Source of the DNA: Herbidospora sakaeratensis
GTDB lineage: Bacteria; Actinomycetota; Actinomycetes; Streptosporangiales; Streptosporangiaceae
Direction of reading: 5' to 3'
Assembly: GCF_001570525.1 (NCBI RefSeq)
Contig: NZ_BBXC01000015.1
Location: 1 to 64,000, forward strand
Length of the DNA stretch: 64,000 bases
Shown here one piece after another: positions 1 through 64,000 of this stretch. A program made the translations under genes and the position numbers. Within the stretch, counting starts at the first letter, position 1, and each line of letters starts with the position of its first letter. A model generated the notes under the pieces. The model ran no database searches. It saw only the letters and a program-made list of their open reading frames with translations, and was not told the DNA's origin.

Positions 1-822
1 GCCCAGGCCCCAGCGGCCCCCGCCGCCGCTCCGGCCGCGCCGGCGCAGCAGGCCCCCGCCGCGGCGGCCGCCCCCGCGCCGATCCAGGTCGACACCACCC
101 TGCGCGGCACCACGCAGAAGATGACCCGGCTGCGCAAGATCACCGCCGACCGCATGATGGAGTCGCTCCAGACGTCGGCGCAGCTCACCACGGTCGTCGA
201 GGTCGACGTGACCCGCATCGCGCGGCTGCGCGACCGGGCCAAGGCGGCGTTCGAGGCCCGCGAGGGCGTCAAGCTGTCGTTCCTGCCGTTCTTCGCGATG
301 GCGGCGGTCGAGGCCCTCAAGGTCCACCCCAAGCTCAACGCCGTGATCAACGACGAGACCAGCGAGGTGACCTACCACGACGTCGAGAACCTCGGCATCG
401 CGGTCGACACCGACAAGGGCCTCATCGTCCCGGTCGTCAAGGGCGCCGGCGACCTCAACATCGCCGGGCTGGCCCGCAAGATCGCCGACCTGGCCGAGCG
501 CACCCGCACCAACAAGATCAGCCCCGACGACATCGGCGGCGGCACCTTCACGCTGACGAACACGGGCAGCCGCGGCGCCCTGTTCGACACGCCGATCCTG
601 AACAAGCCGCAGGTCGGCATGCTCGGCACCGGCGTCGTCGTGAAGCGCCCGGTCGTCGTCGACTCGCCCGAGGGCGAGGTCATCGCGGTCCGCTCGACGG
701 TCTACCTCGCGCTGACCTACGACCACCGCCTGGTCGACGGCGCCGACGCCGCCCGCTTCCTGACGACGATCAAGCGCCGTCTCGAGGAGGGCCGCTTCGA
801 GGGCCAGCTCGGCCTGGCCTAG
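1..822 (+). CDS. sucB: Dihydrolipoamide acyltransferase (E2, succinyltransferase type), 3' part
   Basis: E2 subunit of the 2-oxoglutarate (or a related 2-oxoacid) dehydrogenase complex, which transfers the acyl group from lipoyl-lysine to CoA. The gene enters from the left edge in frame. The first ~30 codons are an Ala/Pro/Gln-rich interdomain linker, followed by the ~230-residue catalytic domain (from about base 110), which ends with the active-site motif DHRLVDG near base 720. The lipoyl and E3-binding domains lie outside the window. lipB and lipA downstream make the lipoyl cofactor this enzyme needs. I prefer SucB over the pyruvate-type E2 because of the sucB-lipB-lipA neighbourhood, but the truncated sequence does not settle the substrate. 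Confidence 0.9.
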
Positions 823-830
823 TCACGCAC

Positions 831-872
831 CGGAAACCCCCGCCTGGCCTCAGGGCCGCGCGGGGGTTTCCG
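831..872. terminator. Bidirectional hairpin terminator between sucB and the convergent gene
   Basis: A perfect inverted repeat (CGGAAACCCCCGC at 831-843 against its complement at 860-872) surrounds a 16-nt loop. It lies 9 bp after the sucB stop and 20 bp from the stop of the convergent minus-strand gene, so it probably serves both. No strong T tract follows, as is usual in high-GC actinomycetes. Confidence 0.75.
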
Positions 873-891
873 CGTGTACGGGAGGACCGCG

Positions 892-2616
892 CTACTTGTG
901 CACGGGCTTCGGAACGGTGACGGCGGTCTTGAGCTTCTTCTGCGGTGTGGCGGCCGGGGGCGCGGCGGCGGGGCGCTTGGTCTTCTGGAGGGCCTCCTCG
1001 CGGCTCAGGTAGTTCGTGTAGGCGACGTCGTCGGCGTCGACCTCCGGCAGGTCGCCCTCCTCCTCGCTGGACAGGTAGCCGGTCTCGGCCCCCTTGGTCT
1101 GGAAGCCGATGAAGGCGCCGACGGCGGCGCTGATCGGGCCTGACCTGATGGCCGTCTTGAGGCGGGCGGCGGCGTCGCCGGGGAGGTGGGGCGGCTGGGC
1201 GTCGAGGTCGAGCAGGCGGATGAGGACCTCGGGGTCGGAGATCAGCGCGCCGGGTGTTCCCGGGTAGGCGTTCTGGTGGGTGGCCAGGGGGCGGGTGAAG
1301 CGGTCGGGCAAACCCTTGGTGAGGGTCAGATAGCACTGCAGGCAGCAGGCCTTGGAGATGCCGAGGGCGTCGGAGCCCGTGGTCTCGGCGACGGTGGCCG
1401 CCAGCATCTCGGCGTGCACCCCCTCGACCTCCTTGTCCTGGTTGGCGTAGGCGCGGACCCGCAGGCGGCCGTGCTTCTGCTCCAGTTCCTTCAGGTAGGC
1501 GAGGGTCTTGACCAGCCGCCGGTGGATCTTGACGTACTCGCCGTCGGCCTTGCTGCTGGTGGTGTACATGGTCTTGGCGAGTTCCTCGACGGCGGCGTTC
1601 TGGCGTTCGGCCGGCAGCCGGGACATCTCGAGGAGCCGGGCCACGCTGACGCCCATGGTCGCGGTGCCGTTGTTGGCGAAGACGGCCAGGTCGCGCCCCT
1701 TGCGGAGGACGGCGACGCAGACCCGGTCGCGGTTCTGGCAGTAGATCATGTCGGCGAGGCGGTCCATGCTGCGGTCGTCGGCCAGGCTGGGGTCGGCGGC
1801 CATGACGGCGAGCTGGTCCGGATAGGTGGTGCCGAGCACGTTCTTCTTCTGGTGCTCCATCAGGGCGGCCACCCACTTCTGGGTGAGCGTCCTGATCTGC
1901 CCCCAGTCGGCGTGCTTGGGGACGTTCTTGCGGTTGGCCGCCCGCATTGCGGGCCATCGCGCGAAGGCGCCCTCCTCGACGAGCTCGTTCATCATGGGGC
2001 GGAGCCGGGTGAGCAGGAAGCCCTTTCCCCGCACCCGCTCACAGGCGGCCTCGATCGCCTCCACCTGGCCGGGGAACGTCGGCAGGTCGGGCACCCACTT
2101 CGCCGACGCGGCGATCTCGGCCAGGATCTCGATCGGGTCGGTCGCCTTGACGCTGAACGCTCGGGCGATGAGGGCCCAGAGGTCGGCGTCCTCCGGGTCG
2201 GCGGTCAGCAGGAAGTCGTAGGGCGGGTCGGGGAGGACTCCGCGGAGGCCCTCGACCAGGTCGCGGGCGATCCGGAGGTCGTCGCCGCCGCTGCCGTCGT
2301 CGAGGGCGGCGACGACCTTCTTGACGGCCGCGCGGTTGCGCTCGACGACCTGCCGCAGCACGGAGAGGTCCGTGAGGGGGAGCTCGGCGTGGAGCTGGAG
2401 GAGGTCGTCGGAGGGAAGCTCGTTCTCGAAGCTCTCGTCGGCGTCCTCGGCCTCGTCGCCGTCGTCGGCGGCGGGGTCCTCGGACATGGCGTCGTCGGGC
2501 TCGGGCCCGGCGTTCCGGTCGTCGGGGATTTCCTCGCCGGAGTCGCCGGAGTCGTCGGAGATGACGATGACCTCGGGCTTCTTCTTCACCGGCTGCTTCT
2601 TCTTCGATTTGTGCAT
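892..2616 (-). CDS. Unknown protein with a C-terminal cytidine-deaminase-like motif and acidic N-terminus
   Basis: 574 aa, no close family recognised. The N-terminus is lysine-rich (residues 1-13), then a hydrophobic VIVIS patch followed by a Ser/Asp/Glu-rich acidic tract to about residue 70. The middle is mostly helical. Near the C-terminus a zinc-deaminase-like signature is visible: H401-A-E403 followed 22 residues later by C425-x-x-C428, the HAE...CxxC arrangement of the deaminase fold. The last ~30 residues are again Lys/Pro/Ala-rich. It has no signal peptide or membrane segment. A good Shine-Dalgarno (GGAGGA) precedes the ATG. It sits alone, divergent from the TIGR01777 gene. Deaminase-fold domains of this kind occur in bacterial toxin systems and nucleic-acid editors; assignment here rests on the motif only. 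Confidence 0.55.
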   Translation of the reverse strand: MHKSKKKQPVKKKPEVIVISDDSGDSGEEIPDDRNAGPEPDDAMSEDPAADDGDEAEDADESFENELPSDDLLQLHAELPLTDLSVLRQVVERNRAAVKKVVAALDDGSGGDDLRIARDLVEGLRGVLPDPPYDFLLTADPEDADLWALIARAFSVKATDPIEILAEIAASAKWVPDLPTFPGQVEAIEAACERVRGKGFLLTRLRPMMNELVEEGAFARWPAMRAANRKNVPKHADWGQIRTLTQKWVAALMEHQKKNVLGTTYPDQLAVMAADPSLADDRSMDRLADMIYCQNRDRVCVAVLRKGRDLAVFANNGTATMGVSVARLLEMSRLPAERQNAAVEELAKTMYTTSSKADGEYVKIHRRLVKTLAYLKELEQKHGRLRVRAYANQDKEVEGVHAEMLAATVAETTGSDALGISKACCLQCYLTLTKGLPDRFTRPLATHQNAYPGTPGALISDPEVLIRLLDLDAQPPHLPGDAAARLKTAIRSGPISAAVGAFIGFQTKGAETGYLSSEEEGDLPEVDADDVAYTNYLSREEALQKTKRPAAAPPAATPQKKLKTAVTVPKPVHK

Positions 2617-2727
2617 CGCAGTCCTCCCGCCGTGGTCGCGCTCCGGTCATGGTCCATCACAAATGACGTTTGAACGAGACCCTGTCCGGTACGTCACCGA
2701 ACGGGGGCGTGATACGAAGGGGTAATC

Positions 2728-3621
2728 ATGAAGATCGCGGTGACGGGGGCCTCGGGCCTCATCGGGACGGCGCTGACCGCCTCCCTGCGGCAGTCGGGTC
2801 ACGAGGTGCTCTCGCTGGTCCGCCGACCGCCCGGCGGCCCCGGCCAGGTCCAGTGGGACCCTTCTGGCGGCGTGCTCGACCCGGCCGACCTGGCGGGCGT
2901 CGAGGCGGTCGTCCATCTGGCGGGGGCGGGCATCGGCGACCACCGGTGGACCGACTCGTACAAGAAGACGGTCATGGAGAGCCGCCGCAAGGGCACCTCG
3001 ACGCTGGTCAAGGCGCTCAACGCGATGGACAAGCCCCCCTCGGTGCTGCTGTCGGGGTCGGCGGTCGGCTACTACGGCGACACCCGCGACCGGCTCGTCG
3101 ACGAGACCGCGCCCCGGGGCGCCGGGTTCCTCGCCGACGTCTGCGGGGCCTGGGAGGAGGCCGCGCAGCCCGCCCGGGAGTCGGGCATGCGGGTGGTGAC
3201 CATGCGGACGGGCGTGGTGTTGTCGAAGCGGGGCGGGATGCTGGGGCAGATCCTGCCGATCTTCCGGATCGGGCTGGGCGCTCCCCTGGGGTCGGGCGAG
3301 CAGTACCTGTCGTGGATCTCGGTGCCCGACTGGGTGAGCGCCGCGCGGTTCCTGCTGGGGGCCGACATCGACGGCGCGGTGAACCTGACGGCGCCCGAGC
3401 CGGTGACCAACAAGACGTTCACCAAGGAGGTCGCGGCGGCGGTGAAGCGGCCGTCGATGCCGCTGGCCGTGCCGGGGTTCGTGCTGAAGACGGCCGTCGG
3501 CGGGTTCGCCGAGGAGGGCATCCTGATGGGGCAGCGGGCGGTGCCGGCGCGGCTGACCGCCGCGGGGCACCACTTCTCCCACCCCACGATCAAGGAAGCC
3601 CTGGCAGACGCCCTGCGGTGA
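2728..3621 (+). CDS. TIGR01777-family NAD(P)-binding epimerase-like protein
   Basis: 297 aa extended short-chain dehydrogenase/reductase of the YfcH/SDR39U1 group. Visible features are the N-terminal Rossmann motif TGASGLIG (residues 6-13), the HLAGAGI motif near residue 65, YYGD near residue 115 and the family-typical WISVPDWV segment near residue 195. Full length for the family. The ATG at 2728 is preceded by a GAAGGGG ribosome site. The substrate of these proteins is unknown. In actinobacteria they are frequently found beside sucB/lipB, as here, so a link to lipoate or 2-oxoacid metabolism is plausible but unproven. Confidence 0.85.
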   Translation: MKIAVTGASGLIGTALTASLRQSGHEVLSLVRRPPGGPGQVQWDPSGGVLDPADLAGVEAVVHLAGAGIGDHRWTDSYKKTVMESRRKGTSTLVKALNAMDKPPSVLLSGSAVGYYGDTRDRLVDETAPRGAGFLADVCGAWEEAAQPARESGMRVVTMRTGVVLSKRGGMLGQILPIFRIGLGAPLGSGEQYLSWISVPDWVSAARFLLGADIDGAVNLTAPEPVTNKTFTKEVAAAVKRPSMPLAVPGFVLKTAVGGFAEEGILMGQRAVPARLTAAGHHFSHPTIKEALADALR

Positions 3622-3678
3622 GGGAGCGTCTCCCGTAGCATGGGCCCCCTCATTTGGCCGACGACACGGGAGTGAAGC

Positions 3679-4428
3679 ATGGGACGCAGCGGGCAGTCGC
3701 ACATCGTCGCGATCGGCGGCGGGTCGTTCCGCCCGACCGAGCGGTTCGGGACGCTGGAGGCCACCGGGCTGCTCCGTTACGTGCTCGACCTCACCGGCGT
3801 CGACCGGCCCAAGCTGGGCCTGATCGCCACGGCCGTCGGCGACCAGCCCGACTGGCTGCTGAAGATGTACGAGGCCTTCCGGTCCTTCGACGTCGACCTC
3901 AGCCACCTGTCGCTGTTCCCGATGCCCAACGTCGCCGACCCGCGCGAGTGGCTGCTGGAGCAGGACGCCGTCTACGTCAGCGGCGGCAGCGTCGCCAACC
4001 TGATGGCGTTGTGGCGGCTCCACGGCCTCGACGAGGCCATGGAGGAGGCCTGGAACAACGGCGTCGTGCTGGCGGGCCAGAGCGCGGGCGCGTTGTGCTG
4101 GCACGTGGGCGGCAATACCGACTCCTTCGGGCCGGAGCTGCGGCCGTGGGCCGAGGGGCTCGGGCTGCTGCCCTACTCGTGCGGGGTCCACTACAACAGC
4201 GACGTCCAGCGCCGTGACCTGCTGCAGCGGTCGGTCGCCTCGGGCGAGCTGCCCGACGGTTACGCCGCCGACGAGGGCGTCGCGCTCCACTACGTCGGGA
4301 CCGAGTTCATCCAGGCCGTGACGGTCGATCCCCACGGGTACGCGTACCGGATCGAAAGAGATGGTGAAGAAGGGGTCAAGGAGTTCCGTATCGAACCACG
4401 GCGACTCGCGTCTACAGTTGACGTGTGA
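3679..4428 (+). CDS. Peptidase E (S51)-like type 1 glutamine amidotransferase-fold protein
   Basis: 249 aa. The N-terminus IVAIGGGSF and the segment GQSAGALCW carrying the presumed nucleophile S135 (nucleophile elbow) are the hallmarks of the S51 dipeptidase E / cyanophycinase group. [12 protein letters not shown] segment around residue 105 also fits the family. Cytoplasmic, no signal peptide. Probably cleaves a small Asp-containing peptide, but specificity cannot be read from the sequence. The start has a GGGAG ribosome site, and TAGCAT at 3636-3641 is a possible -10. Its stop overlaps the lipB start by 4 bp (GTGA), so the two are translationally coupled. Confidence 0.8.
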
Positions 4429-5096
4429 GGCTGGCGATCGTCCGACTTGGTGTCGATGTCCCCTATGAACAGGCGTGGAGCCTGCAGCGGGTCGTCCATC
4501 GGCGCCGCGTCGCCGACGAACTGCCCGACACGGCCCTCCTCCTGGAGCACGCGCCGGTCTACACGGCCGGCAAGCGCACCCGCCCGGCCGACCGGCCGTC
4601 CGACGGCACCCCGGTCATCGACGTCGACCGGGGCGGCAGCGTCACCTGGCACGGCCCCGGCCAGCTCGTGGGCTACCCGATCGCCAAGATCGACGACGTC
4701 ATCCCCTACGTACGGCTGCTCGAAGAGGTCCTGATCCAGGTGTGCGCCGACTTCGGCGTGGTCGCCGGGCGGGTCGAGGGGCGGCCCGGGGTGTGGGTGC
4801 GCGGCGAGGCCCACCACGGCATCCCCGACCGGCGCCTGGGCGCCATCGGCATCCGGGTCGAGCGCGGCGTGACGATGCACGGCTTCGCGCTCAACTGCGC
4901 CAACGACCTGAGCTGGTTCAACCGGATCGTGCCGTGCGGCATCCCCGACGCGGGGGTCACCTCGTTGTCGGCCGAGACCGGCCGGCGCATCACGGTCGAC
5001 GAGGTCATCCCGTTCGCCGAGAAGCGGCTGGGCGACGCGTTCGGCGCCGAACCCGTGTCGATGTTCGAAGAGGAATTGCTCGGACGCCGGCAATAA
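4425..5096 (+). CDS. lipB: Octanoyl-[acyl-carrier-protein]:protein transferase LipB with altered catalytic lysine
   Basis: 223 aa. Transfers octanoate from acyl carrier protein to lipoyl domains, the first step of lipoate assembly on E2 and GcvH. Family blocks are clear: [12 protein letters not shown] (around residue 68-79), [10 protein letters not shown] and the catalytic cysteine C171 in IVPCGI. The position of the second catalytic residue, a lysine in characterised LipB proteins (K135 in E. coli, K142 in M. tuberculosis, in an RKIAAIG-like motif), is R137 here (PDRRLGAIG). The 34-residue spacing to C171 matches the M. tuberculosis K142-C176 spacing, so the alignment is secure. GTG start overlaps the upstream stop. 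lipA lies 7.8 kb downstream. Confidence 0.93.
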
Positions 5097-5136
5097 CTCC
5101 TTTGAATTGGAACACCAGGTGGCCGCATTCCATGCC

Positions 5137-5148
5137 TAGACTGCGATC
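5137..5148 (+). promoter_or_regulatory. Leaderless -10 element before the 82-aa gene
   Basis: TAGACT at 5137-5142 ends 6 nt before the ATG at 5149, placing the expected transcription start at or next to the start codon. No Shine-Dalgarno is present. No convincing -35 is visible at the right spacing. Confidence 0.5.
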
Positions 5149-5397
5149 ATGACGAACGGCGGACCTCGTCCGGACGCGATGCTGGACCATCTGATCGCCG
5201 TGCTCTCCCAGCTCACCACGGAAGACCCGCCGAGCGACCCGCAGGCCGCCGAGGCGCGGGCCATGCTGGAACTCGGCATCGACGTGGCCTATCTCGACGA
5301 CCCGGAGGGCGCGGCGAAGGCCGCGGAATGGCTGCAACAGCGCGTGAAGCTCATTTTGGGGCAGCTGGAAGAATGCCGAATGGGATTCGTCGAGTAG
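5149..5397 (+). CDS. Small conserved hypothetical protein (82 aa)
   Basis: An acidic, predicted all-helical protein with no signal peptide, cysteines for metal binding or known motif. I do not recognise the family. It sits between lipB and the secreted metalloprotease. Codon use and GC match its neighbours, and the start is supported by a leaderless -10 box. Probably a genuine gene. Confidence 0.6.
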   Translation: MTNGGPRPDAMLDHLIAVLSQLTTEDPPSDPQAAEARAMLELGIDVAYLDDPEGAAKAAEWLQQRVKLILGQLEECRMGFVE

Positions 5398-5443
5398 AGG
5401 GGTACTCAAGCCTTCCGGGCGAAAGAGCACGACCGTCGGAGGC

Positions 5444-8170
5444 ATGCCGACCCGTACCCTCCGGGTGGTCCTGGCCCTGTTCCTGACGTTCTCCGGGATC
5501 ACCCTTCTCACCGCACCAGCACGAGCGGCCGCCACGCAGCCGCTCACCGTCCGCGTGCTGCTGGTCTCGTGCGTCGACCCCTGTGACGAGACCGGGCTCG
5601 AAGGTCTCGGCGGGGGCGCCCCCGACTTCTACGCCGAGATCGCCTACGCCGGGTTCCCGACGTACCGCACGCCGCGCGCCGCCGACGACCAGACGCAGAT
5701 CGCGCCCTTCTGGACGATCACCCAGCAGGTCCCCACGACGGTCGTCGACCAGGAGATCTCGGTCCTGATCAAGGACCACGACTCCACGTCGGCCGACGAC
5801 CTGGCCGACAGCTCCCCTCGTGTGGGCGACCCATACACCCGGTTCACCGTGAACATGATCGACGGAGAGGTGACCGGCGACCTGACCGGGACCGGCTGCG
5901 TCGCCGGCAACGGCGAGCCGAGCGGCGGCGTCTTCGGCGCCGACCCCCAGCCCAGCGTCCAGGTCTGCCTGGAGATCACCCCGGCCCCGGCGGCCGACTC
6001 CGACGGCGACGGGTTCACCGACTACGAGGAGTACCGGGGCCGCGACTTCAACGGCGACGACGTCGTCGACCTGGTCCTGCCGGACGCCGACCCCGCCCGC
6101 CGCGACCTCTACGTCGAGGTCGACTACATGGCCGGGCGCAAGCCGCAGAACGGCGTCTACGCCGACGTGGCGCAGGCCTTCCGCGACGCGCCGGTGACCA
6201 ACCCGCAGACCGGCGCCACCGGAATCGCGCTGCACCTCATCGAGGACGAGCAGCTCACGTTCGTCAACGACATCGACTTCTCCGACACCCGGGTGCCCGG
6301 GCCGGGCAACGACTTCGACGACGTCAAGCTGGGCTCGGGGCCGTGCGGGGCGGGCGCGGGGTCGTTCATGTCGGCGGCCGACCGGTCGAGCCCGCTCTGC
6401 CAGGAGATCCACGCCTTCAAGCGCCAGCGGTTCCGGTACGCCATGTTCATCAACGAGCTGACCGGCGGCGGCCGCACCTCCGGGCGGGCCGAGCTGCACG
6501 AGCGGGGCGGCAACGACTTCGTCGTGTCGCTGGGCGCCTGGCCCGACTTCGCCAACGTCGGCGGGCAGCGGGCGGCCGAGGCGGCCACGCTGATGCACGA
6601 GCTCGGCCACACGCTGGGCCTGGCCCACGGCGGGCGGCGCGACAACGGCACCCTCGACCCGGTCAACTGCAAGCCCAACTACTACAGCGTCATGAACTAC
6701 CTCCGGCAGTTCGCCAACTACGACGCCGGCCGGGACCTCGACTTCCAGGAGAACGCGGCCGAGACGCTGGTGGAGAACGACCTCGACGAGGTGAAGACGC
6801 CCGGGTTGCAGAACGCGCCCCGGTTCGTGATCTATGGCGCGCCGGCCGCGACCGGCCCGACCTGGTTCCGGGTCAGCGCGGCGAACGCGATCGACTGGAC
6901 CAACACCGGCGCCCCGGCCGACGCGAGCGCCACGTCGAACGTGAACTTCTTCCCGTGGGAGGGCGCGGAGTGCTCCGGCACGTCGTCGTCGGAGACGCTG
7001 ATCAGCCACCCCGACTGGGACCGGCTGCAGTACTCCTTCACCGGCAGCCCCTACTTCTCCGACGGCTCCCACGGCACGATGCCCGCCGAGGTCACCTACG
7101 AGGAGGCCACCCGGGTCGCCACCAGCGACCTGACCGTCGGGCTGAGCTTCGACAAGAGCGCGGCGGCCCCCGGCGAGACGGTCACCGCCCGCGCCGCCGT
7201 GACCAACAAGGGCGCCCAGGCGTCGGAGGGCGCCACGGTCACCGTCGGCGGCACGACCCGGCAGCTGCCGCCGCTGGGCTCGGCCACCGAGGAGTTCCCC
7301 TCGACCGTGCCGTGCGACGTCGCCGACGGCGCGACCCGGTCGGCCACCGCGACGGTGGCCGCCACGAACGAGGGTGCGGGGCTGACGGGCGACAACACCG
7401 CCACGGCGAGCTACACGGTCAACGCGCCGCAGGTGACGGTGTCGGTCGCCGCCACGCCGTCGGTGAAGGCGGGCGAGGCGGTCGCGTACGCGGTGACGTA
7501 CCAGAACGAGGGGACCTCGGCCGCGAGCGGCGCGAGACTGACCCTCACCCCGCCGCCGGGGGTGCGCACCACCGGCCCCCTGACCCGCGACCTCGGCACG
7601 CTGGCCCCCGGGCAGCAGGGCACGGTCACGATCACCGGGCGGCCGAGCCTGCTCACCGAGGCGGGCGCGCTCCAGGCCGCGGCGACGGTCGTCTACGGCT
7701 CCAACGCCTGCGCCTATGAGGCGTCCGGATCGGCGACGACCACGGTCACGGTCCAGGCGCCGAGCCGCGACCCGATGCTCCCGGCCCTGTGGGCGCTGCG
7801 CGGCGACCTGCAGACGACCGAGGTGCTGGCCCGGGTGCACGCCACCGACCAGCGTCACGACACCAACGGCGACGGCACGCTCAGCCGCCAGGAGACCGGC
7901 GCGGCGTTCCTGCTGCCGGTGCTCCAGCCCCGGCGGTTGCGGGCCGAGATGCTGGCCACGCTGCTGAACCTGGGCACCCGGCGGATCAACGCCGGCACCC
8001 GGGTCGAGACCGTCACGATCAGGCGGCTCGGCCTGGAGACGGTCGGCGACGCCGTCAGATACGCCCAGGCCACCCTCACCCAACCTCCATCGCTCGCGAA
8101 CGTGATCCGTTACACCGACGCCACACTGGCGCTCACGGAAATCAACGCGGGCATCGCGGAACGCTACTGA
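5444..8170 (+). CDS. Secreted metzincin-like zinc metalloprotease with CARDB/DUF11-like repeats and EF-hand-like sites
   Basis: 908 aa. Signal peptide (residues 1-30: Arg-containing n-region, hydrophobic core, cleavage near ARAAA). Zinc-binding motif HELGHTLGLAH at H385/E386/H389/H395, followed by a metzincin Met-turn SVMNY around residue 410. Two calcium-loop-like segments: DSDGDGFTDYEE near residue 185 and DTNGDGTLSRQE near residue 807. Residues ~560-770 hold two immunoglobulin-like conserved repeats (CARDB, then DUF11-like), usual for surface or secreted proteins. Probably an extracellular protease; substrate unknown. The purine-rich GGAGG lies only 1 nt from the annotated ATG, so a start a few codons downstream is possible. 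A strong hairpin follows the stop. Confidence 0.85.
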   Translation: MPTRTLRVVLALFLTFSGITLLTAPARAAATQPLTVRVLLVSCVDPCDETGLEGLGGGAPDFYAEIAYAGFPTYRTPRAADDQTQIAPFWTITQQVPTTVVDQEISVLIKDHDSTSADDLADSSPRVGDPYTRFTVNMIDGEVTGDLTGTGCVAGNGEPSGGVFGADPQPSVQVCLEITPAPAADSDGDGFTDYEEYRGRDFNGDDVVDLVLPDADPARRDLYVEVDYMAGRKPQNGVYADVAQAFRDAPVTNPQTGATGIALHLIEDEQLTFVNDIDFSDTRVPGPGNDFDDVKLGSGPCGAGAGSFMSAADRSSPLCQEIHAFKRQRFRYAMFINELTGGGRTSGRAELHERGGNDFVVSLGAWPDFANVGGQRAAEAATLMHELGHTLGLAHGGRRDNGTLDPVNCKPNYYSVMNYLRQFANYDAGRDLDFQENAAETLVENDLDEVKTPGLQNAPRFVIYGAPAATGPTWFRVSAANAIDWTNTGAPADASATSNVNFFPWEGAECSGTSSSETLISHPDWDRLQYSFTGSPYFSDGSHGTMPAEVTYEEATRVATSDLTVGLSFDKSAAAPGETVTARAAVTNKGAQASEGATVTVGGTTRQLPPLGSATEEFPSTVPCDVADGATRSATATVAATNEGAGLTGDNTATASYTVNAPQVTVSVAATPSVKAGEAVAYAVTYQNEGTSAASGARLTLTPPPGVRTTGPLTRDLGTLAPGQQGTVTITGRPSLLTEAGALQAAATVVYGSNACAYEASGSATTTVTVQAPSRDPMLPALWALRGDLQTTEVLARVHATDQRHDTNGDGTLSRQETGAAFLLPVLQPRRLRAEMLATLLNLGTRRINAGTRVETVTIRRLGLETVGDAVRYAQATLTQPPSLANVIRYTDATLALTEINAGIAERY

Positions 8171-8179
8171 TCCAGGAGG

Positions 8180-8213
8180 ACGCGGGCGCCTCACGGGCGC
8201 CCGCGTTTCCCTT
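8180..8213 (+). terminator. Rho-independent terminator after the metalloprotease gene
   Basis: An 11-bp perfect GC stem (8180-8190 with 8196-8206) around a 5-nt loop is followed by TTTCCCTTT, 9 bp after the stop codon. Confidence 0.85.
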
Positions 8214-8215
8214 TG

Positions 8216-8244
8216 TTTACATCACGCCGGAAAGTAACTATCTT
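8216..8244 (+). promoter_or_regulatory. Promoter of the conservon operon
   Basis: TTTACA (8216-8221), a 17-bp spacer, then TATCTT (8239-8244), inside an unusually AT-rich patch. It lies about 80 bp upstream of the ATG at 8326 and just after the preceding terminator. Spacing and sequence fit a housekeeping sigma factor. Confidence 0.7.
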
Positions 8245-8325
8245 GCTCCAACATGGGCGGCGCCATGGGGCGCCTCCGCACGCGTTCGGGGGCGCTGAAC
8301 GTCGCTTTCGAACGAGACGAGAGCC

Positions 8326-10557
8326 ATGGGTTTCAATCGTGACACGATCAGGTCTAAGGCGTTCTCCCTGCTCGTCGTGCCCCTGCTGGCCCTGACCACC
8401 GTCTGGGCCTACGTCGCCGTCACCTCGGTCGCCGAAGCCACCGGCCTGTTACGGTCCGGCGAACGGTACACGGCCTATCTGCGCCCCGCCGAAGCCCTGC
8501 GCGACGCCCTGCGGCAGGAACGCCGGTTCAGCGTCGCCGCGCTCCGCGACGCGCGCGTGAGCGCGCGCGAGTACCTGTCCGAGCGGCGCGCCGAGACCGA
8601 CCGGGCGGTAGCCGGCTTCCGGGCGGCGACCGCGCGGCAGGACCCGGCCACCCTGCCGGGCACGACCGGGCTGCTGCTGGCCCGGCTCGACGGGCTCGCG
8701 GCCGTGCGGGGCTCCGTCGACGGAGGGGTCTCCACGGCGGTGACCACCATCGGCGTCTACAGCGACCTGGTCGACGAGATCTACACCTTCACCTCCACCC
8801 TGGCCAAGAACGGCGGGCTCACCCCCGAGCAGTACTCGCAGGTCCGGTCGCTGAACTCGCTCGACTTCGGGCTCGACCTGCTGGCCCGGGAACAGAGCCT
8901 CATCGGGTACGCCATCGCCGATGACAACCTGGCCCCCTCGATGCACGCCTCCTTCGTCGAGCTGCTCGTCAACCGCCGGTTCCTGCTGCGCAACGAGGCG
9001 GCGGCGCTCGACGCCGACGTGCGGGCCGGGCTGGAGCGGCTCTTCGTCAAGCCCGTCTACAGCGCGCTGACCGAGGGCGAGAACCGCATCGCCGCGTTCG
9101 TGCCGACCGACGGCGAGCTCCCCTACGGCCTGCAGCAGTGGCTCAAGGACGGCGCCACGGTCACCGCCGAGGTCGACGGCCTGCGGAAGGCAGCGATGGA
9201 CCGGGCGCTCGGCGCGGCCGGGCAGCGGGTCAGCACGATCCTGTGGCGCACGGCGTTCATCACCGGGGCCGGCCTGGTCATCCTGATCGTGTCGGTGCTG
9301 ATCTCGGTCAGGTTCGGCCGCCGCCTCGTGCGCGAGCTGGGCGACCTGGAGACGAGCGCCACCGACGTGGCCCGCTCGCGGCTGCCCGACCTGGTCCGGC
9401 GGCTGCGCGCGGGCGAGTCGGTCGACCCGGTCCAGGAGACCCCGCGGGTCGCCGAGGGCCGCACCGTCGAGGTCAGGAACGTTTCAGGGGCCTTCAACCA
9501 CGTGCTCGGCGAGGCCGTGCGGGCCTCGGTCGGGCAGGCCGAGCTGCGGCGCAGCGTCGGCCAGGTGTTCCTCAACCTGGCCCGGCGCAACCAGTCGCTG
9601 CTGCACCGCCAGCTGTCGCTGCTGGAGGTCATGGAGCACCGCGTCGACGACCCGACGACGCTGGAGGACCTGTTCCGGCTCGACCACCTCTCGACCCGCA
9701 TGCGCCGGCACGCCGAGAACCTGATCATCCTGTCGGGCGCGGCCCCCTCCCGCCGGTGGCGGGAGCCGGTGCCGATCTTCGACCTGGTACGGGGCGCCGT
9801 CACCGAGGTCGAGGACTACACGCGCGTGGTGGTCCAGGAGATGCCGCAGGCGCCGACCGTGCAGGGCTCGGCGGTCAACGACCTGATGCACCTGGTCGCC
9901 GAGCTGATCGAGAACGCGACCGTGTTCTCCCCGCCCGGCACCCGCGTCTACGTGCGCGGCGAGATCGCCGCCAACGGCTACGCGCTGGAGATCGAGGACC
10001 GGGGCCTCGGCCTCGACCACGCCAAGCTGGAGGCGCTCAACCGGCGCATCGCCGAACCGCCGGAGTTCGACCTGGCCGACAGCGAACGGCTCGGCCTGTT
10101 CGTGGTGGCCCGGCTGGCCGCCCGGCACGGCGTGCGGGTGCTGCTGCGCAAGTCGCCGTACGAGGGCGTGACCGCGATCGTGATGATCCCGCCGGCCCTG
10201 CTGGCGGCGCCGGAGGACCGGCGGGCCGCGTACTTCCCCTCGGCTCCGGCGCCCGCGCAGGCGCCCCCGGTCCGGCGCACGCCCCTGCCGCCGCCACCGC
10301 CGCCGCAACCGCCCGCGCCGCCGGCCGTCGCGGACGACTTCGACATGGAAGGACTGCCGCAGCGGGTCCCGCAGACCCATCTGGCGGCGCCGCTGCGGGG
10401 CGAGGCCCCCCAGCGGCCACCGGCACAGGCACCACAACAGCCCGGCTTCGACGCGAGCTCCGCCGAACGGCGGGCCGGGCTGATGACGTCCATGCAGCGC
10501 GGCTGGGAACGCGGCCGGCGCGAAACGGGGATAGGGAAGGACAGTACCGATGGCTGA
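8326..10557 (+). CDS. cvnA: Conservon sensor histidine kinase-like protein (CvnA) with NIT domain
   Basis: 743 aa. An N-terminal transmembrane helix (about residues 11-32) is followed by a ~270-residue extracellular helical region resembling nitrate/nitrite-sensing (NIT) domains, a second helix near residues 308-330, a HAMP-like linker and a GHKL ATPase domain (N box ELIENATVFSPP, G1 box DRGLGLDH). The C-terminal ~130 residues are Pro-rich and disordered. A canonical H-box histidine is not obvious, as in other conservon kinases. First gene of four overlapping genes. In Streptomyces the conservon proteins form a membrane complex likened to a eukaryotic G-protein-coupled receptor. A rare TTA leucine codon sits at residue 42. 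Confidence 0.88.
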   Translation: MGFNRDTIRSKAFSLLVVPLLALTTVWAYVAVTSVAEATGLLRSGERYTAYLRPAEALRDALRQERRFSVAALRDARVSAREYLSERRAETDRAVAGFRAATARQDPATLPGTTGLLLARLDGLAAVRGSVDGGVSTAVTTIGVYSDLVDEIYTFTSTLAKNGGLTPEQYSQVRSLNSLDFGLDLLAREQSLIGYAIADDNLAPSMHASFVELLVNRRFLLRNEAAALDADVRAGLERLFVKPVYSALTEGENRIAAFVPTDGELPYGLQQWLKDGATVTAEVDGLRKAAMDRALGAAGQRVSTILWRTAFITGAGLVILIVSVLISVRFGRRLVRELGDLETSATDVARSRLPDLVRRLRAGESVDPVQETPRVAEGRTVEVRNVSGAFNHVLGEAVRASVGQAELRRSVGQVFLNLARRNQSLLHRQLSLLEVMEHRVDDPTTLEDLFRLDHLSTRMRRHAENLIILSGAAPSRRWREPVPIFDLVRGAVTEVEDYTRVVVQEMPQAPTVQGSAVNDLMHLVAELIENATVFSPPGTRVYVRGEIAANGYALEIEDRGLGLDHAKLEALNRRIAEPPEFDLADSERLGLFVVARLAARHGVRVLLRKSPYEGVTAIVMIPPALLAAPEDRRAAYFPSAPAPAQAPPVRRTPLPPPPPPQPPAPPAVADDFDMEGLPQRVPQTHLAAPLRGEAPQRPPAQAPQQPGFDASSAERRAGLMTSMQRGWERGRRETGIGKDSTDG

Positions 10558-10951
10558 TCTCGCCAGGGAACTCGACTGGTTGCTCGACGACCTCATCCGG
10601 CGGGTACCGGGGGTGCGCCACGCGGTGGTGCTCTCGGCCGACGGGCTGGCGATGGGCGGGTCGCAGGAGCTGAGCAGGGAGGACACCGAGCACCTGGCCG
10701 CCATCGCGGCCGGGAGCCACAGCCTGGCCCAGGGCGCGGGGCGGCGGTTCGGCGTCGGCAACGTCCGTCAGACGATCATCGAGCTCGACGGGGCGTTCCT
10801 GTTCGTCACCGCCGCCGGAGACGGCGCCCGCCTGGCCGTCATGACCAGCCCCGACTCCGATCTGGGCGTGGTCACCTACGAGCTCACCATGCTCGTGAAG
10901 CGGGTCGGGGAGCACCTGAGCTCACGGCCAAGGGCGGTACATGGCCGCTGA
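10550..10951 (+). CDS. cvnB: Roadblock/LC7-domain protein of the conservon (CvnB)
   Basis: 133 aa, single roadblock/LC7 fold (characteristic LDWLLDDLIRRVPGVRHAVVLSADGL start). Such proteins regulate small GTPases. Its start overlaps the kinase stop by 8 bp and its stop overlaps the next start by 11 bp, showing tight coupling within the conservon. Cytoplasmic. Expected to partner the GTPase encoded at 11281. Confidence 0.9.
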   Translation: MADLARELDWLLDDLIRRVPGVRHAVVLSADGLAMGGSQELSREDTEHLAAIAAGSHSLAQGAGRRFGVGNVRQTIIELDGAFLFVTAAGDGARLAVMTSPDSDLGVVTYELTMLVKRVGEHLSSRPRAVHGR

Positions 10952-11300
10952 CGAGGACCCGGAGCCAGGGCCCCTGGTCCGGATGTTCGCCGTCACCGGC
11001 GGACGCGCCCGCCCGGTGGGCGAGGCCTTCGACGTGATCGCCGTGGTGACCACGATCGGCATGCCGTACGACCAGGCCGGCCTCTCCCCCGAGCACCTCG
11101 CCGCACTCCGGCTGGCCACCCGGCCCATCACGGTGGCCGACATCGGCACCCGGTTGCGGCTGCCCCTGAACATCACCCGCGTGCTGCTCGGCGACCTGCG
11201 GCGCGAGGGGCTGGTGTCGATCGACCCTCCGGCGGCCACGGCCGGAGTCCTGAACGAGCGGATCTACCAGGAAGTGCTCAATGGACTACGCGCGCTCTGA
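10941..11300 (+). CDS. cvnC: DUF742 winged-helix-like conservon protein (CvnC)
   Basis: 119 aa. Matches the DUF742 family: MFAVTGGRA near the start, then a winged-helix-like segment with LRLPLNITRVLLGDL around residues 68-82. Its role in conservons is uncharacterised; in Streptomyces it copurifies or interacts with the other conservon proteins. The start has an AAGGGCGG ribosome site inside cvnB, and the 3' end overlaps the GTPase gene by 20 bp. Confidence 0.88.
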   Translation: MAADEDPEPGPLVRMFAVTGGRARPVGEAFDVIAVVTTIGMPYDQAGLSPEHLAALRLATRPITVADIGTRLRLPLNITRVLLGDLRREGLVSIDPPAATAGVLNERIYQEVLNGLRAL

Positions 11301-11853
11301 CACTCTGGCGATCAAGATCCTGATCGCGGGCGGGTTCGGCGTGGGCAAGACGACCATGGTGTCGGCGGTGAGCGAGATCCAGCCGCTGTCCACCGAGGAG
11401 CTGCTCAGCGACCGGGGCGCGCGGGTCGACGACACCAGCGGCGTGGAGGCGAAGACGACGACCACGGTCGCCCTCGACTTCGGCCGGATCACCCTGCGCG
11501 AGGGCCTGTGGATCTACCTGTTCGGCACCCCCGGGCAGGACCGGTTCTGGTTCATGTGGGACGAACTGGCCATCGGGGCGCTGGGCGCGGTCGTGCTGGC
11601 CGACACCCGCCGCCTCGGCGACGCCTTCCCGGCGGTCGACTTCTTCGAGCAGCGCCGGATCCCGTACATGGTCGCGGTCAACCTGTTCGACGGCGCCCGC
11701 CGCCACGACCCGGCCGTGATCCGCCGGGCGCTGGCGGTCCCGGCCCACGTGCCGCTCGTGCCCTGTGACGCGCGCGACCGCGAGTCGGCCAAGGAGGTGC
11801 TGCTCACCCTGGTCCGCCACGCCCGTGAGATGTCACGTGTTGGCGCGAATTGA
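11281..11853 (+). CDS. cvnD: Conservon small GTPase (CvnD, DUF258/ATP-GTP-binding type)
   Basis: 190 aa. P-loop GGFGVGKTT at residues 16-24, switch segment with TTTTVALDFG near residue 62 and FGTPGQDRFWF in place of the usual DTAGQ. The NKxD motif is replaced by VNLFDG, as in MglA-like conservon GTPases. Last gene of the conservon, presumably switched by the CvnA/CvnB proteins. The last residues (MSRVGAN) repeat the coding of the next gene's start: ATGTCACGTGTT occurs at 11830 and 11892. Confidence 0.9.
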   Translation: MDYARSDTLAIKILIAGGFGVGKTTMVSAVSEIQPLSTEELLSDRGARVDDTSGVEAKTTTTVALDFGRITLREGLWIYLFGTPGQDRFWFMWDELAIGALGAVVLADTRRLGDAFPAVDFFEQRRIPYMVAVNLFDGARRHDPAVIRRALAVPAHVPLVPCDARDRESAKEVLLTLVRHAREMSRVGAN

Positions 11854-11856
11854 GAC

Positions 11857-11897
11857 TGACAAGTCAGCCCGCATGTCAGGACAATGCTGACATGTCA
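11857..11897. promoter_or_regulatory. Cluster of TGACA/TGTCA half-sites (candidate operator)
   Basis: TGACAAGTCA (11857-11866), TGTCA (11874-11878) and the perfect palindrome TGACATGTCA (11888-11897), which overlaps the start codon of the next gene. A further TGTCA lies at 11831. The density of the same pentamer suggests a repressor or activator site; no known regulator is assigned. Confidence 0.35.
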
Positions 11898-12860
11898 CGT
11901 GTTCTGGCCACACTCGTGGCGATCGTGGTGCATCTGTTCACGCTCGCGTTCGTGGCGACCGGCGTCGCGCTGATCGCCGCGGCGCCCGGTTTCCTGCCCG
12001 CCTGGCTGCTCGGCGTCTTCCTGGTCGCGGTCGGGCTCATGCTCCGGCCCCGCCTCGGGAGGGTGCCGCCCGACGCCGACGTCCTCCCCGAGGCCGCGGC
12101 TCCGGTCCTGTACGGCCTGGCGGCGCGGGTGGCGGCCGAAGCCGGGGTGCCCCGGCCGCTGGTGGCCGTCCACGACCTGGGCCTGGGCGCGACCTACGCC
12201 CGGGTCGGCCTGCGGCGGCGGCCGGTGCTGACGATCGGCCTGCCGGTCTGGCTGGCATTGTCGCCGTCGCTCCGGGTGGCCCTGCTGGCGACGGCGTGCG
12301 CGCAGGACCGGCTCGACGACGGCGTGATCGTGGGCGGGGCCAAGGCGACGCTGGCCGAGGTCAGGGTGGCCCTGTTCGGGCTCGGCCCCAGCGAGGTGCG
12401 GCAGCGGGCCCATCTGGAGATGGCCATGACGCTGGGGGCGTGGGCGCCCAAGACGGCCTACGAGACGGCCGGCTGGTTCGGGCGCATGCTCGGCTGGCTG
12501 GTCGGCTGGCCCGCCGTACTGGCGGAGGGCGTGCTGAACCGGCTGACCCGGGCGACCACGGCCCGCGCGGAGGCCGGGATCGCCGCGACGGCGGCGGCCG
12601 TCGCGGGCCCGGACGCCATCGCCGAACTCGCCGAGGTGATCACCTCGCGGAGCTACCTGGCCCCGATGCAGGCCGCCGCGCTGCGCGGCGAGGACGTGAC
12701 GGCCATCCGCCGGGCGGCCCTCGACCGGGCGGCGGTGCGCCAGATGACCTCCGGCGACCCCGGCCCGCCGGTGGCCGTGCTGACCGAGTCGGAGCACGTC
12801 GATCAGGAGCTGCGGGCCCACTACGAACGGGCGGTCAGGGGCCTTGGCCTGCTGTCCTGA
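11892..12860 (+). CDS. Membrane protein resembling an M48 peptidase with a lost HExxH motif
   Basis: 322 aa from the ATG at 11892; an upstream in-frame start at 11850 would overlap cvnD and adds no plausible sequence. Two transmembrane helices occupy residues ~5-55. The following segment aligns with HtpX/M48 peptidases (VLTIGLPVWLALSPSLRVALLA), but where the family has AHExxHxxxGD this protein reads T134-A135-C-A-Q138 ... D143, so all zinc ligands and the catalytic Glu are missing. The remainder is helical and alanine-rich with another hydrophobic stretch near residue 195-215. Probably a pseudoenzyme or binding protein. The M48 relationship is inferred from layout, not strong identity. Confidence 0.55.
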   Translation: MSRVLATLVAIVVHLFTLAFVATGVALIAAAPGFLPAWLLGVFLVAVGLMLRPRLGRVPPDADVLPEAAAPVLYGLAARVAAEAGVPRPLVAVHDLGLGATYARVGLRRRPVLTIGLPVWLALSPSLRVALLATACAQDRLDDGVIVGGAKATLAEVRVALFGLGPSEVRQRAHLEMAMTLGAWAPKTAYETAGWFGRMLGWLVGWPAVLAEGVLNRLTRATTARAEAGIAATAAAVAGPDAIAELAEVITSRSYLAPMQAAALRGEDVTAIRRAALDRAAVRQMTSGDPGPPVAVLTESEHVDQELRAHYERAVRGLGLLS

Positions 12861-12869
12861 GCAAGGGCA

Positions 12870-12881
12870 TAAGCTGTCAAG
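12870..12881 (+). promoter_or_regulatory. Leaderless -10 element of lipA
   Basis: TAAGCT at 12870-12875 ends 6 nt before the GTG start of lipA. No Shine-Dalgarno sequence is visible, consistent with a leaderless transcript separate from the upstream gene. Confidence 0.55.
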
Positions 12882-13811
12882 GTGAGTGTTGCCCCTGACG
12901 GCCGTAAGCTCCTCCGCCTGGAGGTGCGCAACAGCCAGACCCCGATCGAACGCAAGCCGGCGTGGATCAAGACCCGGCTGAAGACGGGCCCTGAATACAC
13001 CGAACTGAAATCCCTCGTCCGCCGCGAGGGCCTGCACACGGTGTGCGAAGAAGCGGGTTGCCCGAACATCTACGAATGCTGGGAAGATCGCGAGGCGACC
13101 TTCCTGATCGGCGGCGACCAGTGCACCCGGCGCTGCGACTTCTGCCAGATCGACACCGGCAAACCCGCCGAGTACGACCGCGACGAGCCCCGGCGCGTCG
13201 CCGAGTCGGTCCAGCAGATGGGCCTGCGCTACGCCACCGTGACCGGCGTGGCCCGCGACGACCTCCCCGACGGCGGCGCCTGGCTCTACGCCGAGACCGC
13301 CCGGCAGATCCACGCGCTGCTGCCCGGCTGCGGCGTCGAGCTGCTGGTGCCCGACTTCAACGGCAATGCCGACCAGCTGGCCGAGGTCTTCTCCGCCAAG
13401 CCCGAGGTGTTCGCCCACAACATCGAGACGGTGCCGCGCATCTTCAAGCGCATCCGCCCCGCCTTCCGCTACGAGCGCTCCCTCGGCGTGATCACGATGG
13501 CCCGCGAGGCCGGCATGGTCACCAAGTCGAACCTGATCCTCGGCATGGGCGAGGAGCGGGAGGAGGTCGTCCAGGCGATGCGCGACCTCCACGAGGCCGG
13601 CACCGACCTGCTGACCATCACCCAGTACCTGCGGCCCAGCCCCCGTCACCACCCGGTGGAGCGGTGGGTCAAGCCCGAGGAGTTCGTCGAGCTCCAGGCC
13701 GAGGCCGAGGCGATCGGCTTCGCCGGGGTCCTGTCGGGGCCGCTGGTCCGCTCGTCCTACCGGGCCGGCCGGCTCTACCAGCAGGCGATCGAGCAGCGCG
13801 CCCGCGCCTGA
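12882..13811 (+). CDS. lipA: Lipoyl synthase
   Basis: 309 aa radical-SAM enzyme that inserts two sulfurs into protein-bound octanoyl groups, completing the lipoyl cofactor begun by LipB. The auxiliary-cluster motif [12 protein letters not shown] (C-x4-C-x5-C) and the radical-SAM motif CTRRCDFC (C-x3-C-x2-C) are intact, as is the C-terminal RSSY motif that ligates the auxiliary cluster. Full length. The GTG start is supported by a leaderless promoter. A hairpin terminator follows. It serves the SucB-type E2 at the left edge of the window. Confidence 0.97.
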
Positions 13812-13828
13812 CGACACGATTCACGAAG

Positions 13829-13853
13829 CGGCCGGGGGATCATCCCCCGGCCG
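13829..13853 (+). terminator. Hairpin terminator after lipA
   Basis: Near-perfect 12-bp stem (CGGCCGGGGGAT at 13829-13840 with its complement at 13842-13853). It lies 18 bp after the lipA stop and is followed by a weakly T-containing stretch. Confidence 0.8.
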
Positions 13854-13864
13854 TTCCGCTTGCC

Positions 13865-13891
13865 TTGACGCCGGTGGCAGGGTTCTACCCT
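13865..13891 (+). promoter_or_regulatory. Promoter of the LLM oxidoreductase gene
   Basis: TTGACG (13865-13870), a short 15-bp spacer, then TACCCT (13886-13891), which ends 7 nt before the GTG at 13899. Probably leaderless. The short spacer lowers confidence. Confidence 0.5.
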
Positions 13892-13898
13892 TGCGCGG

Positions 13899-14744
13899 GT
13901 GAAGTTCGGAATCAGCTACAGCACGCCCTACCACGGCATCGACCCCGACACCCTGGTCGCCTCCGCCGTCACCGCCGAGGAGTTCGGCTTCGAGTCGTTC
14001 TACGTGCCGGAGCACATCGTGCTGTATCCGGGGGCCGCGCTCGGGCGCTTCGTCATCCCGCCCTCGTTGCCCTACCTCGACCCGCTCGACTGCCTGGCGT
14101 TCGTGGCCGCCTCCACCCGGCGCATCCTGCTCGGCACGGGGGTGCTCCTGCTCCCCCACCACCACCCGGTCGTGCTGGCCAAACGGCTGGCCACCGTCGA
14201 CGTGCTCGCCAAGGGGCGGATGCGCCTGCTGACCGTGGGGCTCGGCGGCCTGCCCGGTGAGGCGGCGGCCGTGGGGGTCGACTTCCGCACGCGGGGGCGG
14301 CGCGCCGACGAGGCGATCGACGTCCTGCGGCTGCTCTGGGGCGGCGGCGAGGACGGGGTCGCGTTCGCCGGGGAGTTCTTCGCGTTCGACGGGCTGGTCC
14401 AGTTCCCCAAGCCCCACGGCGGGTCCCTGCCGATCCACGTCGGCGGTTCGAGCCGGGCGGCGGCCCGCCGGGCGGGGCTGCGGGGCGACGGCTGGTTCCC
14501 GGGCGGCGCGCTCGACGCGGCCGAGCGGGCCGCCCAGTTCCGGCTCGCCCAGGACACCGCGGCCGAGGCCGGCCGCGGGCCGCTGGACTACACCCAGTCG
14601 GGGTCGATCGACATGACGGCCGAGCAGGTCGCCGAATGGGCGGCCCAGGGGGTGACCCGGATCGTGGTCGGGGTCCCGTCGGCCGACCCCGCCGAGCAGC
14701 GGGACGAGCTGGCCGCGTTCGCGCAGCGGCTCATGGGGTCGTGA
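13899..14744 (+). CDS. LLM-class flavin (F420)-dependent oxidoreductase
   Basis: 281 aa luciferase-like TIM-barrel protein. The segments SFYVPEHI near residue 30, the LLLPHHHPVVLAKRLATVDVLAKGR block around residues 85-110 and LPIHVGGSS near residue 180 are typical of the TIGR03619-like, probably F420-dependent group. Substrate not predictable. GTG start with leaderless-type promoter. The 3' end overlaps the convergent GH39 gene by 14 bp. Confidence 0.85.
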   Translation: MKFGISYSTPYHGIDPDTLVASAVTAEEFGFESFYVPEHIVLYPGAALGRFVIPPSLPYLDPLDCLAFVAASTRRILLGTGVLLLPHHHPVVLAKRLATVDVLAKGRMRLLTVGLGGLPGEAAAVGVDFRTRGRRADEAIDVLRLLWGGGEDGVAFAGEFFAFDGLVQFPKPHGGSLPIHVGGSSRAAARRAGLRGDGWFPGGALDAAERAAQFRLAQDTAAEAGRGPLDYTQSGSIDMTAEQVAEWAAQGVTRIVVGVPSADPAEQRDELAAFAQRLMGS

Positions 14745-16449
14745 TCTCCAGGTAGGAGACGCCCGGCATCGGGAGGTCGAAGGCCACTCGGATCGTCGAG
14801 CCGCTCGTGGTGACCGGCGGGGTGAGCTCCTCCAGGACGTCGGCCGCCCGCAGGGCCTCCCACTCCGCGTCGGTCGGCCAGTCGGTCGTCCCGTGCCAGT
14901 GGGCGCGGATGTTGGAGTGGCGTTCGTCGATGCGGTGGTGGGTGACGGTGTGGTCGCCCTCGCCGAGGTCGTCGACGGTCACGGTCACCGTGCGCGACAG
15001 GTCGGGGTCGCCGTCGGCCTTCGCCTGGTTGAGGGTGCCGTTCCAGAGCAGGATGCCGACCGTGCCGTCGGGGCGGCGGGCGGCCCAGACCTCCACTCCC
15101 CCGGCGTCGCCCTCGACCTTGGCGACCAGTTCCTCCTCGCCCAGGCGGTTGGCCAGTTCGAGCGCCCACCAGCGGGGTTTGCGCAGGTTGCCGACGCTCA
15201 GGAGGCCGAAGCCGCCGTGGAAGAGCCTCGGCGGGCGGCCCAGTTCCTCGAAGTGGTCGGAGGCCACCCAGTGGGACAACGACTCCACCCGGCCGGCCGC
15301 CGACTTCATGCCGTGCAGCAGGAAGGACGCGCCGAAGGGGCCGTCGCCGATGCCGTGGAAGTGGGTGGGGGTGGGGCCCCATTCCGTCCACCAGATGGGC
15401 GTGCCGGCCAGGCCGTGGCGTTCCAGGGCGGGGCGCCAGTCGAGGGGGGCGTTGCCGTAGGTGTGGGTGGAGACGAAGTCGACCGGCAGGCCCCGGGCGA
15501 TCAGCTCCTCGACCCAGCCGTTGGCGGCCGACGACGGGCCGCCGACCCGCAGGCCGGGGTGCACGTCCTTGACGGCGGCGGCGCTGATCTCGTACAGGCG
15601 GAAGTAGTCGTCCGGGGTGCCGGACCAGAAGACCTCCAGGTTGGGTTCGTTCCAGACCTCGAAGGCCCAGTTGTCGACCAGTTCCCGCAGGCCGTAGCGG
15701 TCGGCGCAGTGCTGGGTGAAGGCGCGCACCAGGTCGCCCCAGGCGTCCCAGTCCTTCGGCGGGCTGATGATCGCCTCGTAGCCGAAGACCGTCTTCGACG
15801 GGTCGGCGGCCAGCTCCTCGGGCATGAACGAGAGCTCGACGATCGGGCGCAGGCCGATCTCCATGAGGGTGTCGTAGATCTGGTCGACCCGGGAGAAGTC
15901 GTAGCCGTCGTCGAGGACGCGGACCTCGTCGAGGATCGCGTGGGCCCGCACGGTCGCCACGCCCAGCTCCGTGTGCGCCAGTCTGAGGGCCTCGACGAGC
16001 TCCTTCTCCTCGAACATGTACGACAGATGCTCCGACCCGATCATGAACCGCCACGGCCGGGGCAACTCCCGGGCGACCGTGCCGGAGACGGCGACCCTGG
16101 CCACCCCCGGCCCGCCCGGCGAGCCGTGCACGGGCGAGCCGGCCGGGCCGCCGACCGCCGACACCCGGTACCAGCTCGGGTCCTGGCCCGTGTCGACGTA
16201 GCGGCACGACGGCACCGCCGCGACGTCCACGTCGGGCTGGCTCGTCACCCCGTAGGGGCCCTCGCGGAACGGCGAGCGCTCGACCGTGTAGCCGGTCGCT
16301 CCCGGGACCGGCTCCCACGTCAGGGTGACGCAGCCGCGGCCGGGGGTGGCGTGCAGGCCCCCCGGCGGGGGCAGGTCCACGGCCGGGGCCGCGGTCACCT
16401 CCCCCGACGGGCGATGGATGCGCGCCTGCCAGTCACGACGGGCCTTCAC
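14731..16449 (-). CDS. GH39-type glycoside hydrolase (beta-xylosidase-like) with N-terminal Fn3 domain
   Basis: 572 aa. Residues ~35-110 form a fibronectin-III-like domain (CVTLTWEPVPGATGYTVERS). Then a GH39-like catalytic barrel: acid/base E268 in EVWNEPN and nucleophile E356 in WWTEWG, both on predicted strand ends, with a C-terminal beta-sandwich. No signal peptide, so it probably acts on imported oligosaccharides in the cytoplasm. The GTG start at 16449 overlaps the upstream stop (GTGA); the longer open frame upstream is antisense/out-of-frame noise. Last gene of the LacI-controlled sugar operon. Beta-xylosidase is the commonest GH39 activity, but alpha-L-iduronidase-type specificity is also known in the family. 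Confidence 0.82.
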   Translation of the reverse strand: MKARRDWQARIHRPSGEVTAAPAVDLPPPGGLHATPGRGCVTLTWEPVPGATGYTVERSPFREGPYGVTSQPDVDVAAVPSCRYVDTGQDPSWYRVSAVGGPAGSPVHGSPGGPGVARVAVSGTVARELPRPWRFMIGSEHLSYMFEEKELVEALRLAHTELGVATVRAHAILDEVRVLDDGYDFSRVDQIYDTLMEIGLRPIVELSFMPEELAADPSKTVFGYEAIISPPKDWDAWGDLVRAFTQHCADRYGLRELVDNWAFEVWNEPNLEVFWSGTPDDYFRLYEISAAAVKDVHPGLRVGGPSSAANGWVEELIARGLPVDFVSTHTYGNAPLDWRPALERHGLAGTPIWWTEWGPTPTHFHGIGDGPFGASFLLHGMKSAAGRVESLSHWVASDHFEELGRPPRLFHGGFGLLSVGNLRKPRWWALELANRLGEEELVAKVEGDAGGVEVWAARRPDGTVGILLWNGTLNQAKADGDPDLSRTVTVTVDDLGEGDHTVTHHRIDERHSNIRAHWHGTTDWPTDAEWEALRAADVLEELTPPVTTSGSTIRVAFDLPMPGVSYLEITTP

Positions 16450-17936
16450 GAACGGACCTCCCAGCTCTCCTGCGACAACACCGGCTTCAGGGCCCTCTCG
16501 ACGTCGCGGGAGGCGAAGTAGCCCCGCAGCTTGTCCCTGGTCAGCCGGTTGCCGAGCGCGATCATGATCATGCCCTGGTCGAGGGCGAGGTACTGCTTGG
16601 CGACGGTCTTGCTCTTGACGGCCACCGCGTCGTAGAAGCCGCCGGGGCCGTAGGCGTCGAAGTCCTTCTTGATCTTGGCGAGGTTGGTGAGCGCGTCCTT
16701 CTCGGCGTAGCGCAGCGCCAGGAAGGAGGCGTGCGGGGTGACCACGCCGTCGCCGTAGGTCGTCGGCTCGGGCTTGGCCGGGCGGCAGTCGCCGTAGCCG
16801 TAGTCGACCGAGGTGCGCTCCTGGTCGGAGGTGTAGCCGTCGGTGTCCATGCCGAGCGCGTCGACGCCGTACTCGCGGTAGCCGCCGGCCGGGTTGTTCG
16901 ACGGGGAGAAGCCCCAGTAGCCGTACTTGGCGTCGTCGAGGCCGTGCGCCTTCTGGGCCTTCACGTAGACCGGGTGGTTGCGGCCCCACGACTTGGCGCC
17001 CCAGACGTCCTCGGGCACGAGCTGCGGCACCATCAGCGCCTCGAACATGCTGCCGCCCCAGGTCGGCACGAGCCGCATGCCCTTGTACCCGTAGGTGCCC
17101 TCGAAGACCCGGACCCCCTCGAAGGTCTGCCACGAGCCCTCGGCCCGCTGCTCGGCCCAGCCGAAGTCGCAGTCGTCGTTGGGGTGGGTGCGCAGCATGC
17201 CGAAGTAGTGCGCCTTGGGGATCTGGTTCAGGGCGATGCCCACATAGGACGTGATCCGGGTCTCGGTCATCGCGCCGTAGTGGTGGCAGGTGGAGTAGAC
17301 GGTCGTGCCGGAGTCGTTGTAGTCGGACTCCACCGAGCAGCCTTCGGGCTTGACCGGCCAGAACCCGCCGCGCAGCAGCCCGGTGCCCTGGGCGGCGGCG
17401 CCCTGCGGGTCGTAGTAGGACGAGAAGTCCATGCTGCGCACCAGCCGGTCGGCGTCGCGGGCGACCGACGGCACGGCCGAGCGGATCATCAGTAAGGCCG
17501 CGCCGAGCCAGCCGTTGTCGACGCTGGAGGCGAACGCCGCGACCGGGTCGCCGCTGTCGGGCCAGGTCGTCACCAGGGCGAGCGTGTGGGGGTCGTACCA
17601 GTTGAAGAACTGGCCGGTCGGTTCGTGGCGTTCCAGCTTCTGGACGTTCTGGAGCACCTGCCGCACCCGCTTCTCCGCGTCGCGTGCGGAGATGATCCCG
17701 GTGTCGCGGGCCGCGACCGTGCTCCACAGGTAGGTCGCGATGTTGGTCGGCGAGGTCACCTTGGCCCGCGTGGCGGGGTCGAGGGTGCCCTCGATCTTGT
17801 CGGCCGGCAGGCCCGTGGCCGGATCGACCATGGCCGCCATCGATTTCCAGGTGTCCTTCGCGTAGGTCGTCAGCACGTCGTCGGGGGCGGGTGCCGCCGG
17901 GGATACGGCCAGCAGCACGGCCAGCGCCATTCGCAT
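16446..17936 (-). CDS. Secreted DUF3131/glucoamylase-like (alpha/alpha-barrel) protein
   Basis: 496 aa. A short signal peptide (MRMALAVLLAVSPAAPA). The rest resembles the DUF3131/Glycoamylase group: an all-helical fold with the conserved LDQGMIMIALGNRL segment near residue 455, a WGG-containing segment around residue 300 and many aromatic residues for sugar contact. Related proteins include GH144-type beta-1,2-glucanases and cyclic-glucan processing enzymes; specificity here is unknown. The ATG at 17936 has an AAGGAA ribosome site and lies 11 bp after the permease stop. It probably releases the oligosaccharides imported by the adjacent transporter. Confidence 0.7.
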   Translation of the reverse strand: MRMALAVLLAVSPAAPAPDDVLTTYAKDTWKSMAAMVDPATGLPADKIEGTLDPATRAKVTSPTNIATYLWSTVAARDTGIISARDAEKRVRQVLQNVQKLERHEPTGQFFNWYDPHTLALVTTWPDSGDPVAAFASSVDNGWLGAALLMIRSAVPSVARDADRLVRSMDFSSYYDPQGAAAQGTGLLRGGFWPVKPEGCSVESDYNDSGTTVYSTCHHYGAMTETRITSYVGIALNQIPKAHYFGMLRTHPNDDCDFGWAEQRAEGSWQTFEGVRVFEGTYGYKGMRLVPTWGGSMFEALMVPQLVPEDVWGAKSWGRNHPVYVKAQKAHGLDDAKYGYWGFSPSNNPAGGYREYGVDALGMDTDGYTSDQERTSVDYGYGDCRPAKPEPTTYGDGVVTPHASFLALRYAEKDALTNLAKIKKDFDAYGPGGFYDAVAVKSKTVAKQYLALDQGMIMIALGNRLTRDKLRGYFASRDVERALKPVLSQESWEVRS

Positions 17937-17947
17937 GCGCGGGTTCC

Positions 17948-18757
17948 TTACTTGAGTCCGGTGGAGGCGATGCCCTGCACGAAGTAGCGCTGCAGGAACA
18001 GGAACAGCAGGAGGATCGGGGCGACCACGACGACGGCGCCGGCGATGAGCAGGCCGTACTGGGTCGCCTGGGCGTTGCTGAAGATGGCCAGCGCGACGGG
18101 CAGGGTGTACATGTCCTCGCTCTGGGCCACCACGGCGGGCCAGAGGAAGTTGTTCCACGAGGTCATGAACGTGATCAGGCCCAGGGTCGCGAGCGCGGGC
18201 CGGCACAGCGGCAGCACGATCGAGAAGAAGATCCGGAACTCCCTGGCCCCGTCGACGCGGGCGGCCTGGATGAGCTCGTCGGGGATGTCGGCGATGAACT
18301 GACGCATCATGAAGATCCCGAGCGGCGCCACCACGAACGGCAACACGATGCCCAGGAACGTGTTGACCAGCCCGAGCTTGGCGATCAGCACGAACTGCGG
18401 CACCATCACGACGATCGCCGGCACCATCAGCTGCACCATCACCAGGCCGAACAGGGTGTTCCTGAACCGGAACCGCAGCTTGGCGAAGGCGTAGCCGACC
18501 ATCGAGCAGAACAGCAGGTTCGCGACCACCAGGGCGACCGCGATGACCGCGCTGTTGAGGAACGCGGTGCCCATGTTCATGCGCTCGAACAGGCCCGAGT
18601 AGTTGCTGGTCGTCCACTCGGCGGGCAGCAGCGTCGGCGGGTTGCGCCGGATCTCGCTCTCGGGCTTGAACGAGGCCAGCAACGTCCACAGGAACGGGAA
18701 GACCACCACGAGCAGCCCGGCGGTGAGCAGCACGTAGCTCGACGCACGGCGTTTCAC
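17948..18757 (-). CDS. Sugar ABC transporter permease (MalG-like)
   Basis: 269 aa, six predicted transmembrane helices. The cytoplasmic EAA loop is visible as QAARVDGAREFRIFFSIVLPL near residues 185-205. The start is a GTG at 18757 overlapping the stop of the first permease (GTGA). Pairs with the 18754-19683 permease. No ATPase gene is present in the operon; many actinomycete sugar importers share one ATPase (MsiK) encoded elsewhere. Confidence 0.92.
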   Translation of the reverse strand: MKRRASSYVLLTAGLLVVVFPFLWTLLASFKPESEIRRNPPTLLPAEWTTSNYSGLFERMNMGTAFLNSAVIAVALVVANLLFCSMVGYAFAKLRFRFRNTLFGLVMVQLMVPAIVVMVPQFVLIAKLGLVNTFLGIVLPFVVAPLGIFMMRQFIADIPDELIQAARVDGAREFRIFFSIVLPLCRPALATLGLITFMTSWNNFLWPAVVAQSEDMYTLPVALAIFSNAQATQYGLLIAGAVVVVAPILLLFLFLQRYFVQGIASTGLK

Positions 18758-19683
18758 GAGCGCCTCCCGATCCGGAACTGGAGGACCGCCAGGGCGACGA
18801 TCACGGTGAACAGCACGGTGGCGGCGGCGCCCGCGTAGCCGTAGGCGCCCGCGCCGAACTGGTTGTAGATGGCCAGCGACGCCGAGGTGGTCGCCCCGGC
18901 CGGGCCGCCCCGGGTCATGACGAGGGGTTCCTCCATGAACTGGGCGAACCCGATCGAGGAGTAGACCGTGCAGAACAGCAGCGCCGGCTTCAGCATCGGC
19001 ACGGTGACCGACCGGAAGCGCTGCCAGCGCCCGGCGCCGTCGATGTCGGCGGCCTCGTAGAGCTCCTTCGGGATGCCCTGGAGCGCCGCCAGCAGCACGA
19101 CCATGTCGAACCCGAAGCTCCGCCAGGCCGTCATCACGATGATCACCGGCAGGGCGGTGCGCTCGTCCGACAACCATGCCGGGCCGTCGATCCCGATCCA
19201 GCCGAGGAACTGGTTGACCGGCCCGGCGTCCGGGTCGAGCAGGAAACGCCAGGCCACGGCGATGCCGATGATGCTGGTGATGTACGGGGTGTAGTAGCCC
19301 AGCCGGAAGAACGCGGCGGGCAACCGGGCGATGCCGGAGTTGAGCGCGACGGCGGCGGCCAGGCCGAGCGCGATCGTCAGCGGCAGCGTGGTCACCACGA
19401 AGATCAGCGTGTTCAGCGCCGCCTTGCGCATCAACTCGTCGTCGAACAGGCGCAGGTAGTTCTCCACGCCGACGACGTCGACGGCGAGCGGGTCGCGGAC
19501 GTCGGTGCTGCGCATGTCGGTGAAGCTCATGCCGAGCCCGGCCAGCAGCGGACCGGCCCAGAACACGACGAACACCACGAGGAAGGGCAGCACGAAGATC
19601 CAGGCCACCCACGAGTTCCTGGGCTTCCTGAACACCGGCGGCGGTTTCTCCAGGACCGGGGGTCGTTCCAGGGTGGTCGCCAT
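18754..19683 (-). CDS. Sugar ABC transporter permease (MalF-like)
   Basis: 309 aa. A proline-rich cytoplasmic N-terminal tail (residues 1-28) is followed by six transmembrane helices, with the EAA loop ELYEAADIDGAGRWQRFRSV near residue 215. Starts at ATG 19683, 3 bp downstream of the binding-protein stop. Part of the LacI-controlled oligosaccharide importer. Confidence 0.92.
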   Translation of the reverse strand: MATTLERPPVLEKPPPVFRKPRNSWVAWIFVLPFLVVFVVFWAGPLLAGLGMSFTDMRSTDVRDPLAVDVVGVENYLRLFDDELMRKAALNTLIFVVTTLPLTIALGLAAAVALNSGIARLPAAFFRLGYYTPYITSIIGIAVAWRFLLDPDAGPVNQFLGWIGIDGPAWLSDERTALPVIIVMTAWRSFGFDMVVLLAALQGIPKELYEAADIDGAGRWQRFRSVTVPMLKPALLFCTVYSSIGFAQFMEEPLVMTRGGPAGATTSASLAIYNQFGAGAYGYAGAAATVLFTVIVALAVLQFRIGRRS

Positions 19684-19686
19684 GGC

Positions 19687-20931
19687 TCAGGCCCCGGTGC
19701 CGATCTGGTCGGCCTGCTCCTGCATGCGCTTGGCGGTGGCGGCCGAGTCCTGCTTGCCGAGGGCGTACTTCTCCAGCTCGACCTCCATCACCCGGGCGAC
19801 CTGCTCCCAGGTGGGCACGGCCGGGGCGGGCTTGGCGTCCTTCAGCTGGGCGCCGAAGACCTGCACCCGCTCGTCGGCGGTCAGCGCGGGCTCCTGCCAG
19901 GCGGCCTGGACGCTGGGCAGCGACGACGCCGTGGTGTACCACTCGGCCTGCACCTTCGGGTCGGTCAGCCAGGTGAGGAACTTCCAGGCGGCGGCGCGGT
20001 TCGGCTTGTCCTTGAAGACGACCATGTTGCTGCCGCCGACCAGGCTGGTGCCGCCCGACGGGCCCTTGGGATAGGGCGCGACGGCGAACTTGTCCTTGAA
20101 CGACTCGCCGCCCTCCTGCTCCATCGAGGTGATCATCCATGGGCCGGAGTAGAAGGCGCCGACCCGGCCCGCGACGAACGTCTGCGGGAACGCGCCGGTC
20201 GGCTGGTTGGTGACGGCGAGGCCGTCCTTGAAGAACGACCCCCAGTGTTCGAGGGCCTGGACCATCTGCGGGGTGTCGAGGGTCCACTTCCCGTCGGCCT
20301 GGAAGTCGCCGCCGACCTGGTAGAGCAGCGGGGCGATCTCCTGCCAGGAGCCGGTCCGGAAGTTCTGCTCGACGCCCAGCTCGGCGCCCTCGTCCTTGAG
20401 CTTCTTGACGAAGCCGGTGACCTCGTCCCAGGTGGCCGGGGCCTTGGCGTCCTTCACCAGGTCGGTGCGGTAGTAGAAGGCGCGGGTCTCGACGTACCAG
20501 GGGACGCCGTAGGCGGCGCCGTCGACGACGCCGGTGGCCCACGCGCTGGGGAAGAAGGCGTTCTGGTCGACCAGGTCGGCGGGGGTGGGCTCGATCGCGC
20601 CGGTCTTCACCATCTCGCTCAGCCAGGTGTTGCCGATCATCGACACGTCGGGGGTGGCGTCGCCGGCGATGGCGGCGGTGATCTTGTCGTGGGCGACGTC
20701 CCAGCCCAGGGCCGTGACGTTGACGGTGATGCCGGGGTTGGCCTGCTCGAACTTCTGCGCGAAGGCGTCGAGCTTCTCCCCCTCGGTGCCCATCGCCCAG
20801 ACGGTGACCGACCCGCTGGCCTTGGCGGTGTCGACGGCCTGGGCCTCCTCGGCGGGCCCGCCGGAGTCGCGGCCGCAGGCGGTGGCGGCGAGGGCGACGG
20901 CCAGCAGGCCTATGGCGTACTTCTTCTTCAC
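19687..20931 (-). CDS. Sugar ABC transporter substrate-binding lipoprotein
   Basis: 414 aa. Lysine-rich n-region, hydrophobic core and lipobox ending at C20 (ATAC), so it is anchored outside the membrane as a lipoprotein. It matches family-1 solute-binding proteins (SVTVWAMGTEGEKLDAF, YGVPWYVETRAFYYR, WKFLTWLTDPKVQAEWY). GTG start at 20931 with an excellent GGAGGAACC ribosome site, overlapping the LacI gene stop by 4 bp. Binds the oligosaccharide that the two permeases import; ligand probably xylan- or glucan-derived given the glycosidases in the operon (inference). Confidence 0.92.
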   Translation of the reverse strand: MKKKYAIGLLAVALAATACGRDSGGPAEEAQAVDTAKASGSVTVWAMGTEGEKLDAFAQKFEQANPGITVNVTALGWDVAHDKITAAIAGDATPDVSMIGNTWLSEMVKTGAIEPTPADLVDQNAFFPSAWATGVVDGAAYGVPWYVETRAFYYRTDLVKDAKAPATWDEVTGFVKKLKDEGAELGVEQNFRTGSWQEIAPLLYQVGGDFQADGKWTLDTPQMVQALEHWGSFFKDGLAVTNQPTGAFPQTFVAGRVGAFYSGPWMITSMEQEGGESFKDKFAVAPYPKGPSGGTSLVGGSNMVVFKDKPNRAAAWKFLTWLTDPKVQAEWYTTASSLPSVQAAWQEPALTADERVQVFGAQLKDAKPAPAVPTWEQVARVMEVELEKYALGKQDSAATAKRMQEQADQIGTGA

Positions 20932-21932
20932 GGTTCCTCCGGGGGGTGCACTGGATGGACGCCACAACTCGCCCGGATGACGAGGTCGGTGGCGAGGACG
21001 CGGGTGGTGTCCGTCGGCTCCGCCCCGGCGATCAGCTCGTCCAGGAGGCGGGCGGCGGCGGCGCCGAGCTCCCGCAGGGGCTGGCGCACGGTGGTGAGGG
21101 CGGGCCGGGAGTGGCGGGCGGCCATGATGTCGTCCCAGCCGGTGACGGCGACGTCGCCGGGCACGCTCAGCCCGAGCTCCTCGGCGGCCAGGATCACGCC
21201 GAGGGCGACCTGGTCGTCGGCGCACATGACCACGTCGGGGCCGCTCCCGAGCAGCTCCAGCCCGGCTTCGTAACCGCCCTCGACCGTGTACGGGCACTCC
21301 ACCGGCCGCGGCGCGGCGATCCCGTGACGGCCGAGGGTGCGGGCGACGGCCGTCCACCGCTGGCTGACGTCGCCCTCGTCGTGGCCGCCGGCCAGCGCGA
21401 ACGCGCGGTGCCCGTGGGCGATCAGGTGCACGGCCAGCGCCTCGGCGGAGTCGGCGTTCTCGCTCCGCACGGCCTCGGTGCCGGGGTGGGCCTCACGGGC
21501 CAGCATGACCATCGGCAAGCCCGAGCCGGCCAGCTCGGTGAGCAGCGCGTCGGGCAGCGTCTGGCCGAAGACGACGAGCCCGTCGACGCGGGTGGCCAGG
21601 TCCTTCACCGTCTCGGGCACCCCGGCCCGGTCGCGGGCCGACAGGATCAGCACCGACCGGCCGAGCTCGGCGGCGACCTCCTCGTAGCCGAGCAGGACCT
21701 CGCCGAAGTAGGGGCCGGACAGGTCGGGGAAGACGATCCCGTTGGCGGCGTGGCGGCCCTCGGCCAGCGACACCCCCAGGCGGCTCGGCGTGAACCGCAG
21801 CTCCTCGACCGCGCGCAGCACCTTCTCGCGGGTCGCCGCCGACACCGGGCCGGTGCCGCGCAGCGCCCGGGAGACCGTGGCGATCGACACCCCGGCCAGC
21901 CGCGCGACTTCGTAGATCGTCGAATCGGACAC
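20928..21932 (-). CDS. LacI-family transcriptional regulator of the sugar operon
   Basis: 334 aa. N-terminal helix-turn-helix TIYEVARLAGVSIATVSRAL (residues 5-24) with hinge helix, then a periplasmic-binding-protein-like effector domain (residues 60-325). GTG start. First gene of the operon, overlapping the lipoprotein gene by 4 bp, so it regulates itself and the downstream transporter and glycosidases. A perfect LacI-type palindrome lies 22 bp upstream. Probably a repressor released by an imported sugar. Confidence 0.93.
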   Translation of the reverse strand: MSDSTIYEVARLAGVSIATVSRALRGTGPVSAATREKVLRAVEELRFTPSRLGVSLAEGRHAANGIVFPDLSGPYFGEVLLGYEEVAAELGRSVLILSARDRAGVPETVKDLATRVDGLVVFGQTLPDALLTELAGSGLPMVMLAREAHPGTEAVRSENADSAEALAVHLIAHGHRAFALAGGHDEGDVSQRWTAVARTLGRHGIAAPRPVECPYTVEGGYEAGLELLGSGPDVVMCADDQVALGVILAAEELGLSVPGDVAVTGWDDIMAARHSRPALTTVRQPLRELGAAAARLLDELIAGAEPTDTTRVLATDLVIRASCGVHPVHPPEEP

Positions 21933-21953
21933 CCGTCATCCTTCGCTCTGGGC

Positions 21954-21967
21954 TGTAAGCGCTTCCA
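21954..21967. promoter_or_regulatory. LacI-family operator upstream of the sugar operon
   Basis: TGTAAGCGCTTCCA, read on the minus strand as TGGAAGCGCTTACA, contains the AAGCGCTT core typical of LacI/GalR-family sites in actinobacteria. Its centre lies 28 bp upstream of the regulator's GTG. An AT-rich stretch at about 21990-22020 just beyond it is the likely promoter. Confidence 0.8.
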
Positions 21968-22122
21968 CTGCCCGTGCGAAGGGAGATCACACCGAGATTT
22001 ATTACGGTTTTATAACTACGACTCCGACCGGCGGGCTTCTACGACTCCCTGGCGCGAGCCACAGCCGGCCTGCGGCCGTCCGCGTCTCGCTTCTCGTTTT
22101 CACGATTGGAGCCCGGGATTTG

Positions 22123-22135
22123 TATCCTTCAGGGC
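22123..22135 (+). promoter_or_regulatory. Leaderless -10 element of the DUF4191 gene
   Basis: TATCCT at 22123-22128 ends 7 nt before the ATG at 22136; a weak -35 (TTCACG, 22099-22104) lies 18 bp upstream. Supports the ATG at 22136 over the in-frame start 30 bp upstream. Confidence 0.55.
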
Positions 22136-22813
22136 ATGGCGAAGGACTCGGCGAACCCAGGCCGCATCAAGCAACTCCGGATGGTCGCGCAGATCATCAA
22201 AAAGGCCAATCCCAAGGGGATGCCGATCGTCTACGCGACGGTCGTGGCCGTCATCGCGCTCGCGGTCGTGATCGGCCTGCTGACCGGCGCGTTCTGGTAC
22301 GTGCTGATCCTCGGCATCCCGGTCGCGCTGCTGGCCGGCATGCTGCTGTTCGGCCGGTTCGCGCAGCGCGCGCAATATTCCCTGCTCGACGGCCAGCCCG
22401 GCGCGGTCTACGCGATCCTGCAGGGCATGCGCGGCAACTGGATGGTCGAGGAGAAGCCGGTCGCGGTCAACCGCGAGCAGGACCTGGTCTTCCGCCTGGT
22501 CGGCTACCCCGGCGTGATCCTCGTCTCCGAGGGGCCGGGCACCCGCGTCCAGAAGATGCTGGTCGCCGAGAAGAAGCGGGTCCAGCGGGTCGCCATCGAC
22601 GTGCCGGTCTACGACGTGCAGTGCGGCGACGGCGAGGGCCAGGTTCCGCTGGCCAAGCTCCAGCGCCACCTGATGAAGCTGCCGCGCAACCTGAAGAAGC
22701 CGGCCGTCTCCGAGGTCAACAACCGCATGCGCGCGCTGACCCCGTCGATCCCGATGCCGAAGGGCCCGCTGCCCAAGGGCGCCCGGTTGCCGAAGGGCGT
22801 CCGGCCCCGGTGA
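22136..22813 (+). CDS. DUF4191 membrane protein
   Basis: 225 aa. Two adjacent transmembrane helices (about residues 33-80) follow a basic cytoplasmic N-terminus; the C-terminal ~130 residues are soluble and basic, ending in a Lys/Pro-rich tail with repeated PKG units. It matches DUF4191, an actinobacterial family usually found between lipA and glnA, as here. Function unknown. Overlaps the following methyltransferase by 4 bp (GTGA). Confidence 0.85.
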   Translation: MAKDSANPGRIKQLRMVAQIIKKANPKGMPIVYATVVAVIALAVVIGLLTGAFWYVLILGIPVALLAGMLLFGRFAQRAQYSLLDGQPGAVYAILQGMRGNWMVEEKPVAVNREQDLVFRLVGYPGVILVSEGPGTRVQKMLVAEKKRVQRVAIDVPVYDVQCGDGEGQVPLAKLQRHLMKLPRNLKKPAVSEVNNRMRALTPSIPMPKGPLPKGARLPKGVRPR

Positions 22814-23586
22814 CCACACCCGACAGCCTGACCTCCGCGCGGGCCAACCGGGGCTACTGGGACTCCGCGGCCGACGACTACCAGGCCGAACACGGCGCGT
22901 TCCTGCGTGACGACGGGTTCGTCTGGTGCCCCGAGGGGCTCGACGAGGCGTCGGCCGGGCTGCTGGGCGACGTCCGGGGGCTGTCGGTTCTCGAGGTCGG
23001 CTGCGGCGCGGGTCAGTGCGGGCGCTACCTCGCCGCGCGGGGCGCGTCGGTGGCGGCGTTCGACGTGTCGCACCGGCAGTTGCAGCACTCCCGCCGCATC
23101 GATCTCGATCTCGGTACGACCCTGCCGGTCGTGCAGGCCGACGCCGAGAAGATCCCCTTCCTGGCCGGCGCCTTCGACCTGGCCTGCTCGGCCTTCGGGG
23201 CGATGCCCTTTGTCGCCGACGCCGCGGGCGCGCTGCGCGAGGTGGCCCGGGTGCTGAAGCCGGGCGGGCAGTTCGTCTTCGCCGTGTCCCACCCGATCCG
23301 CTGGGCCTTTCCCGACGACCCGGGGCCTCGGGGGCTGACCAGCGACCGGTCCTACTTCGACCGCACGCCCTACCTGGAGCGCGACGACGCGGGCGAGGTC
23401 ACCTATGTGGAGCACCACCGCACGATGGGCGACTGGGTCGCCGCGATCACGGGCGCGGGGCTGCGGCTGCAGGAGCTCATCGAGCCCTCGTGGCCCGATG
23501 GGCACGATCGGGTGTGGGGTGGGTGGAGTCCCCTCCGCGGTCGGCACTTCCCCGGGACCGTGATCTTTCGAGTCGTCTCCCCCTGA
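22810..23586 (+). CDS. Class I SAM-dependent methyltransferase
   Basis: 258 aa. SAM-binding motif I VLEVGCGAGQCGRYL near residues 60-74, acidic end of strand 2 (AFDVSHRQ), motif IV region ACSAFGAMPFV and the post-motif RVLKPGGQFVF. GTG start inside the DUF4191 stop, so coupled to it. Substrate unknown; the neighbourhood gives no clear hint. Confidence 0.87.
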   Translation: MTTPDSLTSARANRGYWDSAADDYQAEHGAFLRDDGFVWCPEGLDEASAGLLGDVRGLSVLEVGCGAGQCGRYLAARGASVAAFDVSHRQLQHSRRIDLDLGTTLPVVQADAEKIPFLAGAFDLACSAFGAMPFVADAAGALREVARVLKPGGQFVFAVSHPIRWAFPDDPGPRGLTSDRSYFDRTPYLERDDAGEVTYVEHHRTMGDWVAAITGAGLRLQELIEPSWPDGHDRVWGGWSPLRGRHFPGTVIFRVVSP

Positions 23587-23603
23587 GCCCCGCGCGGCCG
23601 GGT

Positions 23604-23667
23604 GGCGCCGGATGCGGCGGCCTGCCGGTTCGGCGGTCGGGGCCGGGGTGGGCGGCGCCGTAACGGA
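23604..23667 (+). repeat. 64-bp intergenic repeat, copy A
   Basis: This 64-bp segment is 91% identical (58/64, no gaps) to the reverse complement of 54963-55026. It begins GGCGCCGGATGCGGCGGCC and ends GCCGTAACGGA. It fills the space between two convergent genes (methyltransferase and RDD protein). GC-rich with potential internal hairpins. It may act as a bidirectional terminator or be a non-autonomous mobile repeat. Confidence 0.85.
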
Positions 23668-23669
23668 GA

Positions 23670-24122
23670 CTATTTGTCTTTGAGCACGACGGTGCCGGCG
23701 AAGCGGTCGTGGAGACCGCGCTGGTCCTTGTCGAAGATCAGCGCCGGGACGGCCAGGATGAGCAGGACGGTGCGGATCAGCACGGCCTTCGGCGACGGCT
23801 GGCTGCCGTCGAGGGTGGCGACCCGGATGTTGACCAGGCGCATGCCGAAGGTCATACCCATCGTGCCGACGAGCAGAATGTATTCGAGCGCGAGAATGCC
23901 GATGGTGACGAGGGCGGCGTCGGTGCCGGTCAGCCGGAGCAGGCCCTGGCTGATCGCCCAGGCGCAGATGAGCCAGTCGATGAGGAGCGCGCCCAGGCGC
24001 CTGACGAACCGGGCAATCGAACCTTTACCCTGCTCAGGCAGGCCCAGCCGCTGTCCCGGATAGTCTTGAACAGCGGGCGTGCCGCTCAACCAGGTCTGCG
24101 TCCAGCGGGGCTCTTTGCTCAT
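23670..24122 (-). CDS. RDD-family membrane protein
   Basis: 150 aa. N-terminal soluble part (residues 1-35), then ARFVRRLGALLIDWLIC with the family's R...D pattern at the first helix, further helices near residues 68-90 and 112-130, and a C-terminal GLHDRFAGTVVL signature. Possibly an exchanger or transporter; RDD proteins are poorly characterised. ATG at 24122 with a leaderless-type promoter. Its conserved place next to glnA in actinobacteria is well known. Confidence 0.88.
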   Translation of the reverse strand: MSKEPRWTQTWLSGTPAVQDYPGQRLGLPEQGKGSIARFVRRLGALLIDWLICAWAISQGLLRLTGTDAALVTIGILALEYILLVGTMGMTFGMRLVNIRVATLDGSQPSPKAVLIRTVLLILAVPALIFDKDQRGLHDRFAGTVVLKDK

Positions 24123-24134
24123 GGCTCCAGCGTA
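24123..24134 (-). promoter_or_regulatory. Leaderless -10 element of the RDD gene
   Basis: On the minus strand TACGCT (24134 down to 24129) ends 6 nt before the ATG at 24122. Confidence 0.5.
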
Positions 24135-24220
24135 ATGGCCGCCTTATTCGGTCGTAACGATGACCTGCGGCGACGCCGGTAGTTACACCCTGCGGTCAGG
24201 TTTCGACAGCGTGCTTCCCA

Positions 24221-24258
24221 TTAACACGTGTGAAACAAACGAGACATGGGACGGAAAC
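24221..24258 (+). promoter_or_regulatory. GlnR-type box upstream of glnA
   Basis: The arrangement TTAAC-n6-GAAAC-n6-GACAT-n6-GAAAC matches the Streptomyces GlnR consensus gTnAc-n6-GaAAc repeated twice with 6-nt spacing: both GAAAC half-sites are perfect and the first a-site is near perfect. It lies 53-90 bp upstream of the glnA GTG. GlnR is the global nitrogen regulator of actinomycetes, so glnA is predicted to respond to nitrogen supply. Confidence 0.85.
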
Positions 24259-24310
24259 GGCACAGTCCTACTTTCAGTCTGCTAAGCCAGTGCCCCTGGG
24301 AGGTTCGAGA

Positions 24311-25735
24311 GTGTTTAACTCCGCCGACGACGTCCTGTCGTACATCCGGGACGAAGGCGTGCAGTTCGTTGACGTCAGGTTCACCGACCTGCCGGGGACG
24401 ACTCACCACTTCACTTTCCCCGTCGAGAACTTCGGCCCGAACGTCTTCTCCGACGGCCTCATGTTCGACGGGTCGTCCATCCGAGGTTTCCAGGCCATCC
24501 ACGAGTCGGACATGCTGCTGCTGCCCGACCCCTCGACGGCCGTGCTCGACCCGTTCCGCCAGCACAAGACGCTCAACATCAACTTCTTCGTGCACGACCC
24601 GCTGACCGGCGAGGCCTACAGCCGCGACCCGCGCAACGTCGCCCGCAAGGCCGAGGAGTACCTCAAGGGCACCGGCATCGCCGACACGGTCTACTTCGGC
24701 CCCGAGGCCGAGTTCTACATCTTCGACGACGTGCGCTTCCAGACCAACCAGCACTCGTCGTTCTACTACATCGACTCGATCGAGGGCGCCTGGAACACCG
24801 GCACCGCGACCGAGGGCGGCAACCTGGGCTACAAGCCGCGCTACAAGGGCGGCTACTTCCCGGTCCCGCCGATGGACCACTTCACCGACCTGCGGTCGGA
24901 GATGGTGCGCCGGCTGATCGACTCGGGCATCGAGACCGAGATGCAGCACCACGAGGTCGGCACCGCCGGCCAGGCCGAGATCGACTTCCGGTTCGGCACG
25001 CTGCTCAAGACCGCCGACAAGCTGATGCTCTACAAGTACATCATCAAGAGCACGGCCCTGGAGTTCGGCCACACGGTCACCTTCATGCCGAAGCCCATCT
25101 TCGGCGACAACGGCTCGGGCATGCACTGCCACCAGTCGTTGTGGAAGGACGGCGAGCCGCTGTTCTACGACGAGGTCGGCTACGCGGGCCTCTCCGACAT
25201 CGCGCGTTACTACATCGGCGGCCTCCTGAAGCACGCGCCGTCGCTGCTGGCCTTCACCAACCCGACGGTGAACTCCTACCACCGCCTGGTGCCGGGCTAC
25301 GAGGCGCCGGTCAACCTGGTCTACTCGCAGCGCAACCGGTCGGCCTGCGTCCGCATCCCGATCACCGGCTCGAACCCGAAGGCCAAGCGCATCGAGTTCC
25401 GGGTGCCCGACCCGTCGTGCAACCCCTACTTCGCGTTCGCGGCCATGCTGATGGCCGGCATCGACGGCATCCGCAACAAGATCGAGCCGCCGGAGCCGGT
25501 CGACAAGGACCTCTACGAGCTTCCCCCGGAGGAGGCGCGTTCGGTGCCGCAGGTGCCGGGGTCGCTGCCCGAGGTGCTCGACGCTCTCGAGGCCGACCAC
25601 GACTACCTGCTCGAGGGTGGCGTGTTCACCCCCGACCTGATCGAGACGTGGATCGCGTACAAGCGCGAGAACGAGATCGACCCGATCCGGCTGCGCCCGC
25701 ACCCGCACGAGTTCGAGCTCTACTACGACGTGTGA
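24311..25735 (+). CDS. glnA: Glutamine synthetase type I, adenylylation-regulated
   Basis: 474 aa. Central ammonium-assimilating enzyme: glutamate + NH3 + ATP to glutamine. GSI-beta features: [10 protein letters not shown] near residue 52, the metal-binding PEAEFY motif, MHCHQSLW and the ATP-site [11 protein letters not shown]. The adenylylation loop carries Y402 in [10 protein letters not shown], the target of GlnE encoded at 33688. GTG start at 24311 chosen because a GGGAGG ribosome site lies 7 nt upstream and the first residues match GlnA proteins; an in-frame ATG at 24230 overlaps the GlnR box. Dodecameric cytoplasmic enzyme. Confidence 0.96.
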
Positions 25736-25846
25736 CCGGTGGCCGCGCGGTGACCCGCCTGGTCATCGCGCGGCGCCGTGCCGGCTCTGCTTCGGTTCCG
25801 GCCGAGCGGTGAAACCGCGTCGATCGCCTGAGGCGATCAGGAGCGG

Positions 25847-25885
25847 AAGCCCGTGGGAAGGTCCTGTACCTTGCTGCGGGCTTTT
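25847..25885 (+). terminator. Terminator downstream of glnA
   Basis: Nested stem: AAGCCCG (25847-25853) pairs with CGGGCTT (25877-25883), with an inner AAGGT/ACCTT pairing, followed by TTCG. A smaller GATCGCC-TGA-GGCGATC hairpin lies just upstream near 25822-25838. Confidence 0.75.
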
Positions 25886-25972
25886 CGTATTGCGCGTTCA
25901 AGCTTCCCGGGGCCTACCTGCGCAAGGCGCGGCTTGCGTCGAGTCCGCTGCGCACCGGGACAGAATGTCGTC

Positions 25973-26836
25973 GTGAACCCCTTCACGCCGATCGCCGCCG
26001 CTGTCTCGATTGCCGGACGCCATGGCGTGCACGTCACCGATCCGGTTGTGCTGAAGGACTCGTTCAACATCCGCGTGCATCTTCGACCGGCGCCGATCGT
26101 GGCCCGGATCCCCACGGTCACGACGCTTGGGCGGCCTCGCCCGCTGGAAGCACTGGCGCGTGAGGTCGCCGTCGTCTCCTTCCTGGCCGAAAAGGGGGCG
26201 CCGGTCGTTCCGGTGAGCGACCTGATGCCTCCGGGGCCCTTCGAACAAGACGGGTATGCGGTCTCTTTCTGGACTTACGTGGAGCACGACGGTGACCGGC
26301 GGCTGGAGCCTGCCGACGTGGGCGGGGCGTTGGCTGATCTCCACCACACTCTCCGTGAGTATCCGGGAGAGTTGCTCTATCTCGGTCCGGCGCTGGAGGA
26401 GACCACCCGCCTACTCGACATGCTGGACGCGCCCCCTGGCGTTGATCGAGGTGCGCTCGCGGAGTTGCGCGACGATCTCGGTCTGCTGACCGTCGAATTG
26501 TCCGGTCAGCCTGGTCCCGTTCAGGCCGTTCACGGCGATGCGCACCCTGGAAACCTGCTCGCCGCGCCCGAGGGACTGCTCTGGATCGACTTCGAGGAGA
26601 CGTGCTCAGGACCGGCAGGCTGGGACCTGGCATGTCTCCTTCGCTCGGGACGGCTCGACGGACGCCAGGCCGTGCAACGGTATGGCGTGGATCCGGACGA
26701 TCCGAGTCTCCGTCCGCTACTACGGGCCCGAATGTTGCAGGGCACGCTGTGGATGCTCGCGAAAGCACGACGATTCCCTCAAGAAGCCGGCCGGGCCAAG
26801 GCGGCTCTCGACGAATGGCGCCAGGCCAGAGGTTAG
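25973..26836 (+). CDS. Aminoglycoside phosphotransferase (APH)-fold kinase
   Basis: 287 aa from the GTG at 25973. Kinase-fold motifs: catalytic D189 in VHGDAHPGN with N194, and metal-binding D206 in LWIDFEE. It most resembles the broad APH/choline-kinase family, whose members phosphorylate drugs or small metabolites; there is no basis for claiming antibiotic resistance. Codon choice is noticeably less GC-biased than in the neighbours (for example ttg, cct, gtt, gat appear often), hinting at more recent acquisition. Inserted between glnA and the convergent NUDIX gene. Confidence 0.8.
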   Translation: MNPFTPIAAAVSIAGRHGVHVTDPVVLKDSFNIRVHLRPAPIVARIPTVTTLGRPRPLEALAREVAVVSFLAEKGAPVVPVSDLMPPGPFEQDGYAVSFWTYVEHDGDRRLEPADVGGALADLHHTLREYPGELLYLGPALEETTRLLDMLDAPPGVDRGALAELRDDLGLLTVELSGQPGPVQAVHGDAHPGNLLAAPEGLLWIDFEETCSGPAGWDLACLLRSGRLDGRQAVQRYGVDPDDPSLRPLLRARMLQGTLWMLAKARRFPQEAGRAKAALDEWRQARG

Positions 26837-26856
26837 CCAGGTCTGATCGTCGCGTC

Positions 26857-27603
26857 TCACGAACCCGGCGGCCTTTCGGCTTTGCACGCGAACCAGGCGG
26901 CGATCGAGCGTTTGTAGTTCTCCGGCATGCGCAGGGCGGCGACCTCGCCTTCGGTGAACAGGCCGATCTCCCGGTGTTCGTGGCTGAGGACCGGCGGTCC
27001 CGCGGCGGCGACCCTGACGCCGTAGGTGACGATCACGACGTCGGCGCCCGGGAAGATGTGGTACTGCCACGAGTCGAGGATCGGGCCGACCTCGGCCGCC
27101 CAGCCGGTCTCCTCGGCGATCTCCCGGGCCAGGCAGGCGGCCGGGTCCTCGCCGAGTTCGAGCCGGCCGCCGGGGAGCTCCCATTCGTCCCGTTCGTTGC
27201 GGAGCAGCAGGACGCGGTCGTCGCGGACGACGACGCCCTTGACGGAGACGGGGAACCTCGGCGGGCGCGGACGGATCGTCACCCCGGCCCGTTCGGCGAC
27301 CCTGGCCACGTGGGCCTGGTAGTCGCGGCGGGGGTCGTCGCTGAAGGAGGCGAGGGCGATGAGCGCGGTGACGGCGACGTCGCAGAGTTCGTCGACGACG
27401 TCCTGGCGGGTGTGGGTGCGGCCCTTGCGGGGGTTGTGGCCCAGCAGGCCGATCACCGCCTCGGCGGCCTCGCCCGCCTCTTCGGTGATCTTGAGTACGC
27501 GCAGCAGCGGGCGTTCCGGTCCGTCGGGGCTCGACCGGTCGAGCCACTCCACCAGTCCGGCCAGGCGGTCCCATGAGGCGTCGTTCGTGTCGGTCACGAT
27601 CAC
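26857..27603 (-). CDS. MazG-like / NUDIX fusion pyrophosphohydrolase
   Basis: 248 aa with two nucleotide-sanitising domains. Residues ~35-95 resemble all-alpha MazG-type pyrophosphohydrolases (KITEEAGEAAEAV, then DVVDELCDVAVTAL, giving the ExxE...ExxD metal ligands). Residues ~118-235 are a NUDIX domain with a complete box: GGRLELGEDPAACLAREIAE followed by ETGW. GTG start with a GAGGGA ribosome site. It probably hydrolyses aberrant or excess NTPs or another nucleoside diphosphate derivative. Divergent from the SUKH-like gene. Confidence 0.8.
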   Translation of the reverse strand: MIVTDTNDASWDRLAGLVEWLDRSSPDGPERPLLRVLKITEEAGEAAEAVIGLLGHNPRKGRTHTRQDVVDELCDVAVTALIALASFSDDPRRDYQAHVARVAERAGVTIRPRPPRFPVSVKGVVVRDDRVLLLRNERDEWELPGGRLELGEDPAACLAREIAEETGWAAEVGPILDSWQYHIFPGADVVIVTYGVRVAAAGPPVLSHEHREIGLFTEGEVAALRMPENYKRSIAAWFACKAERPPGS

Positions 27604-27616
27604 TAGGGTCCCTCAC
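27604..27616 (+). promoter_or_regulatory. Leaderless -10 element of the SMI1/KNR4 gene
   Basis: TAGGGT at 27604-27609 ends 7 nt before the ATG at 27617, within the 13-bp gap to the divergent NUDIX gene. Confidence 0.4.
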
Positions 27617-28129
27617 ATGACCATTTGGGACGATCTCCTCCGGGCCGCCGCCCGCCGGCCAGGCATCGGCGAAGACGTGGTGCGTGCGCACGAGGAGCGG
27701 CTGGGGGTGCGCCTGCCGCCGAGTTACCGGGAGTTCCTCGCGGCCGCCGACGGCTGGGATCCGCAGACCGCGCTCTGCCCGCCGCTGCGGCGGCCGGCCG
27801 AGGTCGGCTGGACGCGCGACGTCGACCCCGACCTCGCCGAGGGCTGGGGCGACGACGACGACCCGCCCGTCTCCGACGACGACTACTTCACCTACGGGCC
27901 GGAGCAGGACTGCACACTCCACTTCCGGCCCGGCTACCTGCCCGCCACGCTGCACGTCTCCGACTGGGACGACGGGCAGGTCATCCTGCTCAACCCCGAG
28001 ATCGTCACCCCCGACGGCGAGTGGGAGGCGTGGGACCTCGCCACCTGGCACCCGGGAGCCGTGCGCTACCGGTCGTTCCGCGACCTGCTGGTGGAGGTGT
28101 ACGCCGACGCGCTCGGTCAGCCGAACTGA
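27617..28129 (+). CDS. SMI1/KNR4 (SUKH) family protein
   Basis: 170 aa. The N-terminal AHEERLGVRLPPSYREFLAAADG is the family signature, followed by an acidic DDDDPPVSDDDY segment and tryptophan-rich C-terminal strands. SUKH proteins often act as immunity proteins to polymorphic toxins, but many are solitary and of unknown function. No toxin gene is adjacent. The 3' end overlaps the convergent pseudogene by 13 bp. Confidence 0.8.
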   Translation: MTIWDDLLRAAARRPGIGEDVVRAHEERLGVRLPPSYREFLAAADGWDPQTALCPPLRRPAEVGWTRDVDPDLAEGWGDDDDPPVSDDDYFTYGPEQDCTLHFRPGYLPATLHVSDWDDGQVILLNPEIVTPDGEWEAWDLATWHPGAVRYRSFRDLLVEVYADALGQPN

Positions 28130-28417
28130 GTTCCGGCCGTGAGCGGCGTGCCCCCGCACGACGCCGCCGAGCTCGTGCCGGGGCCGGGCGCGACCCACGG
28201 GCCGTACGTCGTGGAGCGCCAGATCATGCCGCCGGGGCCGCCGACCGACATGCAGGTGATCCAGGCCCGATAGGCGCCGTCCGCCCGTGGTGCATTGCAC
28301 GATGTAGGCGCGGTGGTCGTATCGGCCCGTGCAGCCCGAGGGGGCCGCGGCGGCCGGGGCGGTGAACCCGCCGAGGGCGATCGCGGCGGCTGCGAGGCCG
28401 CTCAGCAGGCGCGTCAC
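28117..28417 (-). pseudogene. Frameshifted small secreted cysteine-containing protein
   Basis: From the GTG at 28417 (overlapping the hemerythrin gene stop, GTGA) there is a clear signal peptide (LLSGLAAAAIALGGFTAPAAAA), then SGCTGRYDHRAYIVQC. The frame then changes: continuing +1 gives DGAYRAWITCMSVGGPGG... and ends naturally at 28117 with four cysteines overall (~99 aa). Removing one base in the GGCGGAC stretch near 28279-28286 restores a single frame. Either a decayed gene or a sequencing error. Function unknown; secreted if intact. Confidence 0.6.
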
Positions 28418-29589
28418 GACGCCCACCTGAAGGCGGCGCGGTGTTCGCGCAGGAACCGGCCGCGGGTCAGCGCCAGGAGGAGCCGCAACATCGGCCCGGC
28501 GTCGGCGAGGGCCGCGCGGAACGTGTCAGGGGGCACCTCCAGCGCCGTCCACGGCAGCGTGAAGCCGAGGTCGGCGAGCTTGAACTCCGCCTGGGCGGCC
28601 TTCTCGCTGTCCTGCCAGGCGGCCAGTGAGAGGTGCCGCTGGATGAGCGGCAGCGCCTCGGTCTCCTCGTGGGCGAGATGCTCTTCGAGCAGGTCGCGGA
28701 AGCGGGCGACGTCGGCGGTCAGGGTGTCGCGGGTGCGGGCGTCGGGGATCAGGGTCATCCCGTGGAAACCCTCGGCACACGTGGCGAGCAGCGGGTCGAT
28801 CAGGTCGTGCTCGGCCTCCATCGCGGCCATGGTCGCCGCCACGTCGGCGCGGGCCCGGACGCGGGGCCAGATCGCGGTGTCCTCGATGGTGTGGTGGTGG
28901 TGCAGGGTGGCGGCGAAGGCCGTCCAGCGGCGGGCGAGGGCGGCCCACGCCTCGTGGTCGGTGAGCGGGGTGGCGGGCACCGCACGGGACAGGTCGCGCA
29001 GGTCTCGCCGGAAGGCGTGGTGCATCACGTACATGCTGCCGAGCGGGATCGGGCCCTCGGCGGTGTGGGCCTGGCCCAAGAGGGGCTGGCGGGCGTTCGC
29101 GCGGCCTTCGGCCAGGTCGGCCATGCGGTCGAGCGAGCGGGCCATGTCGGGGCGGCGGTCGCGGTGGCGGGGCATCATCCAGGCCGCCGCGCGCTGCTGA
29201 CCGCGCGTCAGCCGCCGCACCATCTCGTAGCCGTGGGTGACCCGGGTGCCGCCCTCGACGGGCTCGAAGCGGTAGCTCCAGACGGTCGAGTCGGTGATCT
29301 TCCCGGCCGGCACGGTGCGGAAGGCGAACGCCCGCCCGTGGTCGGCGGCGACCACCTCGCACTCGCGGGTCCAGCGCCATAAGCCGTACACGTTCAGGCC
29401 GGTGAACCGCGCCCCCACGCCGCGCTCGTCGCCGAGCCAGTCGCACCGGCGGGTCTCGGGGCTCCATTCGGGTGTACGGGTGACGTCGGCCACCCAGTCG
29501 TAGAGGTGCACCGGATCGGCCGCGATGACCCGCGACACGCTCCCCTCCGGACGCAGCACCTGGGGCGGTTCGGTCGTCGTGGCCGCCAT
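28414..29589 (-). CDS. SRPBCC (START-like) - hemerythrin fusion protein
   Basis: 391 aa. Residues ~15-150 look like a polyketide-cyclase/START-type ligand-binding domain (DPVHLYDWVADVTRTPEWSP, DSTVWSYRFEPVEGGTRVTH). Residues ~195-330 are a hemerythrin HHE domain with several His/Glu ligands (MHHAFRRDL, HHHHTIEDTAIWP, EAEHDLIDP, HLAHEETEALP). The latter may bind di-iron and oxygen or NO; the N-terminal domain may bind a lipid or small hydrophobe. ATG at 29589 has an AAGGAG ribosome site. Divergent from and probably controlled by the TetR regulator at 29639. Confidence 0.82.
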   Translation of the reverse strand: MAATTTEPPQVLRPEGSVSRVIAADPVHLYDWVADVTRTPEWSPETRRCDWLGDERGVGARFTGLNVYGLWRWTRECEVVAADHGRAFAFRTVPAGKITDSTVWSYRFEPVEGGTRVTHGYEMVRRLTRGQQRAAAWMMPRHRDRRPDMARSLDRMADLAEGRANARQPLLGQAHTAEGPIPLGSMYVMHHAFRRDLRDLSRAVPATPLTDHEAWAALARRWTAFAATLHHHHTIEDTAIWPRVRARADVAATMAAMEAEHDLIDPLLATCAEGFHGMTLIPDARTRDTLTADVARFRDLLEEHLAHEETEALPLIQRHLSLAAWQDSEKAAQAEFKLADLGFTLPWTALEVPPDTFRAALADAGPMLRLLLALTRGRFLREHRAAFRWAS

Positions 29590-29602
29590 CACGTCTCCTT
29601 TG

Positions 29603-29638
29603 CTACAGTATTCGAACCAGTCGAACTTGATTGGATAC
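29603..29638. promoter_or_regulatory. AT-rich divergent promoter/operator between the hemerythrin and TetR genes
   Basis: An AT-rich 36-bp gap with an imperfect inverted repeat, GTATTCGAAC ... GATTGGATAC (7 of 10 positions pair), and repeated TTCGAAC/TCGAAC units. It is the natural site for TetR autoregulation and control of the divergent gene. Confidence 0.45.
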
Positions 29639-30295
29639 ATGATGACTGTAGCTAAAAACCCCGACGCGTCAAGGCGCTACCGCTCGCCCCTGCGCGAAGA
29701 ACAGGCCCGGCGCACCCACGCCGCCGTGATCGAAGCCGCCACCGCGTGTTTCATCGAGAAGGGCTACGCCGCGACGACCATGAAAGACGTCGCCGCCCGC
29801 GCCGGCGTGTCGGTCGAGACGGTCTACGGCCAGGGCGGCAAGGCGTCCCTGCTGCTCGCCGCCGTCGACCGCACCCTCGTCGGCGACGACGCCCCCGTCC
29901 CGGTGATCGAACGCGCCCCGCTGCGCGAGGTCCTGGAGTCACCCGACGCGCGAGTGGCCCTGCGCCGCTTCCGCGACCTGGTGGTCGAGGGCATGCCGCA
30001 GGCCCTGCCCCTGATGCACGCCTTCCACGTGGCGGCGGGCGGCGACGCGGAGATCGGGGCGGCGTACCAGACCTACGAGCAACGCCGCCTGGCCGACATG
30101 ACGAAGATCGCCGAGTCGCTGGAACCGGGCCTGCGCGTGCCGGTGGCCGAGGCGGCCGACGTGATCTGGGCACTGTTCAGCACCCCGGCGATCCACGCGC
30201 TGATGGTCGAGCGGGGGTGGGGCGTGGAACGGTGGGCCGACTGGGCGATCTCGGTCCTGGACCGCACCCTCTTGACCGACGACAAATCCAGATAA
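29639..30295 (+). CDS. TetR-family transcriptional regulator
   Basis: About 218 aa (start at ATG 29639 or the adjacent ATG 29642). N-terminal helix-turn-helix: AVIEAATACFIEKGYAATTM followed by KDVAARAGVSVETVYGQG, residues ~31-70. The C-terminal ligand domain is variable, as expected. It is divergent from the SRPBCC-hemerythrin gene, its likely target. In the recognition helix region the usual YxHF is YGQG. Confidence 0.88.
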   Translation: MMTVAKNPDASRRYRSPLREEQARRTHAAVIEAATACFIEKGYAATTMKDVAARAGVSVETVYGQGGKASLLLAAVDRTLVGDDAPVPVIERAPLREVLESPDARVALRRFRDLVVEGMPQALPLMHAFHVAAGGDAEIGAAYQTYEQRRLADMTKIAESLEPGLRVPVAEAADVIWALFSTPAIHALMVERGWGVERWADWAISVLDRTLLTDDKSR

Positions 30296-30325
30296 GGGTG
30301 TCCGCTACGCCGAATGACGGGTATC

Positions 30326-30357
30326 GACGGGCCCGTACCCTTAGGGTCGGGCCCGTC
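30326..30357 (+). terminator. Strong hairpin after the TetR gene
   Basis: GACGGGCCCG/CGGGCCCGTC outer stem plus an inner ACCC/GGGT pairing (one-base bulge) around a TTA loop. It lies 30 bp after the TetR stop and 27 bp before the next ATG. Could terminate tetR or act in the leader of the next gene. Confidence 0.6.
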
Positions 30358-30383
30358 GTGATCATTCGAAGACGGAGTGCCCG

Positions 30384-31904
30384 ATGCCGCCCGCCACGCC
30401 CCTGACCGCGTTCGAGGAATTCGCGGACAACCTCGCCCACGCCCGCAGCCTGATCCCCACCGGGCGGGCTCTCTCTGCGCTGGGAGCGGGCTCGATCGGC
30501 GACGTCGAGGATCTCTACCGGGCGGCGTGGTCGCAGGCGGTGGCGGGGCTCGACCACTGGATCAACCGGGAGATCGTCGAGCGGGCGGTGGCCCTGGCCC
30601 TCGATCCGGAGCTCCCCCGACCGGCCCGTTTCCTGCGGCTGGAGATCCCCATGGACGTCTTCGAGAACATCCATCAGGGCGTCACCCCCCTGGAGACCAC
30701 GCTGGCCGGCCACTGGCGCCGGCACTTCTCCCGGACGACCTTCCAGCGGCCCGAGGCCATCAAGGAAGGGCTCGGGCATGTCATCGACGGCAACCTCTGG
30801 GTGGAGGTGGCCGGGGAGATGACCGCTTCGGGCGCCCGCACCTCCGCCGACCAGGTGCGGCAGCGCCTGCGCGAGATCGTCGACCGGCGCAACCGCATCG
30901 CGCACAGCGCCGACCGGAGAGCGGCGCCGGACACGGGCCGTACCCCGCTCACCGCGGACGAGGCCGAAGACGCGATCGACTGGCTGCTGACCATGGGAAC
31001 CGCGATCCTCGCGGTCCTGGGCGGACCCCTGAAGGTCGCCGCCGAGCCCGCCGAGATCACACCGGAGCGGACCCGGTGGGAGGAGGGCGACCTGCTGGCG
31101 GCGCTCGACGAGCACGCGCCGCTCCGGCTCCGGGAGTCACTGCTGGCGGTCTACCGGCACGCCGAGACCCACCCGGCCTTCCGCGGGTTCTCCTTCGGGA
31201 CGGCGGTCCTGCCCTCCGTGACGGCGTCGTTCCGGATCGAGGGCGCCGACGTGCCCGTGTGGAGCATCTACACCGGCACAGAGCGCTCGGTGTTGTCGGT
31301 GAACTTCGAGTGGATGCGACGGATCCCGGCCGAACGGCTCGACCGGCTGGTCGACGGCCTCTCGGAGCTCCCGGGCGCCGACCGGCTGCTGAGACCGGTG
31401 GCCGCGTCGAACTACGCCCGGCGGCCGTCGCTGACTCCGGACATGCTGGCCGGGCACGCCGACCTCGTGACCAAGGCGCTGGACGAACTGCTGGCCGGCG
31501 GCTCGACCGCGTTCCGGATGTTCCCGGAGCCGCTCGACGACACCGTCGCCTGGCAGTCACCCCTCGAAGAGCGTTTGGCCGCTTCGGCCGCGGAAGCGGG
31601 CTTCCTGCCCTCGCACGCCACCAAGAAGATGCTGGAGCTGGTCGACACCGATCGGGCGCAGGTGGTCTATCTCGATCGCACCAAGCTTCCATCGGAGTCG
31701 ATCGTCGTGGTGGTCCCGCCGTGGACTGATCTCGGCACGCTGGCCTCGAACTCGATGCTCGGCGTCTCGGAGAGCTACTTCCACAACTCCAACCTGCGGG
31801 CCTTCCCGCGCCGACGGCATCTCGGCGCGGTCGAGATCTCCCATGGTCACGCGATCATCTGCCGTACCGAAGAAGCCTTTCAGTGGCTGCTCACGACGGT
31901 GTGA
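30384..31904 (+). CDS. Large protein with a HEPN-type RNase motif
   Basis: 506 aa. The N-terminal ~210 residues are helical with R169-N-R-I-A-H174, the R-x4-6-H motif (often RNxxxH) of HEPN ribonucleases, preceded by helices like LREIVDRRNRIAH and an N-terminus resembling the RiboL-PSP HEPN group. The C-terminal ~290 residues form an alpha/beta domain I do not recognise (hydrophobic strand SIVVVVPPW near residue 437). No signal peptide. HEPN domains commonly act in toxin-antitoxin, abortive-infection and restriction systems. A GGAG ribosome site supports the ATG. Convergent with a membrane protein gene, 14-bp overlap. Confidence 0.6.
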   Translation: MPPATPLTAFEEFADNLAHARSLIPTGRALSALGAGSIGDVEDLYRAAWSQAVAGLDHWINREIVERAVALALDPELPRPARFLRLEIPMDVFENIHQGVTPLETTLAGHWRRHFSRTTFQRPEAIKEGLGHVIDGNLWVEVAGEMTASGARTSADQVRQRLREIVDRRNRIAHSADRRAAPDTGRTPLTADEAEDAIDWLLTMGTAILAVLGGPLKVAAEPAEITPERTRWEEGDLLAALDEHAPLRLRESLLAVYRHAETHPAFRGFSFGTAVLPSVTASFRIEGADVPVWSIYTGTERSVLSVNFEWMRRIPAERLDRLVDGLSELPGADRLLRPVAASNYARRPSLTPDMLAGHADLVTKALDELLAGGSTAFRMFPEPLDDTVAWQSPLEERLAASAAEAGFLPSHATKKMLELVDTDRAQVVYLDRTKLPSESIVVVVPPWTDLGTLASNSMLGVSESYFHNSNLRAFPRRRHLGAVEISHGHAIICRTEEAFQWLLTTV

Positions 31905-33063
31905 CCTGGGTCTTCGACTTCAGGCCGGTGATCCTGCGGAGCATGTCCCACCAGAACGACGAGCCGAACAACAGCGCCACCAGGGTCAGCAGGAAGCCCG
32001 GCCAGTGGCTCGGGCTCTTCAGGCGGTCCCACCAGTCGCCGCCGCCCCACTTCCACACGGGGGTGCCCGTGCCGGGGATCTCGACGCTGACCGGGGCGTG
32101 GGTGAAGATCTTGACGAAGGCCGGGGTGCTGAGCACCTCGGTCACGCACTCGTAGGTGTCGGCTCCCGGGGCGCACTGGTCCTTGATCGGGGCCAGGGCC
32201 TCTTCGCCCTGTTCGGCGAAGGCGGCGATGGCCGAGCGGTAGGCGCTGTCGTTGAGCAGGGTCTTGCCGTACTCCAGGGAGTCCATGCTGAACAGCAGGG
32301 TCACCAGCAGCGACAACATGCCGACCGCCACCCGCACGTAGCGGCGGTAGAGCACGGTCAGGCGTTCCATCTCGCCGTCGAACCACTCCTCCACGCCCTT
32401 GCGGAAGGTCTCCAGGTCGACGCCGGCCTTGGCCCACAGGCCGGCCAGGGGGCGGTAGAGCGGGGAGTCGAGGCGCTTCAGTTCGGCCAGCAGGGCGTCG
32501 ACGCCGCCGCGTTCGCTGGCGATCTCCAGGAGGGCGACGCTGAAGCGGGACGGGGGGATCTCGGCGATCGAGGTCTTGCCCTGGCGGGCCTCGTCGATCT
32601 CCTGGAGCCGCTCGTGGAGCAGGTCGGTGAAGGGTTCGCCCTGGTGGTGGGCGGGGGCCTGCTCGGGGGTGGCGGGGGCGATGTCGACGGGCGCGGGGCT
32701 GGGGCTGAACTTGGGGCGGGGGTCCTTGCCGAAGGGGAGTTTGACGAAGACGCCCAGGACGGTCGCCGGCAGGCGTGACCGGGTGGAGCTGCGGACGGGC
32801 GGGAGGAGGTCGGCGAGGGTGCTCCGGAAGCGGCGGCCCAGCATGGTGACCCCGCGCAGGCGGCGGTCGAGCCAGCGGACGAGCCCGTTCACCCGCTGGA
32901 TCTGCTCACCGCCGTCGAGGGTGTCGCGCAGGTAGGCCCAGAGGAACTTGCTCCGGATGCCGAGTAATCGGACGATGCCCTCGTTCAACCCGCTGACCAG
33001 CAGGGATAAGAGCAGGAACGCCAGTATCAGGCCGATGGCCAGATCCACGTAGTACGACACCAC
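31891..33063 (-). CDS. Conserved hypothetical membrane protein
   Basis: About 390 aa. The N-terminal helix contains the recurring pattern DLAIGLILAFLLLSLLVSGLNEG seen in a family of uncharacterised bacterial membrane proteins. A Pro-rich loop (residues ~120-145) and a helical cytoplasmic region follow, then a transmembrane helix near residue 255 and one near residue 360. Starts are ambiguous: tandem GTG codons at 33063 and 33060 best fit the family N-terminus, while an upstream GTG at 33090 is also open. Function unknown. Confidence 0.6.
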   Translation of the reverse strand: MVSYYVDLAIGLILAFLLLSLLVSGLNEGIVRLLGIRSKFLWAYLRDTLDGGEQIQRVNGLVRWLDRRLRGVTMLGRRFRSTLADLLPPVRSSTRSRLPATVLGVFVKLPFGKDPRPKFSPSPAPVDIAPATPEQAPAHHQGEPFTDLLHERLQEIDEARQGKTSIAEIPPSRFSVALLEIASERGGVDALLAELKRLDSPLYRPLAGLWAKAGVDLETFRKGVEEWFDGEMERLTVLYRRYVRVAVGMLSLLVTLLFSMDSLEYGKTLLNDSAYRSAIAAFAEQGEEALAPIKDQCAPGADTYECVTEVLSTPAFVKIFTHAPVSVEIPGTGTPVWKWGGGDWWDRLKSPSHWPGFLLTLVALLFGSSFWWDMLRRITGLKSKTQVTPS

Positions 33064-33243
33064 TGGACCGTGATACACCCCTGCGGGCACCGCCGCAACC
33101 GGGTGATCACACTTCGTGCAGTAAGGCCACCCGTGAGATGCGATCCCCTGCCAGAGCCGAACGCGGGACCTGCGGATTCACCTGGCCCTATCCTTGGTCG
33201 CCGTTCATCCGGACGAACTCGCGGCGGCGATTCGGGGGAATCA

Positions 33244-33687
33244 ATGACGTACTCGGACGAACTCTCCATCGCCGTCGAGGCCGGCCGCGAAACGGTCCGG
33301 CCCGGTGATCGGCTCACGTACACCACGACCGTGCGCAACCTCGGGACCGACGCCACTCCGGCCCTCGACGTCAGTTACACCCTGGCGCCGGGTCTGGTCC
33401 TCGTCTCCGACGGGGTGCGCTGGACGAGCCGGATCCCCGCCCGCGCGGACGCCCGGTTCACGGTCACCGTCGAGGTGGGGCGGGAGCCGGGCACGCGGCC
33501 GCTGACGGTGGTGGCGTGCGTCGCCCGGACAGGCGACGGCACGCCGCTCGCGTGCGCGAGCGGCTCGGCCGCCGTTCAGGCCGGGACGCCGTTCTGGTGG
33601 GGCGCCGCCGCGGTGCTGGTCGTGCTGCTGGTCGTCGCCGCGCTGGTCGCCCTGCGCACGCGGTATCCGTTCGACCGGTTCGGGTGA
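33244..33687 (+). CDS. DUF11-type repeat protein with C-terminal membrane anchor
   Basis: 147 aa. One DUF11/CARDB-like Ig-fold domain (VRPGDRLTYTTTVRNLGTDATPALDVSY) followed by a transmembrane helix at residues ~117-138 and a short Arg-containing cytoplasmic tail. No classical signal peptide at the N-terminus, so the topology (tail-anchored, domain outside or inside) is unclear. ATG with GGGGGAA ribosome site. Ends exactly where the convergent glnE gene ends (adjacent stop codons). Confidence 0.65.
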   Translation: MTYSDELSIAVEAGRETVRPGDRLTYTTTVRNLGTDATPALDVSYTLAPGLVLVSDGVRWTSRIPARADARFTVTVEVGREPGTRPLTVVACVARTGDGTPLACASGSAAVQAGTPFWWGAAAVLVVLLVVAALVALRTRYPFDRFG

Positions 33688-36651
33688 TCAGTCTTCGTAG
33701 AAGACCCGTTCCACCACGGCCCGCGCCCGCCGGGTGGTGCGGCGGTAGTCGTCGATGAAGTCCTCCGAGCCGTCGGGCGGGTAGCCCAGGGCCCGCGACA
33801 CCAGGGCGCGTTCGCGTACCACGCCCGGGATCGAGTCGGCCGACCGGCCCTTGACCAGCATGATCGCGTCGCGGACGCGCGAGGCGAAGCGCCAGGCGTC
33901 GGCGAGAGTCTGCTCGTCGGAGGCGTCCAGCAGGCCCTCGCCGACCGCCGAACGCAGGGTGTCGAGCGTGCGGGTGGTGCGCAGGGCGGGCACGGTCCCG
34001 GCGTGGCGGAGCTGGAGGAGCTGGGCCACCCACTCCACGTCGGACAGGCCGCCCCGGCCCAGTTTCGTGTGGAGCGTCGGGTCGGCGCCGCGCGGGAGGC
34101 GTTCGGCCTCCATGCGGGCCTTGAGCTTGCGGATCTGCAGCAGGGCGTCGGGGGCCAGGCCCTCCTCGCGGTAACGCAGCGGGTCGATCAGAGCCGTGAA
34201 CTCGGTGCCGAGGTCGAAGTCGCCGGCGCAGAAGCGGGCCCGCAAAAGCGCCTGGGCCTCCCACGGCGACGACCAGCGTTCGTAGTAGGCGCGGTAGGAG
34301 GAGATGGTGCGGACCAGCGGGCCCTGGCGGCCTTCGGGACGCAGGCCCGCGTCGACGGCCAGCGGCGGTTCGGGCGTCGGGAGGATCAGCAGGCGGCGCA
34401 GTTCCTCGGCGACCGCGTGGGCCGCGTCGGTGGCGTCCTTCTCCTCCGCGCCCGGGAGCGGGGCGTGCACGAACATGACGTCGGCGTCGCTGCTGTACGA
34501 GCACTCGAAGCCCCCCAGCCGCCCCATCGCGATGACCGCCATGCGGGTCGGGAACTCGCCCCGGCGCTCCTCGGTCACCTTGCGGACGGCCGCGTTGAGC
34601 GCGCCCTCGATCGTGGCGTCGTTGAGCTCCGACAACGCCTGGCCGACGCCCTCGATGTCGAGGTGGCCGCCGAGGTCGGCGCAGGCCACCCGGAACAACT
34701 CCCGGCGGCGCAGCGCGCGGACCGCCGCCACCGACGACTCGGCGTCCTGGCCGTAGCGGGCCACGGCCGCGTTGGCCTCGGCGTGCAGGGCCTCGACGGG
34801 ACGTACGGCCAGGTCGGCGGGCGAGCCGAGCATGGCCACCGCGTCGGGGGCGTGCTGGAGCAGCGTCGTGACGTAGCGGGAGGTGCCGAGCAGCCGGGCC
34901 AGGCGTTCGGCCACGGCCGTCTCGTCGCGGAGCAGCCGCAGGTACCACGGGGTGGCGCCGAGCTTGTCGCTGATCTGGCGGAAGCCGAGCAGGCCCGCGT
35001 CGGGGTCGGGGGCGTCGGCGAACCAGCCGAGCATGACCGGCAGCAGCGTGCGCTGGATCGCCGCGCGCCGGGAGACGCCGCTGGTCAGCGCGCTGATGTG
35101 GCGCATCGCCCCGGACGGGTCGGCGTAGCCGAGCGCCTCCAGCCGCACGTGGGCGGCCGAGGTCGACAGGCGGGCCTCCTCCGACGGCAGCCGCGCGGCG
35201 GCCTGCAGCAGCGGCCGGTAGAAGAGCTTCTCGTGCAGCCGCCGCACTTCGAGCGCGTGGCGCTTCCAGGTGGTGGTGAACTCGCCGACCGGGTCGGTCA
35301 CCATGCCCAAGCCGCGGCCGATCCGCCGCAGGTCGGCGCTGTCGGACGGGACGACGTGGGTGCGCCGCAGCCGGTGGAGCTGGAGCAGGTGCTCGACGTG
35401 GCGCAGGAACGAGTAGGCCTCGGCCAGCGCCTTGGCGTCGTCGCGGCCGACGTAGCCGCCGCGCGACAGGGCGGCCAGCGCGGGCAGGGTGGCCTTGCGG
35501 CGCAGCAGCGGGTCGGTGCGGCCGTGCACGAGCTGGAGCAGCTGCACCGCGAACTCGATGTCGCGCAGCCCGCCCGGCCCGAGCTTGATCTGCCGCTCGG
35601 CCTCCGAGACCCGTACGTGGGCCTCGACCCGCCGCCGCATGGCCTGCACGTCCTCGACGAAGTTCTCGCGGGCGGCGGCCTCCCACACCAGGTCGTTGAC
35701 GGACTCGACGTACTCGGCGCCGAGTTCCAGGTCGCCGGCGACCGGCCGCGCCTTGAGCAGGGCCTGGAACTCCCAGGTCTTGGCCCAGCGGCGGTAGTAG
35801 GTGAGGTGGCTGTCGAGGGTGCGGACCAGCGGGCCCATCTTGCCCTCGGGGCGCAGCCCGGCGTCGACCTCCCAGAGCGACCCCTCGGGGGTGCTGGTCG
35901 TGCAGGCCCGCATCATGGCCTGGGCCAGCTTGGTGGCCGCCTTCAGGGCGAGCGCCTCGTCGACGCCCTCCTTCGGCTCGGCCACGAAGACGACGTCGAC
36001 GTCGGAGATGTAGTTGAGCTCGCGGGCGCCGCACTTGCCCATGCCGATGACGGCCAGGCGGGCCTGTTCCCAGCCGGGCGTCTCGGCGCGGGCGATGGCA
36101 AGGGCGGCGTCGAGGGCGGCGGCGGCCAGGTCGGACAACTCGGCGGCGATCTCGGCCAGGGTCAGCACGCCGGTGACGTCGAGCCCGGCCAGGTGGAGCA
36201 GGCGGCCCCGGTAGGAGGCGCGCAGGGCGTCGAGGGCGTGCTCGCCCGAGGCGACCGGCTCGGGCTCCGACGGGTCGGCGCCGACGGCGAACAGCAGTTC
36301 CTCGCGGTGGCTGAGCGGCTCTTCGGGGTCGGGGCCGGTGACGTGTTCGGGGTGGCGGACCACGTGGTCGCCGAGGGCGGCGCTGAGGCCGAGCACCCGC
36401 AACAGGCGGCGGCGCAGGCCGGGGTCGGCGCGCAGCGCGCCCAGCACGCTCGGGTCGCGTTCGACCAGGCGGCTCAACGAGATCAGGGCCAGGTCGGGGT
36501 CGGCGGCGGAGACCAGATCGTCGAGGAGGTCGAAGTCGGCGACGGCCTCGGGCCCGAGCGCGTCCAGCAGCCGTTCGGCCCTGGCGCCATCGGCGAATCC
36601 GAGGCGGGCCAGGCGCCCGGCGGTGGTCTGCATCCGGAACGCGGCGTTCAC
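33688..36651 (-). CDS. glnE: Bifunctional glutamine synthetase adenylyltransferase/adenylyl-removing enzyme
   Basis: 987 aa from GTG 36651, chosen for its GGAGGAAGG ribosome site; a TTG at 36693 preceded by GGAAG would add 14 residues. Two homologous nucleotidyltransferase domains, each with the GxG...DxD active site: GMGKCGARELNYISDVDVVF around residue 225 and AMGRLGGFECSYSSDADVMF around residue 715. GlnE attaches AMP to, and removes it from, the regulatory tyrosine of GlnA (Y402 in this window's glnA), tuning ammonium assimilation. Its place between glnA and glnA2 is the usual actinobacterial order. Confidence 0.95.
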   Translation of the reverse strand: MNAAFRMQTTAGRLARLGFADGARAERLLDALGPEAVADFDLLDDLVSAADPDLALISLSRLVERDPSVLGALRADPGLRRRLLRVLGLSAALGDHVVRHPEHVTGPDPEEPLSHREELLFAVGADPSEPEPVASGEHALDALRASYRGRLLHLAGLDVTGVLTLAEIAAELSDLAAAALDAALAIARAETPGWEQARLAVIGMGKCGARELNYISDVDVVFVAEPKEGVDEALALKAATKLAQAMMRACTTSTPEGSLWEVDAGLRPEGKMGPLVRTLDSHLTYYRRWAKTWEFQALLKARPVAGDLELGAEYVESVNDLVWEAAARENFVEDVQAMRRRVEAHVRVSEAERQIKLGPGGLRDIEFAVQLLQLVHGRTDPLLRRKATLPALAALSRGGYVGRDDAKALAEAYSFLRHVEHLLQLHRLRRTHVVPSDSADLRRIGRGLGMVTDPVGEFTTTWKRHALEVRRLHEKLFYRPLLQAAARLPSEEARLSTSAAHVRLEALGYADPSGAMRHISALTSGVSRRAAIQRTLLPVMLGWFADAPDPDAGLLGFRQISDKLGATPWYLRLLRDETAVAERLARLLGTSRYVTTLLQHAPDAVAMLGSPADLAVRPVEALHAEANAAVARYGQDAESSVAAVRALRRRELFRVACADLGGHLDIEGVGQALSELNDATIEGALNAAVRKVTEERRGEFPTRMAVIAMGRLGGFECSYSSDADVMFVHAPLPGAEEKDATDAAHAVAEELRRLLILPTPEPPLAVDAGLRPEGRQGPLVRTISSYRAYYERWSSPWEAQALLRARFCAGDFDLGTEFTALIDPLRYREEGLAPDALLQIRKLKARMEAERLPRGADPTLHTKLGRGGLSDVEWVAQLLQLRHAGTVPALRTTRTLDTLRSAVGEGLLDASDEQTLADAWRFASRVRDAIMLVKGRSADSIPGVVRERALVSRALGYPPDGSEDFIDDYRRTTRRARAVVERVFYED

Positions 36652-36817
36652 CGGTCCTTCCTCCGCCTCGATGTCCGCGACGTCAATGCGCAATGGTCTT
36701 CCTTTTCCAGGAGGAATCCTCGCGACACGACCACTTACCCGTTACCCCGCGTTTCTCAGTTTCATGGCCGTGTCGCAAACTTTCGCACACGGTAACCCCA
36801 CGGCTTGTGCGTCGTCG

Positions 36818-37522
36818 TTAGTGGTTTCGGACCGTAATCGAGCCACTACGCGCGTTTTCCGCGACGACCGCCGCGAACGCCTCGGCCAGCGGCCTCCACG
36901 AGGCCACCAGACCAGCTTCGGCCGCGCCGACCTGCTCGTTCAACTCCTCGGCCGGGTGTGTTGTCAATTCCGTCGACCATTGCGCGAAAATGGCCGGAGT
37001 GGCCTCCGGGTGGAATTGCACCCCCCAGGCGTTCTGCCCGATACGGAACGCCTGGTGCGGATACTGGGTGCCCGTGGCGATCAGGACCGCTCCGTCCGGA
37101 AGGACCGTCATCGCGTCCTGGTGGTACTGGATCGCCGGGACCGGGCCGGTCAGGTGCGCGAAGAGCGGATCGTCCGCCACCGGCACGATCTGGCCGAGCC
37201 CGACTTCGAGCCCGTTCGTGCCGCGCGTGACCTGGCCGCCGCACGCGAGCGTCATGAGCTGGGCCCCCAGGCAGATGCCGAGGGTCGGCACCTCGTGGTC
37301 GACCGCGGCGCGCAGCAGCGCCCGGGTCGCGGGCAACCACGGGTAGTCGTCGTCCTCCCAGGCCGACGCCGCGCCGCCGAGGACCAGCAGGCCGTCTCCG
37401 GGGTCGTCGGGCAGGGCGTCGCCCAGGTAGGGCCGGTGGACCACCACGTCACCAAGCCACCCGGCGAAGTAGCCCAGACCGGCTTCCGCCTCGTGCTCGA
37501 TCACGGTCACGCGCGCACTCAC
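36818..37522 (-). CDS. Type 1 glutamine amidotransferase
   Basis: 234 aa from GTG 37522. Class I amidotransferase triad: nucleophile C84 in LGICLGAQL, H171 and E173 in VQFHPEA. The stand-alone domain resembles GMP-synthase-like GATase1 proteins that deamidate glutamine or act on small gamma-glutamyl compounds (for example YfeJ/PuuD-like). Location beside glnE suggests a nitrogen-related role, but this is inference. Leaderless-type promoter; divergent from the hydrolase gene. Confidence 0.83.
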   Translation of the reverse strand: MSARVTVIEHEAEAGLGYFAGWLGDVVVHRPYLGDALPDDPGDGLLVLGGAASAWEDDDYPWLPATRALLRAAVDHEVPTLGICLGAQLMTLACGGQVTRGTNGLEVGLGQIVPVADDPLFAHLTGPVPAIQYHQDAMTVLPDGAVLIATGTQYPHQAFRIGQNAWGVQFHPEATPAIFAQWSTELTTHPAEELNEQVGAAEAGLVASWRPLAEAFAAVVAENARSGSITVRNH

Positions 37523-37565
37523 CCCCCGAGCATAAACAGGCCCGTTCGTGGGACAGGATGGCGGG
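37523..37565. promoter_or_regulatory. Divergent pair of leaderless -10 elements
   Basis: On the minus strand TATGCT (37534 down to 37529) ends 6 nt before the GTG of the amidotransferase. On the plus strand CAGGAT (37554-37559) ends 6 nt before the ATG of the hydrolase. Both genes therefore share a 43-bp intergenic promoter region. Confidence 0.5.
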
Positions 37566-38429
37566 ATGTACGTAGAGAACGTCCCCGTGCCCGGCGGCGA
37601 GCTGCGCCTGGCGCGGTTCGGCGACGGCCCCCGCCTGATCATCGCCGTGCACGGCATCACCGCCTCCCTGATGGCCTGGGCGGCCGTCGGCGAGGCCCTC
37701 CCCGACGGCTGGACGCTGGCCGCGATGGACCTGCGCGGCCGGGGCCACAGCCGCGACGTGCCGGGCCCGTTCGGGTTGCGGGCCCACGCCGACGACGTCG
37801 AGCGCGTCGCCGAACATCTGGGCGCCGACGAGACGACGGTGCTGACCGGCCACTCGATGGGCGCCTACGTGGCGGTGCTGCACGCCGCCCGGCGGACCTA
37901 CGCGAAGACGGTGCTGGTCGACGGCGGGCTGCCGCTCCCCCTGCCGCCCGGCCGGGACGTCGACCAGACGCTGGAGGCGACGCTCGGCCCCGCCCTCTCG
38001 CGACTTAGTCAGATATTTCCCGATGAAGATTCTTATGTCGCCTTTTTTCAACAACACCCTGCCTTGCAGGACTGGTCTCCGGCGGTCGACCGCTATGTCC
38101 GTTACGACGTGCTCCCCGTCGAGGGCGGGGTCAGGTCGCGGGCGGTCGAGGAGGCGGTGCGCGCCGACGGCCGCTGGTTGTTGTCGGAGACCGCCGAGAT
38201 CGGCGCCGCCCTGCACGCCATCAGCCACCCGTTGTCGCTGGTCAGAGCCCCGCGCGGACTGCTGAACCAGGAGGTGGGCCTGCTCCCCGACCCCCTCGCG
38301 GAAGCCTGGCGCGCGGAGCTCCCGCACCTGCGCGACGAGGTGGTGCCCGACTGCAACCACTACACCCTCGCGTTCGATCCGCGATGTGTGCGGGTTCTGG
38401 TCGAGCGCCTCACCGATATACGGCAATAG
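37566..38429 (+). CDS. Alpha/beta-hydrolase
   Basis: 287 aa. Oxyanion HG motif in AVHGITASL, nucleophile elbow GHSMGA with S97, and a C-terminal histidine in DCNHYTL. Cytoplasmic. Substrate unknown; typical of esterase/haloperoxidase-like proteins. A local oddity: bases ~38006-38070 (encoding SQIFPDEDSYVAFFQQHPA) are AT-rich and use codons rare in this genome, in the cap-domain region. Confidence 0.85.
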   Translation: MYVENVPVPGGELRLARFGDGPRLIIAVHGITASLMAWAAVGEALPDGWTLAAMDLRGRGHSRDVPGPFGLRAHADDVERVAEHLGADETTVLTGHSMGAYVAVLHAARRTYAKTVLVDGGLPLPLPPGRDVDQTLEATLGPALSRLSQIFPDEDSYVAFFQQHPALQDWSPAVDRYVRYDVLPVEGGVRSRAVEEAVRADGRWLLSETAEIGAALHAISHPLSLVRAPRGLLNQEVGLLPDPLAEAWRAELPHLRDEVVPDCNHYTLAFDPRCVRVLVERLTDIRQ

Positions 38430-38450
38430 CCATTTCTGTTGCGCGCGGCG

Positions 38451-38481
38451 GGAAATTTCCTGAAACTGTGGCTGGCGCCAG
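38451..38481. promoter_or_regulatory. Two perfect palindromes upstream of the GrpE-Hsp70-GTPase operon
   Basis: GGAAATTTCC (38451-38460) and CTGGCGCCAG (38472-38481) lie 49 and 28 bp upstream of the first ATG of the operon. Neither matches the HAIR (HspR) or CIRCE (HrcA) heat-shock operators, so the operon is probably not under standard heat-shock control. Confidence 0.4.
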
Positions 38482-38508
38482 GCTTTCCGGATCACTGACG
38501 GGATTCGC

Positions 38509-38985
38509 ATGCTTCCTGAGCACGACCTGACCTCCGATCTCGCGGCGACCCTGGCGCGGCTCACGGAGGAGGTCGGGCGGGAGCACGAACGCGCGGCCCA
38601 CCGCGAGCAGATCATCGACCGGCTGCACGCCGAGAACCAGGAACTGCGCCACGGCCTGCTCCAGGAGGCGCTCGCCCCGGTGCGCAACGGCCTCTACCGG
38701 CTCCACGACACGGTCACCCGCGAGGCCGCCCGGCAGGAGCCGGGCCATTCGCGCGCCCTGCTGGAGGCCATCGCCGAGGAGGTCGCCGAGGTGCTGGCCC
38801 GGACCGGCGCCGACCGGATCGAGGTGGCCGAGGGCGACGCCTACGACCCCGCGCTCCACCGGCCGGCCGGCACCGCCGAGGGCCCGCCGAACACGGTCGT
38901 GGGCGTGGTCAGCGAGGGGTTCCGCTCCGGGGAACGGGTGCTGCGCAAGGCGGGGGTCGTCATAGGAAAAGAGGAGATCGACTGA
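38509..38985 (+). CDS. GrpE-like nucleotide exchange factor
   Basis: 158 aa. N-terminal coiled coil (LARLTEEVGREHERAAHREQIIDRLHAENQEL) followed by a small beta domain ending VVGVVSEGFRSGERVLRKAGVVIG, the GrpE signature. Acts as ADP-release factor for Hsp70; its partner is evidently the next gene, whose ATG overlaps this stop by one base. It is a second, dedicated copy type rather than the housekeeping grpE, which normally sits with dnaK and dnaJ; no J-protein gene is present here. Confidence 0.82.
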   Translation: MLPEHDLTSDLAATLARLTEEVGREHERAAHREQIIDRLHAENQELRHGLLQEALAPVRNGLYRLHDTVTREAARQEPGHSRALLEAIAEEVAEVLARTGADRIEVAEGDAYDPALHRPAGTAEGPPNTVVGVVSEGFRSGERVLRKAGVVIGKEEID

Positions 38986-40568
38986 TGGCCGTGCACGGCA
39001 TCGACCTGGGCACCACCTATTCCTGCATCGCGAGCGTCGACGACGTCAGCCGGCCGACGGTCCACCGCAACGCCGAGGACGCCGACACGACCCCCTCGGT
39101 GGTGTTCTTCGAGACGCCCGAGAACGTCGTGGTCGGCCAGACCGCCAAGGACAGCGCGGTCCTGGAACCCGACCTGGTGGTCAGCCGGATCAAGCGCGAC
39201 ATGGGGCTCGACGTCACCCGGACCATGCACGGGCGGCCGTACACGCCCGAGGAGATCTCGGCCTTCGTGCTGCGCAAGCTGGCCGCCGACGCCGAGATGG
39301 CCACCGGCTCCCGCGTCGAGGACGTCGTGATCACCGTCCCGGCCTACTTCGGCGCGGCCGAGCGCGACGCGACCCGCAAGGCGGGGCAGGTCGCCGGGCT
39401 CAACGTCATCGACATCATCTCCGAGCCGATCGCCGCCGCGATCACCTACGGCGTGCTCAACCCGGGCGAAGACTGCCGGATCCTCGTGTACGACCTGGGC
39501 GGCGGCACCTTCGACACCACGGTCATCACGCTGACCGGCGGCGACATCGAGGTCGTCTGCACCGACGGCGACCACGAGCTCGGCGGCGCCGACTGGGACG
39601 ACCGCCTGGTCGAGCTGCTGGCCGAACGCTTCCGGCTGGAGCACCCCGACGTCACCGACCCGCTCGACGACAAGCAGACCGAGCAGCAGTTACGCCGCGA
39701 CGCCGAGGAGCTGAAGAAGTCGCTCACCTCGCGCACCAGGCACACCGTCCGGGTGATGCACGACGGCCGGGTGGCCAAGGCCGAGGTGTCGCGAGAGGAC
39801 TTCGAGCGGCTCACCCGCGACCTGCTCGACCGCACGGTCGAGATCACCCGCCGGACCCTGTCGACCGCCCGGTCGAAGGGGGTCGAGTCGTTCGACCACC
39901 TGGTGCTGGTGGGCGGCTCGTCGAAGATGCCGGCCGTGGCCGAGACGCTGGCCAAGGAGCTCGGCGTGCAGCCCCGCCTGCAGGACCCCGACCTCGCGGT
40001 GGCCAAGGGCGCGGCCCTCTACGCCTTCGAGGAGACGTACCGGAGACTGCTGGCGGGCGGAGCCCGCGAACAGGCCGAGGAGATGGCCGCCCGCGCGGGC
40101 CTCAGCTCGGGCGAGCGGCAGCGCATCGCCGGGCGCACGATCAAGACGGTCGCCTCGCGGGCCTTCGGCATCAAGGCCGTCTCGGTGAACACCCGCCGCG
40201 AGTACGTCGCCCATCTCGTCCAGGCCAACGACCCGCTGCCCGCCGACGTGACCGAGGGCTTCGCGACCCTCGACGACTACCAGACCCGGGTCGCCATCGA
40301 GGTGATGGAGCAGGCCGGGGCCGAGGCGTCGGAGGCGGTCGAGGACAACAACCGCATCGCCGAGGGCGACCTGGCCATCCCGCCGGGGAAACCGGCCGGG
40401 TTCCCGATCGAGGTGACGTTCACCCTCGACACCTCCGGGCTGCTCCACGTGACCGCGCGCGAGCACGAGACCGGCCAGCAGCTCGACCTGAACGTGCAGA
40501 TCGGCGGCATGACGGAGGAGGACGTCGCCGAGTCGCGGGCGAGCCTGTCGCACCTGACGGTCAGCTGA
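38985..40568 (+). CDS. Hsp70 (DnaK-like) chaperone lacking the C-terminal lid
   Basis: 527 aa against ~610-640 for DnaK. The ATPase domain is complete: GIDLGTTYSCIA (phosphate 1), VYDLGGGTFDTTV (phosphate 2) and LVGGSSKMPAV (adenosine). The beta substrate-binding domain (about residues 390-510) is present, but the protein ends at the point where the helical lid would begin. A TTA leucine codon lies at residue 236. With the upstream GrpE-like gene it forms a private chaperone pair for the GTPase cassette downstream; whether it folds, senses or regulates the GTPases is unknown. Confidence 0.88.
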   Translation: MAVHGIDLGTTYSCIASVDDVSRPTVHRNAEDADTTPSVVFFETPENVVVGQTAKDSAVLEPDLVVSRIKRDMGLDVTRTMHGRPYTPEEISAFVLRKLAADAEMATGSRVEDVVITVPAYFGAAERDATRKAGQVAGLNVIDIISEPIAAAITYGVLNPGEDCRILVYDLGGGTFDTTVITLTGGDIEVVCTDGDHELGGADWDDRLVELLAERFRLEHPDVTDPLDDKQTEQQLRRDAEELKKSLTSRTRHTVRVMHDGRVAKAEVSREDFERLTRDLLDRTVEITRRTLSTARSKGVESFDHLVLVGGSSKMPAVAETLAKELGVQPRLQDPDLAVAKGAALYAFEETYRRLLAGGAREQAEEMAARAGLSSGERQRIAGRTIKTVASRAFGIKAVSVNTRREYVAHLVQANDPLPADVTEGFATLDDYQTRVAIEVMEQAGAEASEAVEDNNRIAEGDLAIPPGKPAGFPIEVTFTLDTSGLLHVTAREHETGQQLDLNVQIGGMTEEDVAESRASLSHLTVS

Positions 40569-40575
40569 CCCCGCG

Positions 40576-43035
40576 ATGCCCTTCGACGAGGCCCGCTACG
40601 TGCGGGAGGTGCTCGATCCGGCCCGCGCGGCGGGCGCCCCGCCCGACGACCTGCTGGTCCGGTACGCCCTGGGCCACGACCTGGCCGACGTCGGCGACAC
40701 CGTCAAGGCCGTGCGGCAGTGCTGGCGGCGGCAGCGCGGCCAGCTGAAGTTCCGGCGGCTCGTCGACCGGCTCGAAGCCGACCACGCCCGGCTGGCCCCG
40801 ATCTTCGACGCGGCGGCGGGCGGCGACCTCGGGCCGCTGCGGGGCGCGCTGGCCGAGGCCGGGGAACGCGACCGCGCCCGGCGCGAGGAGGCGCGGCGGC
40901 GGCTCGACGACGCGGCCGGGCGGTTGCGGATGGTCACCCCCGAGGTGGCCGACGGCATCGCCCGCTCGACCGGCTGCGACCTGCGGCCGCTGGCGCGGGA
41001 GCTGGGCGTCGTCGTCCAGGAGCCCGAGGCGCTGGCGACCGTCCCGCCCTACGCCGCCTACGACCGGGTCCGCGACGCGCTCGACACGCTGGGGGTGCGC
41101 CACCTGGCCGCCTTCGTGCTCGGCGACGCCGGGCCCTATCGGGTGCTGCGGCCTGTGAGCCTGCCGCTCGCGGCGGTCGAGGCCGACTGGCGGCGGCGGA
41201 CCCGGGGCCCGTGGACGACGGCGGCCGACACGCTGCTGACCGCGCTGAAGTCCGACCCGGCGGCGCTGATCCGCCACGACCTGGTGACCCGGTTGCGCGA
41301 ACGGGTGCGCGAGCACCCCTACGACGACACCCTGCTCCGCTACGCCGTCGACGACCTGGGGCTCGAATCGGGCGAGGCGCGGCGGCTGGTGTTCGCGGTC
41401 CGGCAGGAGACCGGCGTCGCGGGCGGGCCGTCGGCGCGGCTGCGGGAGCTGGCCGACGCCGGGGAGATCCACGCCGCCGCCGACCTGGCCGCGACCCTGA
41501 CCGACCTCGACGGGCCCGCCGCCGAGCTGGCCGCCGAGATCCGCGCCCGGCTGGCCGCCGCCGAGGCGCTCCGCGACCGGGCGCTGGCCAGCCGCGACTC
41601 CGACGAGGCGTGGCTGGCGCTGGCCGACGCGCTCCGCCGGGTGCCCGACCTCCCGGGGGCGGCCGACCTCCAGAAGCGGCTGGCCCCGCTGCCCGCCGAG
41701 GACGTGACGGCCACGGCCGACGACGCGTCGGTGGTCGTGACGTGGCGGCCGTCGGGGTCGAAGGCGGGCGAAATATCGTACGAAATCCTGAGAAATGGCC
41801 TTCCCCTCGACGGCGGCGAGCCCTTCCGCGTGACCGCCCCCCCCCCGCCGATCGACGAACCGGTCGTCTACGCCGTGGTGGCCCGCCGGGGTTCGGCCGC
41901 CGCCCGCGCCGCCGCCGCGCCGCCCGTCACGGTGCGGCCCGAGGCCGCCGACGTGCGGGTGCGGGCCGGCGACGGCCTGGTCACCGGCGGCTGGACGCGG
42001 CCCGCCGGGGCGGCCGGGGTCGTGGTGACCCGCGACGGCACGCCGATCGAGATCGACGGCGACGGCTTCGCCGACCGGAGGGTGCGCAACGGCACCGGCT
42101 ACGTCTACCTGGTCAAAGCGGTCTATTCGGGTGGCGTGACGACGCCGGGCGTCCGGGCCCGCGCCACCCCGCACGCCCGGCCCGTGCCGGTCGGGGAGTT
42201 CACCGTCGAACCCGCGCCCGACGGGCAGGTGCTGCTGCGCTGCGCGCCGCCGCCCGCCGGTCACGTGGAGTTCCGGCTGCTGGAGACCGCTCCCCCGTGG
42301 CCCTACGGCACGACGGTCTCGCTCGCCGAGGCCCGCGCCACCGGCCGCGCCCTGGCTGTGTTGCCCGCGCCCGACGGACACCTGGTCAAGGCGGCGTCGG
42401 GGGTGCTGCTGGCGCTCACCGTGGCGGGCGACCTGGCCACGATCGGCGGCACCCGGGAGCACGTCAACCTGACCCCGCCGCGCTCGCTCACCGCCGAGCG
42501 CCTCGGCCGGGCCGTGCACGTCGGGCTCGACTGGCCGGCCGACGTGCCCGAGGTCGAGGTGGTGGTGAACGGGACGGCGACGCTGGTCAGCGCGGCGTCC
42601 TACCGGGCGCAGGGCGGGATCCGGCTGGACGTCCCCGAAGACGCGGCCGTCACCGTCGAGGTGGTGCCGACGGCGGTGGTGGGCGGGGTGCGGCTGCGCG
42701 GGCCGGGCCTGTCGCGGTCACTGGAGGCGGTCACGCCCGTGCGGTACGACCTCTCCCGGACGGGGCCGTTCTGGCGGCGGCGGCTGGTCGTCGAGGTCGA
42801 CGCCGAGCGGCCGGTCACGCTGGCCCGGCTGGTGCTGGTGCTGCGGCCGGGACGGGTGGAGCCGCTGTCGGAGGACCAGGGCGCCGTGCTGGCCGAGTGG
42901 ACCGGGGTGCGCACGCCCGCCCGGTTCGAGACGGCCGTGCCCCGGCGGGCGAAGCCGTACTGGCTGAAGTGCTTCGCTGGAGACGGCGTCGAGCTGATCG
43001 GCCCGCCGGTGCGGCGGCTCAAGGTGGGCTCATGA
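40576..43035 (+). CDS. 819-aa protein with helical N-terminus and Fn3-like repeats
   Basis: Not assigned to a family. Residues 1-~375 are Arg/Ala/Asp-rich helices, including a tetratricopeptide-like flavour (LWRRTRGPWTTAADTLLTALKSDP; DSDEAWLALADALRRVPDLPGAADLQ). From ~380 on there are several fibronectin-III-like beta domains (VTATADDASVVVTWRPS, ISYEILRNG, VVTRDGTPIEIDGDGFADR, GTGYVYLVKAVYSGGV). Cytoplasmic by sequence. Follows Hsp70 by 7 bp and overlaps the GTPase gene by 4 bp (ATGA), so clearly operonic. Could be an adaptor linking chaperone and GTPases, inferred only from position. Confidence 0.55.
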   Translation: MPFDEARYVREVLDPARAAGAPPDDLLVRYALGHDLADVGDTVKAVRQCWRRQRGQLKFRRLVDRLEADHARLAPIFDAAAGGDLGPLRGALAEAGERDRARREEARRRLDDAAGRLRMVTPEVADGIARSTGCDLRPLARELGVVVQEPEALATVPPYAAYDRVRDALDTLGVRHLAAFVLGDAGPYRVLRPVSLPLAAVEADWRRRTRGPWTTAADTLLTALKSDPAALIRHDLVTRLRERVREHPYDDTLLRYAVDDLGLESGEARRLVFAVRQETGVAGGPSARLRELADAGEIHAAADLAATLTDLDGPAAELAAEIRARLAAAEALRDRALASRDSDEAWLALADALRRVPDLPGAADLQKRLAPLPAEDVTATADDASVVVTWRPSGSKAGEISYEILRNGLPLDGGEPFRVTAPPPPIDEPVVYAVVARRGSAAARAAAAPPVTVRPEAADVRVRAGDGLVTGGWTRPAGAAGVVVTRDGTPIEIDGDGFADRRVRNGTGYVYLVKAVYSGGVTTPGVRARATPHARPVPVGEFTVEPAPDGQVLLRCAPPPAGHVEFRLLETAPPWPYGTTVSLAEARATGRALAVLPAPDGHLVKAASGVLLALTVAGDLATIGGTREHVNLTPPRSLTAERLGRAVHVGLDWPADVPEVEVVVNGTATLVSAASYRAQGGIRLDVPEDAAVTVEVVPTAVVGGVRLRGPGLSRSLEAVTPVRYDLSRTGPFWRRRLVVEVDAERPVTLARLVLVLRPGRVEPLSEDQGAVLAEWTGVRTPARFETAVPRRAKPYWLKCFAGDGVELIGPPVRRLKVGS

Positions 43036-44126
43036 TCACCTGTCCCTACTGCTTCGCCCGGGTGGCCGACGACCAGATCGCGTTCCGGTGCGCCGGCGGT
43101 TGCGACCCGGTGGCCGACGAGCTCCTCGGGAGGTTGCGGGGTGGCACTCCCCCGTCGTTGCCGCCGGCGTTCCAGGTGCGGCGGCCGGGCCGCCGGGCCG
43201 ACTGCCCCGCGTGCGGACGCGACACCGGGCGGCGGGTCTGCCCCGAGTGCCACAGCGGGCTGGCCGCCGAGTACTGCGCCAACCCCGGCCGGATCGTCGC
43301 CCTCGTCGGGGCGAAGGGCTCGGGCAAGAGCACCTACATCGCGGTGCTGCTGCACGAGCTGATGAACCGGGTGGGCGCGGAGCTCGACGCGTCGCTGGTG
43401 CCGTGCGACGACCGGACGATCGAACGTTACCGCCGCGACTTCGCCCGCCCCCTGTTCGGGGAGCACCGGCTGCTGCGGGCCACCCAGTCGGCGGTGACCG
43501 ACACCCTGCGCGACCCCCTCGTCTACCTGCTCACCCGGACCGTGAAGGGCCGGTTCCGCAGCCGCCGGGCCGCCCTGACGCTGGTGCTGTTCGACACGGC
43601 GGGCGAGGACCTGCGCAGCCGCGAGGTGACCGAACGGCACCTGCGCTACCTGCGGGCCTCCGACGCCGTGGTGTTCCTGGTCGACCCCGACTCGCTGCGG
43701 AAGCCGTCGGACGACCCGGACAGCGACCCGGTGAACGTGATCGCCCGGGTGACGGAGCTGCTGCGTACCGCAGATGGGCCATTGAAGATCCCCGTGGCGG
43801 TGGCGCTCAGCAAGGCCGACGCCCTGCGGCGGGAGACCGGCTCGGCGCTGCACCGGTCGCGCGTCCCGTCGGGGGCCTTCGACCTCGACGACCACGAGGG
43901 CGTGCACGAGCAGGTCCGGGCGCTGCTGGAGGGCTGGCAGGCCGGGGCGCTCGACCGCTACCTGCGGCAGAACTACGCCGACTTCGCGTTCTTCGCGTTG
44001 TCGTCGCTCGGCGAGGCGCCCGGGGAGGCCGAGGTCGGCCCCGGCGGCATCCGCCCCTATCGGGTGGAGGATCCGCTGTTGTGGCTCCTGCACCGGTTCA
44101 AGATGCTCGACGGCGTGCGGAGGTAG
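43032..44126 (+). CDS. Zinc-ribbon GTPase (double-GTPase cassette, DO-GTPase type)
   Basis: 364 aa. Two N-terminal zinc-binding clusters (CPYC near residue 4 with CAGGC, then CPACG...CPEC around residues 58-72). P-loop GAKGSGKST at G93-T101, G3 motif D188-T-A-G191, and a G4-like ALSKAD around residue 262. C-terminal helices end with LLWLLHRFKML. It resembles the first GTPase of two-GTPase/GAP1 cassettes described by comparative genomics as conflict (defence-like) systems. Overlaps the Fn3-like gene; the GAP1-like gene follows 3 bp later. Confidence 0.75.
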   Translation: MITCPYCFARVADDQIAFRCAGGCDPVADELLGRLRGGTPPSLPPAFQVRRPGRRADCPACGRDTGRRVCPECHSGLAAEYCANPGRIVALVGAKGSGKSTYIAVLLHELMNRVGAELDASLVPCDDRTIERYRRDFARPLFGEHRLLRATQSAVTDTLRDPLVYLLTRTVKGRFRSRRAALTLVLFDTAGEDLRSREVTERHLRYLRASDAVVFLVDPDSLRKPSDDPDSDPVNVIARVTELLRTADGPLKIPVAVALSKADALRRETGSALHRSRVPSGAFDLDDHEGVHEQVRALLEGWQAGALDRYLRQNYADFAFFALSSLGEAPGEAEVGPGGIRPYRVEDPLLWLLHRFKMLDGVRR

Positions 44127-44129
44127 GTC

Positions 44130-46307
44130 ATGGCCTGGCAGCTCCACTACACGTCGGCCGAATCGGGGCCCTCGGGCCGTTCGGGGTTCCAGGTGACCGC
44201 CGAGACCCCCGGCCTGCCGCCCGTGCTGCGGGAGCGCAGCGCGCCCTACCTGGTCTACCAGCCCCCGCCCGACGCGCCGCTCGCCCCGACGCCCGCCGAG
44301 ATCGCCGCGCTGCCGGTGTCGATGGCCTACGGGGGCGGGATGCTCGCCCGGTGCGTCTACCTGGGCCAGGACTATTCGGGACGGTACGGGAACTTCCTGG
44401 CGCACGCCGTGCTGCCGGGCGAGGGGGAACTGGTCGGGCTGCGGCCGATCGAGTTCTGGGAGGCCTCATGGTGGGCCTCCGCGCCTTCCGGCTCCTTCGA
44501 ACTGCCCGTGCTGGAGCCGTCCGCCGGGCCATACCTCGACCCCGAGGGGCTGGTGGCGTGGCTGGCCGCGCTCGGCCCCGACGCCTACGTGCGGCTCGGC
44601 GGGCTGCTGGAGGCGGTGCGGCTGTTCCTCGCCCGGGGGCACGGGCGGCTGGTGCTGGTCAGCGCCGACGTGACCGAGGTCGTGCGGTGGATCGCGGTCG
44701 TCTCCTTCTCGTTGCCGTGGGCGTCGGCGATCCGGTTGTCGTTCGTGACGTACACGGCCGACCCGGCCTCCTCGGGCCAGGTCATCGCCGGGACCACCCC
44801 CGACGTGTGGATCCCGCCCGACGTCGACGCGACCGTCGTGCGGCTCGACGAACCGGCCGCGCCGGTGCGGACCGGGCGGTTCGCCGGGACGGTCGCCGGG
44901 TTCTGGCGGCGCGGCGACCTCGACGGGCTCGACGCGCTCGGCGAACTGGGCGACGACCCCGAGACGGCGGCGGCGCTGCTGGCGCTCTGCCGGGGCGACC
45001 ACACGGTCTCCCCCGAGGAGCAGACCGCCGTCGCCCGGCTCTCCGCGGGCGGCCTGCCCGACTGGGCGTGGCAGCGGCTGGCGTCCCAGGCCGGGCTGCT
45101 GACCTACGACCTGGCCGCCGCGGTGGCCGTGCACGCCGCCGAGGGCGCGGCCCGGTGCGTGTCGCTCGCCCTGCGCGACCCGGCACTGCCCCTTCCGGTA
45201 CGGCTCCCGCCCCCCGGCCACGCCTCCGCGCTCGGCGCCGAGGCCACCACCGCGTTGCGGCAGGCCGTCACCCCCGCCCAGGTGGCCGGGATCGTACGGG
45301 TGGCCGACGCCTGCGACCTGCCCGTCGACGCGGCCGAGGTGGAGTCGGCGGCGGCGCGCGCCGTGCCGGGCAACCAGGAGGAGGCCGCCGCCGAACTGGC
45401 CCGCGTGCCCGCGACCTGGCGCGAGGCGATGACCGCCGGGTACGTGGCCGGGCTGGAGGCCGCACCCGGCGAGGTGGGCGCCACCCTGTGCGGCCTGCTC
45501 GCCGGAGCCCGCCGCGACTGGCGGCGCGCCCCCCGCACGGGCGTGGCGGTGCTGCGCTGGCAGACCCTCCACGGCGGCCGCGACCGCGTCGAGACGACGG
45601 CCGAACTGATGGACCGCGCCTTCGACGGCTTCCGCGAACAGGCCCTCCCGTCGTTGTGGACCACCCAGCCGACCCCCGGCGAGATCGGCCGCCTGGTCGA
45701 CCTGCTCGGCCCCCGCATGGACGCCAGCCCGACCCTGGGCGAACTCCCCGGCCGCGCGTTCGTCAAGGCGGGCCTGGCCAGCGGCGAGGCCCTGGCCCTG
45801 GCCGAACGCGTGCGCGACGGCCTGCCCGGCTTCCCCGCCGACGACGCCGAGGCGACCCTGATCGCCGCCCGCCTGCCCTCGGCCCCCACCCCTGTGGAGG
45901 CGGCGAGCGCGATCGACCGCCTGACCGACCTCACCCGCGAGGGCAACGCCGAACTCGCCGAACTCACCCGGGCGACGGCCGCCAAGGTGCTGGCCACCCG
46001 CGACCCCCGCTTCCGCTCGACGGTCGCCAAGGCCGTCACCGACGCGACCCGCCGCTGGCTGATCCCCGAATGGCTCAAACCCCGCCGCAACCGCGACCAG
46101 CAGATGGCCCTGCTGGAGATCGCGATCAGGATGCGCGTCGCCGGGGTGATCGAACCCCGCCTGGACGCCTGGGCCCGCTCGGAGGTCAACAACTGGGGCC
46201 GCTTCGGCTCGATGGAGGCCCGCTTCAAACAGGACGCCGAACTGGCCGCCGGCCTGAAGGAACTGGCCGGCCAGCGGAGACGGCTGTTCGGGCGCGGAGA
46301 ACGGTAG
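44130..46307 (+). CDS. GAP1-like GTPase-associated protein
   Basis: 725 aa. The N-terminal ~150 residues (AWQLHYTSAESGPSGRSGFQ; LARCVYLGQDYSGRYGNFLAHAV; IEFWEASWW) match my memory of the GAP1-N2 type domain, followed by a helical middle domain (LVLVSADVTEVVRWIAVVSFSLPW...) and an Arg/Ala-rich helical C-terminus like GAP1-M/GAP1-C. These proteins are found almost only with paired GTPases in bacteria, and their biochemical role is undetermined. It lies directly between the two GTPase genes, with its stop abutting the next start. Confidence 0.72.
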   Translation: MAWQLHYTSAESGPSGRSGFQVTAETPGLPPVLRERSAPYLVYQPPPDAPLAPTPAEIAALPVSMAYGGGMLARCVYLGQDYSGRYGNFLAHAVLPGEGELVGLRPIEFWEASWWASAPSGSFELPVLEPSAGPYLDPEGLVAWLAALGPDAYVRLGGLLEAVRLFLARGHGRLVLVSADVTEVVRWIAVVSFSLPWASAIRLSFVTYTADPASSGQVIAGTTPDVWIPPDVDATVVRLDEPAAPVRTGRFAGTVAGFWRRGDLDGLDALGELGDDPETAAALLALCRGDHTVSPEEQTAVARLSAGGLPDWAWQRLASQAGLLTYDLAAAVAVHAAEGAARCVSLALRDPALPLPVRLPPPGHASALGAEATTALRQAVTPAQVAGIVRVADACDLPVDAAEVESAAARAVPGNQEEAAAELARVPATWREAMTAGYVAGLEAAPGEVGATLCGLLAGARRDWRRAPRTGVAVLRWQTLHGGRDRVETTAELMDRAFDGFREQALPSLWTTQPTPGEIGRLVDLLGPRMDASPTLGELPGRAFVKAGLASGEALALAERVRDGLPGFPADDAEATLIAARLPSAPTPVEAASAIDRLTDLTREGNAELAELTRATAAKVLATRDPRFRSTVAKAVTDATRRWLIPEWLKPRRNRDQQMALLEIAIRMRVAGVIEPRLDAWARSEVNNWGRFGSMEARFKQDAELAAGLKELAGQRRRLFGRGER

Positions 46308-47930
46308 ATGTGGTGGCTCGTCCTGGCCGGCTTCTGGCTCGTCGCCATGTGGGCGGCCTTCGTGTTCGTCTTCCCGGTGCTCTTCGCGGCGACCGTGGTG
46401 GTGGCGGTGCTGGGGGCGCTGGCGGCGTACTTCACGACGGCGGCCCACGTCCTGCTCCCCGACCAGGGGGTGCGCGGCCCGCCTGAGGGAGCCGAACCCG
46501 CCTACCGCCACTACCTGGTCTCGCAGGTCTGGCACGACTGGTGGGCGGTCCTGGCCGGCGCGGTGCCCGTCGTCGACGGGCGGGTCCGGCGGGTCGTCCG
46601 CGCGCTGACCAAACTGCTGATGTCGGACGAGCGCCGCTACGTGCTCTTCCCCATCTGGCTCGCCGTGATGGCCGGCCTGATCGCGGCGCTGCTGCCGCTG
46701 AGCGTGGTGGCCCTGCTGGTCACGGCGGCCTACCTGGTGACGGTGGTGGCCGGCCTGCTGGCCTGGCTGGCCTTCGTGGGCGTGCTGCGCGGGGTCGAGC
46801 AGTCGGTGATGCTGCTGCGGCGCATCCTGCAGGCGTGCCCCTATCCCGGCTGCTACGCCCGCATCGACCGGCCGATCTACGCCTGCCCGTCGTGCGGGGC
46901 CCAGCACCGGGCCCTGCGCCCCGACCGGAACGGCGCGTTCCGGCACGTCTGCCGGTGCGGCGCCCGGCTGCCCACCACGATCCTGCTCGGCCGCCACCGG
47001 GTGCGGGCGCTGTGCCCCCACTGCGGGCGGACGCTGCCCGGGAAGATCGGCAAGGTCCGCGTCGAGCCCGTTCCGCTGGTGGGCGGCCCCGACGCGGGCA
47101 AGACGACCTTCCTCGCGGTGGCCGTCGAGGCGCTGCGCGAGACCTCCGGGGCTCGGTTCGTGGATGAGGGGGACGCGCAGACCTTCCTCCGCCTGCGCCA
47201 CCAGCTGGCGGCCGGGACGATGACCAAGACGGGCACCCAGCTGCCGAAGGCGGTCATCCTCGACGTGTCGGCCCGGATCCTCTACCTGTTCGACCCTTCC
47301 GGGGAGCACTACACGGGGGCCAGCCGGGTGGAGGCCATGGGATACCTCGCGCACGGCGAGGCGATGGTGCTGCTGATCGACCCGTTCGCGCTGCCGGCCG
47401 TCCAGGACAGCCTCGTTCCCGCCGATCGGGAGCTGCTGGCGGCGGGGGGTGTGGTGCCCTCACGGGAGGACCCGGCCGACACGGTCCACCGGGTCCGCAA
47501 CGAACTCTCCTCCCGGGCGGACGGGGGGCGTCAACGGCGGATCGCGGTGGTGGTGACCAAGGGGGACCTCCTGGAGAGGACCACCACCGGGCAGGGAGCC
47601 GGCGACGACCCGCAGGCGTGGCTGACGACGATGGGGATGGGAAACCTGGTCCGGGACCTGGCGAACCGGGGGTCGGAGGTGCGCTACACGACGTCGGGCC
47701 TGCCGCCGAAGACGGACGAGATCGCGGGACTGGTGACGTGGCTGACCGGGCTGAACGGCGAGCGGAAGGCCGAACGGGCGGCCGGGGAGCCGTGGCGGCC
47801 GCATGCCAGGGCCAAGGGGCGTCCGCCGCTGAGCTACACGGTGGTGCGGCGGCTGCTGTTCACGGCGAGCGCGCTGCTGAGCGCGGGCGCGGTGGCCGCC
47901 GCGATCCTCTGGTTCACCACCAGAACATGA
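46308..47930 (+). CDS. Membrane-anchored zinc-ribbon GTPase (second GTPase of the cassette)
   Basis: 540 aa. Two transmembrane helices at residues ~1-45, two more at ~118-165, then two zinc ribbons (CPYPGCYAR...CPSCGAQ and CRCGAR...CPHCGRT, residues ~180-250), a GTPase domain with P-loop G259-GPDAGKTT267 and a G4-like VVVTKGDL around residue 422, and a final transmembrane helix near residues 512-535. The membrane anchoring implies the cassette acts at the cell envelope. It starts with no gap after the GAP1-like gene. Confidence 0.78.
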   Translation: MWWLVLAGFWLVAMWAAFVFVFPVLFAATVVVAVLGALAAYFTTAAHVLLPDQGVRGPPEGAEPAYRHYLVSQVWHDWWAVLAGAVPVVDGRVRRVVRALTKLLMSDERRYVLFPIWLAVMAGLIAALLPLSVVALLVTAAYLVTVVAGLLAWLAFVGVLRGVEQSVMLLRRILQACPYPGCYARIDRPIYACPSCGAQHRALRPDRNGAFRHVCRCGARLPTTILLGRHRVRALCPHCGRTLPGKIGKVRVEPVPLVGGPDAGKTTFLAVAVEALRETSGARFVDEGDAQTFLRLRHQLAAGTMTKTGTQLPKAVILDVSARILYLFDPSGEHYTGASRVEAMGYLAHGEAMVLLIDPFALPAVQDSLVPADRELLAAGGVVPSREDPADTVHRVRNELSSRADGGRQRRIAVVVTKGDLLERTTTGQGAGDDPQAWLTTMGMGNLVRDLANRGSEVRYTTSGLPPKTDEIAGLVTWLTGLNGERKAERAAGEPWRPHARAKGRPPLSYTVVRRLLFTASALLSAGAVAAAILWFTTRT

Positions 47931-47934
47931 TCGA

Positions 47935-48813
47935 ATGGCGGGGATGTCCCCTTCCCTCGCCCACGCCTCCCTGCTCGGCCTCGCCCTCGGCGACGCCTTC
48001 GGCTCCCAGTTCTTCGTCCCCGCCAACCGCCCCCACCTGTCCGCCCGCACGCTCCCCCCGTCCCCCTGGCAGTGGACGGACGACACCGAGATGGCCTGCT
48101 CGGTCCACGACGTCCTGACCAGGAGAGGCGCCGTCGACCAGGACGACCTCGCGCACGCCTTCGCCGCCCGCCACGACTTCGACCGCGGCTACGGCCCCGC
48201 CACCAACCGGCTGCTCCGTCTGGTCAGGGAGGGCGGCGACTGGCGCGAGCTCGCCACCGGCCTGTTCGGCGGGACGGGTTCGTGGGGCAACGGCGCCGCG
48301 ATGCGGGTCGCCCCGCTCGGCGCCTGGTTCGCCGGCGACCCGGCCAGGGCCGCCGCGGAGGCGGCGTTGTCGGCCGAGGTCACCCACGCCCACCCGGAGG
48401 CGGTCGCGGGCGCGGTCGCCGTGGCCGTCGCGGCGGCGCTCGACCCGTCGCTCCCGCCGGGCCGGTTCCTCGACCAGGTCTTGGCGCACGTCCCGCCGGG
48501 CCTGGTCCGCGACGGCCTCACCGAAGCCCGGCAGTTGCTCACGATCGGCGACCCGGGCCTGGCCGCCCGCATGCTCGGCAACGGACGCCGGGTGACCGCG
48601 CACGACACGGTCCCGTTCACGTTGTGGGTCGCGGCCCGCGAACGCGGCGACTTCGAGAAGGCCATGTGGACGACGGCCTCGGCGGGCGGCGACGTCGACA
48701 CGACGTGCGCGATCGTCGGCGGCATCGTCGCGGCCGCGCCCCAGGTCACCCTGCCGGCCGAGTGGACGAGCCGCCGAGAACCGCTGCCCGCCTGGTCACG
48801 GTCGCCTGGCTAG
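47935..48813 (+). CDS. ADP-ribosylglycohydrolase (ARH/DraG family)
   Basis: 292 aa. Metal-site motifs WTDDTEM near residue 44, GNGAAMR near residue 119 and GGDVDTTCAIVGGI near residue 250 define the ADP-ribosyl-acceptor hydrolase family, which removes ADP-ribose from proteins, nucleic acids or metabolites. The start (47935, or ATG 47944) is 4-13 bp after the membrane GTPase stop, so it is part of the same transcription unit. Possible role: reversing ADP-ribosylation of a component of the GTPase/Hsp70 cassette (inference). No nitrogenase genes are present, arguing against a classical DraG role. Confidence 0.85.
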   Translation: MAGMSPSLAHASLLGLALGDAFGSQFFVPANRPHLSARTLPPSPWQWTDDTEMACSVHDVLTRRGAVDQDDLAHAFAARHDFDRGYGPATNRLLRLVREGGDWRELATGLFGGTGSWGNGAAMRVAPLGAWFAGDPARAAAEAALSAEVTHAHPEAVAGAVAVAVAAALDPSLPPGRFLDQVLAHVPPGLVRDGLTEARQLLTIGDPGLAARMLGNGRRVTAHDTVPFTLWVAARERGDFEKAMWTTASAGGDVDTTCAIVGGIVAAAPQVTLPAEWTSRREPLPAWSRSPG

Positions 48814-48822
48814 GCTGGGGAA
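48811..48822 (+). promoter_or_regulatory. Leaderless -10 element before the TPR pseudogene
   Basis: TAGGCT at 48811-48816 (overlapping the preceding stop codon) ends 6 nt before the ATG at 48823. Confidence 0.45.
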
Positions 48823-49858
48823 ATGGAGTACGACTTAGTGGCCGAATCGTGCGAACGACAAGACTTCGATCAGGCTCGCGCCACAGTGGACGCCCTGATG
48901 GAGAAGCACCCCCCGTCCTCCCCTCCGCGCACGTCCACATTCTCCAGGGCGAACCCCGCGCCGCCCGCGAGGCGATCGACCGGGCGCTGATCGTCTCCCC
49001 GGAGCTGCGGGCCGACCACCTCGCCCTGGCCTCCCGGATGTTCCGCCTCCTCGGCGACGTCACCCAGGCCATCTCCCACGGACGGCGCGCGGTCGGCCTC
49101 GACCCCGACGACCCGATGGCCAACCAGGCGCTCGCGAAGGCCTACGCCGCGGACCCCGACCGCGATCTGCTGCTCGAAGCGGAGCACCACGCCGCGAAGG
49201 CGGCCGAGCCGGTGCCCGACGAGCCGGTGGAGAAGCGTCGCCCCTGGACGGCGGACGGCCGTCGTCCTCACGTTGATCTACATTCCCGTCACGAAGTGGC
49301 TGGGCGGCCTGATCGAGGACCTGCTGGGAATCGACCGGTCCCCGGACCGGTCTCCCGTGGCGGGGATCGTGATCATCGTGGCGGTGACGGCGGCCGGGGT
49401 CTGGGCCTTCCGGGCGGTCCGGATCCGGCGCGGCGGCGACAGAGTCGGCGCCGCCGTCCAGCGCTGGCGGGCCGTGTCCCGCGAGCTCCAGCTCACACTC
49501 CCCGGCCGGTTCACCGGCTCGGCGAAGGGGCCGGCGGCCTGGCTCTGCCTCCTGCCCTTCGCCGCCACGATGTGGCTCGGCTTCCCGGTGCTGGACGAAG
49601 GGCTGCCGCCCTCCCCGGGGGGCGGCGGCCGCCGCCGGGGGCGTCGTCGCCGCTCTGGGCCTGGTCCTCTGGCTGGTCGTGCGCTGGTGGCTCGGCCCCG
49701 GGCAGACCTGGCGGTTGCTCACGGCCGGCTGGACGATACGCGTCTACCTGCCGATCGCCGCCGGCCTGATGCTGACCGCCATCGTGATGGCGGCCGCCCG
49801 GGTGACGAGCGAACACGCCTGGCTCGTCGTCACCCGGCGTCAGAGGACCGGCAGGTAG
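48823..49858 (+). pseudogene. TPR-plus-membrane protein gene with three frameshifts
   Basis: Reading across three frames gives one sensible protein (~345 aa): a TPR-like start (ESCERQDFDQARATVDALMEKHP), then HVHILQGEPRAAREAIDRAL and two further TPR-like helix pairs, then transmembrane segments (VVLTLIYIPVTKWL; GIVIIVAVTAAGVWAF; AALGLVLWLVVRWW; AAGLMLTAIVMAAA) ending VTRRQRTGR. Frame changes fall near a C6 run at 48909-48914, near 49235-49260 and at a C4G6 run at 49613-49622. Either a decaying gene or sequencing errors. Resembles TPR proteins of streptomycete genomes in general layout only. The tail overlaps the convergent glnA2 gene by 19 bp. Confidence 0.65.
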
Positions 49859-51201
49859 CGTCCCAGCTCGAACTCCGTCACCTGACGCCGGTACTCGCGC
49901 CACTCCGACCGCTTGTTGCGCAGGAAGTAGTCGAACACGTGCTCCCCGAGCGTCTCGGCCGCCAGCTCCGAGTGCTCCATCGCCGTGATCGCCTCGTCGA
50001 GGGACTGCGGCAGGGGGTGGATGCCCAGCGCCCGCCGCTCACCCGAGGTCAGCGCCCACACGTCGTCTTCGGCCCCGGCCGGGATGTCGTATCCCTCTTC
50101 GATGCCCTTCAGCCCGGCCGCGAGGATCATCGCGTACGCCAGGTAGGGGTTGCACGCCGAGTCGAGCGAGCGGAACTCGATACGGGTCGAGCCGCCCTTG
50201 TGCGGCTTGTACATCGGCACCCGCACCAGGGCCGACCGGTTGTTGTGGCCCCAGCAGATGTAGGACGGCGCCTCGCCGCCGGCCCCCGCGATGGCCTCGG
50301 TGTCGCCCCACAGGCGCTTGTAGGAGTTGACCCACTGGTTGCACACGGCCGTGATCTCGGCGGCGTGCTTCAGCAGGCCGCCGATGAACGAGCGGCCGAC
50401 CTTGGAGAGCTGGTAGTCGGAGCCGGGCTCGTAGAAGGCGTTGCGGTCGCCCTCGAACAGGGACATGTGGGTGTGCATGCCCGAGCCGGGGTATTCGGTG
50501 AACGGCTTGGGCATGAACGAGGCCCAGACGCCCTGTTCGAGCGCGACCTCCTTCATGACCAGCCGGAACGTCATGATGTTGTCGGCGGTCGACAACGCGT
50601 CGGCGTAGCGGAGGTCGATCTCCTGCTGGCCGGGGGCGCCCTCGTGGTGGCTGAACTCCACGGAGATGCCCATGGCCTCCAGCATCATGATCGCGTTGCG
50701 GCGGAAGTCGTGGCCGGCGCTGTGGGGCGTGTGGTCGAAGTAGCCGCCGTCGTCGATCGGCTCGGGCCTGACGCCCTTCTCGGGGCGGTTCCTGAGCAGG
50801 AAGAACTCGACCTCGGGGTGGGTGTAGAAGGTGAAGCCCATGTCGGCGGCCCGGGCCAGGGTGCGCTTGAGCACCCAGCGGGGGTCGGCGTGCGACGGGG
50901 AGCCGTCGGGCATCAGGATGTCGCAGAACATCCGGGCCGCGCCGGGGGTCTCGCTGCGCCACGGGAGGATCTGGAAGGTCGACGGGTCGGGCTTGGCGAG
51001 CATGTCCGACTCGTAGACGCGGGAGAACCCCTCGATGGCCGAGCCGTCGAAGCCGATGCCCTCGGCGAACGCGCCTTCGAGCTCGGCCGGCGCGATGGCC
51101 ACGGACTTCAGGAATCCGAGCACGTCCGTGAACCAGAGCCGGATGAACCGGATGTCGCGCTCTTCTAGCGTGCGGAGGACGAATTCCTGCTGGCGGTCCA
51201 A
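49840..51201 (-). CDS. glnA2: Glutamine-synthetase-like enzyme, GlnA2 type
   Basis: 453 aa, the length of Streptomyces GlnA2, starting at a TTG codon (51201) preceded by GAGGTAG; the longer frame to 51264 runs into the control region. GS-fold motifs: FDGSAIEGF near residue 53, EVEFFLL, GMHTHMSL, NNRSALVRVP. It lacks the GlnA adenylylation tyrosine loop. In Streptomyces, GlnA2 has been characterised as a gamma-glutamylpolyamine synthetase rather than a true glutamine synthetase, and this protein probably shares that role. Preceded by a perfect GlnR-like half-box. Confidence 0.88.
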   Translation of the reverse strand: MDRQQEFVLRTLEERDIRFIRLWFTDVLGFLKSVAIAPAELEGAFAEGIGFDGSAIEGFSRVYESDMLAKPDPSTFQILPWRSETPGAARMFCDILMPDGSPSHADPRWVLKRTLARAADMGFTFYTHPEVEFFLLRNRPEKGVRPEPIDDGGYFDHTPHSAGHDFRRNAIMMLEAMGISVEFSHHEGAPGQQEIDLRYADALSTADNIMTFRLVMKEVALEQGVWASFMPKPFTEYPGSGMHTHMSLFEGDRNAFYEPGSDYQLSKVGRSFIGGLLKHAAEITAVCNQWVNSYKRLWGDTEAIAGAGGEAPSYICWGHNNRSALVRVPMYKPHKGGSTRIEFRSLDSACNPYLAYAMILAAGLKGIEEGYDIPAGAEDDVWALTSGERRALGIHPLPQSLDEAITAMEHSELAAETLGEHVFDYFLRNKRSEWREYRRQVTEFELGRYLPVL

Positions 51202-51257
51202 GGCGACTACCTCACGAAAGTTCCAGGTCTGGACACCTACCAGTGTGCCCCTTGTGT

Positions 51258-51273
51258 GTTTCACATACGTTAC
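51258..51273 (-). promoter_or_regulatory. GlnR-like site upstream of glnA2
   Basis: On the minus strand GTAAC-n6-GAAAC is a perfect gTnAc-n6-GaAAc GlnR half-box (57-72 bp upstream of the TTG start). Only one a/b pair is present; the second pair found upstream of glnA in this window is not seen here. Confidence 0.65.
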
Positions 51274-51343
51274 GCACCTGCCGTGAGGACACCCCGTCGC
51301 GCCTCAGGGACAACCGGTGAATGCTCACCTACCGTGTCATCTT

Positions 51344-52249
51344 ATGACCCCTGAGCTGCGCATACCTTCGGTTGAGGCCGTTCTGGCCCCGCTCGCGTAC
51401 GGCCTCCCGCCGGTCCTCGGAGAGCCCGTCGAGTGCGACACGCGCGCACTGGGGGCCTGGGCCGGGCTGTACGGGTTGTCGATCTCCCCCCGGCCGCAAC
51501 GCCTGGCCGCGCGGGTGCTGCCGGGCAACGAGCTGCTGGCCCGCTGGATCACCTGGCAGCTGGCCTACGACGACTGGTGCGACGAGGGCAGCGGCAGCCG
51601 CGACACCACCGTGCTCGACCAGATGCAGGGCCGGCTGCGCGACGCCGCCCGGACCGGCCGGGCGACCGACGAGCCGCTGGTGGCGGCGTTCGCCGACCTG
51701 TGGCGGGTGACCGCGCCCGACATGAGCCCGGCCTGGGAGCAGCGGTTCACCGCGCGGATGGAGGCGCAGGCGCAGGCGTGCCGGATGCAGGCGGTGAACC
51801 GGTCGATCGGGCGGGTGCCGTCGGCCGGGGAGTACCCGTCGCTGCGGCGGGACGTGTTCGCCGGCCCCGGCGCCGAGATCGTCGAGGGCTGCCTGCGGAT
51901 CGAGGTGCCCGGACGGCTGCACGGCACGCCGCCCTGGCGCACGCTCGTGGAGGCCGTGGTCGACGTGACCGCCTGGTGCAACGACGTGGCCTCGCTCGGC
52001 AAGGAGCGCGGCGACCCGCACAATTACCTGCGGGTGGCGGCCTCGCGGATCGGGGTGCCCGCCCCGGCCGAGTGGGTGGCCGACCGGATCGCGGAACGCG
52101 CCGAAGATTTGACCGACGCGGCCAAGGCGCTGCCCGAGGCGTACGCGGAGCTCGGGGTGCCCGATGAGGTCGAGAAGGTGGCCGCGGCGCTGTTCGGCGC
52201 GCCCCGGGCCTATCTCGAATGGCTGCTGGAGTCCCCGCGCTACCAGTGA
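51344..52249 (+). CDS. Class I terpene synthase
   Basis: 301 aa. Both metal-binding motifs of class I terpene cyclases are intact: the aspartate-rich D76-D-W-C-D80-E81 and the NSE triad N213-D-V-A-S217-x-x-K-E221. An arginine-tyrosine-like end (ESPRYQ) fits the family's C-terminal RY motif. No prenyltransferase, P450 or other tailoring gene is adjacent, so the product (probably a sesquiterpene) is unknown. TACCGT at 51330-51335 ends 8 nt before the ATG. Possible volatile such as those many actinomycetes emit. Confidence 0.88.
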   Translation: MTPELRIPSVEAVLAPLAYGLPPVLGEPVECDTRALGAWAGLYGLSISPRPQRLAARVLPGNELLARWITWQLAYDDWCDEGSGSRDTTVLDQMQGRLRDAARTGRATDEPLVAAFADLWRVTAPDMSPAWEQRFTARMEAQAQACRMQAVNRSIGRVPSAGEYPSLRRDVFAGPGAEIVEGCLRIEVPGRLHGTPPWRTLVEAVVDVTAWCNDVASLGKERGDPHNYLRVAASRIGVPAPAEWVADRIAERAEDLTDAAKALPEAYAELGVPDEVEKVAAALFGAPRAYLEWLLESPRYQ

Positions 52250-52292
52250 AGATCTACGTAACGTAATCACCGCGTGTCTCTATGTATCCGGC

Positions 52293-53054
52293 ATGAGGCA
52301 TGCGCGACGCCGTAAGAGGCGCGGGGTGGTGTTCGCCGTGGCCGCGCTGGTGGCGGCGGCGGTGTTCGTCCAGCTGACCGGGCCGGCCTGCGCCTCGCCC
52401 GACCGGCGGGGACGGGCCTACTTCTACGAGACAGCCGCGCCGGGCAACTGTTCGCTGCCCCGCACGGCCATGCTGGTGGCGTCGGTGTCGACGGCCGAGT
52501 ACGCCGGGTCGGCCGCCTGCGGCGGCTATCTCGACGTGACGGGACCGACGGGCACGGTCCGGGTGCTGGTGGTCGACCGCTGCCCGGCCTGCGGCCCCGG
52601 CGACCTCGACCTGTCGGCGGAGGCGTTCGTGAGCATCGCCGACCGCGACGCGGGCAGCGCGGCCATCGCCTACCGGGAGGTGCGCGACCCCGAACCGGCC
52701 CGGCGGCTGGCGTTCCGGGTCAAGCCGGGCTCCACCGTCCACTGGGCGGCGCTGCAGGTGCTCGACCACGGCAACCGGCTGGCGCACGTGCGGGTGCGCA
52801 GCGGCCCCCACTGGCGCGACCTGCGCCGGGGGGCCGACAACTACTGGGTGTTCCCGGATGAGCCGGGGCCGGGGCCGTACACGATGCGGGTCTCCGACGT
52901 GTACGGCGGGGAGGCCACCGTCACCGGTGTGCGGCTGCGGCCGGGCGCGACGCAGCGTTTCTCCCAGCGGCTCTACGGCACGCCCCCGCCGAGGGTCCGG
53001 ACCATCACCACCCCGTCTGACAAACCGTCACCTGAAATGCCGGACATCTGCTGA
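52293..53054 (+). CDS. Expansin-like (EXLX1 type) secreted protein
   Basis: 253 aa. Basic n-region and hydrophobic signal sequence (residues 5-35), then a double-psi beta-barrel domain (GNCSLP, RCPACGPGDLDLSAEAF) and a C-terminal beta-sandwich of the CBM63 type with aromatic surface residues (WAALQVLDHGNR; NYWVF). Non-hydrolytic wall-loosening or cellulose-binding proteins of bacteria share this architecture. TATGTA at 52281-52286 ends 6 nt before the ATG (leaderless-like). Confidence 0.85.
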   Translation: MRHARRRKRRGVVFAVAALVAAAVFVQLTGPACASPDRRGRAYFYETAAPGNCSLPRTAMLVASVSTAEYAGSAACGGYLDVTGPTGTVRVLVVDRCPACGPGDLDLSAEAFVSIADRDAGSAAIAYREVRDPEPARRLAFRVKPGSTVHWAALQVLDHGNRLAHVRVRSGPHWRDLRRGADNYWVFPDEPGPGPYTMRVSDVYGGEATVTGVRLRPGATQRFSQRLYGTPPPRVRTITTPSDKPSPEMPDIC

Positions 53055-53086
53055 ACTTTCGCTGTCCGGGCCCCGTCTCAGAAGCC

Positions 53087-54952
53087 GTGGAAGAGACCCG
53101 GCCGCGGTGGATGCGGCTGCCCGACCGGGCGGCCCGGATGTCCGCGGCGGGCGTCGCGGGCGCGGCGATCCTCCTGGTCGTCGCCGACCTGGCGATCGGC
53201 GAGCGGCTGCCCCGGCCCGCCGACGGGCCGCTGCCGGTCTCCCCGCAGGACGTGATGGGGCTGGCCTTCCCGGTGTTCGGGGCGCTGCTGGTGCAGCGGC
53301 GGCCGAAGCTGGTGATCGGCTGGCTGCTGGCGCTGGGCGGGCTCGGCGCGGCGGCCAGCGCCGCCGCGGCCAGCCTGGCCCTGCTGGCCCATGCGCACGC
53401 GCTGGCGGGGCCGCTCGGCGTGTTCTCCCACGGGGTCTGGAACCTGACCACCTACGCCCTCGGCGTGCTGCTGCCGATGCTCTACCCGACCGGGGCGCTG
53501 CTGTCGAAGGCGTGGTGCTGGCCGGGCGGCTTCGCGGCCGTCGTGCTGGCCGCCGAATGGATCGTGCCGGGCACCGGAGTGCTGCCGCCCCTCATCACGC
53601 TGGCGCTGGTGCTGGCGTTCTCGTCGCTGGTGATCAGGTTCCGGCGGGCCGAGGGCGACGAGCGGCGGCAGATCCTCTGGCCGCTGCTGGCCATCGCCTG
53701 CCTGAGCGTGCCGTGGATCATCGGCGGGTCGGTCTGGTGGATCACCGCGATCACGATCCCGCTGATCCCGGCCGCGATCACGCTCGCCGTGCTGCGCTAC
53801 CGGCTGTTCGGCATCGACACGCTGATCACCCGCGCGCTGGTCGGCGCCGGGATGGTCACCGTGTTCGCCTCCGCCTACGTGCTGGCGGGCACCGCCTCCA
53901 GCCTGTTCGTGGCCGAGGTCGACCGCTACTTCGGCCTCGCCGTGGCGCTCGGGGCCGGGGTGTTCTTCCACCCGATGAAGCGGGCGCTGCACCGGCTGGC
54001 CGACCGGGCCCTCTACGGCACCCGGGGCGACCCGGTCAGCCTCGCCGCCGACCTGCGCCGCCGGCTCCAGCAGAGCGACCCCGTCCACGGCCTGCTGGCC
54101 ACCCTGGAGACGATCAGAGAGGGCCTGGCGGTGACCGGCGCGGCCCTCGACCTCGACGGCGCCCGCACCCAGTGGGGCGAGCTGCCCGTGGTGGCCCGCC
54201 GGGTCGACCTCGTGTGGCACGGCGAGCCCGTCGGCACGCTGCTCATCGGGCCGCCCGGCCGCCGCCGGTTCCCCGCCGCCCACGACGAGCGGGTGATCGC
54301 GGGGCTGACCCCGTACATCGCCGACGCCGCCCACACCATGCGGCTGACCACGGCGCTGCGCCGGTCGCGGGAGCGCATCCTGACCGCCCGCGAGGAGGAA
54401 CGCCGCCGCCTGCGCCGCGACCTGCACGACGGCCTCGGCCAGACCCTCAGCGCGATGGCGATGCGCATCACGATGGCCCGCATGAGCCTCGAAGGCAGCC
54501 CGGAGACCGCCGACACCCTGCTCGCCGACCTGCGCTGCGGCATGGACGCCGTCTCCGGCGACATCCGCGAGCTCGTCCACGGCCTGCGCCCGCCCGCCCT
54601 CGACGAGCTCGGCCTGGCCGGCGCGATCAAGGAGCTCGGCCCCGACGAGCTGGTCGTCGACGGCGACCTGACCGGCCTCCCGGCGGCGGTCGAGGTCGCC
54701 GTCTACCGCATCGCCCAGGAGGCCCTCACCAACGTCCGCCGCCACGCCGCCGCGACCCGCTCCACCATCAGCCTCAGCCGCGGATCAGACCTGGTCGTGG
54801 AGGTCCGCGACGACGGCGCCGGCCTGCCCGAGGGCGCCCGCCCCGGCGTGGGCCTGGCCTCGATGCGCGAACGCGCCGCCGAACTGGGCGGCGCCTGCGA
54901 GGTGCGCGGTTCGGCCGAGGGCACCACGGTCACCGCCCGGTTCCCGCTCTGA
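53087..54952 (+). CDS. NarL-type sensor histidine kinase (paralog 1)
   Basis: 621 aa from GTG 53087. Seven or so transmembrane helices (residues ~15-265), a GAF-like middle region, then a HisKA_3 dimerisation domain with phospho-acceptor H447 in RRDLHDGLGQTL and a HATPase_c domain (N box AVYRIAQEALTNVRRHA, G box DDGAGLPEG). It closely resembles the kinase at 57341, including the conserved RYRLFGIDTLITRA segment, so the two arose by duplication. No response regulator follows directly; the SARP-type regulator at 59363 is the nearest candidate. Confidence 0.88.
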   Translation: MEETRPRWMRLPDRAARMSAAGVAGAAILLVVADLAIGERLPRPADGPLPVSPQDVMGLAFPVFGALLVQRRPKLVIGWLLALGGLGAAASAAAASLALLAHAHALAGPLGVFSHGVWNLTTYALGVLLPMLYPTGALLSKAWCWPGGFAAVVLAAEWIVPGTGVLPPLITLALVLAFSSLVIRFRRAEGDERRQILWPLLAIACLSVPWIIGGSVWWITAITIPLIPAAITLAVLRYRLFGIDTLITRALVGAGMVTVFASAYVLAGTASSLFVAEVDRYFGLAVALGAGVFFHPMKRALHRLADRALYGTRGDPVSLAADLRRRLQQSDPVHGLLATLETIREGLAVTGAALDLDGARTQWGELPVVARRVDLVWHGEPVGTLLIGPPGRRRFPAAHDERVIAGLTPYIADAAHTMRLTTALRRSRERILTAREEERRRLRRDLHDGLGQTLSAMAMRITMARMSLEGSPETADTLLADLRCGMDAVSGDIRELVHGLRPPALDELGLAGAIKELGPDELVVDGDLTGLPAAVEVAVYRIAQEALTNVRRHAAATRSTISLSRGSDLVVEVRDDGAGLPEGARPGVGLASMRERAAELGGACEVRGSAEGTTVTARFPL

Positions 54953-54962
54953 AAGCGTCTCT

Positions 54963-55026
54963 TCCGTTACGGCTCCGCCCACTCCGGCGCCGACCGCCGT
55001 CCCGGCGGGCCGCCGCATCCGGCGCC
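54963..55026 (-). repeat. 64-bp intergenic repeat, copy B
   Basis: Reverse complement is 91% identical (58/64, ungapped) to 23604-23667. It lies in the 82-bp gap between the 3' ends of the histidine kinase and the ArsR-type regulator, again between convergent genes. Confidence 0.85.
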
Positions 55027-55034
55027 CCGCCCCG

Positions 55035-56006
55035 CTACCGTCCGCCCGCCAACGCGTCGCCGATGGCCGTGCGCTGGTAGAGGACCTCGCGCCCCAGCCG
55101 CTGCCGCGACACCAGCCCGCCGTCCGACAACACCGTCAGGTGCTGCGAGACCGCGCCGGGGGTCAGCTCCATCACCCGGGCCAGCCCCGACGTCGACGCG
55201 GGCAGCTCCAGCGCCGTCAGGATGCGCGCCCGCGTCCGACCGATCAGGGCCGACAACGCGCCGGGCACCTCGTCGGGCCCGCGCTGCCACAGGTTGCCCA
55301 TGCCCCGGGCCGGATAGACGAGCATCGGCCGGTAGGGGGCGTGCATGACCGACACCCGGTCGAGCGGCTGGAACACGCTGGGCAGCAGCACCAGCCCCGC
55401 GCCGCCCAGCTCGCCCCAGTGGATGCAGCCCTTGTCGGCGATCAGCCGGTCGCCGTGCCAGCTCACCGAGGGGTGCAGGCCGGCGAACAGGTCGCGCACC
55501 CCGCCCTCGGCCAGCCGCCGCGACCGGTAGAGCACGTCGGCCTCCAGGATGCCGCGCACCTTCGGCCAGAACTCCTCGAACACCAGCGTCCAGTACGACT
55601 CCAGCGCGTCGCCCACCCACGCGAGCGCCCCGGCGGGGTCGCGGTCGAAGCGGGCGGCCATCCCGGCGCTCCGGGGCGCCGACCGGGCGACCTCGGCCCG
55701 CGCGACCCCGGGCTCGGTGGCCCGGACCCGGGCGAGCTCGGCGGCGAAGTCGGGCTGGTGGATGTCGGGCGTGGGGGTGAGGAAGTCGGGCACGTACCCG
55801 GCGGCCGGCACCAGGCCGGTCAGCTCGCCGAGCCCGAGGGCGCCGAGCCGGTCGCGCACCGCCCGCAACCAGGGCGCCTGCGCGGTGTGCAGCGCGGCCC
55901 CCTGGACGGCCCGGAGGCTGGCGATCACCTCCCACATGGGCGAGAAGGCGAACCGCGACCGCGCCACGTCACCGGGCGTGAACAACCACTCCACGGCCAT
56001 CCGCAC
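55035..56006 (-). CDS. DUF5937/ArsR-type regulator
   Basis: 323 aa. N-terminal ~240 residues match the DUF5937-like region of large ArsR regulators; the C-terminal ~80 residues are a winged helix-turn-helix (ILTALELPASTSGLARVMEL followed by TPGAVSQHLTVLSDGGLVSR). GTG start at 56006 (or ATG 56000). Divergent from the MFS transporter; the 7-bp inverted repeat between them is the likely operator. Such pairs often control efflux of small molecules. Confidence 0.85.
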   Translation of the reverse strand: MRMAVEWLFTPGDVARSRFAFSPMWEVIASLRAVQGAALHTAQAPWLRAVRDRLGALGLGELTGLVPAAGYVPDFLTPTPDIHQPDFAAELARVRATEPGVARAEVARSAPRSAGMAARFDRDPAGALAWVGDALESYWTLVFEEFWPKVRGILEADVLYRSRRLAEGGVRDLFAGLHPSVSWHGDRLIADKGCIHWGELGGAGLVLLPSVFQPLDRVSVMHAPYRPMLVYPARGMGNLWQRGPDEVPGALSALIGRTRARILTALELPASTSGLARVMELTPGAVSQHLTVLSDGGLVSRQRLGREVLYQRTAIGDALAGGR

Positions 56007-56039
56007 CGACCCCCGTTGGTTTACGCATTTCAGACCATG

Positions 56040-56057
56040 TTTTAGCAGAGGCTAAAA
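56040..56057. promoter_or_regulatory. ArsR-type operator between the regulator and MFS genes
   Basis: TTTTAGC-AGAG-GCTAAAA: a perfect 7-bp inverted repeat with a 4-bp spacer in an AT-rich patch, 34 bp upstream of the regulator's GTG and 41 bp upstream of the MFS ATG. Confidence 0.75.
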
Positions 56058-56097
56058 CGTTCGCGCCGTCCGGTGCCCGGTCACGACGCTGGTCCCC

Positions 56098-57318
56098 ATG
56101 GCCGCACCCCCCGTCACCCGCTCCCCGTTCCGTCAGTTCGTGCACTCCCGCGTCGGCGGGCTGCCCCGAGAGTTCTGGGTGCTGTTCTCCGGCACCGCCG
56201 TCAACAAACTGGGCGCGATGGCGCAGCCGTTCATGGGGATCTACCTGACCCAGTCGCGCGGCGTCTCGGTCGCCACGACCGGGTTCGTCCTGATGTTGTG
56301 GGGGTGCGGGTCGCTGCTGTCGCAGCCGGTGGCGGGCTTCCTGGCCGACCGGATCGGGCGGCGGGCCACGCTGACGGGCGGCATGGTGGCCACCGCCGCG
56401 ACCATGATCTTCCTCGGCTACGCCCACGACCTGACCGCCATCGCGGTCGGCATGTTCGTGCTGGGGATGGTCGTGGACACGTACCGGCCGGCCTCCCAGG
56501 CGATGCTGGCCGACCTGATCTCGCCGGAGGACCGGCCGAGGGCCTACGGCCTGCTCTTCTGGGCGATCAACCTGGGCTTCTCGATCGCCATGGTGGCCGG
56601 GGGACGGCTCGCGGCCGGCGGCTTCCTGCTGCTGTTCTGGATCGACGCGGCGGGCTGCCTGATCTTCGGCTTCCTGGTCTGGCGGCTGATCCCGGAGACC
56701 CGGCCACCGGCCGCCGAGCGGCTCCCCGGCGGCTACCGCGACGTGCTGCGCGACCGGACCATGGTCGCGTTCGTGCTGATGAACCTGGCCTACACGTGCA
56801 CCTATCTCCAGGCGTTCCAGACGCTGGCCATCGCGATGACCCAGCGGGGGCTGCCGCCCGAGGCGTTCGGCACCGCCATCGCGCTCAACGGCGCGCTGAT
56901 CATCCTGGTGCAGCCGATCACCACGGCCTGGCTGACCCGGTTCTCGCCGAGCCTGGTGCTGGCGTCGGGCTTCGCCGTGGTGGGCGCGGGCTTCGCGCTC
57001 CAGGCGTTCGCCACCACGACCCTCCAGTACGCCCTGGCCGTCGCCGTCTGGACGTGCGGCGAGATCCTCACCGCCGGCATGCCCCTGGCGATCACCTCGG
57101 CGCTGGCCCCGCCGCACCTGCGCGGCCGGTACAACGGCCTTTACGGCCTTTCGTGGTCGGTCGGCGCGGCGGTCACCCCCGTGCTCGGCACCCGGCTGCT
57201 GGAGGTCGGGCACGAGGCGCTCTGGCTGACCACGGGCGCGCTGGGCCTGGTGGCCGCGGCCGGGCAACTACTGCTCGCGCCCTCGATCCGTAATAGGACC
57301 AGGACACAACAGTCATAA
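56098..57318 (+). CDS. MFS transporter (drug-efflux type)
   Basis: 406 aa, 12 predicted transmembrane helices. Motif A between helices 2 and 3 is visible (GFLADRIGRRATLTG, residues ~80-95). Divergent from and probably repressed by the ArsR/DUF5937 protein. Efflux is the likely direction; substrate unknown. Confidence 0.9.
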   Translation: MAAPPVTRSPFRQFVHSRVGGLPREFWVLFSGTAVNKLGAMAQPFMGIYLTQSRGVSVATTGFVLMLWGCGSLLSQPVAGFLADRIGRRATLTGGMVATAATMIFLGYAHDLTAIAVGMFVLGMVVDTYRPASQAMLADLISPEDRPRAYGLLFWAINLGFSIAMVAGGRLAAGGFLLLFWIDAAGCLIFGFLVWRLIPETRPPAAERLPGGYRDVLRDRTMVAFVLMNLAYTCTYLQAFQTLAIAMTQRGLPPEAFGTAIALNGALIILVQPITTAWLTRFSPSLVLASGFAVVGAGFALQAFATTTLQYALAVAVWTCGEILTAGMPLAITSALAPPHLRGRYNGLYGLSWSVGAAVTPVLGTRLLEVGHEALWLTTGALGLVAAAGQLLLAPSIRNRTRTQQS

Positions 57319-57340
57319 TTCGGCAATACCCTGGCCCGAA

Positions 57341-59338
57341 ATGGGAGACAGAGGTTCGGGTCCGGCACTGGTGATCGCGGCCGTCGTCGGCGTGGTCTCC
57401 GCCGCCGCCGTGGGCGCCGCGCTGGCGATCCAGTTCGGGCTGCCGCCGCAGTTCCGGGTCGCCTTCGAGCCGACGCCCGACTACACGGCGGGGGTGATGT
57501 TCCCCGCCCTCGGGGCCTACATCGCGGCCCGGCGGCCCCGGCTGCCGATCGGCTGGCTGATGATCGCCGGCGGCGTGTTCGAGGCGGTCAGCGTGCTGAC
57601 CTCGGCGCTGATGGTGCAGGCCGAGCACGTCGGAGACCTCGAGACGGCGGCCCTGCACCGCATCGTGGGCGTCGCCACCTGGTCGCTGGGCGGCGGGTTC
57701 CTGGCCATCCTGGTGCCGCTGTTCGGCATCGGCGGACGGCGGCCGTCGAAGGGCTGGAGCGTCTTCGGCGTCGTCGCCGCGGTGGTCATCGCGGTCCAGA
57801 CGGCGCTGCGCGTCGGCCGTCCGGCCCCGCCCGTCCCGACCCGGGGCATGTCGGCGGTCATCCCCAACCCGCTCGACTTCGGCATCCCGCGCGAGATCTG
57901 GTTGCCGGTCACCGACACCCTGTGGCTGGTCGAGCAGGGCTGCATCCTGCTGGCGCTGGTCTCGATGGTGGTCCGGCTGCGCGGCGCCGACGCCGAGACC
58001 CGGCGGGCCGTCGCCTGGCCGGCGCTGACCTTCGCCGTCTACGCCGTCCTGGTGGTGACCGGCGACCCGGCCTTCCACGCCTTCCTCGTGGGCTGGGTCG
58101 CGCTGATCCCCGTCTCGATCGCCTTCTCGGTGCTGCGGCACGGCCTGTTCGGCATCGACGACGTGCTCAGCCGGACCGTGGTCGTGGCCGGGACGGTGGC
58201 CGGGGTCAGCGCCGTCTACTTCGCCACCGGGGCCGTCTTCAGCCTCATGGCCGCCGAGTGGGACATCCTGGCGGGCCTGGCCGCCGCCCTGTTCGCGGGC
58301 GCCTTCTACCAGCCGCTGCGCCGCCTGATCCAGCGCGGCATGGACCGGCTGCTCTACGGCCCGGTCGGCGACCCGCGCTTACTGACCGCGCGGCTCGTCG
58401 ACGAGGTGCGCAACGCCGACCCGTCGGAGGCGCTGGCCGCGGTGGTCGACGTGGTCCGCGACGGCCTGGCGGTCGGCGGGGCCGCCGTCGAGGTCGTCAA
58501 CGGCCTCCACGTCACCTCGGGCCAGGTCGGGGCCGCACCACGGGAGCTCGCCCTGGTCTGGCACGGCGAACCCGTCGGCCGTCTGCTCCTGGGCCCGCCC
58601 GAGGGCGGCCGGTTCGGCGCCGCCCACGACGAACGGGTGGTCGCCACCCTGCTCCCCTACGTCGCCGACGTCGCCCACGCCGTCCGGATGGCCAGTGACC
58701 TGCAACGCTCCCGGGAGCGCATCCTGGCGGCCCGAGAGGAGGAGCGCCGGCGGCTGCGCCGCGACCTGCACGACGGGCTCGGCCAGACGCTCGGCGCGAT
58801 GGCCATGACGCTCAACATGGCCCGCCTCACCATCAAGGGCTCCCCCGCCACGGCCGACCACCTGCTGCGCGACCTGCGCTCGGGCATGGACGCGGTGGCC
58901 GGCGACATCCGCGAGCTCGTCTACGGCCTGCGCCCGCCCGCCCTCGACGACCTCGGCCTGGTGGAGGCGATCCGCACGCTGGCCGCCGAGACCCTCGGCG
59001 CCGAGACGATGGTCCACGTGGCCTCCGACGGCCCGATGGACGACCTGCCGGCGGCGGCCGAGGTGGCGGCGTACCGGATCGCGCAGGAGGCGCTCACGAA
59101 CGTGCGGCGGCACGCCCACGCCAGGCGGGTGTCGATCGCGCTGACGCGGCAGGACGACCTGCTGACGGTCCGGGTCGCCGACGACGGGATCGGGCTGCCC
59201 GAGGTGCGCCGGGCGGGGGTCGGCACCTCGTCGATGCGCGAGCGGGCGGCCGAGCTCGGCGGCTCGTGCGCGATCACCGCGCCCGACACGGGGGGCACGG
59301 TCGTGACCGCCCGGTTGCCGTTGACCGGCGCCATGTGA
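57341..59338 (+). CDS. NarL-type sensor histidine kinase (paralog 2)
   Basis: 665 aa. Transmembrane helices over residues ~8-290, a conserved LRHGLFGIDDVLSRTV segment, a GAF-like region, HisKA_3 with H477 in RRDLHDGLGQTL and a HATPase_c domain ending GGTVVTARLPL. TACCCT at 57327-57332 lies 8 nt upstream of the ATG. A rare TTA codon sits at residue 347. The SARP-response-regulator fusion follows 24 bp downstream, forming a two-component pair with it. Confidence 0.9.
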   Translation: MGDRGSGPALVIAAVVGVVSAAAVGAALAIQFGLPPQFRVAFEPTPDYTAGVMFPALGAYIAARRPRLPIGWLMIAGGVFEAVSVLTSALMVQAEHVGDLETAALHRIVGVATWSLGGGFLAILVPLFGIGGRRPSKGWSVFGVVAAVVIAVQTALRVGRPAPPVPTRGMSAVIPNPLDFGIPREIWLPVTDTLWLVEQGCILLALVSMVVRLRGADAETRRAVAWPALTFAVYAVLVVTGDPAFHAFLVGWVALIPVSIAFSVLRHGLFGIDDVLSRTVVVAGTVAGVSAVYFATGAVFSLMAAEWDILAGLAAALFAGAFYQPLRRLIQRGMDRLLYGPVGDPRLLTARLVDEVRNADPSEALAAVVDVVRDGLAVGGAAVEVVNGLHVTSGQVGAAPRELALVWHGEPVGRLLLGPPEGGRFGAAHDERVVATLLPYVADVAHAVRMASDLQRSRERILAAREEERRRLRRDLHDGLGQTLGAMAMTLNMARLTIKGSPATADHLLRDLRSGMDAVAGDIRELVYGLRPPALDDLGLVEAIRTLAAETLGAETMVHVASDGPMDDLPAAAEVAAYRIAQEALTNVRRHAHARRVSIALTRQDDLLTVRVADDGIGLPEVRRAGVGTSSMRERAAELGGSCAITAPDTGGTVVTARLPLTGAM

Positions 59339-59362
59339 CGTTGCTCTACGCTTACCACCACC

Positions 59363-60805
59363 ATGGTGATACTTCGGGCCCTGGGGCCGTTCCAGGCCGT
59401 TTCCGACGGACGGCCGCTCGACCTGGGAGGTCAGCGGCAGCAGGCCGTTCTGGCCCGCCTTCTGGTGGCGGGCGGGCGGGCGATTCCCGTCACCACCCTG
59501 ATCGACGAGTTGTGGCCGGGGCGTCCGCCCGCGCAGGCGCTCTCGACGATCCAGGGCTACGTGTCCCGCCTGCGGCGGGCGCTGGAGCCGGGCCGCGCGC
59601 CGCGTGAGGAGGCCGGGGTGCTGGTGTCGGCCCCGCCCGGCTACGCGTTGCGGGCCGGTGTCGAGGACGTCGACGTCTGGCACTTCGAGCACCTCGTGAA
59701 ACGCGACGACGGCGCCGACCTGGCGGCCACGCTGACCCGGCTCGACACCGCGCTCGGGTTGTGGCGCGGCCCCGCGCTGGCCGAGTTCGGCGACCTGGCC
59801 TGGGCCCAGACCGAGGCGCAGCGGCTCGACGACCTGCGGCTGATCGCGGTCGAGCGGCGCGCCGACGCGGCCGTCCGGCTGGGCCGCAGCGCCGCGCTCA
59901 TCCCCGACCTGGAGGCGCACGCCTCCGCCCACCCGCTGCGCGAGGAGGCGTGGCGGCTGCTCGCCCTGGCCCTCTACCGGGCCGGCCGCCAGGCCGACGC
60001 GCTCGGCGCGCTGCGCCGGGCCCGCGACGTGCTGCGCGACGACCTCGGGCTCGACCTGGGCCCCGCGCTCCAGCGGCTGGAGCAGGACATCCTCGGGCAG
60101 GCCGCCCATCTCGACGGCCCCGCCGCCCCGCCCGTGGCGGTCGCCGCCCCGCGCCCGGCCGAGGTGCTGCGGGTGGTCGTGGCCGACGACCAGGCCCTGG
60201 TGCGCACCGGGCTGAAGGTCGTCCTCGACAGCGAGCCCGGCCTCGAACTGGTGGCCGTGGCCGAGAACGGCGAGCAGGCGATCCAGCAGGTCCACCTGAC
60301 CCGCCCCGACGTCGTGCTGATGGACATCCAGATGCCGCGCCTCGACGGCCTCGCGGCGGCCCGGCGCATCCTGGCCGAGACTGACCCGCCGAAGGTGATC
60401 ATGATGACCACCTTCGGCACCGACGACAACCTCTACTCGGCGCTGCGCGCCGGGGTCAGCGGCTTCGTGCTGAAGACCTCGGCCCCCGAGCAGCTCATCG
60501 CCGCGATCCGGGCCGCCGTGGCGGGCGACGCGCTGATCGACCCGGCCGTGACGACCCACCTGATCGCCGCCTTCGCGGGCCGCCACAACCCGGCCGCGCC
60601 GGGCGGGCTGAGCGACACCGAGGTCGACCTGGTCCGGCTGATCGCGCGCGGCTTCACCAACCGCCAGATCGCGGTCACCCTGGCCGTCGAGGAGGCGGAG
60701 GTCGCCGCCGAGGTGACCGGCCTGCTCAAACGCCTCGATCTGATCGACCGGGCCCAGCTCGTGGTGCTCGCCTACGAGTCGGGGCTGGTCAGCCCGGGAA
60801 CGTGA
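59363..60805 (+). CDS. SARP (OmpR_C + BTAD) - NarL response regulator fusion
   Basis: 480 aa. Residues ~1-90: winged-helix OmpR_C-type DNA-binding domain of SARP activators (LRALGPFQAVSDGRPLDLGG). ~95-240: bacterial transcription activation domain (TPR-like: WRGPALAEFGDLAW, HPLREEAWRLLALALYRAGRQ). ~265-390: receiver domain with phospho-acceptor D321 (VLMDIQMPRLDG) and K371. ~410-475: LuxR-type helix-turn-helix (LSDTEVDLVRLIARGFTNRQIA). One protein thus carries two DNA-binding domains around a receiver, presumably phosphorylated by the adjacent kinase. SARPs often activate secondary-metabolite genes. Confidence 0.87.
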   Translation: MVILRALGPFQAVSDGRPLDLGGQRQQAVLARLLVAGGRAIPVTTLIDELWPGRPPAQALSTIQGYVSRLRRALEPGRAPREEAGVLVSAPPGYALRAGVEDVDVWHFEHLVKRDDGADLAATLTRLDTALGLWRGPALAEFGDLAWAQTEAQRLDDLRLIAVERRADAAVRLGRSAALIPDLEAHASAHPLREEAWRLLALALYRAGRQADALGALRRARDVLRDDLGLDLGPALQRLEQDILGQAAHLDGPAAPPVAVAAPRPAEVLRVVVADDQALVRTGLKVVLDSEPGLELVAVAENGEQAIQQVHLTRPDVVLMDIQMPRLDGLAAARRILAETDPPKVIMMTTFGTDDNLYSALRAGVSGFVLKTSAPEQLIAAIRAAVAGDALIDPAVTTHLIAAFAGRHNPAAPGGLSDTEVDLVRLIARGFTNRQIAVTLAVEEAEVAAEVTGLLKRLDLIDRAQLVVLAYESGLVSPGT

Positions 60806-60825
60806 CACGGGTGCTTATCGTCACA

Positions 60826-60855
60826 TTGATGAAAACAAAGCGCTCCCCGTAGGCT
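60826..60855 (+). promoter_or_regulatory. nadE promoter
   Basis: TTGATG (60826-60831), an 18-bp spacer, then TAGGCT (60850-60855), which ends 6 nt before the GTG of nadE. Leaderless layout. Confidence 0.75.
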
Positions 60856-60861
60856 GGTCCC

Positions 60862-62610
60862 GTGGCCCAACTCCGCATCGCACTCGCCCAGACCAACCCC
60901 GTCGTCGGCGACCTCGCCGGGAACGCCGACCGGCTCGTCGAATGGACCGGCAAGGCCCACGCGGGCGGCGCCCACCTGGTGCTCTTCACCGAGATGTTCC
61001 TGACCGGCTACCCGGTCGAAGACCTGGTGCTGCGCGCCTCCTTCGTCGACGCGTCGATCGCGACCCTGGAGAGCTGCGCCCGCCGCCTGGCCGACGCCGG
61101 TTACGGCGACCTCCCGGTCGTCGTCGGCTACGTCGACCGCGCCGACCGGGTGGCCCGGGTGGGCCAGCCCAAGGGCGCCCCCCTCGACGCCGCCGCCGTC
61201 CTCTTCCAGGGCCGCGTGGTCGCCCGCACGGCCAAGCACCACCTGCCGAACTACGGCGTCTTCGACGAATACCGCTACTTCGTGCGCGGCGACCGGCTGC
61301 CCGTCTTCCGCCTCCACGGCGTCGACGTGGCCGTCGCGATCTGCGAGGACCTGTGGCAGGAGGGCGGCCCGGTGTCGGTGGCCGGCGCGGCCGGGGCGGG
61401 CCTGCTGGTGGTGCCGAACGCCTCGCCGTACGAGCGCGAGAAGGACGACGTGCGCCGCGACCTGTGCGCCCGCCGCGCCCGCGAGGCGGGCTGCGCCCTG
61501 GCCTACGCCAACCAGGTCGGCGGCCAGGACGAACTGGTCTTCGACGGCGACTCCCTCGTGGTCGGCGCCGACGGCGCGCTGATCGCCCGCGCGGCCCAGT
61601 TCACCGAGGAACTCCTCTTCGCCGACCTCGACCTGCCGCTCGGCTCGGGCGACCCCGGCGAGTCGGTGTACGACGCCGGCGACGGCACCACGATCACGGT
61701 CGACCGGGTGGTCCTGTCGGAGGAGCCGGTGGCCTTCGCGCCGCAGGAGCCGGTGATCGCCGAGCGCCTCGACGACGCCGCCGAGGTCTACGGCGCGCTC
61801 GTGCTCGGCGTGCGCGACTACGTCGAGAAGAACGGCTTCCGCTCGGTCATCCTGGGCCTGTCGGGCGGCATCGACTCGGCCCTGACCGCCACCATCGCCG
61901 CCGACGCCATCGGCGCCGACCGCGTCCACGTGGTGCTGATGCCCTCGCGCTACAGCTCCGACCACTCGATCGCCGACGCCGAGGAACTGGTGCGCCGCCA
62001 GGGCCTGCACTCCCGGGTGCTGCCCATCGCCGACACCGTCGCCGCCTTCGAGAAGGAGGTCGAGCTGACGGGCCTGGCGGCCGAGAACCTCCAGGCCCGG
62101 GTCCGCGGCATGTTCCTCATGTCACTGTCGAACCAGCACGGCCACCTGGTCCTGACCACGGGCAACAAGAGCGAACTGGCAGCCGGCTACTCGACCCTCT
62201 ACGGCGACTCGGCGGGCGGCTTCGCGCCGATCAAGGACGTGCCCAAGACCCTGGTCTGGGAGTTGTCCCGGTGGCGCAACACCCAGTCCGACCCGCCCCC
62301 GATCCCGGAGAACTCGATCACCAAGGAGCCCAGCGCCGAACTGCGGCCCGACCAGCGCGACACCGACTCCCTGCCGCCCTACGAGGTGCTCGACCGGCTG
62401 CTCGACGACTACGTCGAGAAGGACATGGGCCGCGACGCGCTGATCGCGGCGGGCCACGACCCGGAGCTGGTGCTGCGCATCATCCGGCTGGTCGACTTCG
62501 CCGAGTACAAGCGGCGGCAGTACCCGCCGGGCCCCAAGATCAGCCCGAAGAACTTCGGCCGCGACCGCCGCCTGCCGATCACCAGCAAGTGGCGCGAGAT
62601 GCCGTCATAG
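60862..62610 (+). CDS. nadE: Glutamine-dependent NAD+ synthetase
   Basis: 582 aa, two domains. The N-terminal nitrilase-type amidase (E44 in FTEMFLTGYP, K125 in AKHHLPNYG, C161 in ICEDLWQ) releases ammonia from glutamine; the C-terminal synthetase (P-loop-like LSGGIDSAL from residue 333) adenylates and amidates nicotinic acid adenine dinucleotide to NAD+. Full length. GTG start with a good leaderless promoter. Its position near glnA2 is typical of actinobacteria. Confidence 0.96.
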   Translation: MAQLRIALAQTNPVVGDLAGNADRLVEWTGKAHAGGAHLVLFTEMFLTGYPVEDLVLRASFVDASIATLESCARRLADAGYGDLPVVVGYVDRADRVARVGQPKGAPLDAAAVLFQGRVVARTAKHHLPNYGVFDEYRYFVRGDRLPVFRLHGVDVAVAICEDLWQEGGPVSVAGAAGAGLLVVPNASPYEREKDDVRRDLCARRAREAGCALAYANQVGGQDELVFDGDSLVVGADGALIARAAQFTEELLFADLDLPLGSGDPGESVYDAGDGTTITVDRVVLSEEPVAFAPQEPVIAERLDDAAEVYGALVLGVRDYVEKNGFRSVILGLSGGIDSALTATIAADAIGADRVHVVLMPSRYSSDHSIADAEELVRRQGLHSRVLPIADTVAAFEKEVELTGLAAENLQARVRGMFLMSLSNQHGHLVLTTGNKSELAAGYSTLYGDSAGGFAPIKDVPKTLVWELSRWRNTQSDPPPIPENSITKEPSAELRPDQRDTDSLPPYEVLDRLLDDYVEKDMGRDALIAAGHDPELVLRIIRLVDFAEYKRRQYPPGPKISPKNFGRDRRLPITSKWREMPS

Positions 62611-62817
62611 CGACTTCGCCCTGGGCGGTGACACCACCGCCCAGTAATGGAAGCCGAGCCCGATGCCCCAGAACACGATCGACCACATGGGCCAGAAGAA
62701 GTGGTCGGAGTCGTAGAGCCGCCAGACGATGACCTGGGCGAGGTTCGACAACACGTAGAACAGCAGGTGGAGCCGCAGGCCCCATTTCCGGCCGCTTTCG
62801 CTCATGGCGCTTTTCAT
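62605..62817 (-). CDS. Small 2TM-domain protein
   Basis: 70 aa with two transmembrane helices (residues ~17-35 and ~42-60) and a short hydrophilic connector, the 2TM family pattern. ATG at 62817 is supported by TAGCGT (62829 down to 62824), 6 nt upstream; an internal ATG at 62805 is an alternative. The stop overlaps the nadE stop region by 6 bp. Function unknown; in other systems 2TM domains accompany histidine kinases. Confidence 0.7.
   Translation of the reverse strand: MKSAMSESGRKWGLRLHLLFYVLSNLAQVIVWRLYDSDHFFWPMWSIVFWGIGLGFHYWAVVSPPRAKSL
62621..62644. terminator. Bidirectional terminator hairpin after nadE
   Basis: Perfect 10-bp stem CTGGGCGGTG/CACCGCCCAG with an ACAC loop, 11 bp after the nadE stop. 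It lies inside the 3' coding end of the convergent 2TM gene, so it may serve nadE mainly. Confidence 0.6.
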
Positions 62818-62829
62818 ACCGGCACGCTA
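62818..62829 (-). promoter_or_regulatory. Leaderless -10 element of the 2TM gene
   Basis: Minus-strand TAGCGT (62829 down to 62824) ends 6 nt before the ATG at 62817. Confidence 0.45.
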
Positions 62830-62929
62830 GGTCGGCGGAGTTGACGGCCAGTGAATCGCGCGTCCAGTGGCCGTCAAGTGCGTCCGCCGTTCAATGGGTG
62901 GCGAAATCCCCCGTTGAAAGGTGCATTCG

Positions 62930-63721
62930 ATGATGACTCGCCGAGCGATATTGGCCGGATCCGCTATCGTGGCGGCCGGCGCCATGGTGGGAGCGGCCGA
63001 GGCGCAGGCCCGGCCGCGGCCCAGGCCCAAGCCCACGGTGGTGCTCGTGCACGGCGCGTTCGCCGACGCCTCCGGCTGGAACGACGTGGCCGCCAAGCTG
63101 ATCCGCGACGGCTATCCGGTCATCGCGCCGGCCAACCCGCTGCGATCGGTGTCGTCCGACGCCGCCTACCTGGCCAGTGTGCTCGCCACGATCGGCGGCC
63201 CGATCGTGGTGGCGGCGCACTCCTACGGCGGCATCGTCGCCACCAACGCCGCCGAGGGCAACCCGAACGTGAAGGCGCTGGTGTACGTCGCCGCGTTCGC
63301 CCCCGACAAGGACGAGTCCCTGATCGATCTGCAGAGCAGGTTCCCGGGCACCCGGCTTGACGAGTCGGCGCTGGACATCCGCCCCTACGGGGAGCAGCTC
63401 CTCGACGCGTACATCAAGAAGGAGGTCTTCCACGACGTCTTCGCCGGCGACCTGCCCCGGTCGGCCACGAGCCTGATGCAGGCGAGCCAGCGCCCCGCCG
63501 ACCTGCGCGCCCTCGGGGAGAAGTCGGGCGCCCCGGCCTGGCGGACCATCCCCTCCTACTATCTGGTCGCCAAGAACGACCAGGTGCTGCCCGCCGCCAC
63601 GCAGCGGTTCATGGCGCAGCGGGCCGGGTCGCAGATCCGCGAGGTCGCCTCCTCGCACGTCGCGATGATCTCCCAGCCGTCCGCGACGGCCGACCTCATC
63701 CGGCGCGCCGCCGACCGCTGA
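62930..63721 (+). CDS. Secreted alpha/beta-hydrolase
   Basis: 263 aa. The N-terminus MMTRRAILAGSAIVAAGAM has a twin-arginine followed by a hydrophobic stretch and an Ala-rich cleavage region, a Tat-like signal. Oxyanion HG in VLVHGAFADASGW, nucleophile S98 in AAHSYGG, and a late histidine in SSHVAMI. It resembles the esterase/salicylate-esterase-like hydrolases. AAAGG ribosome site before ATG 62930; in-frame GTG 62921 is less likely. Confidence 0.83.
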   Translation: MMTRRAILAGSAIVAAGAMVGAAEAQARPRPRPKPTVVLVHGAFADASGWNDVAAKLIRDGYPVIAPANPLRSVSSDAAYLASVLATIGGPIVVAAHSYGGIVATNAAEGNPNVKALVYVAAFAPDKDESLIDLQSRFPGTRLDESALDIRPYGEQLLDAYIKKEVFHDVFAGDLPRSATSLMQASQRPADLRALGEKSGAPAWRTIPSYYLVAKNDQVLPAATQRFMAQRAGSQIREVASSHVAMISQPSATADLIRRAADR

Positions 63722-63727
63722 CGCGAA

Positions 63728-63748
63728 GGGGCCAGGGTCGGGCCCCGG
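63728..63748 (+). terminator. Hairpin after the secreted hydrolase gene
   Basis: GGGGCC and GGCCCC pair around a short loop just after the stop codon; GC-rich, without a T tract. Confidence 0.4.
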
Positions 63749-63806
63749 CCCGCGCGGCGGAAGGTCCGGGGTGAACAGATCCCCTGGTCGCGGCCACACT
63801 GACGGC

Positions 63807-64000
63807 ATGCGCCGACCCTTGTCACGCGCGGCCGTGGCCGTCGTCGCCACGGCGGCCTCCTGCCGGCCGGTCCCGCCTCGGCGGGGGTGTGGCGGCTCAC
63901 CGACGGGTTCGAGCCGTCGACGAACCCGGAGTCCCGGTGGTCGTTCACCGAGGAGGGCGGCCCGAGTACACCAGTTCGACGGTCACGCCGCGCCCCGGGA
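63807..64000 (+). pseudogene. 5' end of a secreted protein gene with an apparent frameshift (partial)
   Basis: From ATG 63807 the frame reads MRRPLSRAAVAVVATAA, the start of a signal peptide, then changes near 63851-63862 to LLPAGPASAGVWRLTDGFEPSTNPESRWSFTEEGG; a further shift may follow near 63960, where EYTSSTVTPRPG is readable. The gene runs off the window. No ORF spans the region, so either a sequencing error or a pseudogene. Function unknown; resembles secreted proteins with a carbohydrate-binding or peptidase module only by signal peptide. Confidence 0.45.

What the first reader, a model, noticed from the sequence alone, without database searches (positions are those of the whole stretch)
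38509..48813. Seven-gene GrpE-Hsp70-GTPase-GAP1-ARH operon: candidate conflict or stress system
Seven genes are packed with gaps of 7 bp or less or overlaps: GrpE-like, lidless Hsp70, an 819-aa Fn3-like protein, zinc-ribbon GTPase, GAP1-like protein, membrane GTPase and an ADP-ribosylglycohydrolase. From memory, Aravind-group comparative genomics (Kaur et al. 2020) described two-GTPase/GAP1 modules as predicted NTP-dependent conflict systems without experiment. The dedicated chaperone pair and the ADP-ribose eraser in the same unit suggest a switchable membrane-associated machine controlled by GTP, chaperone state and ADP-ribosylation. The exact combination may be undescribed.
Basis: partly seen in the sequence, partly recalled or inferred. 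Interest (0 to 1): 0.85.

Follow-up and report, generated by a model that had tools for sequence, protein, structure and literature searches.

The report
Chaperone-GTPase operon with swappable tail genes
Six of the seven genes form an already described chaperone-and-GTPase module that these soil bacteria pass down stably, while the seventh sits at the operon's end in a spot where two related species carry a recognised anti-virus gene pair instead, which hints at what the module may do.

Summary
The seven genes are real, intact and tightly packed. Six of them (GrpE, lidless Hsp70, Fn3-array protein, zinc-ribbon GTPase, GAP1, membrane GTPase) are a conserved core: 59 of 79 named loci carry all six in order. 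This is the HSP70/GrpE theme of the GAP1-N2/DO-GTPase systems predicted by Kaur et al. 2020: known, and untested.

The ARH is not part of the core. It is a common stand-alone ARH3-like enzyme, linked to the core only in Herbidospora: intact in 4 of 7 genomes, a decayed remnant in 2, absent in 1.

New here is a short slot between the membrane GTPase and glnA whose content turns over within that genus: ARH; ARH plus a TIR protein; ARH plus a TPR-membrane gene; or a Septu-type pair (PtuA 1e-162 or better; PtuB 3.6e-85) placed exactly between the GTPase stop and the ARH start. Outside the order, 2 of 5 loci with the Hsp70-type core have a CHAT-domain gene close downstream. The core follows genera on a tree and is under purifying selection, unlike the "mobile" neighbourhoods described in print.

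My reading: a constant GTP/Hsp70-switched membrane machine with exchangeable conflict effectors. The effector link is inference; no experiment was found.

The parts
38509..38985 (+). GrpE-like nucleotide exchange factor, 158 aa (core gene 1)
   Evidence: Pfam GrpE E 6.4e-12; conserved first gene of the core
38985..40568 (+). Lidless Hsp70, 527 aa (core gene 2)
   Evidence: Pfam HSP70 1.7e-106; DnaK alignment without the alpha lid; ATPase motifs at or near 100% in 67 sequences, 41 of them exactly 527 aa
40576..43035 (+). Helical N-terminal half plus Fn3-type array, 819 aa (core gene 3)
   Evidence: AlphaFold pLDDT 89.0; Foldseek to fibronectin Fn3 repeats E 4.6e-11; no Pfam hit
43032..44126 (+). 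Zinc-ribbon DO-GTPase, 364 aa (core gene 4)
   Evidence: Pfam DO-GTPase2 2.1e-11; paired Cys and P-loop residues kept in at least 95% of 73 sequences
44130..46307 (+). GAP1 (GAP1-N2 + GAP1-M + long alpha-solenoid), 725 aa (core gene 5)
   Evidence: Pfam 4.2e-36 and 4.4e-20; AlphaFold pLDDT 88.9
46308..47930 (+). Membrane DO-GTPase with zinc ribbons, 540 aa (core gene 6, last gene of the conserved core)
   Evidence: Pfam DO-GTPase2 1.2e-21; hydrophobic stretches 1-50, 110-164, 515-538; motifs conserved
47935..48813 (+). ARH3-like ADP-ribosylglycohydrolase, 292 aa; occupant of the accessory slot, not a core gene
   Evidence: Pfam 7.3e-54; best PDB relatives are ARH3 (2.5e-17); genus-restricted linkage
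48823..49831 (+). [not shown]
   Evidence: first ORF 48823-48990 is 55 aa; tblastn pieces at 48886-49831
33688..36651 (-). glnE, left chromosomal anchor
   Evidence: Pfam GlnE 4e-105
49840..51264 (-). glnA, right chromosomal anchor that closes the accessory slot
   Evidence: Pfam Gln-synt_C 5.7e-123; downstream of the core in 16 of 79 named loci

Best explanation
Genes 1-6 are a constant, vertically inherited machine: a zinc-ribbon GTPase and a membrane GTPase that switch with GTP, a GAP1 scaffold, an Fn3-array adaptor with a helical head, and a private lidless Hsp70 with its own GrpE. The likeliest working is that infection or envelope damage is sensed at the membrane through the Fn3/GAP1 parts, the two GTPases change state, and the Hsp70/GrpE cycle sets the threshold by assembling or dismantling the complex. 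The output is delivered partly by exchangeable genes placed at the end of the operon, directly after the membrane GTPase: in Herbidospora an ARH3-like hydrolase, a TIR protein or a Septu pair, and in some other actinobacteria a CHAT-domain protein. Shown here: the core, its conservation, its family membership, intact nucleotide-binding motifs, vertical inheritance, and the turnover of the slot. Inferred: sensing, complex formation, GTPase and chaperone activity, co-transcription of slot and core, and the effector role of the slot genes.
For: Core and families. Gene order in 59 of 79 named loci. Invariant or nearly invariant ATPase and GTPase motifs. Core tree follows genera: 12 label changes for 12 groups, least possible 11, shuffled mean 32.9, 0 of 200 as low. 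Purifying selection in Herbidospora, median dN/dS 0.087-0.248 for core genes. Slot turnover in 7 Herbidospora genomes with fixed flanks. Septu pair exactly between the GTPase stop and the ARH start, 13 bp after the GTPase, with the ARH decayed behind it in both carriers; PADLOC PtuA 1.2e-162 and 4.4e-167, PtuB 3.6e-85. TIR_2 1.4e-9 and 1.6e-10. CHAT 1.3e-55 and 5.7e-54 downstream of the core in a second family. Published precedent for constant core plus variable effectors (PMC7159879).
Against: In 72 non-Herbidospora named loci only 1 has a same-strand gene within 30 bp of the membrane GTPase (2 of the 72 end at a contig end), so a coupled slot is not a general feature. Septu is known as a stand-alone system and may only use this site. 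Septu carriers number 2 of 7, are not sisters on the core tree, and may go back to one insertion. PtuB of H. yilanensis reads in two frames. PADLOC finds nothing for 6 of the 7 window proteins and only a weak P-loop match (mad8, 1.6e-4) for the zinc-ribbon GTPase. ARH is lost in three of seven genomes, so it is dispensable. No expression or phage data.
Confidence: 0.5

Rival explanations
1. The six-gene core is a housekeeping machine for membrane or envelope stress (protein folding or complex assembly at the membrane), not a conflict system; the end of the operon is merely a place where foreign genes can land without damage.
For: Core inherited with the genera and fixed beside glnA in 16 of 79 named loci across Herbidospora, Acrocarpospora, Planobispora and Sphaerisporangium; dN/dS low; Fn3 protein, which Kaur et al. 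proposed as the variable sensor, is not more variable than GAP1 in my alignments (mean column identity 50% against 39%, different row sets); DO-GTPases are spoken of elsewhere as linked to membrane stress (passage of PMC11237479).
Against: Patchy presence: GAP1-N2 in 86 of 200 genomes of the order. Core genes other than Hsp70 evolve faster than glnE (0.144-0.248 against 0.076). Slot contents in two families are conflict-type genes.
Confidence: 0.3
2. The slot genes are independent defence genes that accumulated beside a conserved operon (a small defence island) and have no functional link with it.
For: Septu pairs work alone (general knowledge; not tested here). ARH orthologues stand alone in many genomes without shared neighbours. 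In most other genera no gene is coupled to the end of the core.
Against: Insertion lies precisely between two stop and start codons on the same strand, 13 bp after the GTPase, no integrase or transposase gene was seen among the slot genes that I annotated, and the flanks outside the slot stay constant.
Confidence: 0.35
3. One reading: a seven-gene machine in which the ARH is a dedicated ADP-ribose eraser working with the chaperone pair, for instance to undo ADP-ribosylation by phage enzymes.
For: ARH is 4 bp from the membrane GTPase and under purifying selection (dN/dS 0.216, n = 4 species); it keeps the TDDT, GNG and GGDxDT stretches that align with ARH3; its presence in four species and its remnants in two suggest it was in the slot early in the genus. 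PMC9503650 section 3.8 (read in full) proposes ARH-type enzymes with chaperones as a counter to viral ADP-ribosylation.
Against: Absent next to the core in every non-Herbidospora locus examined by strong match; a nomadic single gene elsewhere, in 77 of 200 genomes; replaced or lost in three of seven Herbidospora genomes.
Confidence: 0.08

Closest known systems
GAP1-N2-type DO-GTPase systems, HSP70/GrpE theme (Kaur et al. 2020, eLife, PMC7159879)
   Same: GAP1-N2 and GAP1-M, zinc-ribbon GTPase plus membrane GTPase, FNIII-repeat protein, HSP70 and GrpE.
   Different: The core here follows genera, where the paper speaks of mobile gene neighbourhoods (passage); the N-terminal half of the Fn3 protein gave no DnaJ or TPR hit; ARH, Septu and TIR at the end of the operon are not in the section read.
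Septu (PtuA/PtuB) anti-phage system
   Same: The slot occupants of H. galbida and H. yilanensis hit PtuA and, for galbida, PtuB over nearly the whole model. Related mREase_IV models also match, less well (2e-111 and 1.1e-58).
   Different: Not in the window's genome at E 1e-10. Here the pair sits as the tail of the chaperone-GTPase operon; I found no paper in five listings and searches that says so.
ARH3-type ADP-ribosyl hydrolases
   Same: Best PDB relatives are ARH3 enzymes (2.5e-17); metal-site stretches align.
   Different: Only residues 46-188 align well, with a weak second piece; substrate is untested. The nearest bacterial curated models match far below their cut-offs (DraG 42.5 of 337 bits, Tri1 26 of 490).
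ARG-centric systems with chaperones (PMC9503650, section 3.8)
   Same: ARH-type enzyme near chaperone genes.
   Different: Those have Nudix or WYL regulators and phosphatases; none is in this operon, and the chaperones named there are vWA, SseB and TY-type, not Hsp70.

Membership tests
GAP1-N2 DO-GTPase system, HSP70 theme | GAP1 protein with GAP1-N2 and GAP1-M | tested here: met
   Pfam 4.2e-36 and 4.4e-20, both over the cut-off. GAP1-C gave no Pfam hit; the model shows an alpha-solenoid there.
GAP1-N2 DO-GTPase system, HSP70 theme | One or two DO-GTPases, with N-terminal zinc ribbons | tested here: met
   DO-GTPase2 77.9 and 44.4 bits, cut-off 27; paired cysteines at least 95% conserved.
[quoted passage not shown]
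   Hydropathy gives two long stretches (1-50, 110-164), each long enough for two helices, and one at 515-538; no topology predictor was used.
GAP1-N2 DO-GTPase system, HSP70 theme | HSP70 and GrpE genes in the neighbourhood | tested here: met
GAP1-N2 DO-GTPase system, HSP70 theme | FNIII-repeat protein, typically fused to DnaJ or TPR | tested here: inconclusive
   Fn3 array met by fold; no DnaJ or TPR hit in Pfam at E 1; residues 1-370 are helical in the model.
GAP1-N2 DO-GTPase system, HSP70 theme | Mobile gene neighbourhood | tested here: not met
   Membrane-GTPase tree follows genera (quick method with long-branch warnings); glnA anchor in 16 of 79 loci. This is a general remark of the paper, not a defining part.
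GAP1-N2 DO-GTPase system, HSP70 theme | Function in biological conflict | not testable with these tools
   Prediction only, in the paper and here.
Septu (slot of H. galbida and H. yilanensis, not the window) | PtuA ATPase with PtuB HNH protein next to it | tested here: met
   PADLOC PtuA 4.4e-167 and PtuB 3.6e-85 in galbida; PtuA 1.2e-162 in yilanensis, whose PtuB reads in two frames and was not scanned. HNH Pfam 0.0019, below its cut-off.
ADP-ribosylglycohydrolase (ARH3-like) | Two-metal site residues (TDD near the start, DxDT near the end) | tested here: met
   Aligned with ARH3; that these are the metal ligands is recalled.
ADP-ribosylglycohydrolase (ARH3-like) | Hydrolysis of ADP-ribose conjugates | not testable with these tools
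   No assay.

The most novel reading that the evidence does not exclude
The six-gene core is a fixed chassis that puts whole, otherwise autonomous defence modules under GTP and Hsp70 control: an ARH-TIR pair acting on NAD and ADP-ribose, a Septu pair, or a CHAT protease is docked behind the membrane GTPase, and the lidless Hsp70 with GrpE keeps the docked module silent until the GTPases report infection. Effector exchange then happens by swapping operon tails while the sensing and switching part stays the same.
Probability: 0.25. Interest if true: 0.8.

Novelty: new variant of a known kind. Interest (0 to 1): 0.5.

Why it matters
The GAP1-N2/DO-GTPase systems are common in actinobacteria and have been called conflict systems from gene neighbourhoods alone. 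Herbidospora offers a natural experiment: the same core at the same chromosomal place with different tail genes, one of them a pair already recognised as anti-phage. That makes the prediction directly testable in close relatives and asks a new question, whether a chaperone-GTPase switch controls known defence modules.

Tried and rejected
ARH as a core gene: rejected. A conserved partner of ARH elsewhere: 16 regions fetched; my gene caller found the ARH in 10 of them and missed it in 6, and among the 10 no neighbour recurred beyond pairs of related genomes. TIR as a common partner of ARH: TIR relatives only in 2 of 200 genomes, both Herbidospora (only the best 10 candidates per genome were scored). 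A known fold or relative for GAP1: no PDB match at E 0.001 or below (best 1.3e-3, a designed protein), none by sequence at E 1; the membrane GTPase profile found none at E 0.01. Promoters and terminators: no promoter-like site, three terminator-like sites against 2.0 expected, none at the ARH junction; uninformative. An eLife-type variable Fn3 sensor: not supported by column identities. One or two Septu insertions: not decided; identical junctions and a slight excess of yilanensis-galbida identity over yilanensis-solisilvae in the last 123 bp of the GTPase gene (0.86 against 0.82) fit transfer of one cassette but do not prove it. A first family-wide search with the Fn3 protein failed and was not repeated.

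Limits: genes in relatives come from a home-made GC-position caller, which misses genes and shortens starts (it shortened PtuA of galbida and ARH of mongoliensis; tblastn gave the full extents). Named loci were chosen by a membrane-GTPase match, best 80 of 102. In the 20 of 79 loci without all six calls, 6 lack only GrpE by my caller, 1 lacks the membrane GTPase by my caller, and the other 13 lack two or more core genes; I did not check each of these for a contig end.
Full report
OBSERVATION. Pfam confirms GrpE, HSP70, GAP1-N2 with GAP1-M, DO-GTPase2 in both GTPases, and ADP_ribosyl_GH. In one search I had given the zinc-ribbon GTPase in a wrong frame; one search holds the right one. The 819-aa protein has no Pfam or NCBIfam hit, but its model (36 sequences, pLDDT 89.0, pTM 0.39) has a helical half (about 1-370) and a row of beta domains that match fibronectin type III repeats (E 4.6e-11). 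NCBIfam gives no own family for GAP1 or the Fn3 protein. PADLOC gives nothing for six of the seven and a weak P-loop match (mad8, E 1.6e-4) for the zinc-ribbon GTPase.

ANATOMY. The Hsp70 has a full nucleotide-binding domain and beta substrate-binding domain and no alpha lid. In 67 relatives the phosphate-binding stretches, Lys70 and Glu147 are at 97-100%, 41 of 67 are exactly 527 aa, and the segment between the domains carries a conserved TVAS-x-AFGI stretch; that DnaK has a leucine-rich linker at this place is recalled. Both GTPases keep P-loop (GxxxxGKST / GGPDAGKTT), DTAGE or DPSGE, and KxD motifs in at least 95% of 73 and 79 sequences, together with paired zinc-ribbon cysteines. The membrane GTPase has hydrophobic stretches at 1-50, 110-164 and 515-538. 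GAP1 models as a small beta domain, an alpha/beta domain and a long alpha-solenoid (pLDDT 88.9, 34 sequences), with no PDB match at E 0.001 or below.

THE CONSERVED UNIT IS SIX GENES. GAP1-N2 occurs in 86 of 200 genomes of the order. I fetched 90 regions around such hits and 79 named loci by a membrane-GTPase profile. All six core genes in order on one strand were called in 59 of the 79; the other 20 lack one or more calls, some at contig ends. The ARH is there as a strong match (over 500 bits) in 3 of the 90 regions and in the window, and in 3 of 79 named loci, all Herbidospora. Weak ARH-family matches of 23-36 bits lie upstream of the core in several Actinomadura-like regions and are not orthologues of the window gene.

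INHERITANCE. A tree of 79 membrane GTPases needs 12 changes of genus for 12 groups (least possible 11; shuffled mean 32.9; 0 of 200 as low; 6 rows without a genus left out), by a quick method with warnings about long branches. glnA lies within 439-7149 bp downstream in 16 of 79 named loci, in Herbidospora, Acrocarpospora, Planobispora and Sphaerisporangium. Within Herbidospora median dN/dS is 0.087 (Hsp70), 0.144 (GrpE), 0.173 (membrane GTPase), 0.176 (zinc-ribbon GTPase), 0.230 (GAP1), 0.248 (Fn3) and 0.216 (ARH, four species), against 0.076 (glnE), 0.015 (glnA), 0.202 (alpha/beta hydrolase) and 0.173 (terpene synthase); n is 6 or 7 apart from ARH. So all are constrained, the core less so than glnE apart from Hsp70. 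Kaur et al. speak of mobile neighbourhoods (passage); here the core behaves as vertical.

HOW GENERAL. Among 72 non-Herbidospora loci with a called membrane GTPase, 1 has a same-strand gene within 30 bp behind it (two of the 72 end at a contig end). So a coupled slot is a Herbidospora feature within the order. In a class-wide search, 31 of 394 genomes had a membrane-GTPase match at E 1e-40. I fetched 14 of the loci outside the order: five of them have Hsp70, Fn3, both GTPases and GAP1 together (L232, L236, L237, L240, L241), and 2 of these 5 (L232, L237) have a 1051-aa CHAT-domain protein (1.3e-55, 5.7e-54) as second gene behind the GTPase, with gaps of 54 and 82 bp and of 66 and 1 bp. One locus of another family without Hsp70 (L230) has vWA and PP2C genes there, as in Kaur's third theme.

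ARH. It aligns best with ARH3 in the PDB (2.5e-17). Orthologues stand in 77 of 200 genomes and 23 of 45 genera of the order (12 candidates scored per genome), at up to 76% identity outside Herbidospora, and for example 2.2 Mb from the core in G083. All seven Herbidospora genomes also have another ARH-family gene elsewhere. So the ARH is a roaming single gene that entered this operon within or before Herbidospora.

MECHANISM. What is shown is the architecture and its evolution. The inferred working: membrane GTPase and zinc-ribbon GTPase form the switch, GAP1 the scaffold, the Fn3 protein the adaptor or sensor, Hsp70 with GrpE the threshold, and the tail genes part of the output. The presence of Septu, TIR and CHAT genes at the tail in two families supports a conflict role; the absence of any coupled tail gene in most loci speaks against a simple one-to-one effector scheme. 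The two strongest rivals are a housekeeping membrane machine and chance neighbours at an operon end.

LITERATURE. Seven searches of the paper library. For GAP1-N2 or DO-GTPase only PMC7159879 was on the subject; I read its section on GAP1-N2 systems in full and passages. PMC11237479 was seen in passages. PMC9503650 section 3.8 was read in full and other parts as passages. Other papers were seen as listings only. Subscription papers and supplements were not searched.

VERDICT. The core is a known kind; the ARH is accessory; the exchange of tail genes with a Septu pair in the same slot is, as far as these searches go, a new and testable variant.

Noticed in passing
[not shown]
   Followed up: partly
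G000:C7:1033070-1033453 (L039): The same genome has a second, divergent set of GrpE, Hsp70, Fn3, GTPase and GAP1 genes (GAP1 match 41% over the N-terminal part); no membrane GTPase was recognised beside it.
   Followed up: partly
L232 4502-8381 and L237 11078-14480: In another family of the class, a CHAT-domain gene follows the core; in L232 the gene between them has a weak match to NADase_transloc (1e-5, just under its cut-off).
   Followed up: partly
L095, L096, L097, L103, L104, L105, L108 and others: Distant ARH-family genes lie a few kb upstream of the core in several Actinomadura-like regions, with other genes on both strands between.
   Followed up: no
L125 11731-13071: In H. mongoliensis a ricin-lectin/pectate-lyase gene has come between the membrane GTPase and the ARH.
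   Followed up: no
L171 (Streptosporangium saharense): Two same-strand genes (406 and 659 aa) overlap the start of the Hsp70 gene where GrpE would stand; seen.
   Followed up: no
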